In this document: piece after piece, positions 1 through 35,369 of the stretch | Layout of the letters: the number at the start of each line of letters is the position of its first letter | How positions within the stretch are numbered: the first letter of the stretch is position 1 | DNA from: a virus | Direction: 5' to 3' (one strand) | Length of the DNA: 35,369 nucleotides | Virus record (IMG/VR): IMGVR_UViG_3300032291_003737 | Span: 1-35,369 of that record | Notes under the pieces: model-generated | What the model saw: only the letters and a program-made list of their open reading frames with translations | Databases searched by the model: none | What the model was told of the DNA's origin: nothing | Translations under genes and position numbers: made by a program

Positions 1-10
1 CTGACTCCAA
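1..10. repeat. 10-bp terminal direct repeat (left copy)
   Basis: CTGACTCCAA is identical to positions 35360-35369. Overlapping the two copies makes the portal gene continuous and in frame, so this is most simply the residual overlap of a circular assembly rather than a biological repeat. Confidence 0.85.
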
Positions 11-736
11 AGGCATGTCAGTGGGCATGGGCGTGTCAATGTCTTCACTGGCGTTGCCTGCAATGTCAATCTGCGTTTGCAGCAGTTCATCCTGACGATC
101 TGCGGCCACTGAGGCCAAACTGCCCTGTGCTTCATTGATCACTGCGGCCATGTCCACACTGATCTTGCGACGACTCTGACGCAGTGTGGTCAAGCCACCT
201 TCTGCAGCCTGTGCTTCGAATGCAGCCAATTGGTCCATGGTGCCCTGCGTGGTCACATAGCGAACAAAACTTTCACGCCATGGACTGACCATCATCTCGC
301 CATTCTTGTGCAAGCAGGCATCCATGACCCAGTGTTGTAGTATGCTGTGAGGATCGTTGTTTTGATTGATCAGCTTGTGAACCATGTTGGTGGCCTGACG
401 AGCTGCTGTGGCATCTGCTTCATTGTCTGCTACGAATTCGAAATTGATCTCGCCGTTTTGTGCAATGCCTTTGGTGATAACTGCTGTGGCGTAGTCTACC
501 ACTGGTTTTACCACAGGGTGAATGTAGTCGATACCGTTGACTGGCGCAGTGCTGTTGTTGACTGGCAACAGCAGATATTGATAATCGCTGTTACGGTTGA
601 TGTTGTTTTTGGTGGCCAAGAGTCTTAGATTGGCTGAGGCTTTTTGGTCCAACAGACTTTTCATCTTTACGAATCTGGCCATCATGCCTGAGTGGCCGTT
701 TAAATTACTGATGACTACATTTTTAATATCGAACAC
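1..736 (-). CDS. Phage portal protein, N-terminal part (continues at the far end of the window)
   Basis: This is the 5' part of the portal gene, the dodecameric head-tail connector through which DNA is packaged. The frame is open from position 736 to the window edge. Across the ten-base end overlap it reads on in frame into the gene at 35369-33828, giving one protein of about 755 aa, close to the P22 portal (725 aa). I chose the GTG at 736-734 because an AAGGA ribosome site lies 8 nt upstream and the preceding gene stops only 2 nt before it. ATG codons at 685 and 682 are alternatives. The N-terminal part contains helical portal-like sequence (for example HWVMDACLHKNGEMMVSPWR) and then an acidic stretch just before the junction. 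The assignment to the portal family is recognition of family features; the in-frame continuity is seen directly. Confidence 0.85.
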   Translation of the reverse strand, partial: MFDIKNVVISNLNGHSGMMARFVKMKSLLDQKASANLRLLATKNNINRNSDYQYLLLPVNNSTAPVNGIDYIHPVVKPVVDYATAVITKGIAQNGEINFEFVADNEADATAARQATNMVHKLINQNNDPHSILQHWVMDACLHKNGEMMVSPWRESFVRYVTTQGTMDQLAAFEAQAAEGGLTTLRQSRRKISVDMAAVINEAQGSLASVAADRQDELLQTQIDIAGNASEDIDTPMPTDMPLES

Positions 737-738
737 AA

Positions 739-897
739 TTAGGTTCCTTTGTTCTTTTTGGCTGTTTTGGCTGCTTGCTTCCAAGCCTGAGCAGTAGGAG
801 CACCTTTGGTGCCAGGCTTGCGCATACGCTCTCCGGATCCGGCAGCTATGCGTTTTCTTTTGGCTTGAGTGTTGGCATATAAACCTGGTTTGGCCAT
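739..897 (-). CDS. Small basic conserved phage protein (52 aa)
   Basis: A 52-aa, strongly basic protein beginning MAKPGLYANTQAKRKRIAAG and ending in a lysine-rich tail. I recognise this as one of a family of tiny proteins often found beside the portal and terminase genes of tailed phages; its function is not known. The start is the ATG at 897-895, one base after the stop of the preceding gene, and the sequence from there on is the family-like part. A longer reading to 984 overlaps the neighbour and is not family-like. It lies between another small basic gene and the portal, so it probably belongs to the packaging/head operon. Its charge would allow nucleic-acid binding, but that is only inference. 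Confidence 0.75.
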   Translation of the reverse strand: MAKPGLYANTQAKRKRIAAGSGERMRKPGTKGAPTAQAWKQAAKTAKKNKGT

Positions 898-898
898 A

Positions 899-1123
899 TC
901 AGCAACCCCAACGCTTTCTAGCAGCCTTACCGCGCTCGCCAGTCCAACTCTCACTGCGAGCACAAAAGCTGTCGTGCCTTGCACCCTTTTTTTGCGGAGC
1001 TTTTAAATTGCTGCCGGTGGCTTTGTTATACTTGGCTCGACCTTTGGCAGTGAGTCCGGCGCCTTTGGCTACACTGAGTTTTTCACCACGGCCCACACTG
1101 AGATTAACTTTTTTATTTGGCAT
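899..1123 (-). CDS. Small conserved phage protein, DUF6321-like (74 aa)
   Basis: A 74-aa basic protein starting MPNKKVNLSVGRGEKLSVAK, with GAGLTAKGRAKYNKATGSNL in the middle and a C-terminus rich in Arg, Lys, Trp and Cys (SFCARSESWTGERGKAARKR). This pattern matches a small family of unknown function (DUF6321-like) that recurs next to phage packaging genes. The start at 1123 is where the family similarity begins, and a late-promoter-like ACTAAATA lies 20 nt upstream. No clear Shine-Dalgarno sequence is visible. It follows the large terminase gene (stop at 1153) and precedes the next small gene by 1 bp. The two cysteines could bind metal, but no known zinc motif is evident. Confidence 0.8.
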   Translation of the reverse strand: MPNKKVNLSVGRGEKLSVAKGAGLTAKGRAKYNKATGSNLKAPQKKGARHDSFCARSESWTGERGKAARKRWGC

Positions 1124-1143
1124 TGAAAATTCTGTATATAGAG

Positions 1144-1151
1144 TATTTAGT
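1144..1151 (-). promoter_or_regulatory. Late-promoter-like motif ACTAAATA
   Basis: ACTAAATA on the minus strand, 20 nt upstream of the 74-aa gene and just past the stop of the large terminase gene. It is one of six exact copies, all on the minus strand and all directly upstream of genes. It resembles the TATAAATA-type late promoter of T4-like phages. Confidence 0.5.
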
Positions 1152-1152
1152 G

Positions 1153-2787
1153 TCACATTACACCGCCAGTTTCTGCGCTCCAAGCCTTCTTCCATATGGG
1201 CTTGTCGTCGTTGCGTTGAGCTGCTGCAATCTGCATTTGATGTTTGGCATCACGAAAGCGATGGCGTGGACTACGGCTGTCCCATGGTTCAGCCCAATCA
1301 TTCAAGCAGCCCAACAAGGCATAGCGAGCACTGTCGATACAGTCATCGGGATCACTGAAGCGGCCCTTTTCATCTGCGTAATAATTCTGTGCTTCGCGTA
1401 TGAACTCAGTGCAATTTTCATTGATGTGCAGTGTGCCTAATTCCAGCATCTGCCTCATGATGTTGACGCCGTATGATTTGTGGTTAGTCCTGCGTCCCTG
1501 TTCATCTGGAGGATTCATCACGGGATCGGGATAAACATTTAATTCGTATTCTTCAAACAGTTGGCGTATGCTCATCGAGTTCATGGTATAACGACCCGGT
1601 GTGCCAGCATCGGGTGGCAGTATGATAGGAGTGCCAAACACTTCGGGACGCATGAGATGATTGATGTAATTCATGGGGTTGGCTTCTTCTGTGCCTTTGA
1701 CCACTATCTGTGTATGTAGCCAAGCTTCGCGACTTTCTGGATCCCAATACATCAAACTGATCACAGTTTTATCATTGACCAAGCCCAAGTCCAATGCGAT
1801 CAATCTCAGCAGGCCTGTGGTGCGGGCAAAGTCGTAGTCGCCAGTCTTGTATGTGGGCCAATTGCGTATTTGGAACACTGCACCCTTGCCCATGACTGGC
1901 ACACCATTGCGGCGTGCATCGCGTTCGTGTGGCAAGTAGTCTCGCTCCAACTGACGACGAGTGGTGTGCAGCAAGAATGGTTCGCCCCATGGATCGTATT
2001 CCGGCACATCATCCCAGCTGACTCGAATGTGTTCGTAGCCTTCTTCAAAGTTCCAAAACTTACTAACTAGGCCGTTGAGACCTTTGAGCGGTGTAAAACT
2101 ACACAAGACCTGACCTTGTGTGGTAGCAGTTCTAGTCACAATCTCACTGAAGAAGTCATCGGGTGGCTGTTCATCAAACACTGCTAGGTTAAGTTTGAAA
2201 CCCTGCATCTGTCTAACTTCCTGTGTGTAGTTGGCAAACAGTAGATAGCTGTTGGTGCCACTGGTGTGTCGTATCTCCACACCCAAACAGTTGGCTCCAT
2301 CGTTGCGCATGGTGTCCATTTGTATGCAGTCTCTGGGTATGATGCCTGTGCCCAATGCGTGTGTTAATTTGACATCGTTGGTGCCCAGCAATTCATTCTG
2401 CAGCACCAAGGCCACCTGTGTCCAACCCTCACCAGCCACCATGACCGTGACTGGCTTGTCGAACCGTTTGCCTTTCCACCACTCAGGATATAACCCAGTC
2501 AGGTGACAGGCTGTTTCGAAACAGGTGCTGACAGTTTTACCAATACGGTTGGCTGCCAGGATACCACGACGGTCCGAGTGGCCTGTGGCAAAGAATTTGA
2601 GTTGGTGATCAAACGGTCTGAAGTATCGGAGTTGATTAAACTCCATGTCATCTCTGACCGCGGTCACCAAATCTTCTAGGTGAAACCGGGCCGCGGTGGT
2701 TAGGTGTGCCAAACCGTTTACACTTAATCCTTGAGTATCGCACACATGTCGTAATGCTCTACGCATCAACATTGCCGGATCGATCAT
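1153..2787 (-). CDS. terL: Terminase large subunit
   Basis: The packaging motor ATPase and headful nuclease (544 aa, normal length). The ATPase domain shows a Walker A motif AANRIGKT (residues about 78-85), a hydrophobic Walker B ending LAVFDE (about 201-206) and a coupling motif CSFTPLKG (about 229-236). The C-terminal RNase H-like nuclease shows acidic residues in ALDLG (D333), PPDAG (D393) and DPDDCIDSARYAL (about 479-491). The start at 2787 is one base after the stop of the upstream gene, consistent with translational coupling. A portal, scaffold and capsid follow downstream through the genome junction. The protein acts at the portal vertex during head filling. No missing catalytic residue is seen. 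The product assignment is firm; the packaging mode cannot be read from this sequence. Confidence 0.96.
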   Translation of the reverse strand: MIDPAMLMRRALRHVCDTQGLSVNGLAHLTTAARFHLEDLVTAVRDDMEFNQLRYFRPFDHQLKFFATGHSDRRGILAANRIGKTVSTCFETACHLTGLYPEWWKGKRFDKPVTVMVAGEGWTQVALVLQNELLGTNDVKLTHALGTGIIPRDCIQMDTMRNDGANCLGVEIRHTSGTNSYLLFANYTQEVRQMQGFKLNLAVFDEQPPDDFFSEIVTRTATTQGQVLCSFTPLKGLNGLVSKFWNFEEGYEHIRVSWDDVPEYDPWGEPFLLHTTRRQLERDYLPHERDARRNGVPVMGKGAVFQIRNWPTYKTGDYDFARTTGLLRLIALDLGLVNDKTVISLMYWDPESREAWLHTQIVVKGTEEANPMNYINHLMRPEVFGTPIILPPDAGTPGRYTMNSMSIRQLFEEYELNVYPDPVMNPPDEQGRRTNHKSYGVNIMRQMLELGTLHINENCTEFIREAQNYYADEKGRFSDPDDCIDSARYALLGCLNDWAEPWDSRSPRHRFRDAKHQMQIAAAQRNDDKPIWKKAWSAETGGVM

Positions 2788-2788
2788 G

Positions 2789-3139
2789 TTACTCCTGGAA
2801 GCTCGATCGAACCAAATGCATGTGATACACTGCTTCAGTGAGGTCTGCCAATTCTGCTGGGCTCAAGATCCAAGTGGTGGGATCGGCTATGTCCACATTG
2901 GCTCGCTTGTCCAAGCCGGCTTGTAGTCTTTCGCACAACAGTCTCAGTATGTGTTCACACTGACCCGGATACTTTTCACTGAAGGCATCGCGATACACAC
3001 GATTGACCTTCTGCATGATCTTTACTTCCTGCACCAGCTTGTTGGCCAGTTGAGCTCGCGCTGTGGGTATGTCCACTCCCATGCGAGCCGCATAGTCGAT
3101 CTCAGCTTCGCGTTGAATCTCAGCTTCGGTCTGAGCCAT
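2789..3139 (-). CDS. Hypothetical protein upstream of terL (116 aa)
   Basis: A mostly helical, charged 116-aa protein (MAQTEAEIQREAEIDYAARM...), with a central Cys-containing helix (QCEHILRLLCERLQAG). It is placed tightly between a 259-aa gene (1-bp gap) and the large terminase gene (1-bp gap). No domain is recognised. Its position directly before terL would suit a small terminase or another packaging helper, but another gene further upstream (5730-6071) carries a more terminase-small-like N-terminus. I therefore leave it unassigned. Confidence 0.8.
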   Translation of the reverse strand: MAQTEAEIQREAEIDYAARMGVDIPTARAQLANKLVQEVKIMQKVNRVYRDAFSEKYPGQCEHILRLLCERLQAGLDKRANVDIADPTTWILSPAELADLTEAVYHMHLVRSSFQE

Positions 3140-3140
3140 G

Positions 3141-3920
3141 TCAATTGCCCCATGGGTTGTCTAGACTGGCACCACCGCCGCCCAACAACACAAAGTCTCT
3201 ATCGATCCAAGTGTCCCAGGCTGTGCTTTTGTTGACTTTGGTTCGAGCCATGTAACTTCTAAGACGAGTGCCCAAAGGTGTCAGCATGCCGTTCTCATTG
3301 CGGATCAGCTGTTCACCTGTTCTTGGATCCACCCATTCATATTTCTCCGGCACTTCTTTGCCATACTTGTTGACTCTAATGCCCACAGCTCTAGGAGCCA
3401 CTGGACCAATCACTTCGTAGGTTATGGCATTGTTGGTATACTTGCGAAAGATCACATCGCACTTTTGTCCACTGGCTTTCCACTGGGTGTCTGGATGTGG
3501 GAATGTTCTACTCACAAAGGTAGTGACTATGTAGTGACCCGCGATCTCTTGGGGTGGTGGTGGCACTTCGCGCAGTGTGTCCACTGGCACCAGATCGTTC
3601 TTGTCCAAGTAAGGATTCTCTGGATTAAACAGTTCAACGGGAGGTGCTGCACCGTTTAGGATATCCAAGGCTGTTTGGTATTTGTATTGGTTGCTGCGAC
3701 CTTTCAAGTCTATGCTGTGACCAGTGCGGTCGAACAGAAACTTCTCCAGCTCTTTGGCTGTGGGAAAGTCTGTCTTAAGACCTTCCAAGTCGAACATCAT
3801 CTCGGTGTTGGCTTCCACTTTGGGTGCGGGTGCAGGTGTGGATTTGGTTTTGGTTGCGGGTGCGACTGATTGCTCAGTCTGTTGGTTCCAAACATTTGGT
3901 TTGGCGTCTTGCTTGTTCAT
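3141..3920 (-). CDS. Conserved phage hypothetical protein (259 aa)
   Basis: Residues 1-40 form a low-complexity Ala/Pro/Thr/Lys tail (ATKTKSTPAPAPKVEANTE). A predicted folded part follows, from about residue 41 to the end, with mixed alpha/beta character and a C-terminal Gly-rich stretch (LLGGGGASLDNPWGN). A good ribosome site (AAGGA, 9 nt before the ATG) supports the start at 3920. It is the first gene after a roughly 130-bp gap containing two hairpins and is followed at 1 bp by the gene upstream of terL. I do not recognise the family. Its position in the packaging operon suggests a head or packaging role, but that is inference. Confidence 0.85.
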   Translation of the reverse strand: MNKQDAKPNVWNQQTEQSVAPATKTKSTPAPAPKVEANTEMMFDLEGLKTDFPTAKELEKFLFDRTGHSIDLKGRSNQYKYQTALDILNGAAPPVELFNPENPYLDKNDLVPVDTLREVPPPPQEIAGHYIVTTFVSRTFPHPDTQWKASGQKCDVIFRKYTNNAITYEVIGPVAPRAVGIRVNKYGKEVPEKYEWVDPRTGEQLIRNENGMLTPLGTRLRSYMARTKVNKSTAWDTWIDRDFVLLGGGGASLDNPWGN

Positions 3921-3976
3921 ATCATTTCCTTTAAATTAAATTATGAGACTGGCTCAATTTGGCTGTTTAGTCGACT

Positions 3977-4045
3977 GCTGAGAGAAACAGTAAAAATCTC
4001 AGCTTGGGCATCCTTGAGTATACTGTTAATACCAGTCTCAAGGAT
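3977..4045 (-). terminator. Two tandem hairpins after the 78-aa gene (possible attenuator)
   Basis: Directly after the stop at 4051 there are two inverted repeats. ATCCTTGAG (4010-4018) pairs with CTCAAGGAT (4037-4045) around an 18-nt loop. GCTGAGA (3977-3983) pairs with TCTCAGC (3997-4003) around a 13-nt loop. On the minus strand a run of five T lies inside the second loop rather than after a stem. They could weaken transcription or mark an RNA-processing site between the upstream small genes and the packaging operon. Confidence 0.4.
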
Positions 4046-4050
4046 ACTTA

Positions 4051-4287
4051 TTACTTTTTAAAGCTGCGCTTGCCACTATTGTCGCCTACCTGATCAGCCT
4101 TATTGACATAATCACTGCGACTTTGACCGCGAGCACTGAACATGTTCAACACCATATCGGCCAATGGAGCACGGGCGGCTTTGTCGGCCACGCACATCTT
4201 GCGTTTGCCATCATGAGCATCTGCATTGCCCACTCGTGGACCTTGTGCCACATTTACATTCTTAACACTTTTTGGATTGGTCATCAT
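4051..4287 (-). CDS. Small basic hypothetical protein (78 aa)
   Basis: A 78-aa basic protein (MMTNPKSVKNVNVAQGPRVG...) ending RSFKK, with two cationic clusters. A GAGGAA ribosome site precedes the first ATG at 4287; a second ATG follows immediately. No domain is recognised. It is part of a run of very small basic proteins (5421 down to 4051) that are largely coupled by overlaps. Two hairpins follow it. The Gly/Arg/Lys content would suit nucleic-acid or capsid-interior binding, but nothing in the sequence proves that. Confidence 0.75.
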   Translation of the reverse strand: MMTNPKSVKNVNVAQGPRVGNADAHDGKRKMCVADKAARAPLADMVLNMFSARGQSRSDYVNKADQVGDNSGKRSFKK

Positions 4288-4308
4288 AAGGTATTTTCCT
4301 CGTTAGTT

Positions 4309-4662
4309 TTAATTCGATCCCGGAGCCACTGGTGTAAAGAATACACTGGTGGTGCCTGAGGCTGTGATGGCTGCAACAAAAACATTGGCCTGTGTGCTCA
4401 TGAGCGCTGGACCAAAGTTGCCTGTGATGGTCATGCTTTCGTTGGGCGTTAGAATTGTGCCGCCGCCCGGACTACTCACATTGGGGTAGGTCATGTTGAC
4501 TGCGTCAGCGTATGTGCCAAACACGCCCACATAAGCATACACACTGGCATTGGCATTGGTCACATGGAATGTGTTTGTTTGCACAGCCACATTGGCCACA
4601 TTGGCTGTGGCTGACGCATTGGGCGTTAACTTTACTGTATTTCCAACTACTACCATGGTCAT
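4309..4662 (-). CDS. Beta-rich putative virion protein (117 aa)
   Basis: A Thr/Val/Asn/Ala-rich protein with almost no charged residues (VANVAVQTNTFHVTNANASV, ending TPVAPGSN), the typical make-up of a small beta-sandwich structural protein such as a head-decoration or fibre-associated protein. The start at 4662 follows the upstream stop by 2 nt, with a GTAGGGATG purine-rich stretch as a likely ribosome site. Its composition differs sharply from its basic neighbours and resembles the tail-fibre genes of this genome. The decoration role is inference; no family is recognised. Confidence 0.75.
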   Translation of the reverse strand: MTMVVVGNTVKLTPNASATANVANVAVQTNTFHVTNANASVYAYVGVFGTYADAVNMTYPNVSSPGGGTILTPNESMTITGNFGPALMSTQANVFVAAITASGTTSVFFTPVAPGSN

Positions 4663-4664
4663 GA

Positions 4665-5054
4665 TTATTTCATCCCTACATTGATAGCATCCGGATTAGG
4701 GAAGCCTTTGCACACTGTGCCACCATCGATCTTGCCGCCTTGAGCTGCTGTGGCAATGGTTTTCTTGTGTGGATCCTTGGTTGGGCTTGGTCCCACAGCC
4801 TTTGGACTGCTGCTGGCATTGCCCGTTCGCTGACTGGCCATCATGCCCATGTTGACCAAGCGTCCGTCATTGCTGTGACCGGAGTATTGATTCTTGGCAT
4901 AGATATTCTTGGCACGATTAACGCCGTCACCCATCATGCCCGAGCTGGCTAAGCCCTGGTCGGTTTGGCTGGCGTTCATGCGTGGCTTGACTGTGCTGGC
5001 GTTGGCCTTCATGTTGTTGCCAGGCTTGCGGCCTATTGTAGAGTTCGAGTTCAT
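4665..5054 (-). CDS. Basic Ser/Asn/Gly-rich hypothetical protein (129 aa)
   Basis: A low-complexity, basic 129-aa protein rich in Asn, Ser, Gly, Met and Lys (starts MNSNSTIGRKPGNNMKANAS), probably largely disordered. Its ATG overlaps the stop of the preceding 59-aa gene in an ATGA, which indicates translational coupling. The next gene begins 2 nt after its stop. No domain or catalytic motif is visible. Confidence 0.75.
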   Translation of the reverse strand: MNSNSTIGRKPGNNMKANASTVKPRMNASQTDQGLASSGMMGDGVNRAKNIYAKNQYSGHSNDGRLVNMGMMASQRTGNASSSPKAVGPSPTKDPHKKTIATAAQGGKIDGGTVCKGFPNPDAINVGMK

Positions 5055-5230
5055 TTGGTTTTTCCTTTGATCGGTCTGGTTGTCTTACCAGCACCTGCCG
5101 ACCTTGCGTGTGCTGCCCTGGCTTCTTTACTGCCTTGTTTCATGATCATTTTAGTAGGGTTCATATTGTATGTGCCCTTGAGTTCTACTGCGGTTCTTTT
5201 ACTCCGAGATTTAGGTTTCAATAACATCAT
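5051..5230 (-). CDS. Small basic hypothetical protein (59 aa)
   Basis: A short reading frame starts MMLLKPKSRSKRTAVELKGT and ends TTRPIKGKTK, with a strongly positive net charge. It is coupled at both ends by 4-base ATGA overlaps: its ATG overlaps the stop of the 64-aa gene upstream, and its TGA overlaps the ATG of the 129-aa gene downstream. That double coupling, and the way it exactly fills the space between two genes, are the main reasons to call it real. The function is unknown. Confidence 0.75.
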   Translation of the reverse strand: MMLLKPKSRSKRTAVELKGTYNMNPTKMIMKQGSKEARAAHARSAGAGKTTRPIKGKTK

Positions 5231-5421
5231 AGCTTATGACCTTTCTCATCCATGTCTTCCGCATTGTTCAATTGATGCTCACTGCGAGTCATCTTCGATC
5301 GGGTTGGCTTGACCACAGTGGGCGTGACCACAGCACGATGATAATCTTCACTGCGTCGACGACTATGAGCACTGTGTGATTCAATGCCGCCTTGAGTAGA
5401 TGTGTTGCTGGGCTTCTTCAT
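5227..5421 (-). CDS. Small hypothetical protein (64 aa)
   Basis: A hydrophilic 64-aa protein (MKKPSNTSTQGGIESHSAHS...) rich in Ser, His and Arg and probably disordered. It is the first of three ATGA-coupled small genes. There is no purine-rich ribosome site; a late-promoter-like ACTAAATA lies only 7 nt before the ATG, so the message may have almost no leader. The function is not recognised. Confidence 0.7.
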   Translation of the reverse strand: MKKPSNTSTQGGIESHSAHSRRRSEDYHRAVVTPTVVKPTRSKMTRSEHQLNNAEDMDEKGHKL

Positions 5422-5428
5422 TATTAAT

Positions 5429-5436
5429 TATTTAGT
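5429..5436 (-). promoter_or_regulatory. Late-promoter-like motif ACTAAATA
   Basis: An exact ACTAAATA on the minus strand, ending 7 nt before the ATG at 5421. A start site a few bases downstream, as for T4-type late promoters, would give a nearly leaderless message. Confidence 0.45.
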
Positions 5437-5452
5437 TCGAATCAGATCGGGG

Positions 5453-5737
5453 TCAATTGGCCAAGCCAGGATAACTGCGTCGAGCTGGTAAGGTTCTATC
5501 TGGATTCAATTGATCTGTGTCTCGAGCTGCACTTTGTCTACCACCCATGATTTTAGCATGATAGCGAATGCTTTGATCTTGGCTGCGTCTGCTGTGTGGT
5601 TGGTCAAAAGTCTTATGCGGACCTTTTGGTTTTTTGTTCAGCGCACCTTCGCTGATTAGGTTCTTGGTTTCACTGATGCTGCCCAATGGTCGAGCCCGTG
5701 TGATTTCACTGACTCTGGGTGTCTTGTTCTTATTCAT
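5453..5737 (-). CDS. Basic hypothetical protein (94 aa)
   Basis: A 94-aa protein rich in Arg, Lys, Pro and Ser (MNKNKTPRVSEITRARPLGS...), probably disordered. I chose the ATG at 5737, which overlaps the upstream stop by 8 bases (ATGAATAA). A longer reading to 5770 would overlap the neighbour more deeply. No family is recognised. Like its neighbours it is small, basic and tightly packed, fitting a set of DNA-, RNA- or capsid-binding helpers. Confidence 0.65.
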   Translation of the reverse strand: MNKNKTPRVSEITRARPLGSISETKNLISEGALNKKPKGPHKTFDQPHSRRSQDQSIRYHAKIMGGRQSAARDTDQLNPDRTLPARRSYPGLAN

Positions 5738-6071
5738 CTCGGGTCTTTCTGGCCATGGCGGCCAATGCATCAGTGAATGCCACTCGCTTGGCTTCGATTA
5801 GATCATCATTCACAGTCAAATCCAAGTCTACCTTGTCGGCCACTACCTTGCTGAGAAACAGTTTATCATATTGATGTATCATACCTTTGTCACCTTCGGC
5901 TAGACAGTTGGTATAGTTGTCCACCAATTGTTCCACATAGGTTCGACCAGTGCTCATTTCTATCTGATCTAGTATGGCCTGGCCGCTGAGTTTGGTGCTG
6001 ACACCTGCGGGACGGCCTGCGCCTGCTCTAGCTCCGCCGCGACTGCTGATCTTAATCTTGTTTGTGGCCAT
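5730..6071 (-). CDS. Putative small terminase-like or DNA-binding protein (113 aa)
   Basis: The N-terminus has the Gly/Arg-rich signature RGGARAGAGRPAGVSTKLSG, common at the start of phage small terminases and other phage DNA-binding proteins. A helical part follows (LDQIEMSTGRTYVEQLVDNY, then a stretch to residue 113). Small terminases recognise the packaging site and hand DNA to the large subunit. Its position upstream of terL, in the same direction and separated by other small genes, is compatible with that. ACTAAATA lies 39 nt upstream of the ATG; no clear ribosome site is visible. The alternative is a general DNA-binding protein, and the 116-aa gene adjacent to terL competes for the small-terminase role. 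Confidence 0.7.
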   Translation of the reverse strand: MATNKIKISSRGGARAGAGRPAGVSTKLSGQAILDQIEMSTGRTYVEQLVDNYTNCLAEGDKGMIHQYDKLFLSKVVADKVDLDLTVNDDLIEAKRVAFTDALAAMARKTRDE

Positions 6072-6110
6072 ATGTAAATATCGAATTCTGATTTTGATTC
6101 CGTGTTAAAT

Positions 6111-6118
6111 TATTTAGT
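6111..6118 (-). promoter_or_regulatory. Late-promoter-like motif ACTAAATA
   Basis: An exact ACTAAATA, 39 nt upstream of the ATG at 6071 and just downstream of the terminator that closes the 80-aa moron-like gene. It would restart transcription for the small-gene/terminase operon. Confidence 0.55.
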
Positions 6119-6121
6119 CGT

Positions 6122-6150
6122 AAAAAAACCCACCAAGTTAAGGGTGGGTT
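6122..6150 (-). terminator. Rho-independent terminator of the 80-aa gene
   Basis: On the minus strand AACCCACC (6150-6143) pairs with GGTGGGTT (6134-6127) around an 8-nt loop, and the stem runs into seven T (6128-6122). This is a textbook intrinsic terminator for leftward transcription, 25 nt after the stop codon. Confidence 0.9.
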
Positions 6151-6161
6151 CGAAACCTATT

Positions 6162-6175
6162 ACACTTTAGGAGGT
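6162..6175 (-). promoter_or_regulatory. 3' UTR element complementary to the gene's own Shine-Dalgarno
   Basis: Immediately after the stop codon the transcript reads ACCTCCTAAAGTGT, a perfect 14-nt reverse complement of the ribosome-site segment at 6440-6427 in front of the same gene. In the mRNA the two can pair and hide AGGAGG. It sits between the stop codon and the terminator. The complementarity is seen directly; the regulatory effect is inferred. Confidence 0.6.
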
Positions 6176-6418
6176 TTAGGTTTTTAATAACATTACTAAA
6201 AAATCTTGTTGAAACTCTTTGTTATTCCAAACAATATCATTAATTTGATATTGAACATTATCTACATTAACAAATCTTTGTCCCCAACTGTGGAATATTG
6301 GATCTCTGTATCGATTTAGAATTACATCTAAACTTGCTTCTTTTGCACTATCCAAATCTTCTTCATCTCGAATTGTGATAATGTGCCATGGACCGCGCTT
6401 ACCTTTTTGAATTTCCAT
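6176..6418 (-). CDS. Moron-like hypothetical protein (80 aa) in an autonomous cassette
   Basis: An 80-aa soluble protein (starts MEIQKGKRGPWHIITIRDEE) with acidic and aromatic residues and no recognised domain. Its DNA is visibly more AT-rich than the surrounding structural genes. It has its own sigma70-like promoter (TATAAT with a 17-nt spacer), a perfect AGGAGGT ribosome site 7 nt before the ATG and a strong terminator. None of the neighbouring genes has this full set. Such self-contained units are typical of phage morons: transferred genes expressed independently of the phage programme, often acting in host interaction, superinfection exclusion or counter-defence. A 14-bp inverted repeat flanks the gene and places an anti-ribosome-site in the 3' UTR. 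The specific function is unknown. Confidence 0.8.
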   Translation of the reverse strand: MEIQKGKRGPWHIITIRDEEDLDSAKEASLDVILNRYRDPIFHSWGQRFVNVDNVQYQINDIVWNNKEFQQDFLVMLLKT

Positions 6419-6426
6419 TGTGTGTT

Positions 6427-6440
6427 ACCTCCTAAAGTGT
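6427..6440 (-). promoter_or_regulatory. Strong ribosome site with two possible masking structures
   Basis: ACACTTTAGGAGGT precedes the ATG at 6418 and contains a consensus AGGAGG at ideal spacing. It is the perfect complement of 6162-6175. In addition CATTGT just upstream (about 6447-6442) can pair with ACAATG, which includes the start codon, closing a local hairpin over the same site. Confidence 0.65.
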
Positions 6441-6454
6441 TACAATGTGTAGCA

Positions 6455-6483
6455 ATTATAGCAGGTATATTACTATATGTCTG
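6455..6483 (-). promoter_or_regulatory. Sigma70-type promoter for the 80-aa gene
   Basis: On the minus strand the -10 is a perfect TATAAT (6460-6455) and the -35 is CAGACA (6483-6478), four of six matching TTGACA, separated by 17 nt. The expected start is near 6448, giving a leader of about 30 nt that begins with the two pairing elements. This is the best host-type promoter I see in the window. Confidence 0.75.
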
Positions 6484-6509
6484 TGACTTTTTCGCAACAG
6501 ATTATCGTT

Positions 6510-7145
6510 TTACTCATACATGACCGTGGTAGTGTCACCTAGGCTCCATTTGGGATTGGTTTCTACCACATATTTACGAGTAGCTACTCGAAAGTCTGGG
6601 AACACCAGTTCTTTGGGATTTGACGCTGCATCAAAGAATCTACAACGGTTGTTGGGCTGTGCTGCATACTGTCCATTGGCCAACTGTATAAAGTTAAAGC
6701 TCTTGTGATCCTTGGGCCATTCACTGTAGGTGGTATCAATCATGTTCATGTCAGGTGCAGCATTGTCCACTGTGAACATGTAGTCGCCCTGATGTAGCTG
6801 CCGGTCTTTGGCATAGAACTCACAGCTGAGATTGCGTAGGAATGCTTTTTGCAACACTGCAATGTCATAGCTGAAGCAGTCCCAGATTTGCAGTGTGTCC
6901 AGTTCCAAAAACTTGTCTGGCTTTAGATCATGGTTTCTACTCACATAAGCACTCAAAGGCAGTTTGTCATACAGTGCAGCATATCTGGGCAAGTAGGCTT
7001 CTATTCTAAATGCTTGGCTGCGTAGGCTTTTGATGCTGACCCATATACAGGGTTCATACTCTCCATGGCCAGATTCAAAGTCATAGAGAAATTCTCTACG
7101 CACAAAACAGTGTATGGGTGGTAGGTTGGCTACTAAAAAACTCAT
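6510..7145 (-). CDS. Conserved phage hypothetical protein (211 aa)
   Basis: A 211-aa soluble protein, MSFLVANLPPIHCFVRREFL..., rich in aromatic and charged residues and without signal peptide, membrane segment or repeats. A good AAAGGA ribosome site precedes the ATG at 7145. Upstream lie a 16-bp perfect palindrome and an ATAAATA promoter-like motif 38 nt from the ATG. The composition suggests an alpha/beta globular fold. I have a sense of similar proteins in aquatic phage genomes but cannot name a family or a reaction. It is separated from the moron-like gene downstream by that gene's own promoter. Confidence 0.85.
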   Translation of the reverse strand: MSFLVANLPPIHCFVRREFLYDFESGHGEYEPCIWVSIKSLRSQAFRIEAYLPRYAALYDKLPLSAYVSRNHDLKPDKFLELDTLQIWDCFSYDIAVLQKAFLRNLSCEFYAKDRQLHQGDYMFTVDNAAPDMNMIDTTYSEWPKDHKSFNFIQLANGQYAAQPNNRCRFFDAASNPKELVFPDFRVATRKYVVETNPKWSLGDTTTVMYE

Positions 7146-7162
7146 TTCAATTCCTTTCGTAT

Positions 7163-7178
7163 TCAGTTAATTAACTGA
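7163..7178. promoter_or_regulatory. Perfect 16-bp palindrome, operator-like
   Basis: TCAGTTAATTAACTGA is a perfect palindrome between the ATAAATA motif (7184-7190) and the ribosome site of the 211-aa gene. Its place in the leader, with no T-run after it, suits a dimeric repressor site better than a terminator. The neighbouring upstream gene (7197-7553) has a helix-turn-helix-like C-terminus and is a natural candidate to bind it. Confidence 0.5.
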
Positions 7179-7183
7179 TACTA

Positions 7184-7190
7184 TATTTAT
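7184..7190 (-). promoter_or_regulatory. Late-promoter-like motif ATAAATA
   Basis: ATAAATA on the minus strand, 38 nt upstream of the ATG at 7145 and immediately before the 16-bp palindrome. It is a variant of the ACTAAATA motif used elsewhere in the genome. Confidence 0.45.
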
Positions 7191-7196
7191 TCACAT

Positions 7197-7553
7197 TTAT
7201 TCCGTGTGGGTGTTCTGCTGGATGCCGCTGCCATCGCCATACATGCGTCTTAGATAGCTTCTGATTCCGTAGGCTTGAGCTCTGGTTACTCCATATCGTT
7301 CTGCCATGGCATCCACGGATTGATTGGCTGCCCACCGTGCATCCTCTTGAGTGTATTTGGCTGTTTTCAATCTGCCTGAGTAGACCTGTCGTGGGTGACC
7401 GTTGCCCTGATTCTTTTTGGCAAGATTGTAGGTTCGTCTACTGGTTTCATACTTTTGTATGGCCTCAGTCAACAACTGTTGACGGGGATAAGTTCTACCA
7501 TCCGGCAGTGTCACTTCTACGGGATGGTCTTGGTCTGGTTGAGTTGATTTCAT
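7197..7553 (-). CDS. Putative DNA-binding protein with HTH-like C-terminus (118 aa)
   Basis: The C-terminal third (SVDAMAERYGVTRAQAYGIR) has the helix-turn-helix pattern of a recognition unit in which a 'ryGvtraqaygIr' helix follows a turn. The N-terminal part is basic. I chose the ATG at 7553 because TTAAATA ends 4 nt before it, the same arrangement as at two other genes; no ribosome site is visible. ATGs at 7595 and 7607 are possible earlier starts. The gene sits just upstream of a perfect palindrome (7163-7178), which it could bind, and diverges from the short plus-strand genes at 7668. A transcription regulator is the favoured reading. Confidence 0.65.
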   Translation of the reverse strand: MKSTQPDQDHPVEVTLPDGRTYPRQQLLTEAIQKYETSRRTYNLAKKNQGNGHPRQVYSGRLKTAKYTQEDARWAANQSVDAMAERYGVTRAQAYGIRSYLRRMYGDGSGIQQNTHTE

Positions 7554-7557
7554 ACCG

Positions 7558-7564
7558 TATTTAA
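7558..7564 (-). promoter_or_regulatory. TTAAATA motif 4 nt before a start codon
   Basis: TTAAATA-N4-ATG on the minus strand in front of the HTH-like gene, matching the CTAAATA-N4-ATG arrangement at 18594 and 30821. Confidence 0.35.
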
Positions 7565-7649
7565 TGGTGTGGCTTTTTCGCCGCAGAATAACCATTTGTA
7601 TAGGCATAGTGTCATTTATTTGTTATACTAGAGATTAGAGGATCTTCTC

Positions 7650-7656
7650 TTAAATA
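7650..7656 (+). promoter_or_regulatory. TTAAATA motif of the plus-strand unit
   Basis: TTAAATA followed by AGGAT, ending 5 nt before the first ATG (7662) and 11 nt before the second (7668). A TATACT box also lies at 7624-7629 with a weak TAGGCA 17 nt upstream, so a host-type promoter is possible too. Confidence 0.4.
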
Positions 7657-7667
7657 AGGATATGCAC

Positions 7668-7721
7668 ATGTTATTACTTGCTTGTTTCATTGCTGGCTTT
7701 GTGGCCACCTACTACCGATGA
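7668..7721 (+). CDS. 17-residue hydrophobic peptide
   Basis: ATG at 7668 with an AAGGA ribosome site 7 nt upstream opens a peptide MLLLACFIAGFVATYYR, a single short membrane-type segment ending in Tyr-Tyr-Arg. Its TGA overlaps the ATG of the next plus-strand gene in ATGA, so it could be a real membrane micropeptide or a leader peptide driving translation of that gene. An in-frame ATG at 7662 would add two residues. Confidence 0.5.
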   Translation: MLLLACFIAGFVATYYR

Positions 7722-7936
7722 CTGACTCCTACATCTGCGGCATTAGAGTTCGTGTTGGCTATGATGCTGAGGCCGACAGCACTGTGATTGTGCCTCTGCG
7801 TCCCTTGACGGCGCCATTGAAAAACATGATTCGCAATTGGTTGACTCACACAGGCAATGTGTTGATGGATGATGAATTCACTGTGTGTGGTCGACTAACT
7901 CCTCAAACTCAACCATCAAGAAGAATTCGCAGTTGA
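7718..7936 (+). CDS. Hypothetical protein (72 aa), plus strand
   Basis: A 72-aa protein starting MTDSYICGIRVRVGYDAEAD, with alternating hydrophobic residues that suggest a small beta-containing fold (ICGIRVRV, STVIVPLRPL, FTVCGRLTP). The start at 7718 overlaps the stop of the 17-residue peptide (ATGA); no separate ribosome site is seen, so translation is probably coupled. Its last 21 bases overlap the 3' end of the convergent minus-strand gene ending at 7916. No family is recognised. Confidence 0.65.
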   Translation: MTDSYICGIRVRVGYDAEADSTVIVPLRPLTAPLKNMIRNWLTHTGNVLMDDEFTVCGRLTPQTQPSRRIRS

Positions 7937-8182
7937 GTAAACGGGGAAGATCTCTGTTCTACTGCGATTGGCTATGCGTTTGCCTCTGTTGGGCAATATC
8001 AAGCTGACCATCAAATAACTGGGGTGATCCGGTGGTATGTAATAGAAACGACCATCACCCACCAGTAGTGGGTCCAGTTCAAAGTTGGATCCCTCGGGCC
8101 AGATAATATCAATCAAATTAGGATGAAGGACAAAATCACGCTCCCTAACCATGATGTAGATGGGTTGTTCATCGTATCTCAT
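7916..8182 (-). CDS. Hypothetical protein (88 aa)
   Basis: An 88-aa protein (MRYDEQPIYIMVRERDFVLH...) with a central WPEGSNFELDPLLVGDGRFY stretch and a basic C-terminus. It begins 6 nt after the upstream 76-aa gene and converges with the plus-strand gene, overlapping it by 21 bases. No clear ribosome site is visible, so it may depend on translation of the upstream gene. No domain is recognised. Confidence 0.65.
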   Translation of the reverse strand: MRYDEQPIYIMVRERDFVLHPNLIDIIWPEGSNFELDPLLVGDGRFYYIPPDHPSYLMVSLILPNRGKRIANRSRTEIFPVYSTANSS

Positions 8183-8188
8183 TATTGA

Positions 8189-8419
8189 TTATTGATTATC
8201 TGTAGTTGTAGATCCAGGATCATCCGTAATAGATTGGCTTGATTCTCTGCCAAGTTTTGATTCATCGTGCTCAACTGTTGGACCAACTGATTCAATTGGT
8301 CGATCTGTGTTTGCAGTGGTTGTGCGTTTCTCATTTCTTTTTCCAAATATCATATCGTAGTTCTGTTCAAATTCTCGGCGGCTCACACTCGATGGCCTTG
8401 CACGACTGCCCTTGCCCAT
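8189..8419 (-). CDS. Small conserved phage protein of the MGKGS-type (76 aa)
   Basis: The N-terminus MGKGSRARPSSVSRREFEQN, continuing into YDMIFGK, matches a small family found in many unrelated tailed phages, in which a Gly/Lys/Arg/Pro start is followed by an F..N.D.IFG motif; its function is unknown. The C-terminal half is Ser/Thr/Asp-rich and probably disordered. An AGGA site precedes the ATG. It is sandwiched between genes with gaps of 2 and 6 nt in the operon read from 8769. Confidence 0.75.
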   Translation of the reverse strand: MGKGSRARPSSVSRREFEQNYDMIFGKRNEKRTTTANTDRPIESVGPTVEHDESKLGRESSQSITDDPGSTTTDNQ

Positions 8420-8421
8420 GT

Positions 8422-8769
8422 TTATGTCCTATCAAAAAATTCATTGAATGTGTTTTTAATTGGATGAAAGTATCTTCGTTCTTCGATAGCTTGATCCAAA
8501 ATTTTGACCAATCGATTGGCTGAATGACTCTTTAATTTACACCATTTGATTTGTTCCCGTAGCCAAGTCAGTGTGTTATTATCAGCACTGGTCATGATGA
8601 ATTCATTTGCGTCCATTTGATCTACCAACTTCTGCATGTAGGCCTGAAACCCATCGATGCTGCTTGGTGTCTTGAGTCGTTTCATTTTTTCGGTCACAAC
8701 TTCTATCATTACTTCTTCAAGTAAGGCTAATTCTTCTGCTTCAAAACTAAACTTTAATTTACTGGTCAT
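8422..8769 (-). CDS. Helical hypothetical protein (115 aa)
   Basis: A charged, alpha-helical protein (EELALLEEVMIEVVTEKMKR; KWCKLKSHSANRLVKILDQA) with probable coiled-coil segments. A GAGGAA ribosome site sits 8 nt before the ATG at 8769, and an ATAAATA promoter-like motif 22 nt upstream. It is the first gene of a three-gene minus-strand unit (8769-7916), directly downstream of the long non-coding region. No family is recognised. Confidence 0.75.
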   Translation of the reverse strand: MTSKLKFSFEAEELALLEEVMIEVVTEKMKRLKTPSSIDGFQAYMQKLVDQMDANEFIMTSADNNTLTWLREQIKWCKLKSHSANRLVKILDQAIEERRYFHPIKNTFNEFFDRT

Positions 8770-8791
8770 TACAATTCCTCAGTTGTATAGT

Positions 8792-8798
8792 TATTTAT
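8792..8798 (-). promoter_or_regulatory. Late-promoter-like motif GATAAATA
   Basis: ATAAATA (preceded by G) on the minus strand, 22 nt before the ATG at 8769. It would start the three-gene unit separately from any RNA made from the non-coding region upstream. Confidence 0.5.
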
Positions 8799-8859
8799 CA
8801 AGTATAACAAATAACCATCTTTTTTGCAATACTTTTGGCTATTCATATATACGAATCGA

Positions 8860-9590
8860 ATCGCGGTCTATTGAAGTGTATGCTTCGCAAACTCAGCACA
8901 CACGCACTTCGTAGAAACTTCGTTTCCACTCGAGCCATTTAGTAACAAACACAAAAACAAACAAGCAATTAGAACGAAGTGATTTAAGACTGTCCTTGAG
9001 CATAGAATCACGCTAATCAAAGCGCGAATTCTATCAAGGTTCTGTCCCCTCGCTGATTCCAAAAACACAACTTATACCACGCAAGTATAAGTCCGGTAGG
9101 TTTTGCTGTCTCCGTCTTAAGTGCCAATCATAACGCAAGCATTGGAAATTTGGAATTTATTTTGACCCAATGCTTTGTGGGATATCAATTTTCTTCATTG
9201 ATGTGTTGCCCCACTCACTTTTTATCCGATCGTTTTTAACCCAATCAGATCAACCATTACGAATAAGCAAACAATACACGAACATAGGTCGGTTGTTTTA
9301 GGCATCCTCACACAGAGGGTAGTGCTTATAAGATCTTGTAGTGCCAAGAAAGCTACCGTCACACATCAGAACGGATTCACTAACACTTAACTGGGCGTGT
9401 CATTCCACTGCACTAATATTCTCTGGTATCTTAATTTATAAAGCTCAATACCTGTTGACTTGCAATCCGATTAGAGAAATATCGGAATACACCGTGTTCG
9501 CCACCCACGGTGTAAGGTGTCTCAGCTTACAAAGATTTCAACAGGCCATACATTGCGTATGAGACTAATCTTTATTTGCTTGCGTATGTT
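8860..9590 (-). ncRNA. Candidate large structured non-coding RNA
   Basis: About 800 bp without a convincing gene on either strand, but dense in helices: 8994-9039 (nested stem with CCTTG/CAAGG, ATAGAAT/ATTCTAT and CGCT/AGCG); 9070-9092 (ACTTATAC/GTATAAGT, 7-nt loop); 9137-9175 (AAGCATTGG/CCAATGCTT); 9178-9214 (GTGGG/CCCAC enclosing ATCAAT/ATTGAT); 9466-9486 (TCCGAT/ATCGGA); 9488-9514 (TACACCGTG/CACGGTGTA); 8873-8910 and the competing 8905-8912 with 8974-8981. More mismatches become G-U pairs on the minus strand (in the stems at 8873-8910, 8994-9039 and 9137-9175) than on the plus strand (9183/9203, 9305/9319), and an ATAAATA motif lies at 9591-9597, so I favour minus-strand transcription. Ends are approximate. 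Giant phage RNAs such as GOLLD and ROOL are comparable in size, but no family match can be claimed. The alternative is a replication origin. Confidence 0.5.
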
Positions 9591-9597
9591 TATTTAT
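9591..9597 (-). promoter_or_regulatory. Late-promoter-like motif CATAAATA before the non-coding region
   Basis: ATAAATA (preceded by C) on the minus strand, just downstream of the terminator at 9616-9645 and upstream of the structured non-coding region. It could drive the candidate RNA. Confidence 0.45.
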
Positions 9598-9615
9598 GCC
9601 GTTAGATTATAGCCA

Positions 9616-9645
9616 AAAAAAAGCCCAGCGTGAACTGAGCTTTTT
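9616..9645 (-). terminator. Rho-independent terminator
   Basis: On the minus strand the stem AAAAAGC-T-CAG / CTG-G-GCTTTTT closes completely with one G-U pair around a TTCACG loop and ends in eight T. On the plus strand the same stem has a C-A mismatch and only five T. It therefore best terminates the leftward operon 10556-9701. A 7-bp outer pairing (TAGATTA 9603-9609 with TAATCTA 9645-9651) encloses it. Confidence 0.85.
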
Positions 9646-9700
9646 AATCTACCGAAGCAGAATTTTACAAGAATGCAAGAAATGACGCTTGCAAAATTAT

Positions 9701-9988
9701 TTATATCTTTTTGGGCCTAGGATTGAATCCGTTGACAATGATTTGCTGTGCTGGATTCAATTCCTCGTTGCGCCAATTTTTACGCATGTCCTGTGCTGCT
9801 GCTGCATGCTGGATATACTCTGGCGTGAATGCGCCCTGAGTGATGTGTCCTTGCAACACCAAATGCACAAACTTCATGATGTCATCTTCACTGAACTTGG
9901 TCTGCATCACTGTGATCAAGTTTTCCAAATGCAACATGCATTCTCTGATCTGTTCTTCGGTTGGTTTTGGTTCGACATTTTTACTCAT
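9701..9988 (-). CDS. Hypothetical protein (95 aa)
   Basis: A soluble, mostly helical 95-aa protein (MSKNVEPKPTEEQIRECMLH...; FSEDDIMKFVHLVLQGHITQ) with a basic end (FNPRPKKI). Its ATG overlaps the 3' end of the HNH-like gene by 8 bases, so it is translationally coupled. A strong terminator follows about 55 nt after the stop. A perfect TATAAATA (minus strand, 9705-9698) overlaps its stop codon. No domain is recognised. Confidence 0.75.
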   Translation of the reverse strand: MSKNVEPKPTEEQIRECMLHLENLITVMQTKFSEDDIMKFVHLVLQGHITQGAFTPEYIQHAAAAQDMRKNWRNEELNPAQQIIVNGFNPRPKKI

Positions 9989-10556
9989 TGGGTTCTTTCA
10001 GTTTGGGCAACCATTTGTATAGCTTGCCGGATTTAATTTCTTTGCAGACCGACTTGGCCTGCCGTAGGGTGATTTGGGCTCGGATGGCAAATTCTCTTTC
10101 ATCGATTCGGTCATGGTAGTAGTCAACAATGTTGTCTAATCCATGAGTGTATTCTTGCTTGCGTGGTCCCACAGCACGCCAACCAATTGGTTTGCCTGAA
10201 CTGGTTTGGCCATGGCTTTTTCGAATGGTGTGTATGTCTCTGGCTGATCCAAACTGTAGGTGTGCGGGGTTGACGCAGCTCATGTTTTGGCAAGTGCGAA
10301 TCACATCCGCGCCTGCGGGTATTGCACCACCTTGAATTTTCAGCATTAATCTATGCACAGTCTGCATGATGCGTTTGTCTGTGGCCAATCTATAGCCGCC
10401 AACCATTCCATAGCCTTGACTGTGCTTGGCACCTGTCCAAATCCAACAACCTTTGGGTCCGGCACTTTGATCAATTTTTGACCAAAGGTAAGTGCTGTTG
10501 TAACCCACATCTGCTGCCACATCCGGAAATGTTTCTGCACTGGTTTTTCTTTTCAT
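9981..10556 (-). CDS. HNH endonuclease-like protein with altered active site (191 aa)
   Basis: Residues about 37-110 follow the zinc-binding HNH pattern seen in phage HNH proteins: CWIWTG (37-42), a GYG...GGYR strand, HR (68-69), a Gly-Gly..IP turn, then C89-x4-C94-VNPAHL. In family members the first catalytic His lies two residues before that Cys (RHxC). Here Arg87 occupies the place, while Asn96 and His99 of NPAHL remain. The C-terminus (about 140-185) resembles a DNA-binding helical unit. It may therefore be a nicking enzyme with changed chemistry, an inactive DNA-binding protein, or an enzyme using another residue. A strong AGGAGA site precedes the ATG; the gene diverges from the GNAT-like gene. 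Confidence 0.75.
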   Translation of the reverse strand: MKRKTSAETFPDVAADVGYNSTYLWSKIDQSAGPKGCWIWTGAKHSQGYGMVGGYRLATDKRIMQTVHRLMLKIQGGAIPAGADVIRTCQNMSCVNPAHLQFGSARDIHTIRKSHGQTSSGKPIGWRAVGPRKQEYTHGLDNIVDYYHDRIDEREFAIRAQITLRQAKSVCKEIKSGKLYKWLPKLKEPNE

Positions 10557-10595
10557 ATTGTCTCCTATTAATATTTATATGTTTTTGTGCCTTTG

Positions 10596-10603
10596 TATAA
10601 ATA
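10596..10603 (+). promoter_or_regulatory. Late-promoter-like motif TATAAATA, plus strand
   Basis: A perfect TATAAATA, 20 nt upstream of the ATG at 10624, in the 67-bp divergent region between the HNH-like and GNAT-like genes. It matches the T4 late promoter core exactly and has the same spacing to the start codon as several minus-strand copies. Confidence 0.6.
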
Positions 10604-10623
10604 AGTATATTACAGGAAATGCA

Positions 10624-11145
10624 ATGAAGGCTTTGGATCGATTCTTACCCAGCACCAGGGACACTTGGACATGGCATCAGGCCCGCATCATGGATGTGCC
10701 CGACATAGTTCACATGGCCCAAACTCATTTTCAAATGGAGATTGAAAATGTGTTCACTCCCGACCCACACATCTATAGTAAAAATGTTGCACTGGCAGTG
10801 GTGGAACAGAGTTTCGATGCCAGTAAGTGCCAACTAATCGTGGCCAGAGATAACCAAACAAAACAACTGCGAGCCTACAGCTGGCTCGCCAGAGGACACT
10901 ATATGGTGTATGCAGCCGAAGAATCTGCCTCGGCCAGCTTTGCACATATGGACATGAGATTACCCCTACGCACTCGCATCACCTTGATGGCTCAAATTCT
11001 ACAACAGTGGCACCTTTGGTGTCAGGTATGGAGCATACCCATATTGATCTCATCTACTATCCGTGAAGATCAACAAGGGTTCATCAATCTACATCAGGCT
11101 GCTGGGTTTGCTGTTAGGGGTAGTATGGCTTGGGTTCGAGTATGA
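10624..11145 (+). CDS. GNAT-like acetyltransferase fold protein (173 aa)
   Basis: The protein begins MKALDRFLPSTRDTWTWHQA and shows features of the GNAT fold: an N-terminal helix pair (DVPDIVHMAQTHFQMEI), strands around QLIVARD and LRAYSWLARG, and a C-terminal ILISSTIREDQQGFINLHQA-AGF segment. That segment resembles the last strand-helix of N-acetyltransferases (cf. F..LH...GF). The canonical acetyl-CoA loop Q/R-x-x-G-x-G/A is not evident, so it may have lost catalysis or bind another partner. An AGGA site precedes the ATG at 10624, with TATAAATA 20 nt upstream. It heads a four-gene plus-strand unit with a GroES-like gene and is ATGA-coupled to the next gene. Target unknown. Confidence 0.65.
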   Translation: MKALDRFLPSTRDTWTWHQARIMDVPDIVHMAQTHFQMEIENVFTPDPHIYSKNVALAVVEQSFDASKCQLIVARDNQTKQLRAYSWLARGHYMVYAAEESASASFAHMDMRLPLRTRITLMAQILQQWHLWCQVWSIPILISSTIREDQQGFINLHQAAGFAVRGSMAWVRV

Positions 11146-11450
11146 GCGGCGCAGGTTTATTTGGTGGTGGCCAAATTGTCAATCCCACTTGCCCCAGTCA
11201 AGTGAATCCGTTGAGTCAGCAGGCCAATCCTTATTTCAACATGGCTGCACAACAGCACCAAAATTGGTTGGGGCAACAGGCCATGCACAATTATTATAAC
11301 CAGGCAGCCATGACCGCGGCCTGGCAACCATCCAAATGGATGTTCGATGGAGTCACCATGGACATCGACCAATTTGCTGATCAAGTGTTCGGAGCTGATA
11401 CTCCGGAAAAAACCATGTTCTTGTTAAAACACAAGAACAACAATAACTAA
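11142..11450 (+). CDS. Gln/Asn/Met-rich hypothetical protein (102 aa)
   Basis: A 102-aa protein beginning MSGAGLFGGGQIVNPTCPSQ, with a central Gln/Asn/Met/Tyr-rich low-complexity stretch and a C-terminal DGVTMDIDQFADQVFGADTP segment ending in a run of Asn. The start at 11142 overlaps the stop of the GNAT-like gene (ATGA). Its composition suggests a virion-associated or partly disordered protein. Position between the GNAT-like and GroES-like genes suggests expression with the folding helper. No family is recognised. Confidence 0.7.
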   Translation: MSGAGLFGGGQIVNPTCPSQVNPLSQQANPYFNMAAQQHQNWLGQQAMHNYYNQAAMTAAWQPSKWMFDGVTMDIDQFADQVFGADTPEKTMFLLKHKNNNN

Positions 11451-11463
11451 CGAAAGAAAAAAG

Positions 11464-11739
11464 ATGACAGATACGAACCTAAAAACCGTGAAATCACGCA
11501 TTATTTGCGTCAAAAAAGAGGCAAAAAAGACTACGGAAAGCGGTATTATTCTCTCCAGCAGCCAGACTAGCGACGAAGACCAATGGGCCACAATCATAGC
11601 AGTTGGACCCGATGTGACCAAGGATATCTCTGTGGGAGATCGTATTGTGCCTGTGTGGAGCACTGTGGGTGTGATTACCCAAGGTCAGGTGCAATACTTT
11701 GTGGTTGATGAGAGCAATGTTTTGTGTGTGTCAAAATGA
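11464..11739 (+). CDS. GroES-like co-chaperonin (91 aa)
   Basis: A 10-kDa chaperonin-type protein, the heptameric lid that closes the GroEL folding chamber. Recognisable elements in order: an N-terminal strand VKSRIICVKK; a mobile-loop region with SGIILSSSQ, corresponding to the GGIxLP contact with GroEL; WATIIAVGPDV corresponding to the VVAVGPG strand; SVGDRIVPVW corresponding to the vGDkVlf turn; and a final strand with VDESNVLCVSK corresponding to the ..DILAV end. Length (91 aa) is normal. Phage co-chaperonins such as T4 gp31 adapt host GroEL to fold the capsid protein; the same role here is inference. The next gene overlaps its stop (ATGA). Confidence 0.9.
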   Translation: MTDTNLKTVKSRIICVKKEAKKTTESGIILSSSQTSDEDQWATIIAVGPDVTKDISVGDRIVPVWSTVGVITQGQVQYFVVDESNVLCVSK

Positions 11740-11900
11740 TACCATTTCGATTACAAAACATTGAGGTAGTGGAAGTGGCTGATCCAGAAAAGATTGAGAT
11801 TTGGATGTTGAGCATCACTGGTGAACGCCTTGAAGGCGGCACCTTTGACAAGGATGCACTGATGAATACTATTGTGGATTTCTACAACGAAAACTATTAA
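11736..11900 (+). CDS. Small acidic hypothetical protein (54 aa)
   Basis: The frame starts MIPFRLQNIEVVEVADPEKI and ends IVDFYNENY, a small acidic protein with a beta-hairpin-like pattern (IEIWMLSITGERLEGGTFD). Its ATG overlaps the stop of the GroES-like gene (ATGA), and its TAA shares the bases TTAA with the stop of the convergent Dps-like gene. Coupling to the co-chaperonin and a clean open frame support it. Function unknown. Confidence 0.75.
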   Translation: MIPFRLQNIEVVEVADPEKIEIWMLSITGERLEGGTFDKDALMNTIVDFYNENY

Positions 11901-12367
11901 TCTTCGAAGAGATCGTCCGCGTCATCCGGGTCTGCGTCATCCAGAATGCTGCTCAACATCCAGCAGCTCTTGCGCAATATTCTAATTTGGTCTTGTGCGT
12001 AGTTGGCAATCTCTGGATGATCTTCTTCTTCGGCCACAGTGTTGAGTGCCAAATATTCATCGATCATGATTTCCAAATCTTGGTAGACGCCTCTCAGCAA
12101 TTGTATGGCATTGCCTTCTACCATGCTGTCTGGAGTGCTGCCCAACTCGACCACAATCTCCAAACTCTGTGGCATCTGCAATTTCAATGTGCGTAGAAAC
12201 TCAGCCAATGTGTCAATGTTGGCCTGCAGACCCTCGTAGATCTTCTGCAACAATTTATGATCACTGTAGAAATTACGACCCACGGTGTTGACATGGGCCA
12301 CATGAGTGCGATAATACACTTGAAAGTTTGTGGCAAATACTTGCTCGAGTTGGCTGTCTAGGTTCAT
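11897..12367 (-). CDS. Dps-like ferritin-family protein (156 aa)
   Basis: Dps proteins form 12-mers that oxidise Fe(II) with peroxide, store iron and protect DNA. This protein has the diagnostic pattern H25-x11-H37-x14-D52-x3-E56 (within AHVNTVGRNFYSDH and YEGLQANIDTLAE), the same spacing as the ferroxidase ligands of E. coli Dps (H51, H63, D78, E82), followed by a typical four-helix arrangement. Length is normal for the family. The C-terminus is unusually acidic (DDADPDDADDLFED), unlike the Lys-rich DNA-binding tails of some Dps proteins, so binding to DNA is doubtful. It could guard against oxidative stress or handle iron during infection. TTAAATA lies 5 nt before its ATG; it converges with the plus-strand co-chaperonin unit. 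Confidence 0.85.
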   Translation of the reverse strand: MNLDSQLEQVFATNFQVYYRTHVAHVNTVGRNFYSDHKLLQKIYEGLQANIDTLAEFLRTLKLQMPQSLEIVVELGSTPDSMVEGNAIQLLRGVYQDLEIMIDEYLALNTVAEEEDHPEIANYAQDQIRILRKSCWMLSSILDDADPDDADDLFED

Positions 12368-12372
12368 AATAT

Positions 12373-12379
12373 TATTTAA
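12373..12379 (-). promoter_or_regulatory. TTAAATA motif 5 nt before a start codon
   Basis: TTAAATA-N5-ATG on the minus strand in front of the Dps-like gene, overlapping the stop codon of the gene upstream. No Shine-Dalgarno sequence is present. Confidence 0.35.
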
Positions 12380-13077
12380 TACCTTAATTTGTATACTCTT
12401 AATTCTTCATCAGTCCATCCTCGGCCTGTTAAGGGATTTATTTCACTGCCGCGCAATGGCCCACTCATAGGAACTTTTGGACCAGTGCTGCTCGGCATTA
12501 ATGCCAAAGCTGCTGCACCACCATATTTTGCTGCTGTAGGTCCATACTGTGCCACAACAGGACGAGCGGCTTGAACTGTTTCTCCGGCAAAAGTTTTAGC
12601 AGCTTGATATCCTTGTTGTAACGCACGACTCATCCAATTGCTTTGTTGTCCGGCCTGTTGTCCAGCCAATTGTTCAGCCGGTGTGGCCATTAATTGTGCA
12701 GTGCGAGCCTGAGACGGATTTAATCCAGTAACATCAATTTTAGGAATGTTGGCGGCTGGAGCACCAGGAGCTTGAGCTCTACTATCAATAAATGCTTTAC
12801 CTAATCTATATGCTCCATAACCACCGGCACCATACAATGCTGCATTTTTAGCAGTGTCGTATGCGCCCAAAGCCATGGTAGTATCTTGTTCTTCGGTTCT
12901 ATTCAATGCTGGATTCATACCAGGATACACAGGCAATTCACTGGTGCCGGGTGTTTGTTGAACAGTTTGTGGAACAGCAACAGGCGCAACAGGTGTGCCT
13001 AGATAAGCATTAATTTCTTCATCGGTATAGCCTTCAGCGCGAGCTTCGGCTATTCTGCGTTGTAATTCTGGATCCAT
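12376..13077 (-). CDS. Putative internal virion protein (233 aa)
   Basis: The N-terminus RRIAEARAEGYTDEEINAYL is a short motif (A..GYtDeEI..yL) that recurs in large phage internal or ejection-type proteins. The rest is Ala/Gly/Gln-rich and low in charge, with a helical middle (QLMATPAEQLAGQQAGQQSN) and a C-terminal GRGWTDEELRVYKLRY. Its ATG shares one base with the stop of the 792-aa gene (TAATG), so it is coupled to it. With its two larger neighbours it looks like a set of proteins stored in the head and ejected with the DNA. That is inferred from composition and position, not from a confident domain match. Confidence 0.7.
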   Translation of the reverse strand: MDPELQRRIAEARAEGYTDEEINAYLGTPVAPVAVPQTVQQTPGTSELPVYPGMNPALNRTEEQDTTMALGAYDTAKNAALYGAGGYGAYRLGKAFIDSRAQAPGAPAANIPKIDVTGLNPSQARTAQLMATPAEQLAGQQAGQQSNWMSRALQQGYQAAKTFAGETVQAARPVVAQYGPTAAKYGGAAALALMPSSTGPKVPMSGPLRGSEINPLTGRGWTDEELRVYKLRY

Positions 13078-15455
13078 TATCTATTACCTCCCATGATATC
13101 ACCTATAGGGCGAAGTTTTTTCCATTTATTTGATGTTGAATCATATTCTGGCACAGGATATTGCTTGTATGCTTCACGCACTGCTTGATATGTGCTGCCA
13201 TTAGCTTTAATAAACTGCATGCGTTTGTCTTGAATTAATCCATTAGATTCAATTAGGCGCTGTTCTTCTTTACGCCAATTTTTTTCCAGCAATGCCACAT
13301 TGTCATAATTTTTATCAGCCACCCAATCACTCTTATAACGAGCCAATTGACCGCTAAACAATTGATTAGCTTTAATGTTATAGGCACCCAATGCTGGCAC
13401 TCGAGTAATGTCAACTTGTAGTCTTTCAGCAGCCTCACGATCTCTATCGGAAATTTGTGTTCCACCGATACCTTTAATTGTTGCCACAACCAATGGCCCG
13501 TTTAGTGTATTATATTCTTCCAATGTGCTAACTTGTTCTGAATTTAAACCAAGCTTGGCCAAACGACCGCGTAATTCAATTCGATCTCCGCCGTCAAATT
13601 TACCGGCTAGAATATCACGAACCATTGTCCATTTTTGATCACCTGGGCTTTGGTTGGCTGCATTACTAATAGCAAACAATGCTTCAGATTTCTGTGGATC
13701 CTGAAATAGTTTTAACTGCTTGGTAATATTTTCAACAATAATATCACCTTTGCGGCCTTCTGCTACAACACTTTCATCGATATACTTGTTAACACCTTCA
13801 GTTCTTTTACCAGTAATCTCAATATTGGTTACGCCTTGTTGCTTTGCAAGTTCATTGGCTGTTTTAGCTTGAGCCAAAGTGCCGCCTGCTCTACCACCAC
13901 CTACGGAAGGTGCTGTTACGGGACGAGATTGTGCCACAGTTGTTCCTGTTGTTGCGGGTGCTGTAGGAATAGTTGCTGGTGCCACAGGTGTAACTACTCC
14001 AGTTGTTCTTGCTACGGGTGCTGTAGGAATAGTTGCAGTTGCTGTAGGTGCAACTGCCACGGGTGTAACTGCTCCAGTTGTTCCTGCAGGAGCCGGAATA
14101 TTTGGAACTTGAGTGGGAACTGTTGCAGCGGCTGCACGACCAGTGTTAACTGCGGCATCCATAATAACACGCTCTTCTTCTGGAGAAACGCGGCGTTCTT
14201 TCTTAAGTTCAGCAATAGCGTCGATCCCAGCGGCAGCTCCTTTGCCTTGTAATTCAACGGCTAATTTTTGTATAGTAGTGCCAATTTGTTGTTGACCTTT
14301 ATAACTGGTAAATCCTCCACCGGCATACGCAGGTCCAGCTGGATTAATATTAATTAATTTTGCCTTGCCTTTTTCATCTATACCGCTCTTATAAATTTCG
14401 CCGCGATTGTCTTGTAACAGTTCTTGTCCTGTAGTTATGTTCTTGCCAATACTGGTAGCGCCGGCCCTAATTACATCTTGTGCTGACATTTCAGCGCCGT
14501 CGGAATCTAAGCCCTTTAAAGGCATACCACTGGTGCCGTATAGAATCAAACTTGTTTTACCAGCTGCGTCAGTTACTGATCTCCATTCTTTAGGCAAATT
14601 CATTTTGGCCACTTCGGCTTCGGCACCGCTCTTGAAACCAATTAGACTATACATAAATGCTTTGGCAATGCTGCCGGTATCGCCTTGTTGATTTAACAAT
14701 TTTTGAATACCGCTCATGTTGCCACTTTGAATAGCTTCTTTAACTTTCTCTTGAACTTTTTTCTGTCCCTGATCAACTTGCATTTGACGCATGGCAGTGT
14801 CAGCAGCCGCAGATCTAATACTTTCTGGCAATGCACTGTTGTTGTAGATAGCAGTTAATTTGCGTGGATCGCTGCCGGCCTCGGCCAAAGCTGCTCCAGC
14901 ATTGCGCATTTGCATTTGTGCGTCCGATTCACCAGCAGTGCCTTCACTAGCAGCACCCATAGCAGGCTGCATTGAAACAGCCGGTGGTATTGGCGCAGGT
15001 GCAGCCATTGGTGCAGCCATTGGAGCTGCCATTGGAGCTGCCATTGGAGCTGCCACGGGAGCTGCCACGGGTTCAACAGCTCGTGTCATTGGAGCGGGTG
15101 CCATAGCAGTGGACATAGGTGCTGCCTGAGTGCCCATGGCCAATCGATCATCAGTTGGATTGGCATTAGGCATAATAGGCATGATAGTCTGTGCTGGCAA
15201 TGCCGTAGATTGTATTACAGGCTGTGGCATTGCTCCGCCAACTACTGGTGCCACTGGCGCCACTGGGCTTACTGTGGGAGTAAGAGGATTGGCCGCACTG
15301 AGATCTTGTGGGCTACCAGACACAGTCATGGTTTGTTCACCAGTGACCGGATTTGTTTTAATCGTCTGTGTCACTGGCCGGGCATTAGCAGCCAATTCGT
15401 CTTCGGTCTGCGCAACTGGTTCTCTACCAAATGCATCAAATAATGTGTAAGCCAT
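13077..15455 (-). CDS. Large putative internal/ejection virion protein (792 aa)
   Basis: Residues about 1-170 are an Ala/Pro/Val-rich low-complexity arm with a 12-bp tandem repeat coding for AAP(M/V). Residues 170-430 contain charged helices (QGQKKVQEKVKEAIQSGNMS). Residues about 430-530 form a second Ala/Thr/Pro/Val linker, and residues about 530-792 are a helical, charged C-terminal domain (NYDNVALLEKNWRKEEQRLI; ending IGDIMGGNR). Large size, helical domains joined by Pro/Ala linkers and position after the fibre genes suggest an internal or DNA-ejection protein. I see no lysozyme or peptidase motif. The downstream 233-aa gene begins on its stop codon (TAATG). Confidence 0.7.
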   Translation of the reverse strand: MAYTLFDAFGREPVAQTEDELAANARPVTQTIKTNPVTGEQTMTVSGSPQDLSAANPLTPTVSPVAPVAPVVGGAMPQPVIQSTALPAQTIMPIMPNANPTDDRLAMGTQAAPMSTAMAPAPMTRAVEPVAAPVAAPMAAPMAAPMAAPMAAPAPIPPAVSMQPAMGAASEGTAGESDAQMQMRNAGAALAEAGSDPRKLTAIYNNSALPESIRSAAADTAMRQMQVDQGQKKVQEKVKEAIQSGNMSGIQKLLNQQGDTGSIAKAFMYSLIGFKSGAEAEVAKMNLPKEWRSVTDAAGKTSLILYGTSGMPLKGLDSDGAEMSAQDVIRAGATSIGKNITTGQELLQDNRGEIYKSGIDEKGKAKLININPAGPAYAGGGFTSYKGQQQIGTTIQKLAVELQGKGAAAGIDAIAELKKERRVSPEEERVIMDAAVNTGRAAAATVPTQVPNIPAPAGTTGAVTPVAVAPTATATIPTAPVARTTGVVTPVAPATIPTAPATTGTTVAQSRPVTAPSVGGGRAGGTLAQAKTANELAKQQGVTNIEITGKRTEGVNKYIDESVVAEGRKGDIIVENITKQLKLFQDPQKSEALFAISNAANQSPGDQKWTMVRDILAGKFDGGDRIELRGRLAKLGLNSEQVSTLEEYNTLNGPLVVATIKGIGGTQISDRDREAAERLQVDITRVPALGAYNIKANQLFSGQLARYKSDWVADKNYDNVALLEKNWRKEEQRLIESNGLIQDKRMQFIKANGSTYQAVREAYKQYPVPEYDSTSNKWKKLRPIGDIMGGNR
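14998..15069. repeat. 12-bp tandem repeat, six units
   Basis: Six consecutive 12-bp units of the type GGNGCNGCCAYN encode an Ala-Ala-Pro-(Met/Val) repeat in the N-terminal arm of the 792-aa protein. Tandem units like these can gain or lose copies by slippage without breaking the frame. Confidence 0.9.
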
Positions 15456-15466
15456 CTAATCTATCC

Positions 15467-16198
15467 TTAAAATGTTGGCATAGTAATGCCAGATTTGTAA
15501 CCTGAAGTCTGTGTCGAGCTACCTTGTGTGCCTGCAAAATTAGGATTATAACTAGAACTTGGTGTGCCAAAGATCACTGAAGCATACTGGTTATATAGTT
15601 GTTGTGGAGTCATTGCAGCACTGACGCCCTGAGTGGCAGCACCCAATGCTTGTCCAATACCGCCTTGACCAAGACCAGCAAGACTCTGTCCAGCAGCCAA
15701 ACGCTGACCAGCAATGTCTTTCAATACTTGTGCAGATGCAGCCTGTTGAGCAGCCTGTGTTTGTCCAGCCAACTGTTGCTGTGCAAATGCTTGACGACTG
15801 CTGCCAATTTGACCAGCACCACCATACTGTGCGCCAAGTCCAGCCAAGTTTTGTTGATACTGAGCCTGTGCTGGTTGCAGTGCAGCAGCCAATTGTTGTG
15901 CTTCGTAGTCTGCACCAAACAGATTTTCAAGACCACTGATACCAGTGCGTAACGCACTTTCGCCAGTTGATCCCAATGTCTGCTGTGCTTGACCAGCTGT
16001 GCTGGCTAGGTTTTGAGCAGCTTGAGTTACTCCAGGTGCGCCTTGATTGTATATGTCTGTGGCACCACGCACTGCCTGGCTATATGTAGGGGCAATGGTA
16101 TTTGTAAAGAAGCCAGTTTGGGCTTGAATTTGTTGTCTTTGTTCTGGGCTCAGTTCAACTTGTGCTGTTGATGTTCCGCCGCTTTTTCCCATGCTCAT
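15467..16198 (-). CDS. Gln/Ala-rich putative internal virion protein (243 aa)
   Basis: Starts MSMGKSGGTSTAQVELSPEQ; the central part (residues about 30-190) is a long Gln/Ala/Gly-rich helical region (AAALQPAQAQYQQNLAGLGA; QAFAQQQLAGQTQAAQQAAS). The end is Gly/Ser/Thr-rich. AAAGGA 8 nt before the ATG at 16198 sets the start. Gln/Ala-rich helical proteins of this size sit in the ejection-protein block of many podoviruses. I assign it by composition and position only; a tail-lumen or core protein is equally possible. Confidence 0.7.
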   Translation of the reverse strand: MSMGKSGGTSTAQVELSPEQRQQIQAQTGFFTNTIAPTYSQAVRGATDIYNQGAPGVTQAAQNLASTAGQAQQTLGSTGESALRTGISGLENLFGADYEAQQLAAALQPAQAQYQQNLAGLGAQYGGAGQIGSSRQAFAQQQLAGQTQAAQQAASAQVLKDIAGQRLAAGQSLAGLGQGGIGQALGAATQGVSAAMTPQQLYNQYASVIFGTPSSSYNPNFAGTQGSSTQTSGYKSGITMPTF

Positions 16199-16213
16199 AT
16201 TATATTTCCTTTA

Positions 16214-18145
16214 TTATGGTGCTACAGGAGCAACTAGGTCGGCTTCTGTATATGGTAATCCAGTTAATGGATTGATATTTACTGGTGCACTCATTGGTGC
16301 TACTGGTGCTACTGGTGCTACGCCCATGTAGGCTGCTTGTGTGGTAGGATTAATGTTTTGTCTAATAAATTGCGGCACATCCAACGCAGGTCTTGATTGC
16401 CGTATACCAAATGGTATGGCAGGTGCATCAGGAATCACATTGTAATTTACCAAATCAGCTTCAGTGGCCATGTATGGTCGCTGTCCCCAATAGTATTGGC
16501 TTTGCACTGGATCTGTGGTTTGGTAGTAAGGTGTGGCACGAATCTTTCCGGGATTCAAACCTGGATTGACCAATGCAGGCAAATCACCAGTGCCATAAGT
16601 CAATGGAGGCAGAGGAGCATAAGGACGACGACCTGGCACTTCCGGAGGTGGATTTATTGCATTGTTTATTAATGCACCGCCTGCCAACACGCCACCCGCC
16701 ACATTGGTTACTCCATAACGATCTACCAATGCACCACCATAATCATATATTGCCTCAGGCAAGGTCATTGGTGGCGTAGGATTTGGATTCACATAACTGG
16801 GAACAGCATCTACCACTGGAGGCAAACCGTCAGTTGGGGGTGTCGATGGAAACACTGATAGGTCATCATCACCAAAGCCTGTGCCCGGTGGCAGTTCTGC
16901 TGGAGGTATAGGTGTTGTAGGCGCTGTTTCTACAGGAACTATTTCGCCATATTCATTTACAGTAGTTTGTGGTGGTAGCACTTCTGGCACCACAGGCACA
17001 GTTTCTACAGGAACTATTTCGCCATATTCATTTACAGTAGTTTGTGGTGGTAGCACTTCTGGCACTGGTGTAGTCACAGTGGGTATCGACGGTGCTACTG
17101 GTGCAGGTTCTGCAGCAATTATTTGTCCAAATTCATCTACTGTGGTCTGTGGAGGTAGCACTTCTGGCACACTTGGTGTAATCGGCGGTAACTCTGTGCC
17201 GACAATTTCAGGTGTGGGCACTCCAGTGGCAATGGCATCACTTACTAAAACTTCACCGGTGGAATTTGAAACTACCTGCATTCCAGCATCGGCGTTGAAT
17301 GGACTATTAATTGGATTGCCATAAGTGTCAAAATATTGGCCAGAACCAGAATCATATAATCCGTTCCATAACTGCTCACCGTTACGCATCATGCTAACGC
17401 TTTCCGCGCCAGTGGATATTCCAGCTGTTGGTAATGTGGGTGCGGCTATGTCTATTCTAGGAACATCACGCAATAAATTGGTTGGTCCATTGATTGTGGC
17501 CACACCATTGGCGTCCACAGTTAACCAATCACCCTGAGGATATTGAGCAAAGTCCACCATGGTGCCAGTGGCATCGAATATGTAACCATTGGAATCAACC
17601 CAACCTTGTCCGGTTGAAACTGGTTTCCAATCATCAGGAATAACAAATCTATTACCATCAGGTTTGATGATGCCCATGCCTGCTGTGGCATTGAATAGAT
17701 TGGCTGTGCCGTAACCTGCTGCAATGTCTGCGGGATTCATTCCGGTAAATGCATCGAAAGCGATTTGACTGGCCAACGATGAATTTACACCGTAGCTGCT
17801 TAAATTGTATGCAATTTGTTCAGGACCCAATCCTTGCTGTGCCAATTGTGCTGCGTCAGCTGCAATAAATTGTGCATCAGTCAGTGTGTCTGTGGGCACA
17901 CCACCAAACATTTCGCCAATTGATCCGCCAATGTATGAAGTGGCTCCACCCAACACGGCACTGCGCAACACATCACCTGCATCGCCACCCTGAAAGGCTG
18001 TGATACCGCCGGCTATGATGCCTGAGCCAATTGCAGTGGCCGCTATGGTGCCCACTGTGCCTAGACCAATTGCTGTGGCCACAGTGCCACCAATGGCTGC
18101 ACTAACACCTGTAAAGCCGGCTATGATGGGTATTGCTGCTGGCAT
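16214..18145 (-). CDS. Putative ejection protein with membrane-type N-terminus (643 aa)
   Basis: Residues about 1-60 are a glycine-alanine hydrophobic region (IPIIAGFTGVSAAIGGTVAT; IGSGIIAGGITAF) that could enter a bilayer. Residues about 60-300 are a mixed domain (LTDAQFIAADAAQLAQQGLG). Residues about 320-430 carry three copies of a PEVLPPQTTVNEYGEI-type repeat. The C-terminus is a Pro/Gly/Tyr-rich arm. A hydrophobic N-terminus on a large head-interior type protein fits a component that forms a channel through the host membrane during DNA delivery. It begins directly after the upstream stop (TAAATG). Function inferred; no family recognised. Confidence 0.7.
   Translation of the reverse strand: MPAAIPIIAGFTGVSAAIGGTVATAIGLGTVGTIAATAIGSGIIAGGITAFQGGDAGDVLRSAVLGGATSYIGGSIGEMFGGVPTDTLTDAQFIAADAAQLAQQGLGPEQIAYNLSSYGVNSSLASQIAFDAFTGMNPADIAAGYGTANLFNATAGMGIIKPDGNRFVIPDDWKPVSTGQGWVDSNGYIFDATGTMVDFAQYPQGDWLTVDANGVATINGPTNLLRDVPRIDIAAPTLPTAGISTGAESVSMMRNGEQLWNGLYDSGSGQYFDTYGNPINSPFNADAGMQVVSNSTGEVLVSDAIATGVPTPEIVGTELPPITPSVPEVLPPQTTVDEFGQIIAAEPAPVAPSIPTVTTPVPEVLPPQTTVNEYGEIVPVETVPVVPEVLPPQTTVNEYGEIVPVETAPTTPIPPAELPPGTGFGDDDLSVFPSTPPTDGLPPVVDAVPSYVNPNPTPPMTLPEAIYDYGGALVDRYGVTNVAGGVLAGGALINNAINPPPEVPGRRPYAPLPPLTYGTGDLPALVNPGLNPGKIRATPYYQTTDPVQSQYYWGQRPYMATEADLVNYNVIPDAPAIPFGIRQSRPALDVPQFIRQNINPTTQAAYMGVAPVAPVAPMSAPVNINPLTGLPYTEADLVAPVAP
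16926..17170. repeat. Three 65-bp repeats in the 643-aa gene
   Basis: Copies at 16926-16990 and 17001-17065 are nearly identical (75-bp period); a diverged third lies at 17106-17170. They encode PEVLPPQTTV(N/D)E(Y/F)G(E/Q)I modules. The high identity of two copies suggests a recent duplication. Confidence 0.85.
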
Positions 18146-18589
18146 TTATTTGAACTCCAGGGTGTATACGGTATAACTCTTGCCATCCTCACCAACTGTT
18201 TTGCTGGTTTTGAAAGGCAGTTTGGTTCTCTTGGCAACCACGGCCAATTTGGGGTCGTTGGTATAAGTGTAGGCTCGTTTTACGCCCATGCTTTTTAAGA
18301 TGTTGCTCAGCTTGACAAAGTTTTTTGCCAACTTGGCTGAGTCTTCTGAGTCAGTCATGGTGTGTATTTCTACCACGCCAGGCTCTTTGACCAAAGTTAA
18401 AAACACTGTGTTGCCCAAATGTATCAGTTTGGCTGCAGGTTGTTGAACCAGTGCAGCCAGTTTTTCTGTCATGATCTTGGCCTGCATGTCACTACCAGTT
18501 GTTTTCTTAAAATAATTGGTAATGATGTCAGTGACTTCTTGGGCCTCTTTGCTGTCAACTTGGTAATTTTCCATGCTTGTTTCGCTCAT
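18146..18589 (-). CDS. Hypothetical protein (147 aa)
   Basis: A soluble alpha/beta protein (MSETSMENYQVDSKEAQEVT...; IHLGNTVFLTLVKEPGVVEI; LKSMGVKRAYTYTNDPKLAV) with a Lys-rich C-terminal half. The pattern of strand-helix-strand around residues 50-125 is weakly reminiscent of an acetyltransferase fold, but no cofactor motif is clear. ACTAAATA ends only 4 nt before the ATG at 18589; there is no ribosome site, so the message may be leaderless. An ATG five codons in is an alternative start. It is flanked by the tail-chaperone-like gene and the ejection-protein gene. Confidence 0.75.
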   Translation of the reverse strand: MSETSMENYQVDSKEAQEVTDIITNYFKKTTGSDMQAKIMTEKLAALVQQPAAKLIHLGNTVFLTLVKEPGVVEIHTMTDSEDSAKLAKNFVKLSNILKSMGVKRAYTYTNDPKLAVVAKRTKLPFKTSKTVGEDGKSYTVYTLEFK

Positions 18590-18593
18590 ACAA

Positions 18594-18601
18594 TATTTAG
18601 T
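18594..18601 (-). promoter_or_regulatory. Late-promoter-like motif ACTAAATA, 4 nt from ATG
   Basis: An exact ACTAAATA on the minus strand between the tail-chaperone-like gene and the 147-aa gene, with only four bases before the start codon. Confidence 0.45.
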
Positions 18602-18604
18602 TGT

Positions 18605-18847
18605 TTATAACCAACTGGGTTGGGTTGGCCAACTTATGGTGGCGGGCCAGCCAGATTGTGCAGGCACATCCAACAAGGCCTGACGATACTCTGCTATCTC
18701 TGTTCGTTGCGAGTCGGTCAACTCTGCATAGCGAATGGGATTGACTCGATCCACTGTGTCTTGCAAGATTTTATTTCTCAACAGTCTAGCTTTCAAGGCC
18801 ACAAATGATTCTGGTATTTCTGTAATTTGCGTAGGATTTTCAAACAT
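18605..18847 (-). CDS. Phage tail assembly chaperone-like protein (80 aa)
   Basis: The C-terminal half matches the small tail-assembly chaperone pattern (Phage_tail_APC type). It has an LR..RN helix (ALKARLLRNKILQDTVDRVN) and then EIAEYRQALLDVPAQ, followed by the diagnostic GWPATISWPTQP (cf. YRQ.LRD.P.Q..FP..V.WP..P). Members help fold or attach tail fibres and sit next to fibre genes. Here the 1,001-aa fibre gene lies immediately upstream, so it most likely serves that fibre. A GAGG ribosome site overlaps the fibre stop codon. Length normal. Confidence 0.85.
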   Translation of the reverse strand: MFENPTQITEIPESFVALKARLLRNKILQDTVDRVNPIRYAELTDSQRTEIAEYRQALLDVPAQSGWPATISWPTQPSWL

Positions 18848-18850
18848 ATA

Positions 18851-21800
18851 TTACCTCTTCAAATTTTGAACAGCATTGCGTGTGTTTTGCGCCTCAATAT
18901 CGACCACTGTGACATTACCACTGGTTCCATAATATCCATATACACCAAACCCATACTCACCCACATTGGGCAAAGTTAATGTAAGGCCAGTTTCATAAAA
19001 AGGTTGATCTAACTGAAAATTACCAGCTGAAGTAAGAGTAAACAAAAGATCCTCACTACCAAGTATATAAGTTACACTCTGAGCTACATCGCGCATTCGA
19101 ATTCCCACATTGCCAGTAACCGTGGCAGGAGTGGCGAGGCAATTAGCAAACCAACTGACGGCAGCTTGCCCAGTAACAAAAACTTTGCTATTTGACACTG
19201 TGGTATTGATGGTCACAGTGTTAGTCAAACTGTAGAAAGTGTTGGCATTCGGTCCAAAGACAAAATTAGAGCCGGTATTTTGATAACTGTTAAAGAAACT
19301 AACCGCATTGGCGGTAATAGTAGTTGTGTTAACTGTGTTGTTGTTTAGGTTACCAGTGGTAATTAAACCACTAACAAACAAGTTGCCACCAATGGTAGCA
19401 TTGTTGCCCACAGTTAAATTATTACCAATGCTGGTGTTGCCGCCGAATCTAGCATCACCTGTGTTGCTTTGTAACCAAAAACCATTGCTGTTAACATTAC
19501 CAATATTGGCATTGGTGCTTTGAATATTCAAAGTGTAGATGTCATTGGTGTTTAGTTGTGCAGAAGTAATTGTGCCTGTGACAATTAGGTTACCACTGAT
19601 AACTTGTCCGTTGGCTGTGGTCCAACCATTGGTATTGGCATCGAAAGTTTTAACCACAAACGCATTGGTTGTGGTATAGATAAACTGTGCAGTGTCACCA
19701 GTAATAGGAGTATATCCAGTGCCAATTGGTGCTACTGTGTTGGCCCTAGGTGCACTGAATGATGTGGTATACTGAGCGTTGGAAAAACTGGTAGGATCAC
19801 TGCTGGTCACCACATAAGCCAATGGCACAAAACCGCGGCTGCCAGTAGCGCCCGGGTTGGTGGGCGTGGCCATATAACTTACAGTCAAATTGCCAACACT
19901 GATGCCGTCGTTATAATTGATATCGCGAGCGTAATTAAATGTGGTGTAATTTGGATCAGCGTAGGTAAAACTATTGGCATTAATGTCACTAACATTGCCG
20001 GAATTCATTGTCCATTGATTGAGCCATATATTGGCAATGTTTGCATCATCGTGCGGTTGACGAATAATGACTAGACCGCTTTGGCCAGGAAATGTGGTTC
20101 TAAATAGAACGCTGGCAGTATAAGCAGCTCCGCCACCGCCACCGCCGATGCCCAAACTTGGTGGTGGATTTGAAGTAGCATAAGCGCCTCCGGTGCCACC
20201 GCCGCCAAGACCACCGGCTCCATTGGCGCCACCAAGCGCAGTAGCATACGAGCCACCACCTCCACCAAAATATGTTACATTATTAACAGTTTGAGTGACA
20301 GGAAAATTATAATCAGTTGTGGCCCATTGTAAATTTGCACCCCATGCATTGGCAGGGCCTGGCGCACCAGCAATATTAGCAGTTGATACCGCACCTGCAT
20401 TTGCAAATGCGCCAAACGAATTATTTGCAAATGAACCCACAGTGCCGCGGCTTGATCCATTAACTGCATTATAAACAGTGGATCCTATAGTAATATTCGA
20501 TTGACCTTGACCGGCATTGATATATGTGGCACTACCAGCAAAGCCAACATTAACCTTAAAATTACCTGGAGATACTGAAACAGCATTCCAAGTATTAACT
20601 TGGCCGCCAGCACCCGGGCCAACATGATCACCGTAATTGCCTGATCCAATGGCTATCATATCGATAGTAGCATTTCCACCAGTGACAACTATATTACTTG
20701 TAGTTAGAGATGGGTAAAACGCTATATAACGATAATTAGCATCTGCTGTTTCTGAAAAGCTACCAGTAGCAGTAACCAATCCATATTCCGGAGTGCTGGT
20801 GTTAGTCACAAAGACACTGTTGGATAAGAAACCAACTTCTCTAGTAATTTGTCCAGTTATAATATTGCCGCGCACTGCGGTCACTGTGACATTACCATTG
20901 ACATATCCACTGGCATTGGCAGTTGGCACCCAAACTCCATCTGTGCCTTGTTGGAAGAATTGTCCAATATCGTAAGTAGAATATAATGTTAATCCATTAG
21001 TTCCAGTAGCGCCGTTGGCGCCAGATTCCACAGTGCTGACTTGCAAACTGTTATTCAAATTTGCATAGATGTCGTTGTAGGAAAAAGGTTGAAAATAACT
21101 GAATTGGTTATTAATAACCGGGGTGGAAAAAGTAAAACTGTTGCTGTTAATATCTGGCCCTGTGTTGGCCACAGACCAAGTATCGGCCGCTGTATTATAA
21201 TTGATAGTTTTAACTACCTGTGCCACTACTGCATTGCTGCGAATAACAACTGAATTGGCCACAGTGGAAACAATATTGCCCACAGCATTTGGTGACCAAA
21301 ATCCCGCAGTGTTTCTATTAAAGAATTGACCATTGCTGTAAACCACACTTAATGTTGATGCCACTAGTGTGGCACTCAGCACATCTAAATCAATTGATGT
21401 TGCATCGGTCACTATGACAAAATTAGAACCGGGTGGGCTTGTGGCCGCACTAAATTGTATTTGGCGCCCACCATTGGTTTGATAGTATAAGAATTTGGTT
21501 GTGCCAAATCCACCGACTACCTGTGTATAAACATAATCCGCAGGATTATTGCTGCCAGGGCCACTGGTAGTGGTATTTCTTATACCAAAAAACAATCTAT
21601 TGGTAGGACTGGTGCTGAAGTTAACACTACCAGTGGCACTGTCCGCATAACGCACATCAATATATTGATATAGATATGCCAAATAATCAGGATCAGCCGC
21701 AGTGGTAATCTGGCCAGATGACACATTGCCAACTAATGCATTACCCGATGCCACAATGGCATTGGCATCCAACACATTGGATGTGCTCAACAGATAGTTT

Positions 21801-21856
21801 ATGCTCGATATAACATCGCCATAAGGATCTGTGGTGTTTAATGCAAAATTGCTCAT
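18851..21856 (-). CDS. Large glycine-rich tail fibre (1,001 aa)
   Basis: A Ser/Thr/Asn/Gly-rich fibre. The N-terminal third holds repeated beta-domains with 'FNRNTAGFW'-type motifs (GQFFNRNTAGFWSPNAVGNI and GQFFQQGTDGVWVPTANASG). Residues about 400-610 form a glycine-rich domain (GGGGGSYATALGGANGAGGL) ending in QSGLVIIRQ, as in the Gly-rich fibre-tip family. A shaft-like region with NLTVGNNATIGGNLFVSGLI follows, and a terminal beta-sandwich from about 850 (TFYSLTNTVTINTTVSNSKV ... VEDIEAQN-type end). It probably contacts the host receptor. The downstream gene is a tail assembly chaperone. It starts on the stop of the nozzle-like gene (TAATG). Confidence 0.85.
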   Translation of the reverse strand: MSNFALNTTDPYGDVISSINYLLSTSNVLDANAIVASGNALVGNVSSGQITTAADPDYLAYLYQYIDVRYADSATGSVNFSTSPTNRLFFGIRNTTTSGPGSNNPADYVYTQVVGGFGTTKFLYYQTNGGRQIQFSAATSPPGSNFVIVTDATSIDLDVLSATLVASTLSVVYSNGQFFNRNTAGFWSPNAVGNIVSTVANSVVIRSNAVVAQVVKTINYNTAADTWSVANTGPDINSNSFTFSTPVINNQFSYFQPFSYNDIYANLNNSLQVSTVESGANGATGTNGLTLYSTYDIGQFFQQGTDGVWVPTANASGYVNGNVTVTAVRGNIITGQITREVGFLSNSVFVTNTSTPEYGLVTATGSFSETADANYRYIAFYPSLTTSNIVVTGGNATIDMIAIGSGNYGDHVGPGAGGQVNTWNAVSVSPGNFKVNVGFAGSATYINAGQGQSNITIGSTVYNAVNGSSRGTVGSFANNSFGAFANAGAVSTANIAGAPGPANAWGANLQWATTDYNFPVTQTVNNVTYFGGGGGSYATALGGANGAGGLGGGGTGGAYATSNPPPSLGIGGGGGGAAYTASVLFRTTFPGQSGLVIIRQPHDDANIANIWLNQWTMNSGNVSDINANSFTYADPNYTTFNYARDINYNDGISVGNLTVSYMATPTNPGATGSRGFVPLAYVVTSSDPTSFSNAQYTTSFSAPRANTVAPIGTGYTPITGDTAQFIYTTTNAFVVKTFDANTNGWTTANGQVISGNLIVTGTITSAQLNTNDIYTLNIQSTNANIGNVNSNGFWLQSNTGDARFGGNTSIGNNLTVGNNATIGGNLFVSGLITTGNLNNNTVNTTTITANAVSFFNSYQNTGSNFVFGPNANTFYSLTNTVTINTTVSNSKVFVTGQAAVSWFANCLATPATVTGNVGIRMRDVAQSVTYILGSEDLLFTLTSAGNFQLDQPFYETGLTLTLPNVGEYGFGVYGYYGTSGNVTVVDIEAQNTRNAVQNLKR

Positions 21857-23451
21857 TAACGATCGTCCTCGATAATAGTGTTCTGCCAGTTGACTGCTGT
21901 CATGGTGTAACTGTTGACATTACTATTAGTTTCCACTTTGATGCTGACCACACGCTGATCATTTTGATTGATCTGGCACCATGGATTGTCAGTGTTGATG
22001 GCCATGCTGACTGTGGGTCTGTAGGTAATATTAGCGCCCACACTGTTGGCTCCGCCCACGGTCACATTGACATTGCCTGTGCCCACTACTTCAGGCAGCA
22101 CACGGTGCACCTGCACTTTGTTGCTGTAGGGCTGTCCAAATGTGATGTTATCGCGTTGGAACAGTGTGGGTATAGGAGCTCCATTTAAGAAACTGGTGCC
22201 CTGATCCTTTTGCACTAATCGGCTATTGGGTGTGCTGCCCTGTCCATAGATTATGGTTCGGGTGGCTTCATTGTAAGTGTTGCCGGTCCAAATTGGACTT
22301 TCTGTGGCATGCACTGCTTTGCTGACCTGTCTGGGTGGTTGGAACACATTGAGATCATAACGATAAGCCAACATCTGATTACAGTGTCCAGTGCTGTTCA
22401 AATCTGCGTAATAGATTTCAACTTGGTTTTTGGCCGTGTTGTTGATCATGAAAGTTAGATTGGCGTAGGCTGAATTTAAATTGCTGTAGAAGTAATTCTT
22501 CACACGCTGGTTGCCCAAACTCTTGAAGTTGCCGCCATTGAACACCCAAATATCTCTGGCATCTAATCCGTATACTGTGTCATCTGCATTACACCAGCAG
22601 TTTTCGTTCAGTAGACCACGACCCACATTGAGTAACCTTACGCCAAATATGGGAGCAGTGGTGGTGGTATAGGCAATTGGACTGAACACCACTGTGTCCC
22701 AATAACTGCAAACATAAAAGTTGCCGCCAATTGGAAAGCCGTCAACTACTGGACCGCGCACAGGAACTTCTAATTCGTTGGCCACATTGGTTAGAGTAGG
22801 AGCCCAACTCAATGGCACTTGATTAAGACCAAATGCCTGACTCCAACGAACTGTGCCTGGCAAGTTGACCACAGTGTTGCTGGTAGTGTCTGCTTGTAAG
22901 TTACCTGCAATCAATAAGCTGCCCACATTGGGGCTGGCATACAAGCGAACAAATCCTGCTCGCAATGCGGTGTAGCTGGGATTGTAATTCCAAATATAAC
23001 TGGCTGCATTGGCATTGTTGCTGTATAAGGCAAACTCAGTGGCCGCAGGTTCGAGATACATGGGAGGATTAATGTTGTCATTAATGACCAAAACATCTCC
23101 GTTCCAACTGTCAGTGATGGCAGTGCTGTTGGTATAACTGGTGCTGACAAAGGTATTAGAGCTGGGCGTGACATTGGTAATGCCGCCACTGCTTTGTGCA
23201 TACCAACGACCTTCTCTGGTGGCTGCAATTAACCAATATTGATCATTGTTGCGAAAGCCGCTGGTGGTAAAAATTACATTGCCTGGAATTACATTTAATA
23301 TTTCTTGGTCGCCGGCCACACTGTTGATGCCACGAATGTCAGTTTCAATGTTTTGACCTTGATTGTATTCCTCCGGCGCCAAGGCACTGCTGGGTATGTC
23401 AGGTGTGAATGACATATTGGTAAAAGGTGTTCGAATTGGTTTGACTGCCAT
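21856..23451 (-). CDS. Tail nozzle / DNA stabilisation protein-like (531 aa)
   Basis: A beta-rich protein starting MAVKPIRTPFTNMSFTPDIP, with regularly spaced strand pairs (QYWLIAATREGRWYAQSSGG; DDTVYGLDARDIWVFNGGNF; NQVEIYYADLN; MLAYRYDLNVFQPPRQ). This resembles the beta-propeller organisation of P22 gp10-type tail proteins that extend the adaptor and plug the DNA. Length is close to P22 gp10 (472 aa). The start at 23451 has AGGA 8 nt upstream and TTAAATA 21 nt upstream. Position among fibre genes, downstream of the adaptor, supports a short-tail nozzle. Similarity is by fold pattern and not conclusive. Confidence 0.7.
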   Translation of the reverse strand: MAVKPIRTPFTNMSFTPDIPSSALAPEEYNQGQNIETDIRGINSVAGDQEILNVIPGNVIFTTSGFRNNDQYWLIAATREGRWYAQSSGGITNVTPSSNTFVSTSYTNSTAITDSWNGDVLVINDNINPPMYLEPAATEFALYSNNANAASYIWNYNPSYTALRAGFVRLYASPNVGSLLIAGNLQADTTSNTVVNLPGTVRWSQAFGLNQVPLSWAPTLTNVANELEVPVRGPVVDGFPIGGNFYVCSYWDTVVFSPIAYTTTTAPIFGVRLLNVGRGLLNENCWCNADDTVYGLDARDIWVFNGGNFKSLGNQRVKNYFYSNLNSAYANLTFMINNTAKNQVEIYYADLNSTGHCNQMLAYRYDLNVFQPPRQVSKAVHATESPIWTGNTYNEATRTIIYGQGSTPNSRLVQKDQGTSFLNGAPIPTLFQRDNITFGQPYSNKVQVHRVLPEVVGTGNVNVTVGGANSVGANITYRPTVSMAINTDNPWCQINQNDQRVVSIKVETNSNVNSYTMTAVNWQNTIIEDDR

Positions 23452-23472
23452 TGATTATCCTACTGTATCTTT

Positions 23473-23479
23473 TATTTAA
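23473..23479 (-). promoter_or_regulatory. TTAAATA motif upstream of the nozzle-like gene
   Basis: TTAAATA on the minus strand, 21 nt before the ATG at 23451, the same spacing as at 1144, 8792, 10596 (plus) and 33825. Confidence 0.4.
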
Positions 23480-23489
23480 GACATTATAA

Positions 23490-24275
23490 TTAAGTGTTTT
23501 GAGCTAGGTATCGATATTGTATTACACAAATACCAGCTTGTCCAGCGGTAGGAGAATTTGTTTGCCTGGAGCCAGCGCCGCCGCTGCCAGGTGTTGTATA
23601 ACTGCTAACAGGACTACCACCGCCACTACCACCGGCAGCATAATAAATCGACGATCCGGATATACTATCGTATGTTCCCAGTCCGCCACCACCACCACCA
23701 GCGCCGGTGCCTGAATCCCCTACTCCAGCGGATCCACCACCACCGCCACCTTTCTTCTGACCTTGACTTGGCGCCCCCTGCCCGGAGCCTCCGGCAAATC
23801 CTTGGCCGGCAACACCGGTGCCGCCAGATCCACCGGTGACCGTGGTTGTTCCGCCACCACCACCCGATCCACCGGCACTGCCGTTAGCCCCGGCGCCACC
23901 GCCTCCACCACCGCCAACAGCAGTATATCCAAATGCCGAACTATTTGATCCATTTAATCCGGGAGTTGCGCCACCGGCACCAATTGTAATAGTATATGTC
24001 CCGCCAGCAGCAATATTACTGGTAATATCGATATTACCCAATAATCCGCCGGATCCAGCGCCACCACCGGTAACCTGGGCATTGGCACTGCCACCATCAG
24101 TGCCACCACCACCACCACCTGCTACCAATAACATTGTGGCACCGAAAATGTAATGAGTTGACGGAATCGTTAATGTGCCACTAGCAGTAAAAGTAGTAGT
24201 CGATGTATTGTATGGAATTTCTATATTGGCAAATTTAATATTGCCGCCAATAGTGATGCCGCCTTCGATATTCAT
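23490..24275 (-). CDS. Glycine-rich tail fibre protein (261 aa)
   Basis: Starts with a short beta segment (MNIEGGITIGGNIKFANIEI) and then FTASGTLTIPSTHYIFGATM, the entry strand of the Gly-rich fibre domain. From about residue 50 to 240 it is dominated by Gly runs (GGGGGGTDGGSANAQVTGGG; GGSGGGGGTTTVTGGSGGTG), closing with AGICVIQYRYL. The Gly-rich part is expected to form a polyglycine-helix-based tip such as those used for receptor recognition. It is one of three short or long fibres with this domain here. It starts just after the stop of the 127-aa fibre-associated gene. Confidence 0.85.
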   Translation of the reverse strand: MNIEGGITIGGNIKFANIEIPYNTSTTTFTASGTLTIPSTHYIFGATMLLVAGGGGGGTDGGSANAQVTGGGAGSGGLLGNIDITSNIAAGGTYTITIGAGGATPGLNGSNSSAFGYTAVGGGGGGGAGANGSAGGSGGGGGTTTVTGGSGGTGVAGQGFAGGSGQGAPSQGQKKGGGGGGSAGVGDSGTGAGGGGGGLGTYDSISGSSIYYAAGGSGGGSPVSSYTTPGSGGAGSRQTNSPTAGQAGICVIQYRYLAQNT

Positions 24276-24276
24276 A

Positions 24277-24660
24277 TTATGCTATCCAACTTCCAACCAA
24301 TAACGGATCATCAGTGATAAACCATTCTTGTGTGGTTTCATTCCAGCACCATGCATCTGGTGTAGCTGGTCTTGGTTTAGGTCGAACCCAAGTGCAACTG
24401 GCTTCGTCTAACACCCAAGTGCCAGAATTCTGGGGTTGGGGCAAATAAAATGCATCACGATCTCTGTCGTAAATCATACCTACACCTGCGTAGTTTTTGC
24501 GTAAAGGTGTGCCACCATTCATATGAACTCCACCATATGTGTTGTAACTGGTTTGCACCCAAGCAGCAGGATCACCTACTGCACCACTATTGATAAAATC
24601 CGCTTCTGCCACTATAACTTGCGCGACTATTCCATTTTCTATTTTTGCGTAATGACTCAT
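24277..24660 (-). CDS. Fibre-associated protein of aquatic-phage type (127 aa)
   Basis: The start MSHYAKIENGIVAQVIVAEA and later WVQTSYNTYGG, LRKNYAGVGMIYDRDRDAFY, PQPQNSGTWVLDEASCTWVR match a family widespread in aquatic phages (pattern 'MaHFAkIe.n.V..ViVv...', 'W.qTSYN', 'NYAgiG..YD...DaF', 'P.....SW.L....C.W..P'), usually encoded beside tail fibre genes. An exact role is not established. The ATG at 24660 is chosen because the family starts there and AAGGA lies 8 nt upstream. It lies between two Gly-rich fibre genes, so it may cap, attach or fold a fibre. Confidence 0.85.
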   Translation of the reverse strand: MSHYAKIENGIVAQVIVAEADFINSGAVGDPAAWVQTSYNTYGGVHMNGGTPLRKNYAGVGMIYDRDRDAFYLPQPQNSGTWVLDEASCTWVRPKPRPATPDAWCWNETTQEWFITDDPLLVGSWIA

Positions 24661-24670
24661 TTCTTTTTCC

Positions 24671-25663
24671 TTAAGAGAATACATTATATTTGATCAGCAC
24701 AAAGCCAGAGCCGCCGTTGCCGCCGCGTATATCATTGGCATAGTTGCCTACGAGTGTGGATCCACCACCGCCGCCGCCTGTGCTGGCACCACCAGGATAA
24801 CTGTTGCCTGTGGTTTCGCCACCGGTGTATACTCGGCGTTGGCCACCACCACCTGGATAAACATTACCACTGATGTAGGTCACGCCTGAAAATTCGCGAC
24901 CGCCACCTGCGCCGCCCGAACTAAAAAATCCACTGTCACCGATGCTGGTGTTGCCAAAGAAAGGCACTGTGTTTATACCAAGACCACCACTGCCCAAAGT
25001 TATGTTTTCTGTGGCGCTGCTGCGAATGAAGCTGCTGATATTGCCACCAATGCCACCTGCGCCGCCGCCGCCGCCACCGGCTAAATTATAACCGGGACTG
25101 GTGCCGAATGCTGCGCCATAACCACCTGCATTTCCAAATGCGCCACTGAGGCCTGTATTGTAGCTGCTTTGAGTAGAGGCAAGGCCGGGAACACCTGCGC
25201 TGGTAGGAAAGTCTTGGGGATGACTACCAGCGCCGCCCGATCCGCCTGTGCTGCCGTCGTTTTGGCCACTGCTGCTTTCGCCAATGCCGCGGCCACCGCC
25301 ATCTGCGTAAAGATTGCCGTAGGTCAAGCCAGTGCCGCTGATAATGGTTTGGCCTCCGCGGAGATTACCAAATCCTGCTGTTTGGGCCGCGGCCACACCG
25401 CCGGCGCCAATGGTCACAGTGTAAGCAGTAGAGGGCAGTGCAGCGATAGTGGTATTGTAAAATACTCCGCCGCCGCCGCCACCACCGCCTTGGTTAACGC
25501 CGCCACCGCCGCCACCACCACCTACCAACAGTATGGTAATGTCACCAGTCAAGCCAGCTGGACTGTTCCAAGTGCCACTGCTGGTAAAATAAGCATATTC
25601 AGTGACTAAGGTGCCGTAGCGAGTCCAGCCAGCCAACTGTGCGTTTTGGGCGATACCTAACAT
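24671..25663 (-). CDS. Glycine-rich tail fibre protein (330 aa)
   Basis: After a 25-residue N-terminus, AYFTSSGTWNSPAGLTGDIT begins a Gly-rich fibre domain (strand ILLVGGGGGGGGVNQGGGGG; later NLAGGGGGGAGGIGGN; end GGSGFVLIKYNVF). The opening FTSSGTW and closing GFVLIKY strands are the hallmarks of this domain family, in which a bundle of polyglycine-type helices forms a compact receptor-binding tip. It overlaps the stop of the 1,267-aa fibre by one base (TAATG). With the 261-aa fibre it may be an alternative or additional adhesin. Confidence 0.85.
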   Translation of the reverse strand: MLGIAQNAQLAGWTRYGTLVTEYAYFTSSGTWNSPAGLTGDITILLVGGGGGGGGVNQGGGGGGGGVFYNTTIAALPSTAYTVTIGAGGVAAAQTAGFGNLRGGQTIISGTGLTYGNLYADGGGRGIGESSSGQNDGSTGGSGGAGSHPQDFPTSAGVPGLASTQSSYNTGLSGAFGNAGGYGAAFGTSPGYNLAGGGGGGAGGIGGNISSFIRSSATENITLGSGGLGINTVPFFGNTSIGDSGFFSSGGAGGGREFSGVTYISGNVYPGGGGQRRVYTGGETTGNSYPGGASTGGGGGGSTLVGNYANDIRGGNGGSGFVLIKYNVFS

Positions 25664-28600
25664 TACACAAACTCCGGACTGATGGTAATGAGATACAAGT
25701 CAGTGGCGCCACTGACATTTTTGGTAGCAGTGGTAGAAATCATTGTGACACTGTTGGCTGTGTTGCCCACTGTGGTTACGCCGCCTGCATATTTGTATTC
25801 TACACCGTTGGGCATGGTAATATTATATGGTGTGCTGCCTTGTTGCACAATCAATGTGACTGTGTCTGTTTGCGTGTCATTGTTGGTGCCGTCATTGGCA
25901 CTGGTTATAAAGTTAGTGAACGACACATTGTTGACAGTTTCGGTAGGTGTCAAATATTGAACCTGTGCAACAGCTTTATCAATGGTCAAATTGCCACTCG
26001 AACTGGTGATGTTGGCACGATACTCTGTGTATCTACGCAAACTGCCCAAACGAACCTGAGCCACATCATCTTCATTGTATAAGAAATAATACTCCGCGCT
26101 GGCTCGCATGGAATTGTTGATGTTGATGCCACCATAACTGGTGTTGTTGGGCATGTGATAGCCGTAGAAGGAGGGCGTTGCGTTGCTGGTGCCTTGACTC
26201 AGCACTGTGTAGCCAATTGCTCGAGTTAAGAATTGACCGCTTGCAGTGCCCGCCACTTGGGCTTGATAAGCGTAGGCATTGCCAATAAAACTGCCTGCCA
26301 CTGGCTCCACAGTGCTGCTTGTGCCAGTGGCAATTCTAAGATTGGCGTTGCCCAAGCTGGCAAATGTGCTCGTGCCGCCACCTACGGTCAATAATGTGTT
26401 GGTGCCCACAACCGCACTGCTGTTCAATGCAGTTTGAGTAGTGTTGCCACCAATGCGAGGCATCACTGCTAGGCCGGTAATACGAGTGCCCGTGTTGGTC
26501 ATGTTGGCAGTCACATTGACAAATGTCTGCAGACCAAAGCCAGCAGCTCTACGACCGTTGTCGGTTTTGGTAAAAGATTTGTTGACCAACACAAATGCAC
26601 CGTCAATGGTTTGATTGTTGTTGAAAGTGGGACTGGTCACATTGCCATTCCAACCATCACCAATAATAAACTGACCAGTGGCATTCTGCGTGGCACTCTG
26701 CACTGTGGTGTCAAATGCGTTGGTTTGCAGTATGCGATTGTAGTTCTTGTTGAACACCAAATTGCCCAGGGTGATGTTGCCATCTGCTGGTTCATAAATC
26801 AAATTGGCACTGCCGTCGAATGTGCTGGCATTGTTGAACTGAATAAATGTCGTGCTGCCGCCTGGAGTGGCATTGCCGCCTGTGATGCCTGTGAGCTGAC
26901 TACCATTACCAATGAAGTAGCTGGCTGACACATTGGCAGTAGTGGTCACATTGCCGGTCATACTGGTAATTGCACCAGTATAGTTAGGCAGGAATAGGGC
27001 CACATTGCTGTCGCCGTAACTGCTGCCACCGCTGATGCCTGTGAGCTGACTGCCATTACCAATAAAGTAAGCACCCTGCACATTGGCAGTAGTGGTCACA
27101 TTGCCAGTCATTGACGAAATAGCACCTGTGTAAGTAGGCAAAAACGCAGCCACATTGGCATTGCCATAAGTGCTAACACTACTAATACCAGTTAAAAATG
27201 CTCCGTTGCCCACGAAGAAATTACCACTGATATAATTAGCACCCGTAATGTTGCCTGCAACACCTGTGGTAACAATATTACTTGCTGTTAAATTTCCATC
27301 TATATCGGCATTGGCAAATCCATGGACCGGACCATATAAATTTATAGTTCCAGTTTGTGCTAGAAATTGTAAATTAGTATTTGCATAAAAACTAATAGAT
27401 CCGTTGGATTCAATACTAACATTAGGACTGGTAGGACCATAATCGGTATTCTGTGTTCTTCGTGCAATGATATTGCCAGTTAAACCGCTGCCGTTGCCTG
27501 TAAATGTTCCGGTAGCACTGGTAATGTTGCCGGTAACAGTCAAATTGGTCAGTGTGCCTACTGAAGTAATGTTGGCCTGTGCATTGCCAGTTACAAAAGT
27601 AGCCAACCCTGCACTGACTACACTGCTGTTGCTGTCTAATGGAACATAACCTAACGCAGTAGTAACATTAGCACCGGTCAGACCGGTAACAAATTGTGCT
27701 GTGACTGCATTAGTAGCATTGGCCACTGTGCCACTGACATTAGCGCCAGTAATGGCAGTTAAACCAGAGCCGTTGCCAATAAATCTGCCGCTGGTTGTGG
27801 CGATATCATTGGTAGCAATCAGACTGGTCAATGTGCCCACTGCTGTGATATTGGGTTGACTGGCTGTGCTTAGAGTTCCGCCCAACAATCCGTTGTATGT
27901 GGGCAAGAACGCAGCCACATTGGTATTGGAATAAGTGCTGGCTGCATTGCTGTCTAATGGCACATAACCTAGTGCGGTAGTGACATTGGCACTGGTTAGT
28001 CCAGTTACAAATTGTGCAGTAGTGGCAGTCGCTGCTGCCACGCTGGTCAATGCTGATCCATTGCCTAAAATATAAGCACCTGACACATTGGCAGTAGTAG
28101 TAACATTACCAGTCATACTAGTCATAGCACCAGTGTAGGTTGGCAAGAACGCAGCCACATTGGTATTGCTATAAGTTGCAGCTAATCCGGTTAATTGACT
28201 ACCATTACCTAATATAAATGCGCCCTGCACATTGGCAGTGGTAGTAACATTGCCGGTTAAACTATTGATAGCGCCAGTGTAGGTTGGCAAAAATGCTGCT
28301 ACATTGGTATTGCTATAGGTGCTGGCCGAGTTGCTGTCCAAAGGCACATAGCCCAAGGCTGTGGTAACATTGGCACCAGTCAATCCTGTGACAAATTGTG
28401 CTGTTACTGCGGTGGCAGCTGCCACACTGGTCAGCGCCGATCCATTGCCCAGGATAAATGCACCTTGCACATTGGCTGTGGTAGTTAAATTGCCATTCAT
28501 ACTAGTCATAGCACCAGTGTAGGTTGGCAGGAATGCTGCCACATTGGTGTTGCTATAAGTTGCTGGTAATCCAGTTAACTGACTACCATTGCCTAGGATA

Positions 28601-29466
28601 AATGCACCTTGAATGTTAGCAGTAGTTGTGACAGCACCAGTCATGCTGGTCATTGCACCAGTATATGTGGGTAGAAATGCTGCCACATTGGTGTTGGAAT
28701 AATTGGTAGTGATGCCAGTTATTTGTGATCCATTACCCAGCAGGAATGCGCCTTGCACATTAGCTGTGGTAGTAAGATTACCTGTCATCGATGAGATAGC
28801 ACCGGTATATGTAGGCAGGAATGCAGCCACATTGGTATTACTGTAAGTAGCGCCTAGGCCGGTCAATTGCGATCCATTGCCTAAAATATAAGCACCTGAC
28901 ACATTGGCAGTGGTGGTCACAGCACCAGTCATGGCGGTCATTGCACCAGTGTAAGTAGGCAAGAATGCTGCCACATTGGTGTTGGAATAAGTGCTGGATG
29001 CAACGATACCAGTCAATTGACTACCGTTGCCCAATATGAATGCACCTTGCACATTAGCTGTGGTAGTAAGGTTGCCCGTCATTGACGAGATAGCACCTGT
29101 ATATGTGGGCAGGAATGCAGCCACATTGGTGTTTGAATATGTTGCACCTAGACCTGTGAGCTGACTGCCATTGCCTAAGATAAATGCACCGGTCACATTG
29201 GCTGTGGTGGTCACAGCACCGGTCATGCTAGTCATTGCACCAGTATAGGTAGGCAGGAATGCGGCCACATTGGCATTGCCGTAGTTGCCACCACCAGCCT
29301 GTGCATTGCCTTGCACTTTGGTGTTGCTGGTGGTAGGATCCAAGCTGAATACAACTCCACCGTTGTTGCTCAACAGACCCAATAATTGTTGTGCGTTGTT
29401 TAATACCGAAGCAGCACCGCTGCCAATATATAAACCTGTTGTATTGCTTACTGATACATTGGCCAT
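25663..29466 (-). CDS. Giant repetitive tail fibre (1,267 aa)
   Basis: The shaft is built from a module of about 46-48 residues, NVAAFLPTYTGA..SMTG followed by (N/A)(V/L)TTTANV and GA(Y/F)ILGNGSQLTG. About ten full copies and one partial lie in two blocks. The module alternates between two subtypes (AMTSMTGAV and AISSMTGNL). Three inserts carry TTALGYVPLDSN, a motif also seen in phage fibres as 'LGYTPLN'. The region after the last module (from about residue 950) is a non-repetitive C-terminal part. It is the largest gene in the window and likely the main distal fibre. AAGGA precedes the ATG. No chaperone (peptidase) domain is seen at the C-terminus. Confidence 0.9.
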   Translation of the reverse strand: MANVSVSNTTGLYIGSGAASVLNNAQQLLGLLSNNGGVVFSLDPTTSNTKVQGNAQAGGGNYGNANVAAFLPTYTGAMTSMTGAVTTTANVTGAFILGNGSQLTGLGATYSNTNVAAFLPTYTGAISSMTGNLTTTANVQGAFILGNGSQLTGIVASSTYSNTNVAAFLPTYTGAMTAMTGAVTTTANVSGAYILGNGSQLTGLGATYSNTNVAAFLPTYTGAISSMTGNLTTTANVQGAFLLGNGSQITGITTNYSNTNVAAFLPTYTGAMTSMTGAVTTTANIQGAFILGNGSQLTGLPATYSNTNVAAFLPTYTGAMTSMNGNLTTTANVQGAFILGNGSALTSVAAATAVTAQFVTGLTGANVTTALGYVPLDSNSASTYSNTNVAAFLPTYTGAINSLTGNVTTTANVQGAFILGNGSQLTGLAATYSNTNVAAFLPTYTGAMTSMTGNVTTTANVSGAYILGNGSALTSVAAATATTAQFVTGLTSANVTTALGYVPLDSNAASTYSNTNVAAFLPTYNGLLGGTLSTASQPNITAVGTLTSLIATNDIATTSGRFIGNGSGLTAITGANVSGTVANATNAVTAQFVTGLTGANVTTALGYVPLDSNSSVVSAGLATFVTGNAQANITSVGTLTNLTVTGNITSATGTFTGNGSGLTGNIIARRTQNTDYGPTSPNVSIESNGSISFYANTNLQFLAQTGTINLYGPVHGFANADIDGNLTASNIVTTGVAGNITGANYISGNFFVGNGAFLTGISSVSTYGNANVAAFLPTYTGAISSMTGNVTTTANVQGAYFIGNGSQLTGISGGSSYGDSNVALFLPNYTGAITSMTGNVTTTANVSASYFIGNGSQLTGITGGNATPGGSTTFIQFNNASTFDGSANLIYEPADGNITLGNLVFNKNYNRILQTNAFDTTVQSATQNATGQFIIGDGWNGNVTSPTFNNNQTIDGAFVLVNKSFTKTDNGRRAAGFGLQTFVNVTANMTNTGTRITGLAVMPRIGGNTTQTALNSSAVVGTNTLLTVGGGTSTFASLGNANLRIATGTSSTVEPVAGSFIGNAYAYQAQVAGTASGQFLTRAIGYTVLSQGTSNATPSFYGYHMPNNTSYGGININNSMRASAEYYFLYNEDDVAQVRLGSLRRYTEYRANITSSSGNLTIDKAVAQVQYLTPTETVNNVSFTNFITSANDGTNNDTQTDTVTLIVQQGSTPYNITMPNGVEYKYAGGVTTVGNTANSVTMISTTATKNVSGATDLYLITISPEFV
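26880..29290. repeat. Long array of ~140-bp coding repeats in the giant fibre
   Basis: Ten near-identical units of about 135-145 bp and one partial encode the fibre shaft. Conserved DNA cores include GCAGCCACATTGGT and CACCAGTGTAGGT with third-position variation, so copies have diverged mainly at silent sites under protein-level selection. Two subtypes alternate in the first half. Confidence 0.9.
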
Positions 29467-29479
29467 TAGATTTTCCTTA

Positions 29480-30205
29480 TTATCTTGTGCTTAGGCGTCG
29501 GCCTATTCTAGGCTGGAACACGCTGATTAGTTTGGTATGTCCGCCGCTCCACTTGCCTTTGTTATTCTGATCTTCTACTAAATCGTAGGCTTCGGTAAAT
29601 TTAGCATTCCACACTGCGGCGTCTTCAGCCATCTTGCGTTTTAGATAGTATTCTCTCAGTGTGCCATAAACATAACCTTCAGGCCAGCTCTGCAACACCA
29701 CATTGTTTTCTACCACTGTGACTCCATCGGATTCTAGACTGAACAACAGTGGCCATGTGGTATAGTAATACATGTTGATTACTGTGCCTTCGCTAACAGC
29801 CGGAGTAAATTCATACTTCTGACCAACTTCACTGAAACTGCCGCGAAACACCTGCGGCACATTGACTGGGCTGAGAAAAAATTGTGCTATGAGTTGTTGT
29901 GCAATCATGTCGCGATCGCCGATACGATCATACACAATGAACGGTCCAGCATTGCTGTTGCCACCAGCGCCTTGTTGAAAGAACAAAATTGGTCTGTTGA
30001 GATCTGCGGGAATGGGCACTGCTCCGGTGCTGTCCACAGTGCCAGTCACAGTGTATGGATCTGTTCTCAGGCCTGGCAGTTCAATGTTACGCATTGACAG
30101 CTCGGCCAAAAAGATACATTGTTTAATTTCGGCGTCGTTGCTGCTACCTGTGAAGTCTTTTATGTAACTGACCAATGCTGTGGCATTAGGGATCATTGTG
30201 CTCAT
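29480..30205 (-). CDS. Tail adaptor (head completion) protein, SU10/P22 gp4-like (241 aa)
   Basis: This protein attaches to the portal after packaging and receives the tail nozzle. It begins MSTMIPNATALVSYIKDFTG, with an N-terminal helical part (DAEIKQCIFLAELSMRNIEL) and a beta region (DPYTVTGTVDSTGAVPIPAD). Strands around GSFSEVGQKYEF and INMYYYTTWP follow, then a C-terminal helix (EGYVYGTLREYYLKRKMAED). The arrangement matches SU10-type adaptor proteins. I chose the ATG at 30205, which overlaps the upstream stop as ATGA; a longer reading to 30388 overlaps the neighbour and is unrelated to the family. Its location between capsid and tail genes is canonical. Confidence 0.85.
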   Translation of the reverse strand: MSTMIPNATALVSYIKDFTGSSNDAEIKQCIFLAELSMRNIELPGLRTDPYTVTGTVDSTGAVPIPADLNRPILFFQQGAGGNSNAGPFIVYDRIGDRDMIAQQLIAQFFLSPVNVPQVFRGSFSEVGQKYEFTPAVSEGTVINMYYYTTWPLLFSLESDGVTVVENNVVLQSWPEGYVYGTLREYYLKRKMAEDAAVWNAKFTEAYDLVEDQNNKGKWSGGHTKLISVFQPRIGRRLSTR

Positions 30206-30816
30206 TGTAATTTTCCTACGAAATTGGCTCCGGCAAAGAAGCGTTCTGCTCCAACCTTGGTGGGATATGGCACATCGATTGGTATGGGCAACTTGCCTCC
30301 CGGATAGCAGACAAAAGCTGAATATTCTTTTTCTACTACTTTGTAGAATTGTGCTTTCAGTGTCTTGTCGCGTTTGATAGTTTGCCAACTCATGCCACCA
30401 AAATAGTCATTACCAATTTGAATAGCAATAGTGTCTGGCAGTTCCATCCATTTATAACCTATTTTACCATCGGGCATTATGGGTGCCAATGGATCTACAT
30501 AACCTGCTTCTGCTCTGGCGCGATAATCTGCGCAGATTTCAGCAATATATTCCACATTCAACTGTTCGCGTTTGACATAGAACTTGCCGTCTTCGCGGCC
30601 TGTGGTAACTCGAACATTTCGACTCTTGTTAAACTCTGTTCTGCTCCAATCGCCTTTCATGGCATTGTATAGCTTATCATTACTTAACAATCTATCGGCT
30701 ATGCCGTTGTCAGCTGTGACTAAACCGCCATGATCTTGTCTATGAGCTCGTTCATCGTGCTCTGGGTCGGGTCCTTGCAATAGTGATGCGTCTTGATAGT
30801 TGGAAAATTCATTCAT
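30202..30816 (-). CDS. Hypothetical protein between capsid and adaptor (204 aa)
   Basis: A hydrophilic protein starting MNEFSNYQDASLLQGPDPEH, with an acidic/His-rich N-terminus, a basic middle (NKSRNVRVTTGREDGKFYVK) and a C-terminal part rich in aromatic residues (YKWMELPDTIAIQIGNDYFG). The ATG at 30816 is chosen because ACTAAATA lies 4 nt upstream, just after the capsid terminator; a longer reading to 30864 runs through that motif. It is ATGA-coupled to the adaptor gene. Position suggests a head or neck protein. I recognise no family. Confidence 0.8.
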   Translation of the reverse strand: MNEFSNYQDASLLQGPDPEHDERAHRQDHGGLVTADNGIADRLLSNDKLYNAMKGDWSRTEFNKSRNVRVTTGREDGKFYVKREQLNVEYIAEICADYRARAEAGYVDPLAPIMPDGKIGYKWMELPDTIAIQIGNDYFGGMSWQTIKRDKTLKAQFYKVVEKEYSAFVCYPGGKLPIPIDVPYPTKVGAERFFAGANFVGKLQ

Positions 30817-30820
30817 ATAG

Positions 30821-30828
30821 TATTTAGT
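30821..30828 (-). promoter_or_regulatory. Late-promoter-like motif ACTAAATA, 4 nt from ATG
   Basis: An exact ACTAAATA on the minus strand located right after the capsid terminator (30865-30893). It can restart transcription for the adaptor and tail genes. Confidence 0.6.
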
Positions 30829-30864
30829 ATCAGTAATATTCCCTCCATGGACTCGGATGGCCAT

Positions 30865-30893
30865 AAAAAAAGAGCACCGAAGTGCCCTTTTTT
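30865..30893 (-). terminator. Rho-independent terminator after the capsid gene
   Basis: On the minus strand a stem of GCAC/GTGC with A/T extensions closes on a TTCG tetraloop and ends in a run of seven T. It lies 20 nt after the capsid stop. The opposite strand would also work (six T), so it is potentially bidirectional. Confidence 0.92.
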
Positions 30894-30912
30894 ATTTTCC
30901 GTTCCCTGGGGA

Positions 30913-32232
30913 TTAGAATGATGCGCCACCAAAGTTGTCCAAACGAACCACATTGGTAGAAGAGCGTAGCGAACCAGTAATGGTTGTAGCACCACTGCCA
31001 GTAAAGCCACTGTAAGCACCGCTGGCACTGATATCGTGTAGAACACCAACACCAGCTGGGTTGCGAACAATCAATGTTCCTTCCATGATGAACTGATCTA
31101 GCGATGCGTCTGCATTGCTGAACACTTCATTGTTAGGTCCTAGGTCACGCAAGCTACCCCATTGAATCACTTCTTCGTTCAAGAAGTAGATCTGGTTACC
31201 AGCACCAACGCTGTCCATGATCCAACTATCAAAGATTTCGTAAGTGTAGTTGAAGTCACCTTCGTAAGTAGCGATTGTGTCGCCACGCTCCGAATTAACA
31301 CGGTTAATGCTACGGCTGGTAGGCATTGTGTCGCTCAGGTGTGTGCGCAAGCTGGTTGGGCAAACGATTGTGCGAATCTTGGCGTTGAAACGCTGTTCAG
31401 CAGTTGTAACCAATTGCTTGTATAAACTTGGGCTGAACTGTTGCAGTGCGCCGGTGTATACATAATAGTTAGAACCTAGGCCTTGACCGTTGTCGGTTAA
31501 AGTGCCGCTGACTGGTGATCCACCAACGATCCATACATTGGATGTTGTAACAACCGAATCATTGGTCTCATTGTTGTAATAAGTTTGATAGGTGGTGGCA
31601 GTCAATGGGTTAAAGCTGTGTGTGCCTGCGAATGAGTTTAGTGAACCCATACGACGACCAGTAGCTACTGCAGGACCAACACCGTTGCTATTAGCAACTC
31701 GCACATTGGCGTTGGTGTTGCCGGGCACTGTCACATTGGCTGTGAACACAGGAGCAGGAATACTGACACCCAGTGCAAGACCGCTTTGACCAGAGAACTT
31801 GGTTCCGATTTGGTCGTTACGAACAATCTGTGCTTCCACATCAAACATCAATTCGATCAATTGCTTGACTTCTTGATATGCTTGTGGATCTCCACCTGAC
31901 TGCTCAACAGCGCGAGCAGTGCCAGTAGCACCAACGACTGTGGAGAAGATCTGAGTGTAGTTGCCCAAGTTGGCACGACTTTGTGCTTCTACTAGGCTGG
32001 AGCTGACTGCTGCACCTTCCAATTGTGCTTGGATTTCTGGTAGACGATATGTGTCGTTGGTCCACAATGGTAGTGTAGAAACTACTTTGCGTTTCTTGGC
32101 CATACACATGTTCAAAACAGGTGTATCGTCTTTAACGCGGTTACTCACATCTAAGTCTAGATCTTTAACAACGATATCGGTTTGGTAAGCGCCTGTTCCA
32201 TTGCCAATCGCTGTGGTTGAATTATAAGCCAT
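30913..32232 (-). CDS. Major capsid protein, SU10 type (439 aa)
   Basis: A HK97-fold capsid protein of the SU10 major-head type. It has an N-terminal arm (MAYNSTTAIGNGTGAYQTDI), a helix region with VKDDTPVLNMCMAKKRKVVS, and the RANLGNYTQIFSTVVGATGT-ARAVEQSGGDPQAYQEVKQL segment characteristic of this family. A variable insertion at residues about 165-260, rich in Asn/Thr/Val, may be a surface domain. It forms the icosahedral head with the scaffold encoded upstream. AAAGGA precedes the ATG at 32232. A strong terminator follows. A GroES-like protein encoded elsewhere may assist its folding. Confidence 0.92.
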   Translation of the reverse strand: MAYNSTTAIGNGTGAYQTDIVVKDLDLDVSNRVKDDTPVLNMCMAKKRKVVSTLPLWTNDTYRLPEIQAQLEGAAVSSSLVEAQSRANLGNYTQIFSTVVGATGTARAVEQSGGDPQAYQEVKQLIELMFDVEAQIVRNDQIGTKFSGQSGLALGVSIPAPVFTANVTVPGNTNANVRVANSNGVGPAVATGRRMGSLNSFAGTHSFNPLTATTYQTYYNNETNDSVVTTSNVWIVGGSPVSGTLTDNGQGLGSNYYVYTGALQQFSPSLYKQLVTTAEQRFNAKIRTIVCPTSLRTHLSDTMPTSRSINRVNSERGDTIATYEGDFNYTYEIFDSWIMDSVGAGNQIYFLNEEVIQWGSLRDLGPNNEVFSNADASLDQFIMEGTLIVRNPAGVGVLHDISASGAYSGFTGSGATTITGSLRSSTNVVRLDNFGGASF

Positions 32233-32263
32233 TTTATTTTTCCTTTATATTAATAGCATTTTT

Positions 32264-33442
32264 TTATCTTCCGCCTCTTTGTGACCTTAATGCATTCATC
32301 TTGGCTACTAAGAGGTTGTCTTGGGCGACTCTGTCACCCGATTTGGCTTTTTGTTCTAGATCCGAGAGTTGATTTCCGGCTCGACTGGTTATGGTGGTTC
32401 CACCGCGCTTCTGAGAGGTCAAAGCTGCAATGCTGTTGCCAGCTTGCTTGGCCTTGGGTCTGTCGCGAAATTTAAGACCATCACGCAGCAACGACAATAT
32501 ATGTTCGTCGCTGGCAATTAAATCTATATTTGCCACGCCAGGCACCAACTGCCTACTTGCACCTGCCCAATCCTTGCTTACTTTGTCGCGTATTTCTTTA
32601 TACACATATTCGTTACGCAGTTCTTTGTCTTTGAAATTCTTGCGACTGTTGTCGAGAACTTCAGCAACCTGCTGTTGACGAATACTGTAGAATTGATCCA
32701 TTTTGGGCTTCAACTGATTCACAGTCTGGGCCTGCTGTTCCAGATACTTTTCATTCTGCGCCATGTTGGCTTGTATCCTGGCCCGTTGTGCGGGATCCTG
32801 GACCTGAGTCAACTGTTGCTGGAATGTATTTTGGTATCCTTGCACTCGCAAGATCTCATCATACGCACTCTGTATTCGAGGAGCTACAGTAAATTCCATT
32901 GCCAGTATCAGACCTTCTGTTTCACTGCGTTTGCTGTTTTTATATTCGTCAAACTCAGCTTTTTCAATCTTCAACTGTCTCGCATCTTCACTAATTGCTG
33001 CACCTTGACCTAGTATTGCTGCGGCTTTCTTAGCGTCAATTTCGATGTCTTTGCCATTGCGTTTAAATTTAAACTTGGCGTTTGGATGTTCTTCTGCGAA
33101 CTCCAAGAAATCGATAATCTCTGCATCAGTCGAATTCGAATCGCTTACCTCTTCAGGGGCGGAATCTTCATCTGTGCTTTCACTATACTCTGCATCGGGC
33201 TCTACAACTTCGGGCTCTACTAAATCGGTATTGCTGTCATCACTGACTTCAACGCCTTCGGGCACCACAGGGCGATCTTGGGTTGCCACCCGCGAACTAC
33301 CTGCACCAGTTTGTTCGGTAACTTCGGGACGGTTACGCATTGCGGCCATCTTTTGAGCTATTGCATCCAATCCAATACTGGCTTCTTTGACAGGGACCGT
33401 GTCCACAGGGACATTAGGTGTATCACGAACTATATTTTCCAT
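32264..33442 (-). CDS. Scaffolding protein (392 aa)
   Basis: Position directly before the major capsid gene and composition are typical of a capsid scaffold. The N-terminus is acidic and disordered (residues about 40-105, NTDLVEPEVVEPDAEYSEST), a long helical/coiled-coil middle follows (about 145-275, including QLTQVQDPAQRARIQANMAQ), and the C-terminus is basic (ending RSQRGGR), as expected for the capsid-binding helix. The scaffold guides procapsid assembly and leaves before or during packaging. AGGA lies 8 nt before the ATG at 33442. No protease domain is visible. Confidence 0.85.
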   Translation of the reverse strand: MENIVRDTPNVPVDTVPVKEASIGLDAIAQKMAAMRNRPEVTEQTGAGSSRVATQDRPVVPEGVEVSDDSNTDLVEPEVVEPDAEYSESTDEDSAPEEVSDSNSTDAEIIDFLEFAEEHPNAKFKFKRNGKDIEIDAKKAAAILGQGAAISEDARQLKIEKAEFDEYKNSKRSETEGLILAMEFTVAPRIQSAYDEILRVQGYQNTFQQQLTQVQDPAQRARIQANMAQNEKYLEQQAQTVNQLKPKMDQFYSIRQQQVAEVLDNSRKNFKDKELRNEYVYKEIRDKVSKDWAGASRQLVPGVANIDLIASDEHILSLLRDGLKFRDRPKAKQAGNSIAALTSQKRGGTTITSRAGNQLSDLEQKAKSGDRVAQDNLLVAKMNALRSQRGGR

Positions 33443-33454
33443 ACTTTTCCTAGG

Positions 33455-33805
33455 TTACAGGTTGGGGTCCAGCTCTTTTTGTTGCTGACTTACCACCTTA
33501 TTTTTATAATACACTGCTCTTTGCAGTGTAGCAATAAAACTATCTATTCCAGCTAGATGATTGCTGAGTGCAATCCTCTTGGCATTGTCTTCTTGGGTGT
33601 GTCCACCGACACCACCTATTGCTTCAGCTACTTCAAATTTGAAGTGATGTATGAACTGCACAAAATCTCTGTTGGCCAGCATGTTTTCTGCTTGGCTTCC
33701 ATACACTTTGACTCGGTCCAACTGCGCTGGAGTCATCTTCTTTACATTATTTAAATCCACCTTAACTCTAGTGTTATAGGCTTCTACTAGATCTTCATCG
33801 ATCAT
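33455..33805 (-). CDS. Hypothetical protein between portal and scaffold (116 aa)
   Basis: A helical, charged protein (MIDEDLVEAYNTRVKVDLNN; DRVKVYGSQAENMLANRDFV) placed between the portal gene and the scaffold gene. Phages with SU10-type heads often carry a small protein at this point, but I do not recognise its family. The ATG at 33805 has AGGA upstream and ACTAAATA 19 nt upstream; that motif contains the stop codon of the portal gene. A core or portal-assembly helper is a guess from position. Confidence 0.8.
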   Translation of the reverse strand: MIDEDLVEAYNTRVKVDLNNVKKMTPAQLDRVKVYGSQAENMLANRDFVQFIHHFKFEVAEAIGGVGGHTQEDNAKRIALSNHLAGIDSFIATLQRAVYYKNKVVSQQQKELDPNL

Positions 33806-33824
33806 TTCAATTCCATCCTAACTT

Positions 33825-33832
33825 TATTTAGT
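33825..33832 (-). promoter_or_regulatory. Late-promoter-like motif ACTAAATA
   Basis: An exact ACTAAATA on the minus strand that overlaps the TAA stop of the portal gene and lies 19 nt before the next ATG, with a ribosome site in between. Confidence 0.55.
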
Positions 33833-35369
33833 AAGTTCTAGCCTTGCCCTCTTCTAACAAGCTGATGGCTTCCAATTGTTTCTCTGCGGTATTGCCTTCG
33901 ATGCTGTCCAGGATCTCTTTGGTCTTGGCACGGCTCAATTCAGTGTCGGCCATCTTCTTCTGATCATCTGGGCTAGGTTGTTTGTTGGCCATGGCAGCTT
34001 GGCTCTGTTTGATCATTTCCATGACTTCTTCTTCAGTAGGCAAATAAACATCTGCGTCTTTGACACCCAGCACATACAGCATGTCTTCGTAGGGCTTGCG
34101 CAGTTTCTTGAATGCAGGCACAGTCAATGCACCACTGGAGACACCTGCGGTAACTTCAGCAGCCAAACCTGTTTGTGCTTGCTTGATAACTTGTAGGCGT
34201 TGTAAACTGTTTTCTTCCGATTTCATGCCTAGAGCCAATTCGATATGTATGGTCTTGCGATCATTGAAGTCCATGTCATCAAACTTTTCGAAGTCCAAGA
34301 ATATGGGCTTGCCGTCTGGGTGAAACTCTTGAGCCAATTTCTTAACGCCGTAGTCATCACCAAACGCTATCAAGGTGCGCCATACCAAGTAAATGGCATC
34401 CTTGAGACCACTGGCACAATTCTTCACTGTGTTGTCTTGTATGATTTGATTTGGCCCCAGAGCCATTTGCAGTTTGATACCGCTGTTGCCTGGATCCATG
34501 ATCTGTGGATTGAATGTGTCGCCTGGAGTCACCATGCCCACCATGCTCATGGCATCCTGTTGGATACGGTTGATGGCTTGGTCGATGAAACGAATGTCGC
34601 CTGTGGGTCCTGGAATTTGGTAGATGTCTTTGGCTGGATCAAACTTACTATCCAAAACAAAGATAGCTGCTTCGCCGTCTTGCAACATTTCGAAGTCCAG
34701 CTTGTCGGGCTTGACACCTATTCTACTGGTGGCCTGTTGTAGGCCTAGGTGTATCTCTGCTCTGTGTCCAGCAGTCATGTATTCTTGTGCAGGGATCACA
34801 CTTTCTGCAATGCTCATGCCGTAGAAGTTCTGTGCTAGGGGTTTTGGAACCATGTTGGCCACTGGTATAAACTCTACTTCTCTAGCACTGATCACATATT
34901 GACCACTGTAGATCAATTCGATCAGTTCCAGTTCGCCGTCATTGTCTATGTCGTAGCGATTCCAAACAGTCAACACTGTGACTTGTCGTGCTTCAGGCTC
35001 TTGTGCGCTGTAGCCTTGAGCTGGTAGGCCATTGATTGGCACACTGTCACGGGCGTGTATGGCCAAGTTGTTTAACAAACTGCCAGCTTGGTAGCTGCCC
35101 ACATTGCTGTATTCAGCGTAGACTTTGAATTGGTCCACATCTATGTCCGGATACAGTTCAGTGGCTTCCTGAATACTCATGGGCTTGTAGTAGCCGCAGA
35201 ATGGTTGTTCTTCAATGGAGATTACTGTGGGATCACACATCCAATAGTGTTGTGCAATTGGACGGAACTTGATATTGATGTTGTAGCCTGTGAGTTTATA
35301 CTTGGCTTCATACACTGTGTTGCGACGAATGGCCTCATTTAACACTTGGTCGCCATCTTCTGACTCCAA
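33828..35369 (-). CDS. Phage portal protein, C-terminal part (continues at the start of the window)
   Basis: The 3' two thirds (513 residues) of the P22-type portal. Recognisable portal features include AEIHLGLQQATSRIGVKPDK, the IPGPTGDIRFIDQAINRIQQ-DAMSMVGMVTPGD stretch, LQMALGPNQIIQDNTVKNCA and the long helical C-terminal barrel region (PTEEEVMEMIKQSQAAMANK) that ends KARTY. The frame is open to the window edge and continues in frame at positions 10-1 of the other end. The P22 portal's C-terminal helices form a barrel into the head; this one is of comparable length. It is followed by the 116-aa gene, the scaffold and the capsid. Confidence 0.93.
   Translation of the reverse strand: MESEDGDQVLNEAIRRNTVYEAKYKLTGYNINIKFRPIAQHYWMCDPTVISIEEQPFCGYYKPMSIQEATELYPDIDVDQFKVYAEYSNVGSYQAGSLLNNLAIHARDSVPINGLPAQGYSAQEPEARQVTVLTVWNRYDIDNDGELELIELIYSGQYVISAREVEFIPVANMVPKPLAQNFYGMSIAESVIPAQEYMTAGHRAEIHLGLQQATSRIGVKPDKLDFEMLQDGEAAIFVLDSKFDPAKDIYQIPGPTGDIRFIDQAINRIQQDAMSMVGMVTPGDTFNPQIMDPGNSGIKLQMALGPNQIIQDNTVKNCASGLKDAIYLVWRTLIAFGDDYGVKKLAQEFHPDGKPIFLDFEKFDDMDFNDRKTIHIELALGMKSEENSLQRLQVIKQAQTGLAAEVTAGVSSGALTVPAFKKLRKPYEDMLYVLGVKDADVYLPTEEEVMEMIKQSQAAMANKQPSPDDQKKMADTELSRAKTKEILDSIEGNTAEKQLEAISLLEEGKARTY
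35360..35369. repeat. 10-bp terminal direct repeat (right copy)
   Basis: CTGACTCCAA identical to positions 1-10; see the left copy. Together they close the contig through the portal gene. Confidence 0.85.

Follow-up and report, generated by a model that had tools for sequence, protein, structure and literature searches.

The DNA analysed here, which we refer to as the window, is the full stretch of 35,369 nucleotides in the IMG/VR virus record IMGVR_UViG_3300032291_003737, a phage record with terminase, portal and capsid genes. A GroES-like co-chaperonin gene (Pfam Cpn10, E 6e-11) is located on the plus strand at 11464-11739, with the structural genes on the opposite strand. Upstream of a TerS-like gene, a minus-strand message that spans about 6450 to 6122 carries a small gene bounded by a leader hairpin and a tail hairpin (Table 1). 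The leader hairpin constitutes the 5' end of the message; its loop contains the Shine-Dalgarno (SD) sequence, and the ACAATG strand of its stem contains the start codon. At the other end, the 5' strand of the tail stem includes most of the TAA stop codon.

The original prediction, made from the letters of the DNA, described a gene with its own sigma70-like promoter, ribosome site and terminator. The TATAAT box and its 17-nt spacer were confirmed, and the -10 element is of the extended type with TG (TGCTATAAT), whereas the -35 element is weaker than was implied. The -10 element is kept in all type 1 and type 2 leaders, and several relatives have TTGACA or TTGACT at -35. The AGGAGGT ribosome site and the local pairing of CATTGT with ACAATG over it were both read directly at the places expected, and the gap between the 3' arm and the terminator is as short as proposed, the terminator stem starting 11 nt past the arm. 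A terminator-like hairpin with a T run, of differing sequence, also stands 3' of the tail in the listed relatives.

Table 1. Features of the slot in the window and of the genes on either side.
Feature	Positions	Strand	Details
Promoter, sigma70-like	6455-6483	-	-35 CAGACA 6483-6478, 17-nt spacer, TATAAT 6460-6455
Leader hairpin	6416-6447	-	CATTGT 6447-6442 pairs with ACAATG 6421-6416
5' arm ACACTTTAGGAGGT	6427-6440	-	Includes Shine-Dalgarno AGGAGGT 6433-6427
Cargo gene, 80 aa	6176-6418	-	ORF; stop TAA 6178-6176; unrelated genes instead in relatives
Tail hairpin AAAACCTA-loop-TAGGTTT	6153-6184	-	Stem AAACCTA 6183-6177 with TAGGTTT 6159-6153
3' arm ACCTCCTAAAGTGT, anti-Shine-Dalgarno	6162-6175	-	Sits in tail loop
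Intrinsic terminator	6122-6150	-	Stem AACCCACC 6150-6143 / GGTGGGTT 6134-6127, then T run
TerS-like gene	5730-6071	-	RGGARAGAGRP motif; directly downstream; fixed address of slot
Upstream neighbour, PHROG 3704	6510-7145	-	In window and L003; absent beside slot in L001

The claim that the segment directly after the stop codon is an exact 14-nt complement of the segment holding the ribosome site also proved correct, as ACCTCCTAAAGTGT is the reverse complement of ACACTTTAGGAGGT. In 3000 dinucleotide shuffles, the longest complement between the 5' end and the 3' end was 12 nt, as compared to the 14 nt observed (0/3000 reached 14), and for the window's 13 other GGAG..ATG sites, no complement within the next kb exceeded 10 nt. 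Furthermore, no sense-strand site in the window is a better target for the tail than its own leader, and the minimum free energy structure predicted for the transcript forms the 14-bp helix with four flanking pairs (z = -4.4). On its own, the motif AGGAGGTAACACACAATG lacks specificity, as it also matched the unrelated phages L004-L008.

Pfam, PHROGs and PADLOC returned nothing reliable on the function of the cargo and no match for the 80-aa protein, of which a mixed alpha/beta model obtained with AlphaFold2 (mean pLDDT 81) gave no significant match in a fold search. The single close relative of the gene in IMG/VR, L001, is 98% identical and retains 13 of the 14 arm pairs, with a changed 5' arm and an identical 3' arm, rather than having lost the complementarity where the gene is kept. 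A distant homologue of the protein (35% over 62 residues) was identified in the first slot position of L174. In INPHARED, where the terminase nearest to that of the window is 50% identical, neither the gene nor the leader nor the tail has a relative, and a scan of the genome collection for the 80-aa gene returned no relative. A tail-pattern scan of that collection yielded 36 matches in scattered taxa, which is near the estimated chance number. Phage morons are AT-rich extra genes with their own promoter and terminator, and the description of this gene as AT-rich and moron-like is apt in that it has a GC content of 0.31 versus 0.46 in the flanking DNA and both of these signals. It differs from a moron in that the frame is fixed and the gene changes, and morons with matching RNA elements at their 5' and 3' ends are not known to us.

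It is on this point that the original prediction, which tied the device to the 80-aa gene, had to be revised, since the leader and the tail delimit a slot with variable cargo that holds unrelated genes in the relatives. The same leader and tail enclose different cargo in L003, L010, L057, L072, L080, L150, L155, L159, L160, L163, L174, L175 and L181; in L003 these are two unrelated genes of 54 and 87 aa, and in L010 two genes other than those of L003. The window and L003 have identical TerS-like proteins and are 94-96% identical at the DNA level on both flanks, with homology being lost 3 nt past the start codon and coming back at the first base of AAAACCTAA in the tail. L001 retains the 80-aa gene beside a different upstream neighbour, and here homology starts near the -10 region. 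Because homology breaks at these places, frame and cargo appear to recombine at the promoter or leader and at the tail.

The cargo consists of one to three small genes (43-171 aa), or four genes in L068 and L073, has a GC content of 0.31-0.37 versus 0.40-0.50 in the surroundings, and shares one orientation in all cases found. AAGGAAC-like ribosome sites are common between the cargo genes. In 15/15 full-tail slots tested, the last gene has its stop codon between -16 and +6 nt relative to the tail, at +6 (within the tail stem), at -1 or at most 16 nt upstream; an exception is L112, with a stop codon about 40 nt upstream of the tail. Hairpins of the type GCCCGAAAGGGC are repeated between cargo genes or ahead of the tail in L003, L010, L057, L080, L112, L160 and L163, and are possibly internal processing or partial termination sites. 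In L068 (about 318-340) and L073 (about 3490-3510), the second slot gene ends in AAAACCTAG, a near-match to the first nine bases of the tail, immediately followed by the ribosome site of the next gene, which looks like a tail scar from the joining of cassettes.

The slot carriers are uncultured, mostly environmental phages of one terminase family, in which the TerS-like gene lies downstream of the slot. L010 and the phage of L057 have terminases 71% identical to that of the window, and a terminase scan with these two as queries recovered 80 relatives. A scan with the leader only, for which the tail was not needed, gave 35 matches. The leader matches in L058, L059, L153, L157, L162, L164, L165, L167, L176, L177, L179 and L180 were discarded by judgement as due to chance. 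Nearly all contigs with a full leader also have the tail, 226-868 nt downstream. Those without it are L168, in which the contig ends first, and L161, in which the leader (minus strand, 2369 of the reverse complement) has a lengthened stem, UGUAGA/UCUACA, and the tail hairpin is gone. L136, which has a tail-like hairpin without a matching SD, was left out. Inspection of the region ahead of the TerS-like gene in 28 loci of the terminase family yielded further, divergent pairs from L068 and L073 (GGGAGAAG with CUUCUCCC and AACAC with GUGUU, the L068 leader being read at the other end of its record, L149) and from L112 (GAGGAGGC with GCCUCCUC). The distribution is patchy, because most of these 28 loci are without the leader/tail element, and the leader/tail types are interspersed in the terminase tree. 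The window has one copy of the leader, and Rfam at the gathering score gave no matches in the window slot (L002) or in L010, L057, L159, L163 and L175.

Two other segments were observed in these phages. A second tail-like hairpin, AAAACCTAGTATCTCCTTAGACATTTGACCTAGGTTT, is located in L149 at 4046-4082 (record G007, 35545-35580) within a separate small operon that lies just upstream, and its best match by eye is to the SD of the second gene in that operon (UCUAAGGAG, 9 bp), not to that of the first. Related phages that lack the slot have a conserved segment, AGAGAGGATGCCAGTG..AAGCCCAATCTCT, ahead of the TerS-like gene (L015 1-100, L038 about 2790-2890), which is possibly structured and in which the end arms seem to change together; Rfam gave no match to this segment in L015/L038.

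A comparison of related phages for covariation of the two arms had been proposed as a check, and the outcome is in favour of pairing: the SD helix is kept in 16 distinct leader/tail pairs, including that of the window, with compensatory changes at several positions. The arms occur as GGAGGU/ACCUCC, GGAGGC/GCCUCC, GGGAGAAG/CUUCUCCC and GAGGAGGC/GCCUCCUC. All 16 leader/tail pairs form the GGAG:CUCC core plus the two base pairs after it, in an alignment cut by hand around GGAG/CUCC and thus with a manually set register, and in types 3 and 4 the core, but not the flanks, is biased because these were noticed through tail hairpins bearing CUCC or TCC. Past the core, the first pair is GC in 14 and AU in 2 cases, the second is CG in 9, UA in 4, AU in 2 and UG in 1, and the third is formed in 10/16 with three pair types. 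Likewise, the leader stem co-varies from CAUUGU/ACAAUG to CAUAGU/ACUAUG, and its pair 4-21 (UA 12, AU 3, UG 1) is broken in none of the 16, a 2-nt bulge having been removed from the L068/L073 leader stem. The conservation of CACATTG and AGGAGG in itself proves nothing, because the leader scan required them; neither the stem strand with the start codon nor the tail belonged to the scan pattern.

In shuffles, doubly changed cells numbered 5.3 as compared to 17 in the data, and the covariation score was 0.064 as compared to 0.181 (0/500), these figures being uncorrected for kinship among the sequences. Every covariation measure drops if the partner is slid by 1-3 nt. The independent compensatory events are few, about three in the SD helix and one or two in the leader stem, because the sequences are related. 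Duplex energies provide a further comparison: of the 120 ways to match five tail types with five leader types, the cognate one ranks first. The type 1 leader has -20.5 kcal/mol with its cognate tail versus -11.5 to -13.8 with the others, the type 3 leader -20.0 versus -8.3 to -11.6, and the type 4 leader -19.0 versus -9.7 to -14.9, while certain leaders bind tails of another type tolerably and the L057 leader binds the type 1 tail better than its own.

In 11 of 15 tail-bearing transcripts of 275-817 nt, SD-tail pairing was predicted with P >= 0.9, and weaker pairing was predicted for L080 (P 0.19) and for L057 and L175 (about 0.5). In L072, the SD pairs with a local anti-SD copy instead of the tail; the leader (2397-2428) contains a copied AAAGCCTC directly after the SD, which gives a local hairpin over the ribosome site besides the tail. 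Shuffling of the tail loops brought the mean SD-tail P down to 0.00-0.28, and tails of another type gave 0.24-1.00 (nine transcripts in each case), so most of the contact comes from the SD core. In the examples folded, each end alone forms its own hairpin, although weakly for some leaders, and a loop-loop contact is therefore possible; kissing loops lie outside the model of the folding programs used.

Our findings thus support the original reading of an mRNA that closes by pairing of its two ends. The frame with its two elements, their complementarity and covariation, the geometry at the stop codon and the exchange of cargo are all features of the sequences, and they make the pairing between the leader and tail arms well supported; the pairing may in turn control translation, decay or stability. 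We consider it likely that these features are best explained by a cargo-independent "bookend" pair by which the first ribosome site of the mRNA is closed on completion of the transcript, and repression of the first gene is probably the effect of the pairing. The changing together of the arms across the relatives suggests a portable control device, whatever the cargo. We lean, if only slightly, toward a class of portable phage mRNA frames, in which co-evolving 5' and 3' hairpins control any inserted gene or operon alike and which travels with or without its cargo by recombining at the start- and stop-codon points.

The message would begin with a small hairpin whose loop holds the SD and whose stem holds the AUG; while still nascent, this hairpin could temper early initiation. 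At the 3' end, a hairpin at the stop codon and ahead of the terminator would expose the anti-SD in its loop. Once the tail has been transcribed, the loops may pair in a kissing contact of 6-8 bp that could be extended to 13-14 bp, and the message would then be circularised in the cell, with the ribosome site of the first gene masked and shut. Ribosomes that finish at the final stop codon would sit over the tail, and the lock should therefore close mainly on messages that are no longer translated. The strong promoter would then yield a brief, self-limiting burst, and RNase III might cleave the duplex between the arms.

We also considered the possibility that the pairing protects the message, such that a buried 5' end and ribosome site stop a nuclease of the RNase E/Y type and produce a long-lived mRNA. 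Both ends are structured, as the leader stem starts no more than a few nt from the expected 5' end and the tail lies right against the terminator, and the pairing in the hbs mRNA of Bacillus subtilis has the identical length of 14 nt (PMC7821165). However, at the centre of the conserved contact lie the SD and the start codon instead of a known cleavage site, and with a strong promoter and SD there seems to be no need of a stabiliser, which makes this explanation unlikely. It is quite improbable that the full-length message is inert and later activated by 3' trimming of the tail, for delayed translation of an early RNA pool. The parts are admittedly similar to those of the hok/aapA mRNAs, with a 5' hairpin that possibly acts during transcription and then an anti-SD contact between the ends (PMC6733600), and the tail is the last element ahead of the terminator. 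Yet the cargo is not a small hydrophobic toxin, the operons have up to four soluble-looking genes, and the terminator hairpin should shield the 3' end. A consensus scan of 5980-6620, which is no proof, had no plus-strand (antisense) promoter among the matches that passed.

The tail could also be a trans-acting small RNA derived from the 3' UTR, with a C-rich loop that hits host SDs and matches its own leader as a by-product. A hairpin followed by a terminator does look like such an RNA, and CUCC loops are able to bind many SDs, but the pairing beyond the SD core tracks the cognate leader, and within the window the tail has its best sense-strand site in its own leader; we find this very unlikely. 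The exact placement of the cargo exchange between leader and tail might even hint that the arms are inverted repeats in the DNA for the exchange or inversion of cassettes, with the pairing in the RNA being incidental. This we regard as exceedingly improbable, since the arms are not identical, with bulges and internal loops in L057 and L080, one-sided drift in L001 and the RNA core pairs kept, and since all cargo found is in one orientation. The arms are moreover placed at landmarks of the RNA, namely the SD, the stop codon and the terminator, and covariation that keeps RNA pairs while breaking the identity of the repeats is seen in part.

To our knowledge, few bacterial mRNAs close from the 5' to the 3' end over the ribosome site, and each of these is one gene studied singly. 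We found no phage example of a frame with 5'-3' self-pairing in the open-access literature, which was the scope of the search. The frame marks a slot for accessory genes in a large uncultured phage family, and small proteins of unknown function could be collected by means of it. With five types of natural matched pairs and exchangeable cargo, the idea is directly testable, and the pair could be reused as a compact two-part control element.

The closest comparison is with the icaR mRNA of Staphylococcus aureus, in which a motif in the 3' UTR pairs with the SD of the same message (PMC3868564), whereby ribosome loading is blocked and a substrate for RNase III is formed. In the slot, a 3' UTR segment is likewise complementary to its own SD region, in 16 distinct pairs including that of the window. 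However, icaR is one chromosomal gene with a 7-nt motif in a 3' UTR of roughly 390 nt, absent from S. epidermidis (as summarised in PMC7821165), whereas the slot has hairpin-borne arms beside the stop codon, covariation and interchangeable phage operons. The 5'-3' UTR interaction of hbs, which blocks RNase Y (from the same summary), resembles the slot in pairing the two UTRs over 14 nt, but it is described as protection of one gene and is not a portable frame. The SAS/ESAS sequences in cluster K mycobacteriophages are similar in that a conserved translation-start sequence is common to different phage genes. They consist of a 13-bp start sequence present 11-19 times per genome and only at starts, in contrast to the one leader copy in the window, and no 3' partner is described in the available part of PMC3203893.

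In the type I toxin mRNAs hok/aapA, a 5' hairpin is followed by an SD lock through an anti-SD near the 3' end, and for hok covariation has been documented (Gultyaev 1997, as cited in PMC6733600). Judged from prediction and covariation, the slot has a similar long-distance 5'-3' anti-SD contact and a metastable 5' hairpin, a likeness in architecture only. Its cargo is not a short hydrophobic toxin (80 aa in the window and a diverse 43-171 aa overall) and its operons may hold several genes, and membership among the type I toxins was rejected on the cargo. The portions available of PMC3868564, PMC7821165 and PMC6733600 do not present icaR, hbs or the type I toxin mRNAs as frames around exchangeable cargo. 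The leader and tail are, in our judgement from sequence comparison, a conserved RNA feature with covariation support and a portable version of a known regulatory kind. The best explanation would be that the slot resembles the icaR or hok/aapA mRNAs in principle, but in a form that is portable.

Follow-up and report, generated by a model that had tools for sequence, protein, structure and literature searches.

A probable large structured RNA of freshwater phages, with a core homologous to the Polynucleobacter-1 motif

What is specified by a long stretch of phage DNA that lacks a convincing gene? The window, i.e., the whole 35,369-nucleotide stretch analysed, is an uncultivated, podovirus-like record of 35.4 kb, whose recognised TerL, portal and major head protein genes are all on the minus strand. 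Between its minus-strand ORFs 8422-8769 and 9701-9988, ORF inspection gave no convincing gene, the small ORFs inside being of 66 aa (minus strand) and 73 aa (plus strand), and to that extent the sequence-only reading which had singled out this stretch was right. The most likely answer is that it specifies a folded non-protein-coding phage RNA, a diverged and much longer relative of Polynucleobacter-1, a 141-letter RNA motif that has been little studied. More fully, the minus strand very probably encodes a noncoding RNA of ~710 nt with a promoter-like motif, a pseudoknotted 5' domain, a Polynucleobacter-1-homologous core, further helices and terminal hairpins.

On the minus strand 9590-8840 folds at -216.7 kcal/mol versus -190.2 (sd 6.9) in 20 shuffles (z -3.86), and the plus strand of the same stretch gives a z of -2.57 (20 shuffles), which is consistent with an earlier argument, from G-U pairs, that the minus strand is favoured. 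TAAATA occurs 17 times on the minus strand of the whole window versus 4 times on the plus strand. The order along the minus strand is a terminator-like hairpin, TATAAT, ATAAATA, ~710 nt of predicted structure and, near 8798, a second ATAAATA which precedes the next operon; a terminator and ATAAATA ahead of the stretch, and a separate promoter-like motif for the next operon, had all been claimed beforehand and are present. The elements at the two ends are:

About 9645-9615, minus strand: intrinsic-terminator-like hairpin then a T-run, ahead of the unit (seen in the sequence; z -3.48 for the fold of 9652-9610)
9611-9606, minus strand: TATAAT (motif scan)
9597-9591, minus strand: ATAAATA promoter-like motif, a putative promoter (motif scan)
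8874-8927, minus strand: 3' terminal hairpins, the proposed RNA end, with a predicted 3' terminus (fold of 8940-8868, z -2.92; similarity to sister phage L002 resumes at 8871)

A pattern scan did not list the hairpin at 9645-9615, for which there are the sequence and the separate fold. Transcription of the minus strand would be from the ATAAATA motif, and the best estimate for the RNA unit, its exact ends being predicted, is ~9586 to ~8874.

Is there reason to regard this as a unit? In the sister phage one segment is replaced as a block:

8871-9589, no strand assigned: segment swapped in L002 (blastn flanks)

The L002 flanks are 86% and 91% identical to the window, up to 8871 and from 9589, and between them are 545 nt without a blastn match to the window that are also structured (fold z -4.37) and likewise lie behind a terminator and ATAAATA. 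The swap thus spans the very stretch predicted to be transcribed in the window; a unit is suggested, and one that may be transcribed as such. An alternative core is common to L002 (4499-4740), L090, L102 and L104, with 94.6% of cells paired versus 90.9% shuffled, and 6 double changes versus 2.6, in these four sequences. Elsewhere in the window, 10556-11897, between an HNH gene and a DNA-binding-protein gene, is ~1.3 kb without a clear minus-strand gene; a plus-strand TTG ORF of 195 aa there has a counterpart of 192 aa in L002, and no Pfam match. Relatives sought by way of the flanking protein 8422-8769 were not found, and BLASTN of the region and three relatives against annotated phage records gave no meaningful match.

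Does the RNA belong to one of the families already known? GOLLD and ROOL, suggested beforehand as possible identities, occur in phages and prophages and are large and elaborate (PMC12286853), as is the phage-borne RNA of the window. However, Rfam scans that included the window gave no match to the GOLLD or ROOL models; the HEARO model, whose inclusion had also been proposed, had no match in the same scans. HEARO (omega RNA) is similar in being a structured RNA beside an endonuclease gene, but the neighbouring genes here are SegE-type GIY-YIG or HNH. GOLLD and ROOL are often near tRNA islands, whereas the window has no tRNA.

If not one of these, is the predicted folding at least conserved? A check for covariation across relatives had been proposed and, when it was run, compensatory changes were found in both the 5' domain and the core. 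The 5' domain comprises the following, all on the minus strand:

9451-9561: 5' domain (model R2, covariation, permutation test)
9561-9557/9551-9547: P1, with a CAA loop
9545-9538/9458-9451: P2, a long helix enclosing hairpin P3
9514-9506/9496-9488: P3, a hairpin
9519-9516 with 9505-9502: proposed pseudoknot (permutation test)

Relatives with P1 (CAA loop) and P2 around P3 were found by a descriptor script. Ten 5' domains aligned poorly with MAFFT, and an alignment of eight relatives (A3), without the window, L100 and L104, was used instead. In A3, 81% of cells are paired versus 66% shuffled, and 14 of the 21 pairs have double changes, i.e., on both sides. R2, the model made from A3 and so without the window, recovers the window at 9563-9467 (25.5 bits, E 3.9e-5, the E-values of our home-built models R1, R2 and R3 being rough), and also matches L197 and L209. 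On hand-delimited regions, a delimitation that favours the structure, a permutation test put P1, P2 and P3 at p 0.0001 or less, and the pseudoknot at p 0.010 (0.003 without two similar sequences). The compensatory changes in 5' domain and core, together with recovery of the window by a model to which it did not contribute, bear out the proposal of a large structured phage RNA, which is well supported. The 5' domain is also in the podovirus loci L090, L095, L102, L104, L109, L136 and L144, mostly with an ORF of 125-202 aa, that inside L090 matching Pfam ExoX-like_C (E 7e-8). In the other podovirus loci carrying the 5' domain, the downstream structured sequence was not recognised by the core model R3.

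The core, again on the minus strand, is where the relationship to Polynucleobacter-1 (RF01718) is found:

9263-9401: core part homologous to Polynucleobacter-1 (alignments, models R3/RF01718)
9401-9397/9386-9382: Pa
9374-9371/9359-9356: Pb
9349-9345/9338-9334: Pc
9329-9324/9268-9263: Pd
9320-9317/9307-9304: Pe
9298-9293/9274-9269: Pf

That motif was tabulated in 2010 for Burkholderiales and fresh water/estuary (PMC2864571), and literature searches on it returned only that survey. RF01718 gives the window 13.7 bits where the curated threshold is 37, so that by score it is outside the family, and L129 at 22.1 bits is also below threshold; these matches are nevertheless full-length, and at corresponding places in the two. 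A search of genomes with RF01718 gave a chance-level match only. Its consensus pattern led to 38 IMG/VR loci, 37 of them judged genuine, and all ten that were checked from this set were above the Rfam threshold or among the RF01718 matches listed; a final pattern scan gave 50 stretches, with 44 judged genuine.

With a structure drawn by hand on just the window and L129, all 26 pairs are standard in both, 8 of them with double changes. The model R3 has only these two rows, and the window row has an edited Pf loop: since the native loop was collapsed by MAFFT in the alignment with L129, a 4-nt stand-in, CTGT, took the place of the 18 nt CCGACCTATGTTCGTGTA that separate AAACAA from TTGTTT, and the row is 150 nt versus 164 native. 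The stem letters counted for window and L129 are native, and so the 26 of 26 and the 8 double changes hold for those pairs. Run on the 37 loci (325 kb), R3 gave 19 rows, the top 17 all on the RF01718 site and on the right strand, with a best E of 4.5e-4 and five at 0.0046 or better. One R3 match, L104 16899-17041 (E 0.0033), does not share the strand of the structural genes but lies on the other, and was rejected as spurious. The reverse test, with R1 built from 17 Polynucleobacter-1 loci, was not significant on the window (third-ranked there, with 5.4 bits and E 2).

What then carries the homology? In a MAFFT alignment of 19 of the phage sequences, with the native window row and the structure drawn on L205, 95.8% of cells are paired versus 78.0% shuffled, 16 of the 28 pairs have double, compensatory, changes, and the score is 0.511, compared with 0.173 after shuffling and no more than 0.109 when partners are slid. 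Two linking loci, L184 and L187, carry the window motif CCGTTCTGATGTGTGACGG and score 68.1 and 44.9 bits with RF01718, i.e., above 37. It is because of this alignment and these scores, together with R3, that we regard the window core as homologous to Polynucleobacter-1 by sequence and structure, a conclusion that is well supported; the RNA is outside the present definition of that motif, and longer. The two share the order and strand sense of helices Pa to Pf, and the CACUA[UC]CC...GGA[UC]G anchor. They differ in that RF01718 spans 141 nt, whereas the loci here run on for several hundred, and in that the window adds the 5' domain.

For the 3' half an alignment of nine sequences gives, on the minus strand:

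8994-9214: 3' half
9214-9210/9181-9177: Pg
9173-9167/9145-9139: Ph
From 9112: conserved GAGACAGCAAAACCTACC
9092-9085/9077-9070: hairpin
9039-9034/8999-8994: helix

There 86.7% of cells are paired versus 79.0% shuffled, and 25 of the 68 pairs have double changes versus 14.2 shuffled, a weaker case than that of the other parts because a single alignment served both to predict and to score the structure, and the fit of the window row to it is poor toward the 3' end.

How widely is the core spread? Dozens of uncultivated phages carry it, the contigs ranging in size from a few kb to 231 kb, and there are RF01718 matches in MAGs labelled Polynucleobacter and Comamonas too. Of the 25 records tested, 9 have TerL of the window's kind and the six of 109-231 kb lack it, and so the core occurs in unrelated phages. 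In a Comamonas MAG (L237) the RF01718 match is near a tRNA and an integrase-like ORF identified by eye, an arrangement that would be compatible with a prophage. Downstream of the RNA, small proteins with an FGRYRG-like motif are seen repeatedly (L186, L189, L197, L206, L210, L221).

What the computations show is that pairing is conserved in both 5' domain and core, that there is homology to Polynucleobacter-1 and that the sister phage has the segment replaced as a block. How do other readings fare beside this? The RNA and a neighbouring endonuclease might be one mobile element, with the RNA in a guide or cofactor role like that of HEARO/omega RNA. In most large-phage loci a SegE-type GIY-YIG ORF (Pfam E 1e-33) ends 46-81 nt ahead of the RF01718 anchor, one is just downstream in L185, L191 and L231, an HNH gene is two genes upstream of the RNA in the window, and the block swap in L002 also counts in favour. 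However, many loci with the same core have no adjoining SegE-type ORF and have TAAATA upstream instead. A crude pattern tagged the end of SegE upstream in 15 of the 42 window-type loci with enough upstream sequence, and TAAATA within 285 nt upstream is in none of these versus 21 of the 27 others (mononucleotide shuffles lead one to expect ~10.8 of 42); L196 and L218, whose SegE ORF the tag missed, are likewise without it. With no HEARO match in Rfam either, and homing endonucleases often adjoining unrelated sequence, this reading is improbable.

Might the 5' domain, or the whole stretch, rather be a leader controlling a downstream gene in cis? An ORF does begin just past the 3' strand of P2 in L090, L095, L102, L109, L136 and L144, and a leader role for the 5' domain alone is quite possible in such relatives. 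But there is no such ORF between 5' domain and core in the window, L129 or L197, the next operon of the window has an ATAAATA of its own, and the stretch is very long for a leader, so that as a general explanation it is distinctly unlikely. The sequence-only reading had also allowed for a replication origin, and a gene-less, hairpin-rich stretch could be an origin or packaging site folding as DNA; we consider this very unlikely, as neither direct repeats of 12 nt or more, which would have suggested an origin, nor a clear skew switch was found, fold stability is strand-asymmetric, and there is the arrangement of promoter-like motif and terminator. The large structured RNA would instead act as RNA in its own right, and would move between phages apparently as a block, sometimes with the neighbouring homing-endonuclease gene.

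How it might act is a matter for conjecture. GOLLD and ROOL have been shown by others to form multimers, and a self-contained structural RNA, perhaps a multimer of that type, is our leading, though tentative, guess for its mode of action. It is conceivable, at somewhat less than an even chance, that large phage RNAs of this kind form a widespread, modular class, exchanged as a cassette between unrelated phages and able to carry an ORF between 5' domain and core, and that Polynucleobacter-1 represents no more than the 5' part of their core. The RNA of the window would make a 141-nt orphan motif part of a large phage RNA class, give that motif a testable structure, and enlarge the small set of giant phage RNAs known so far.
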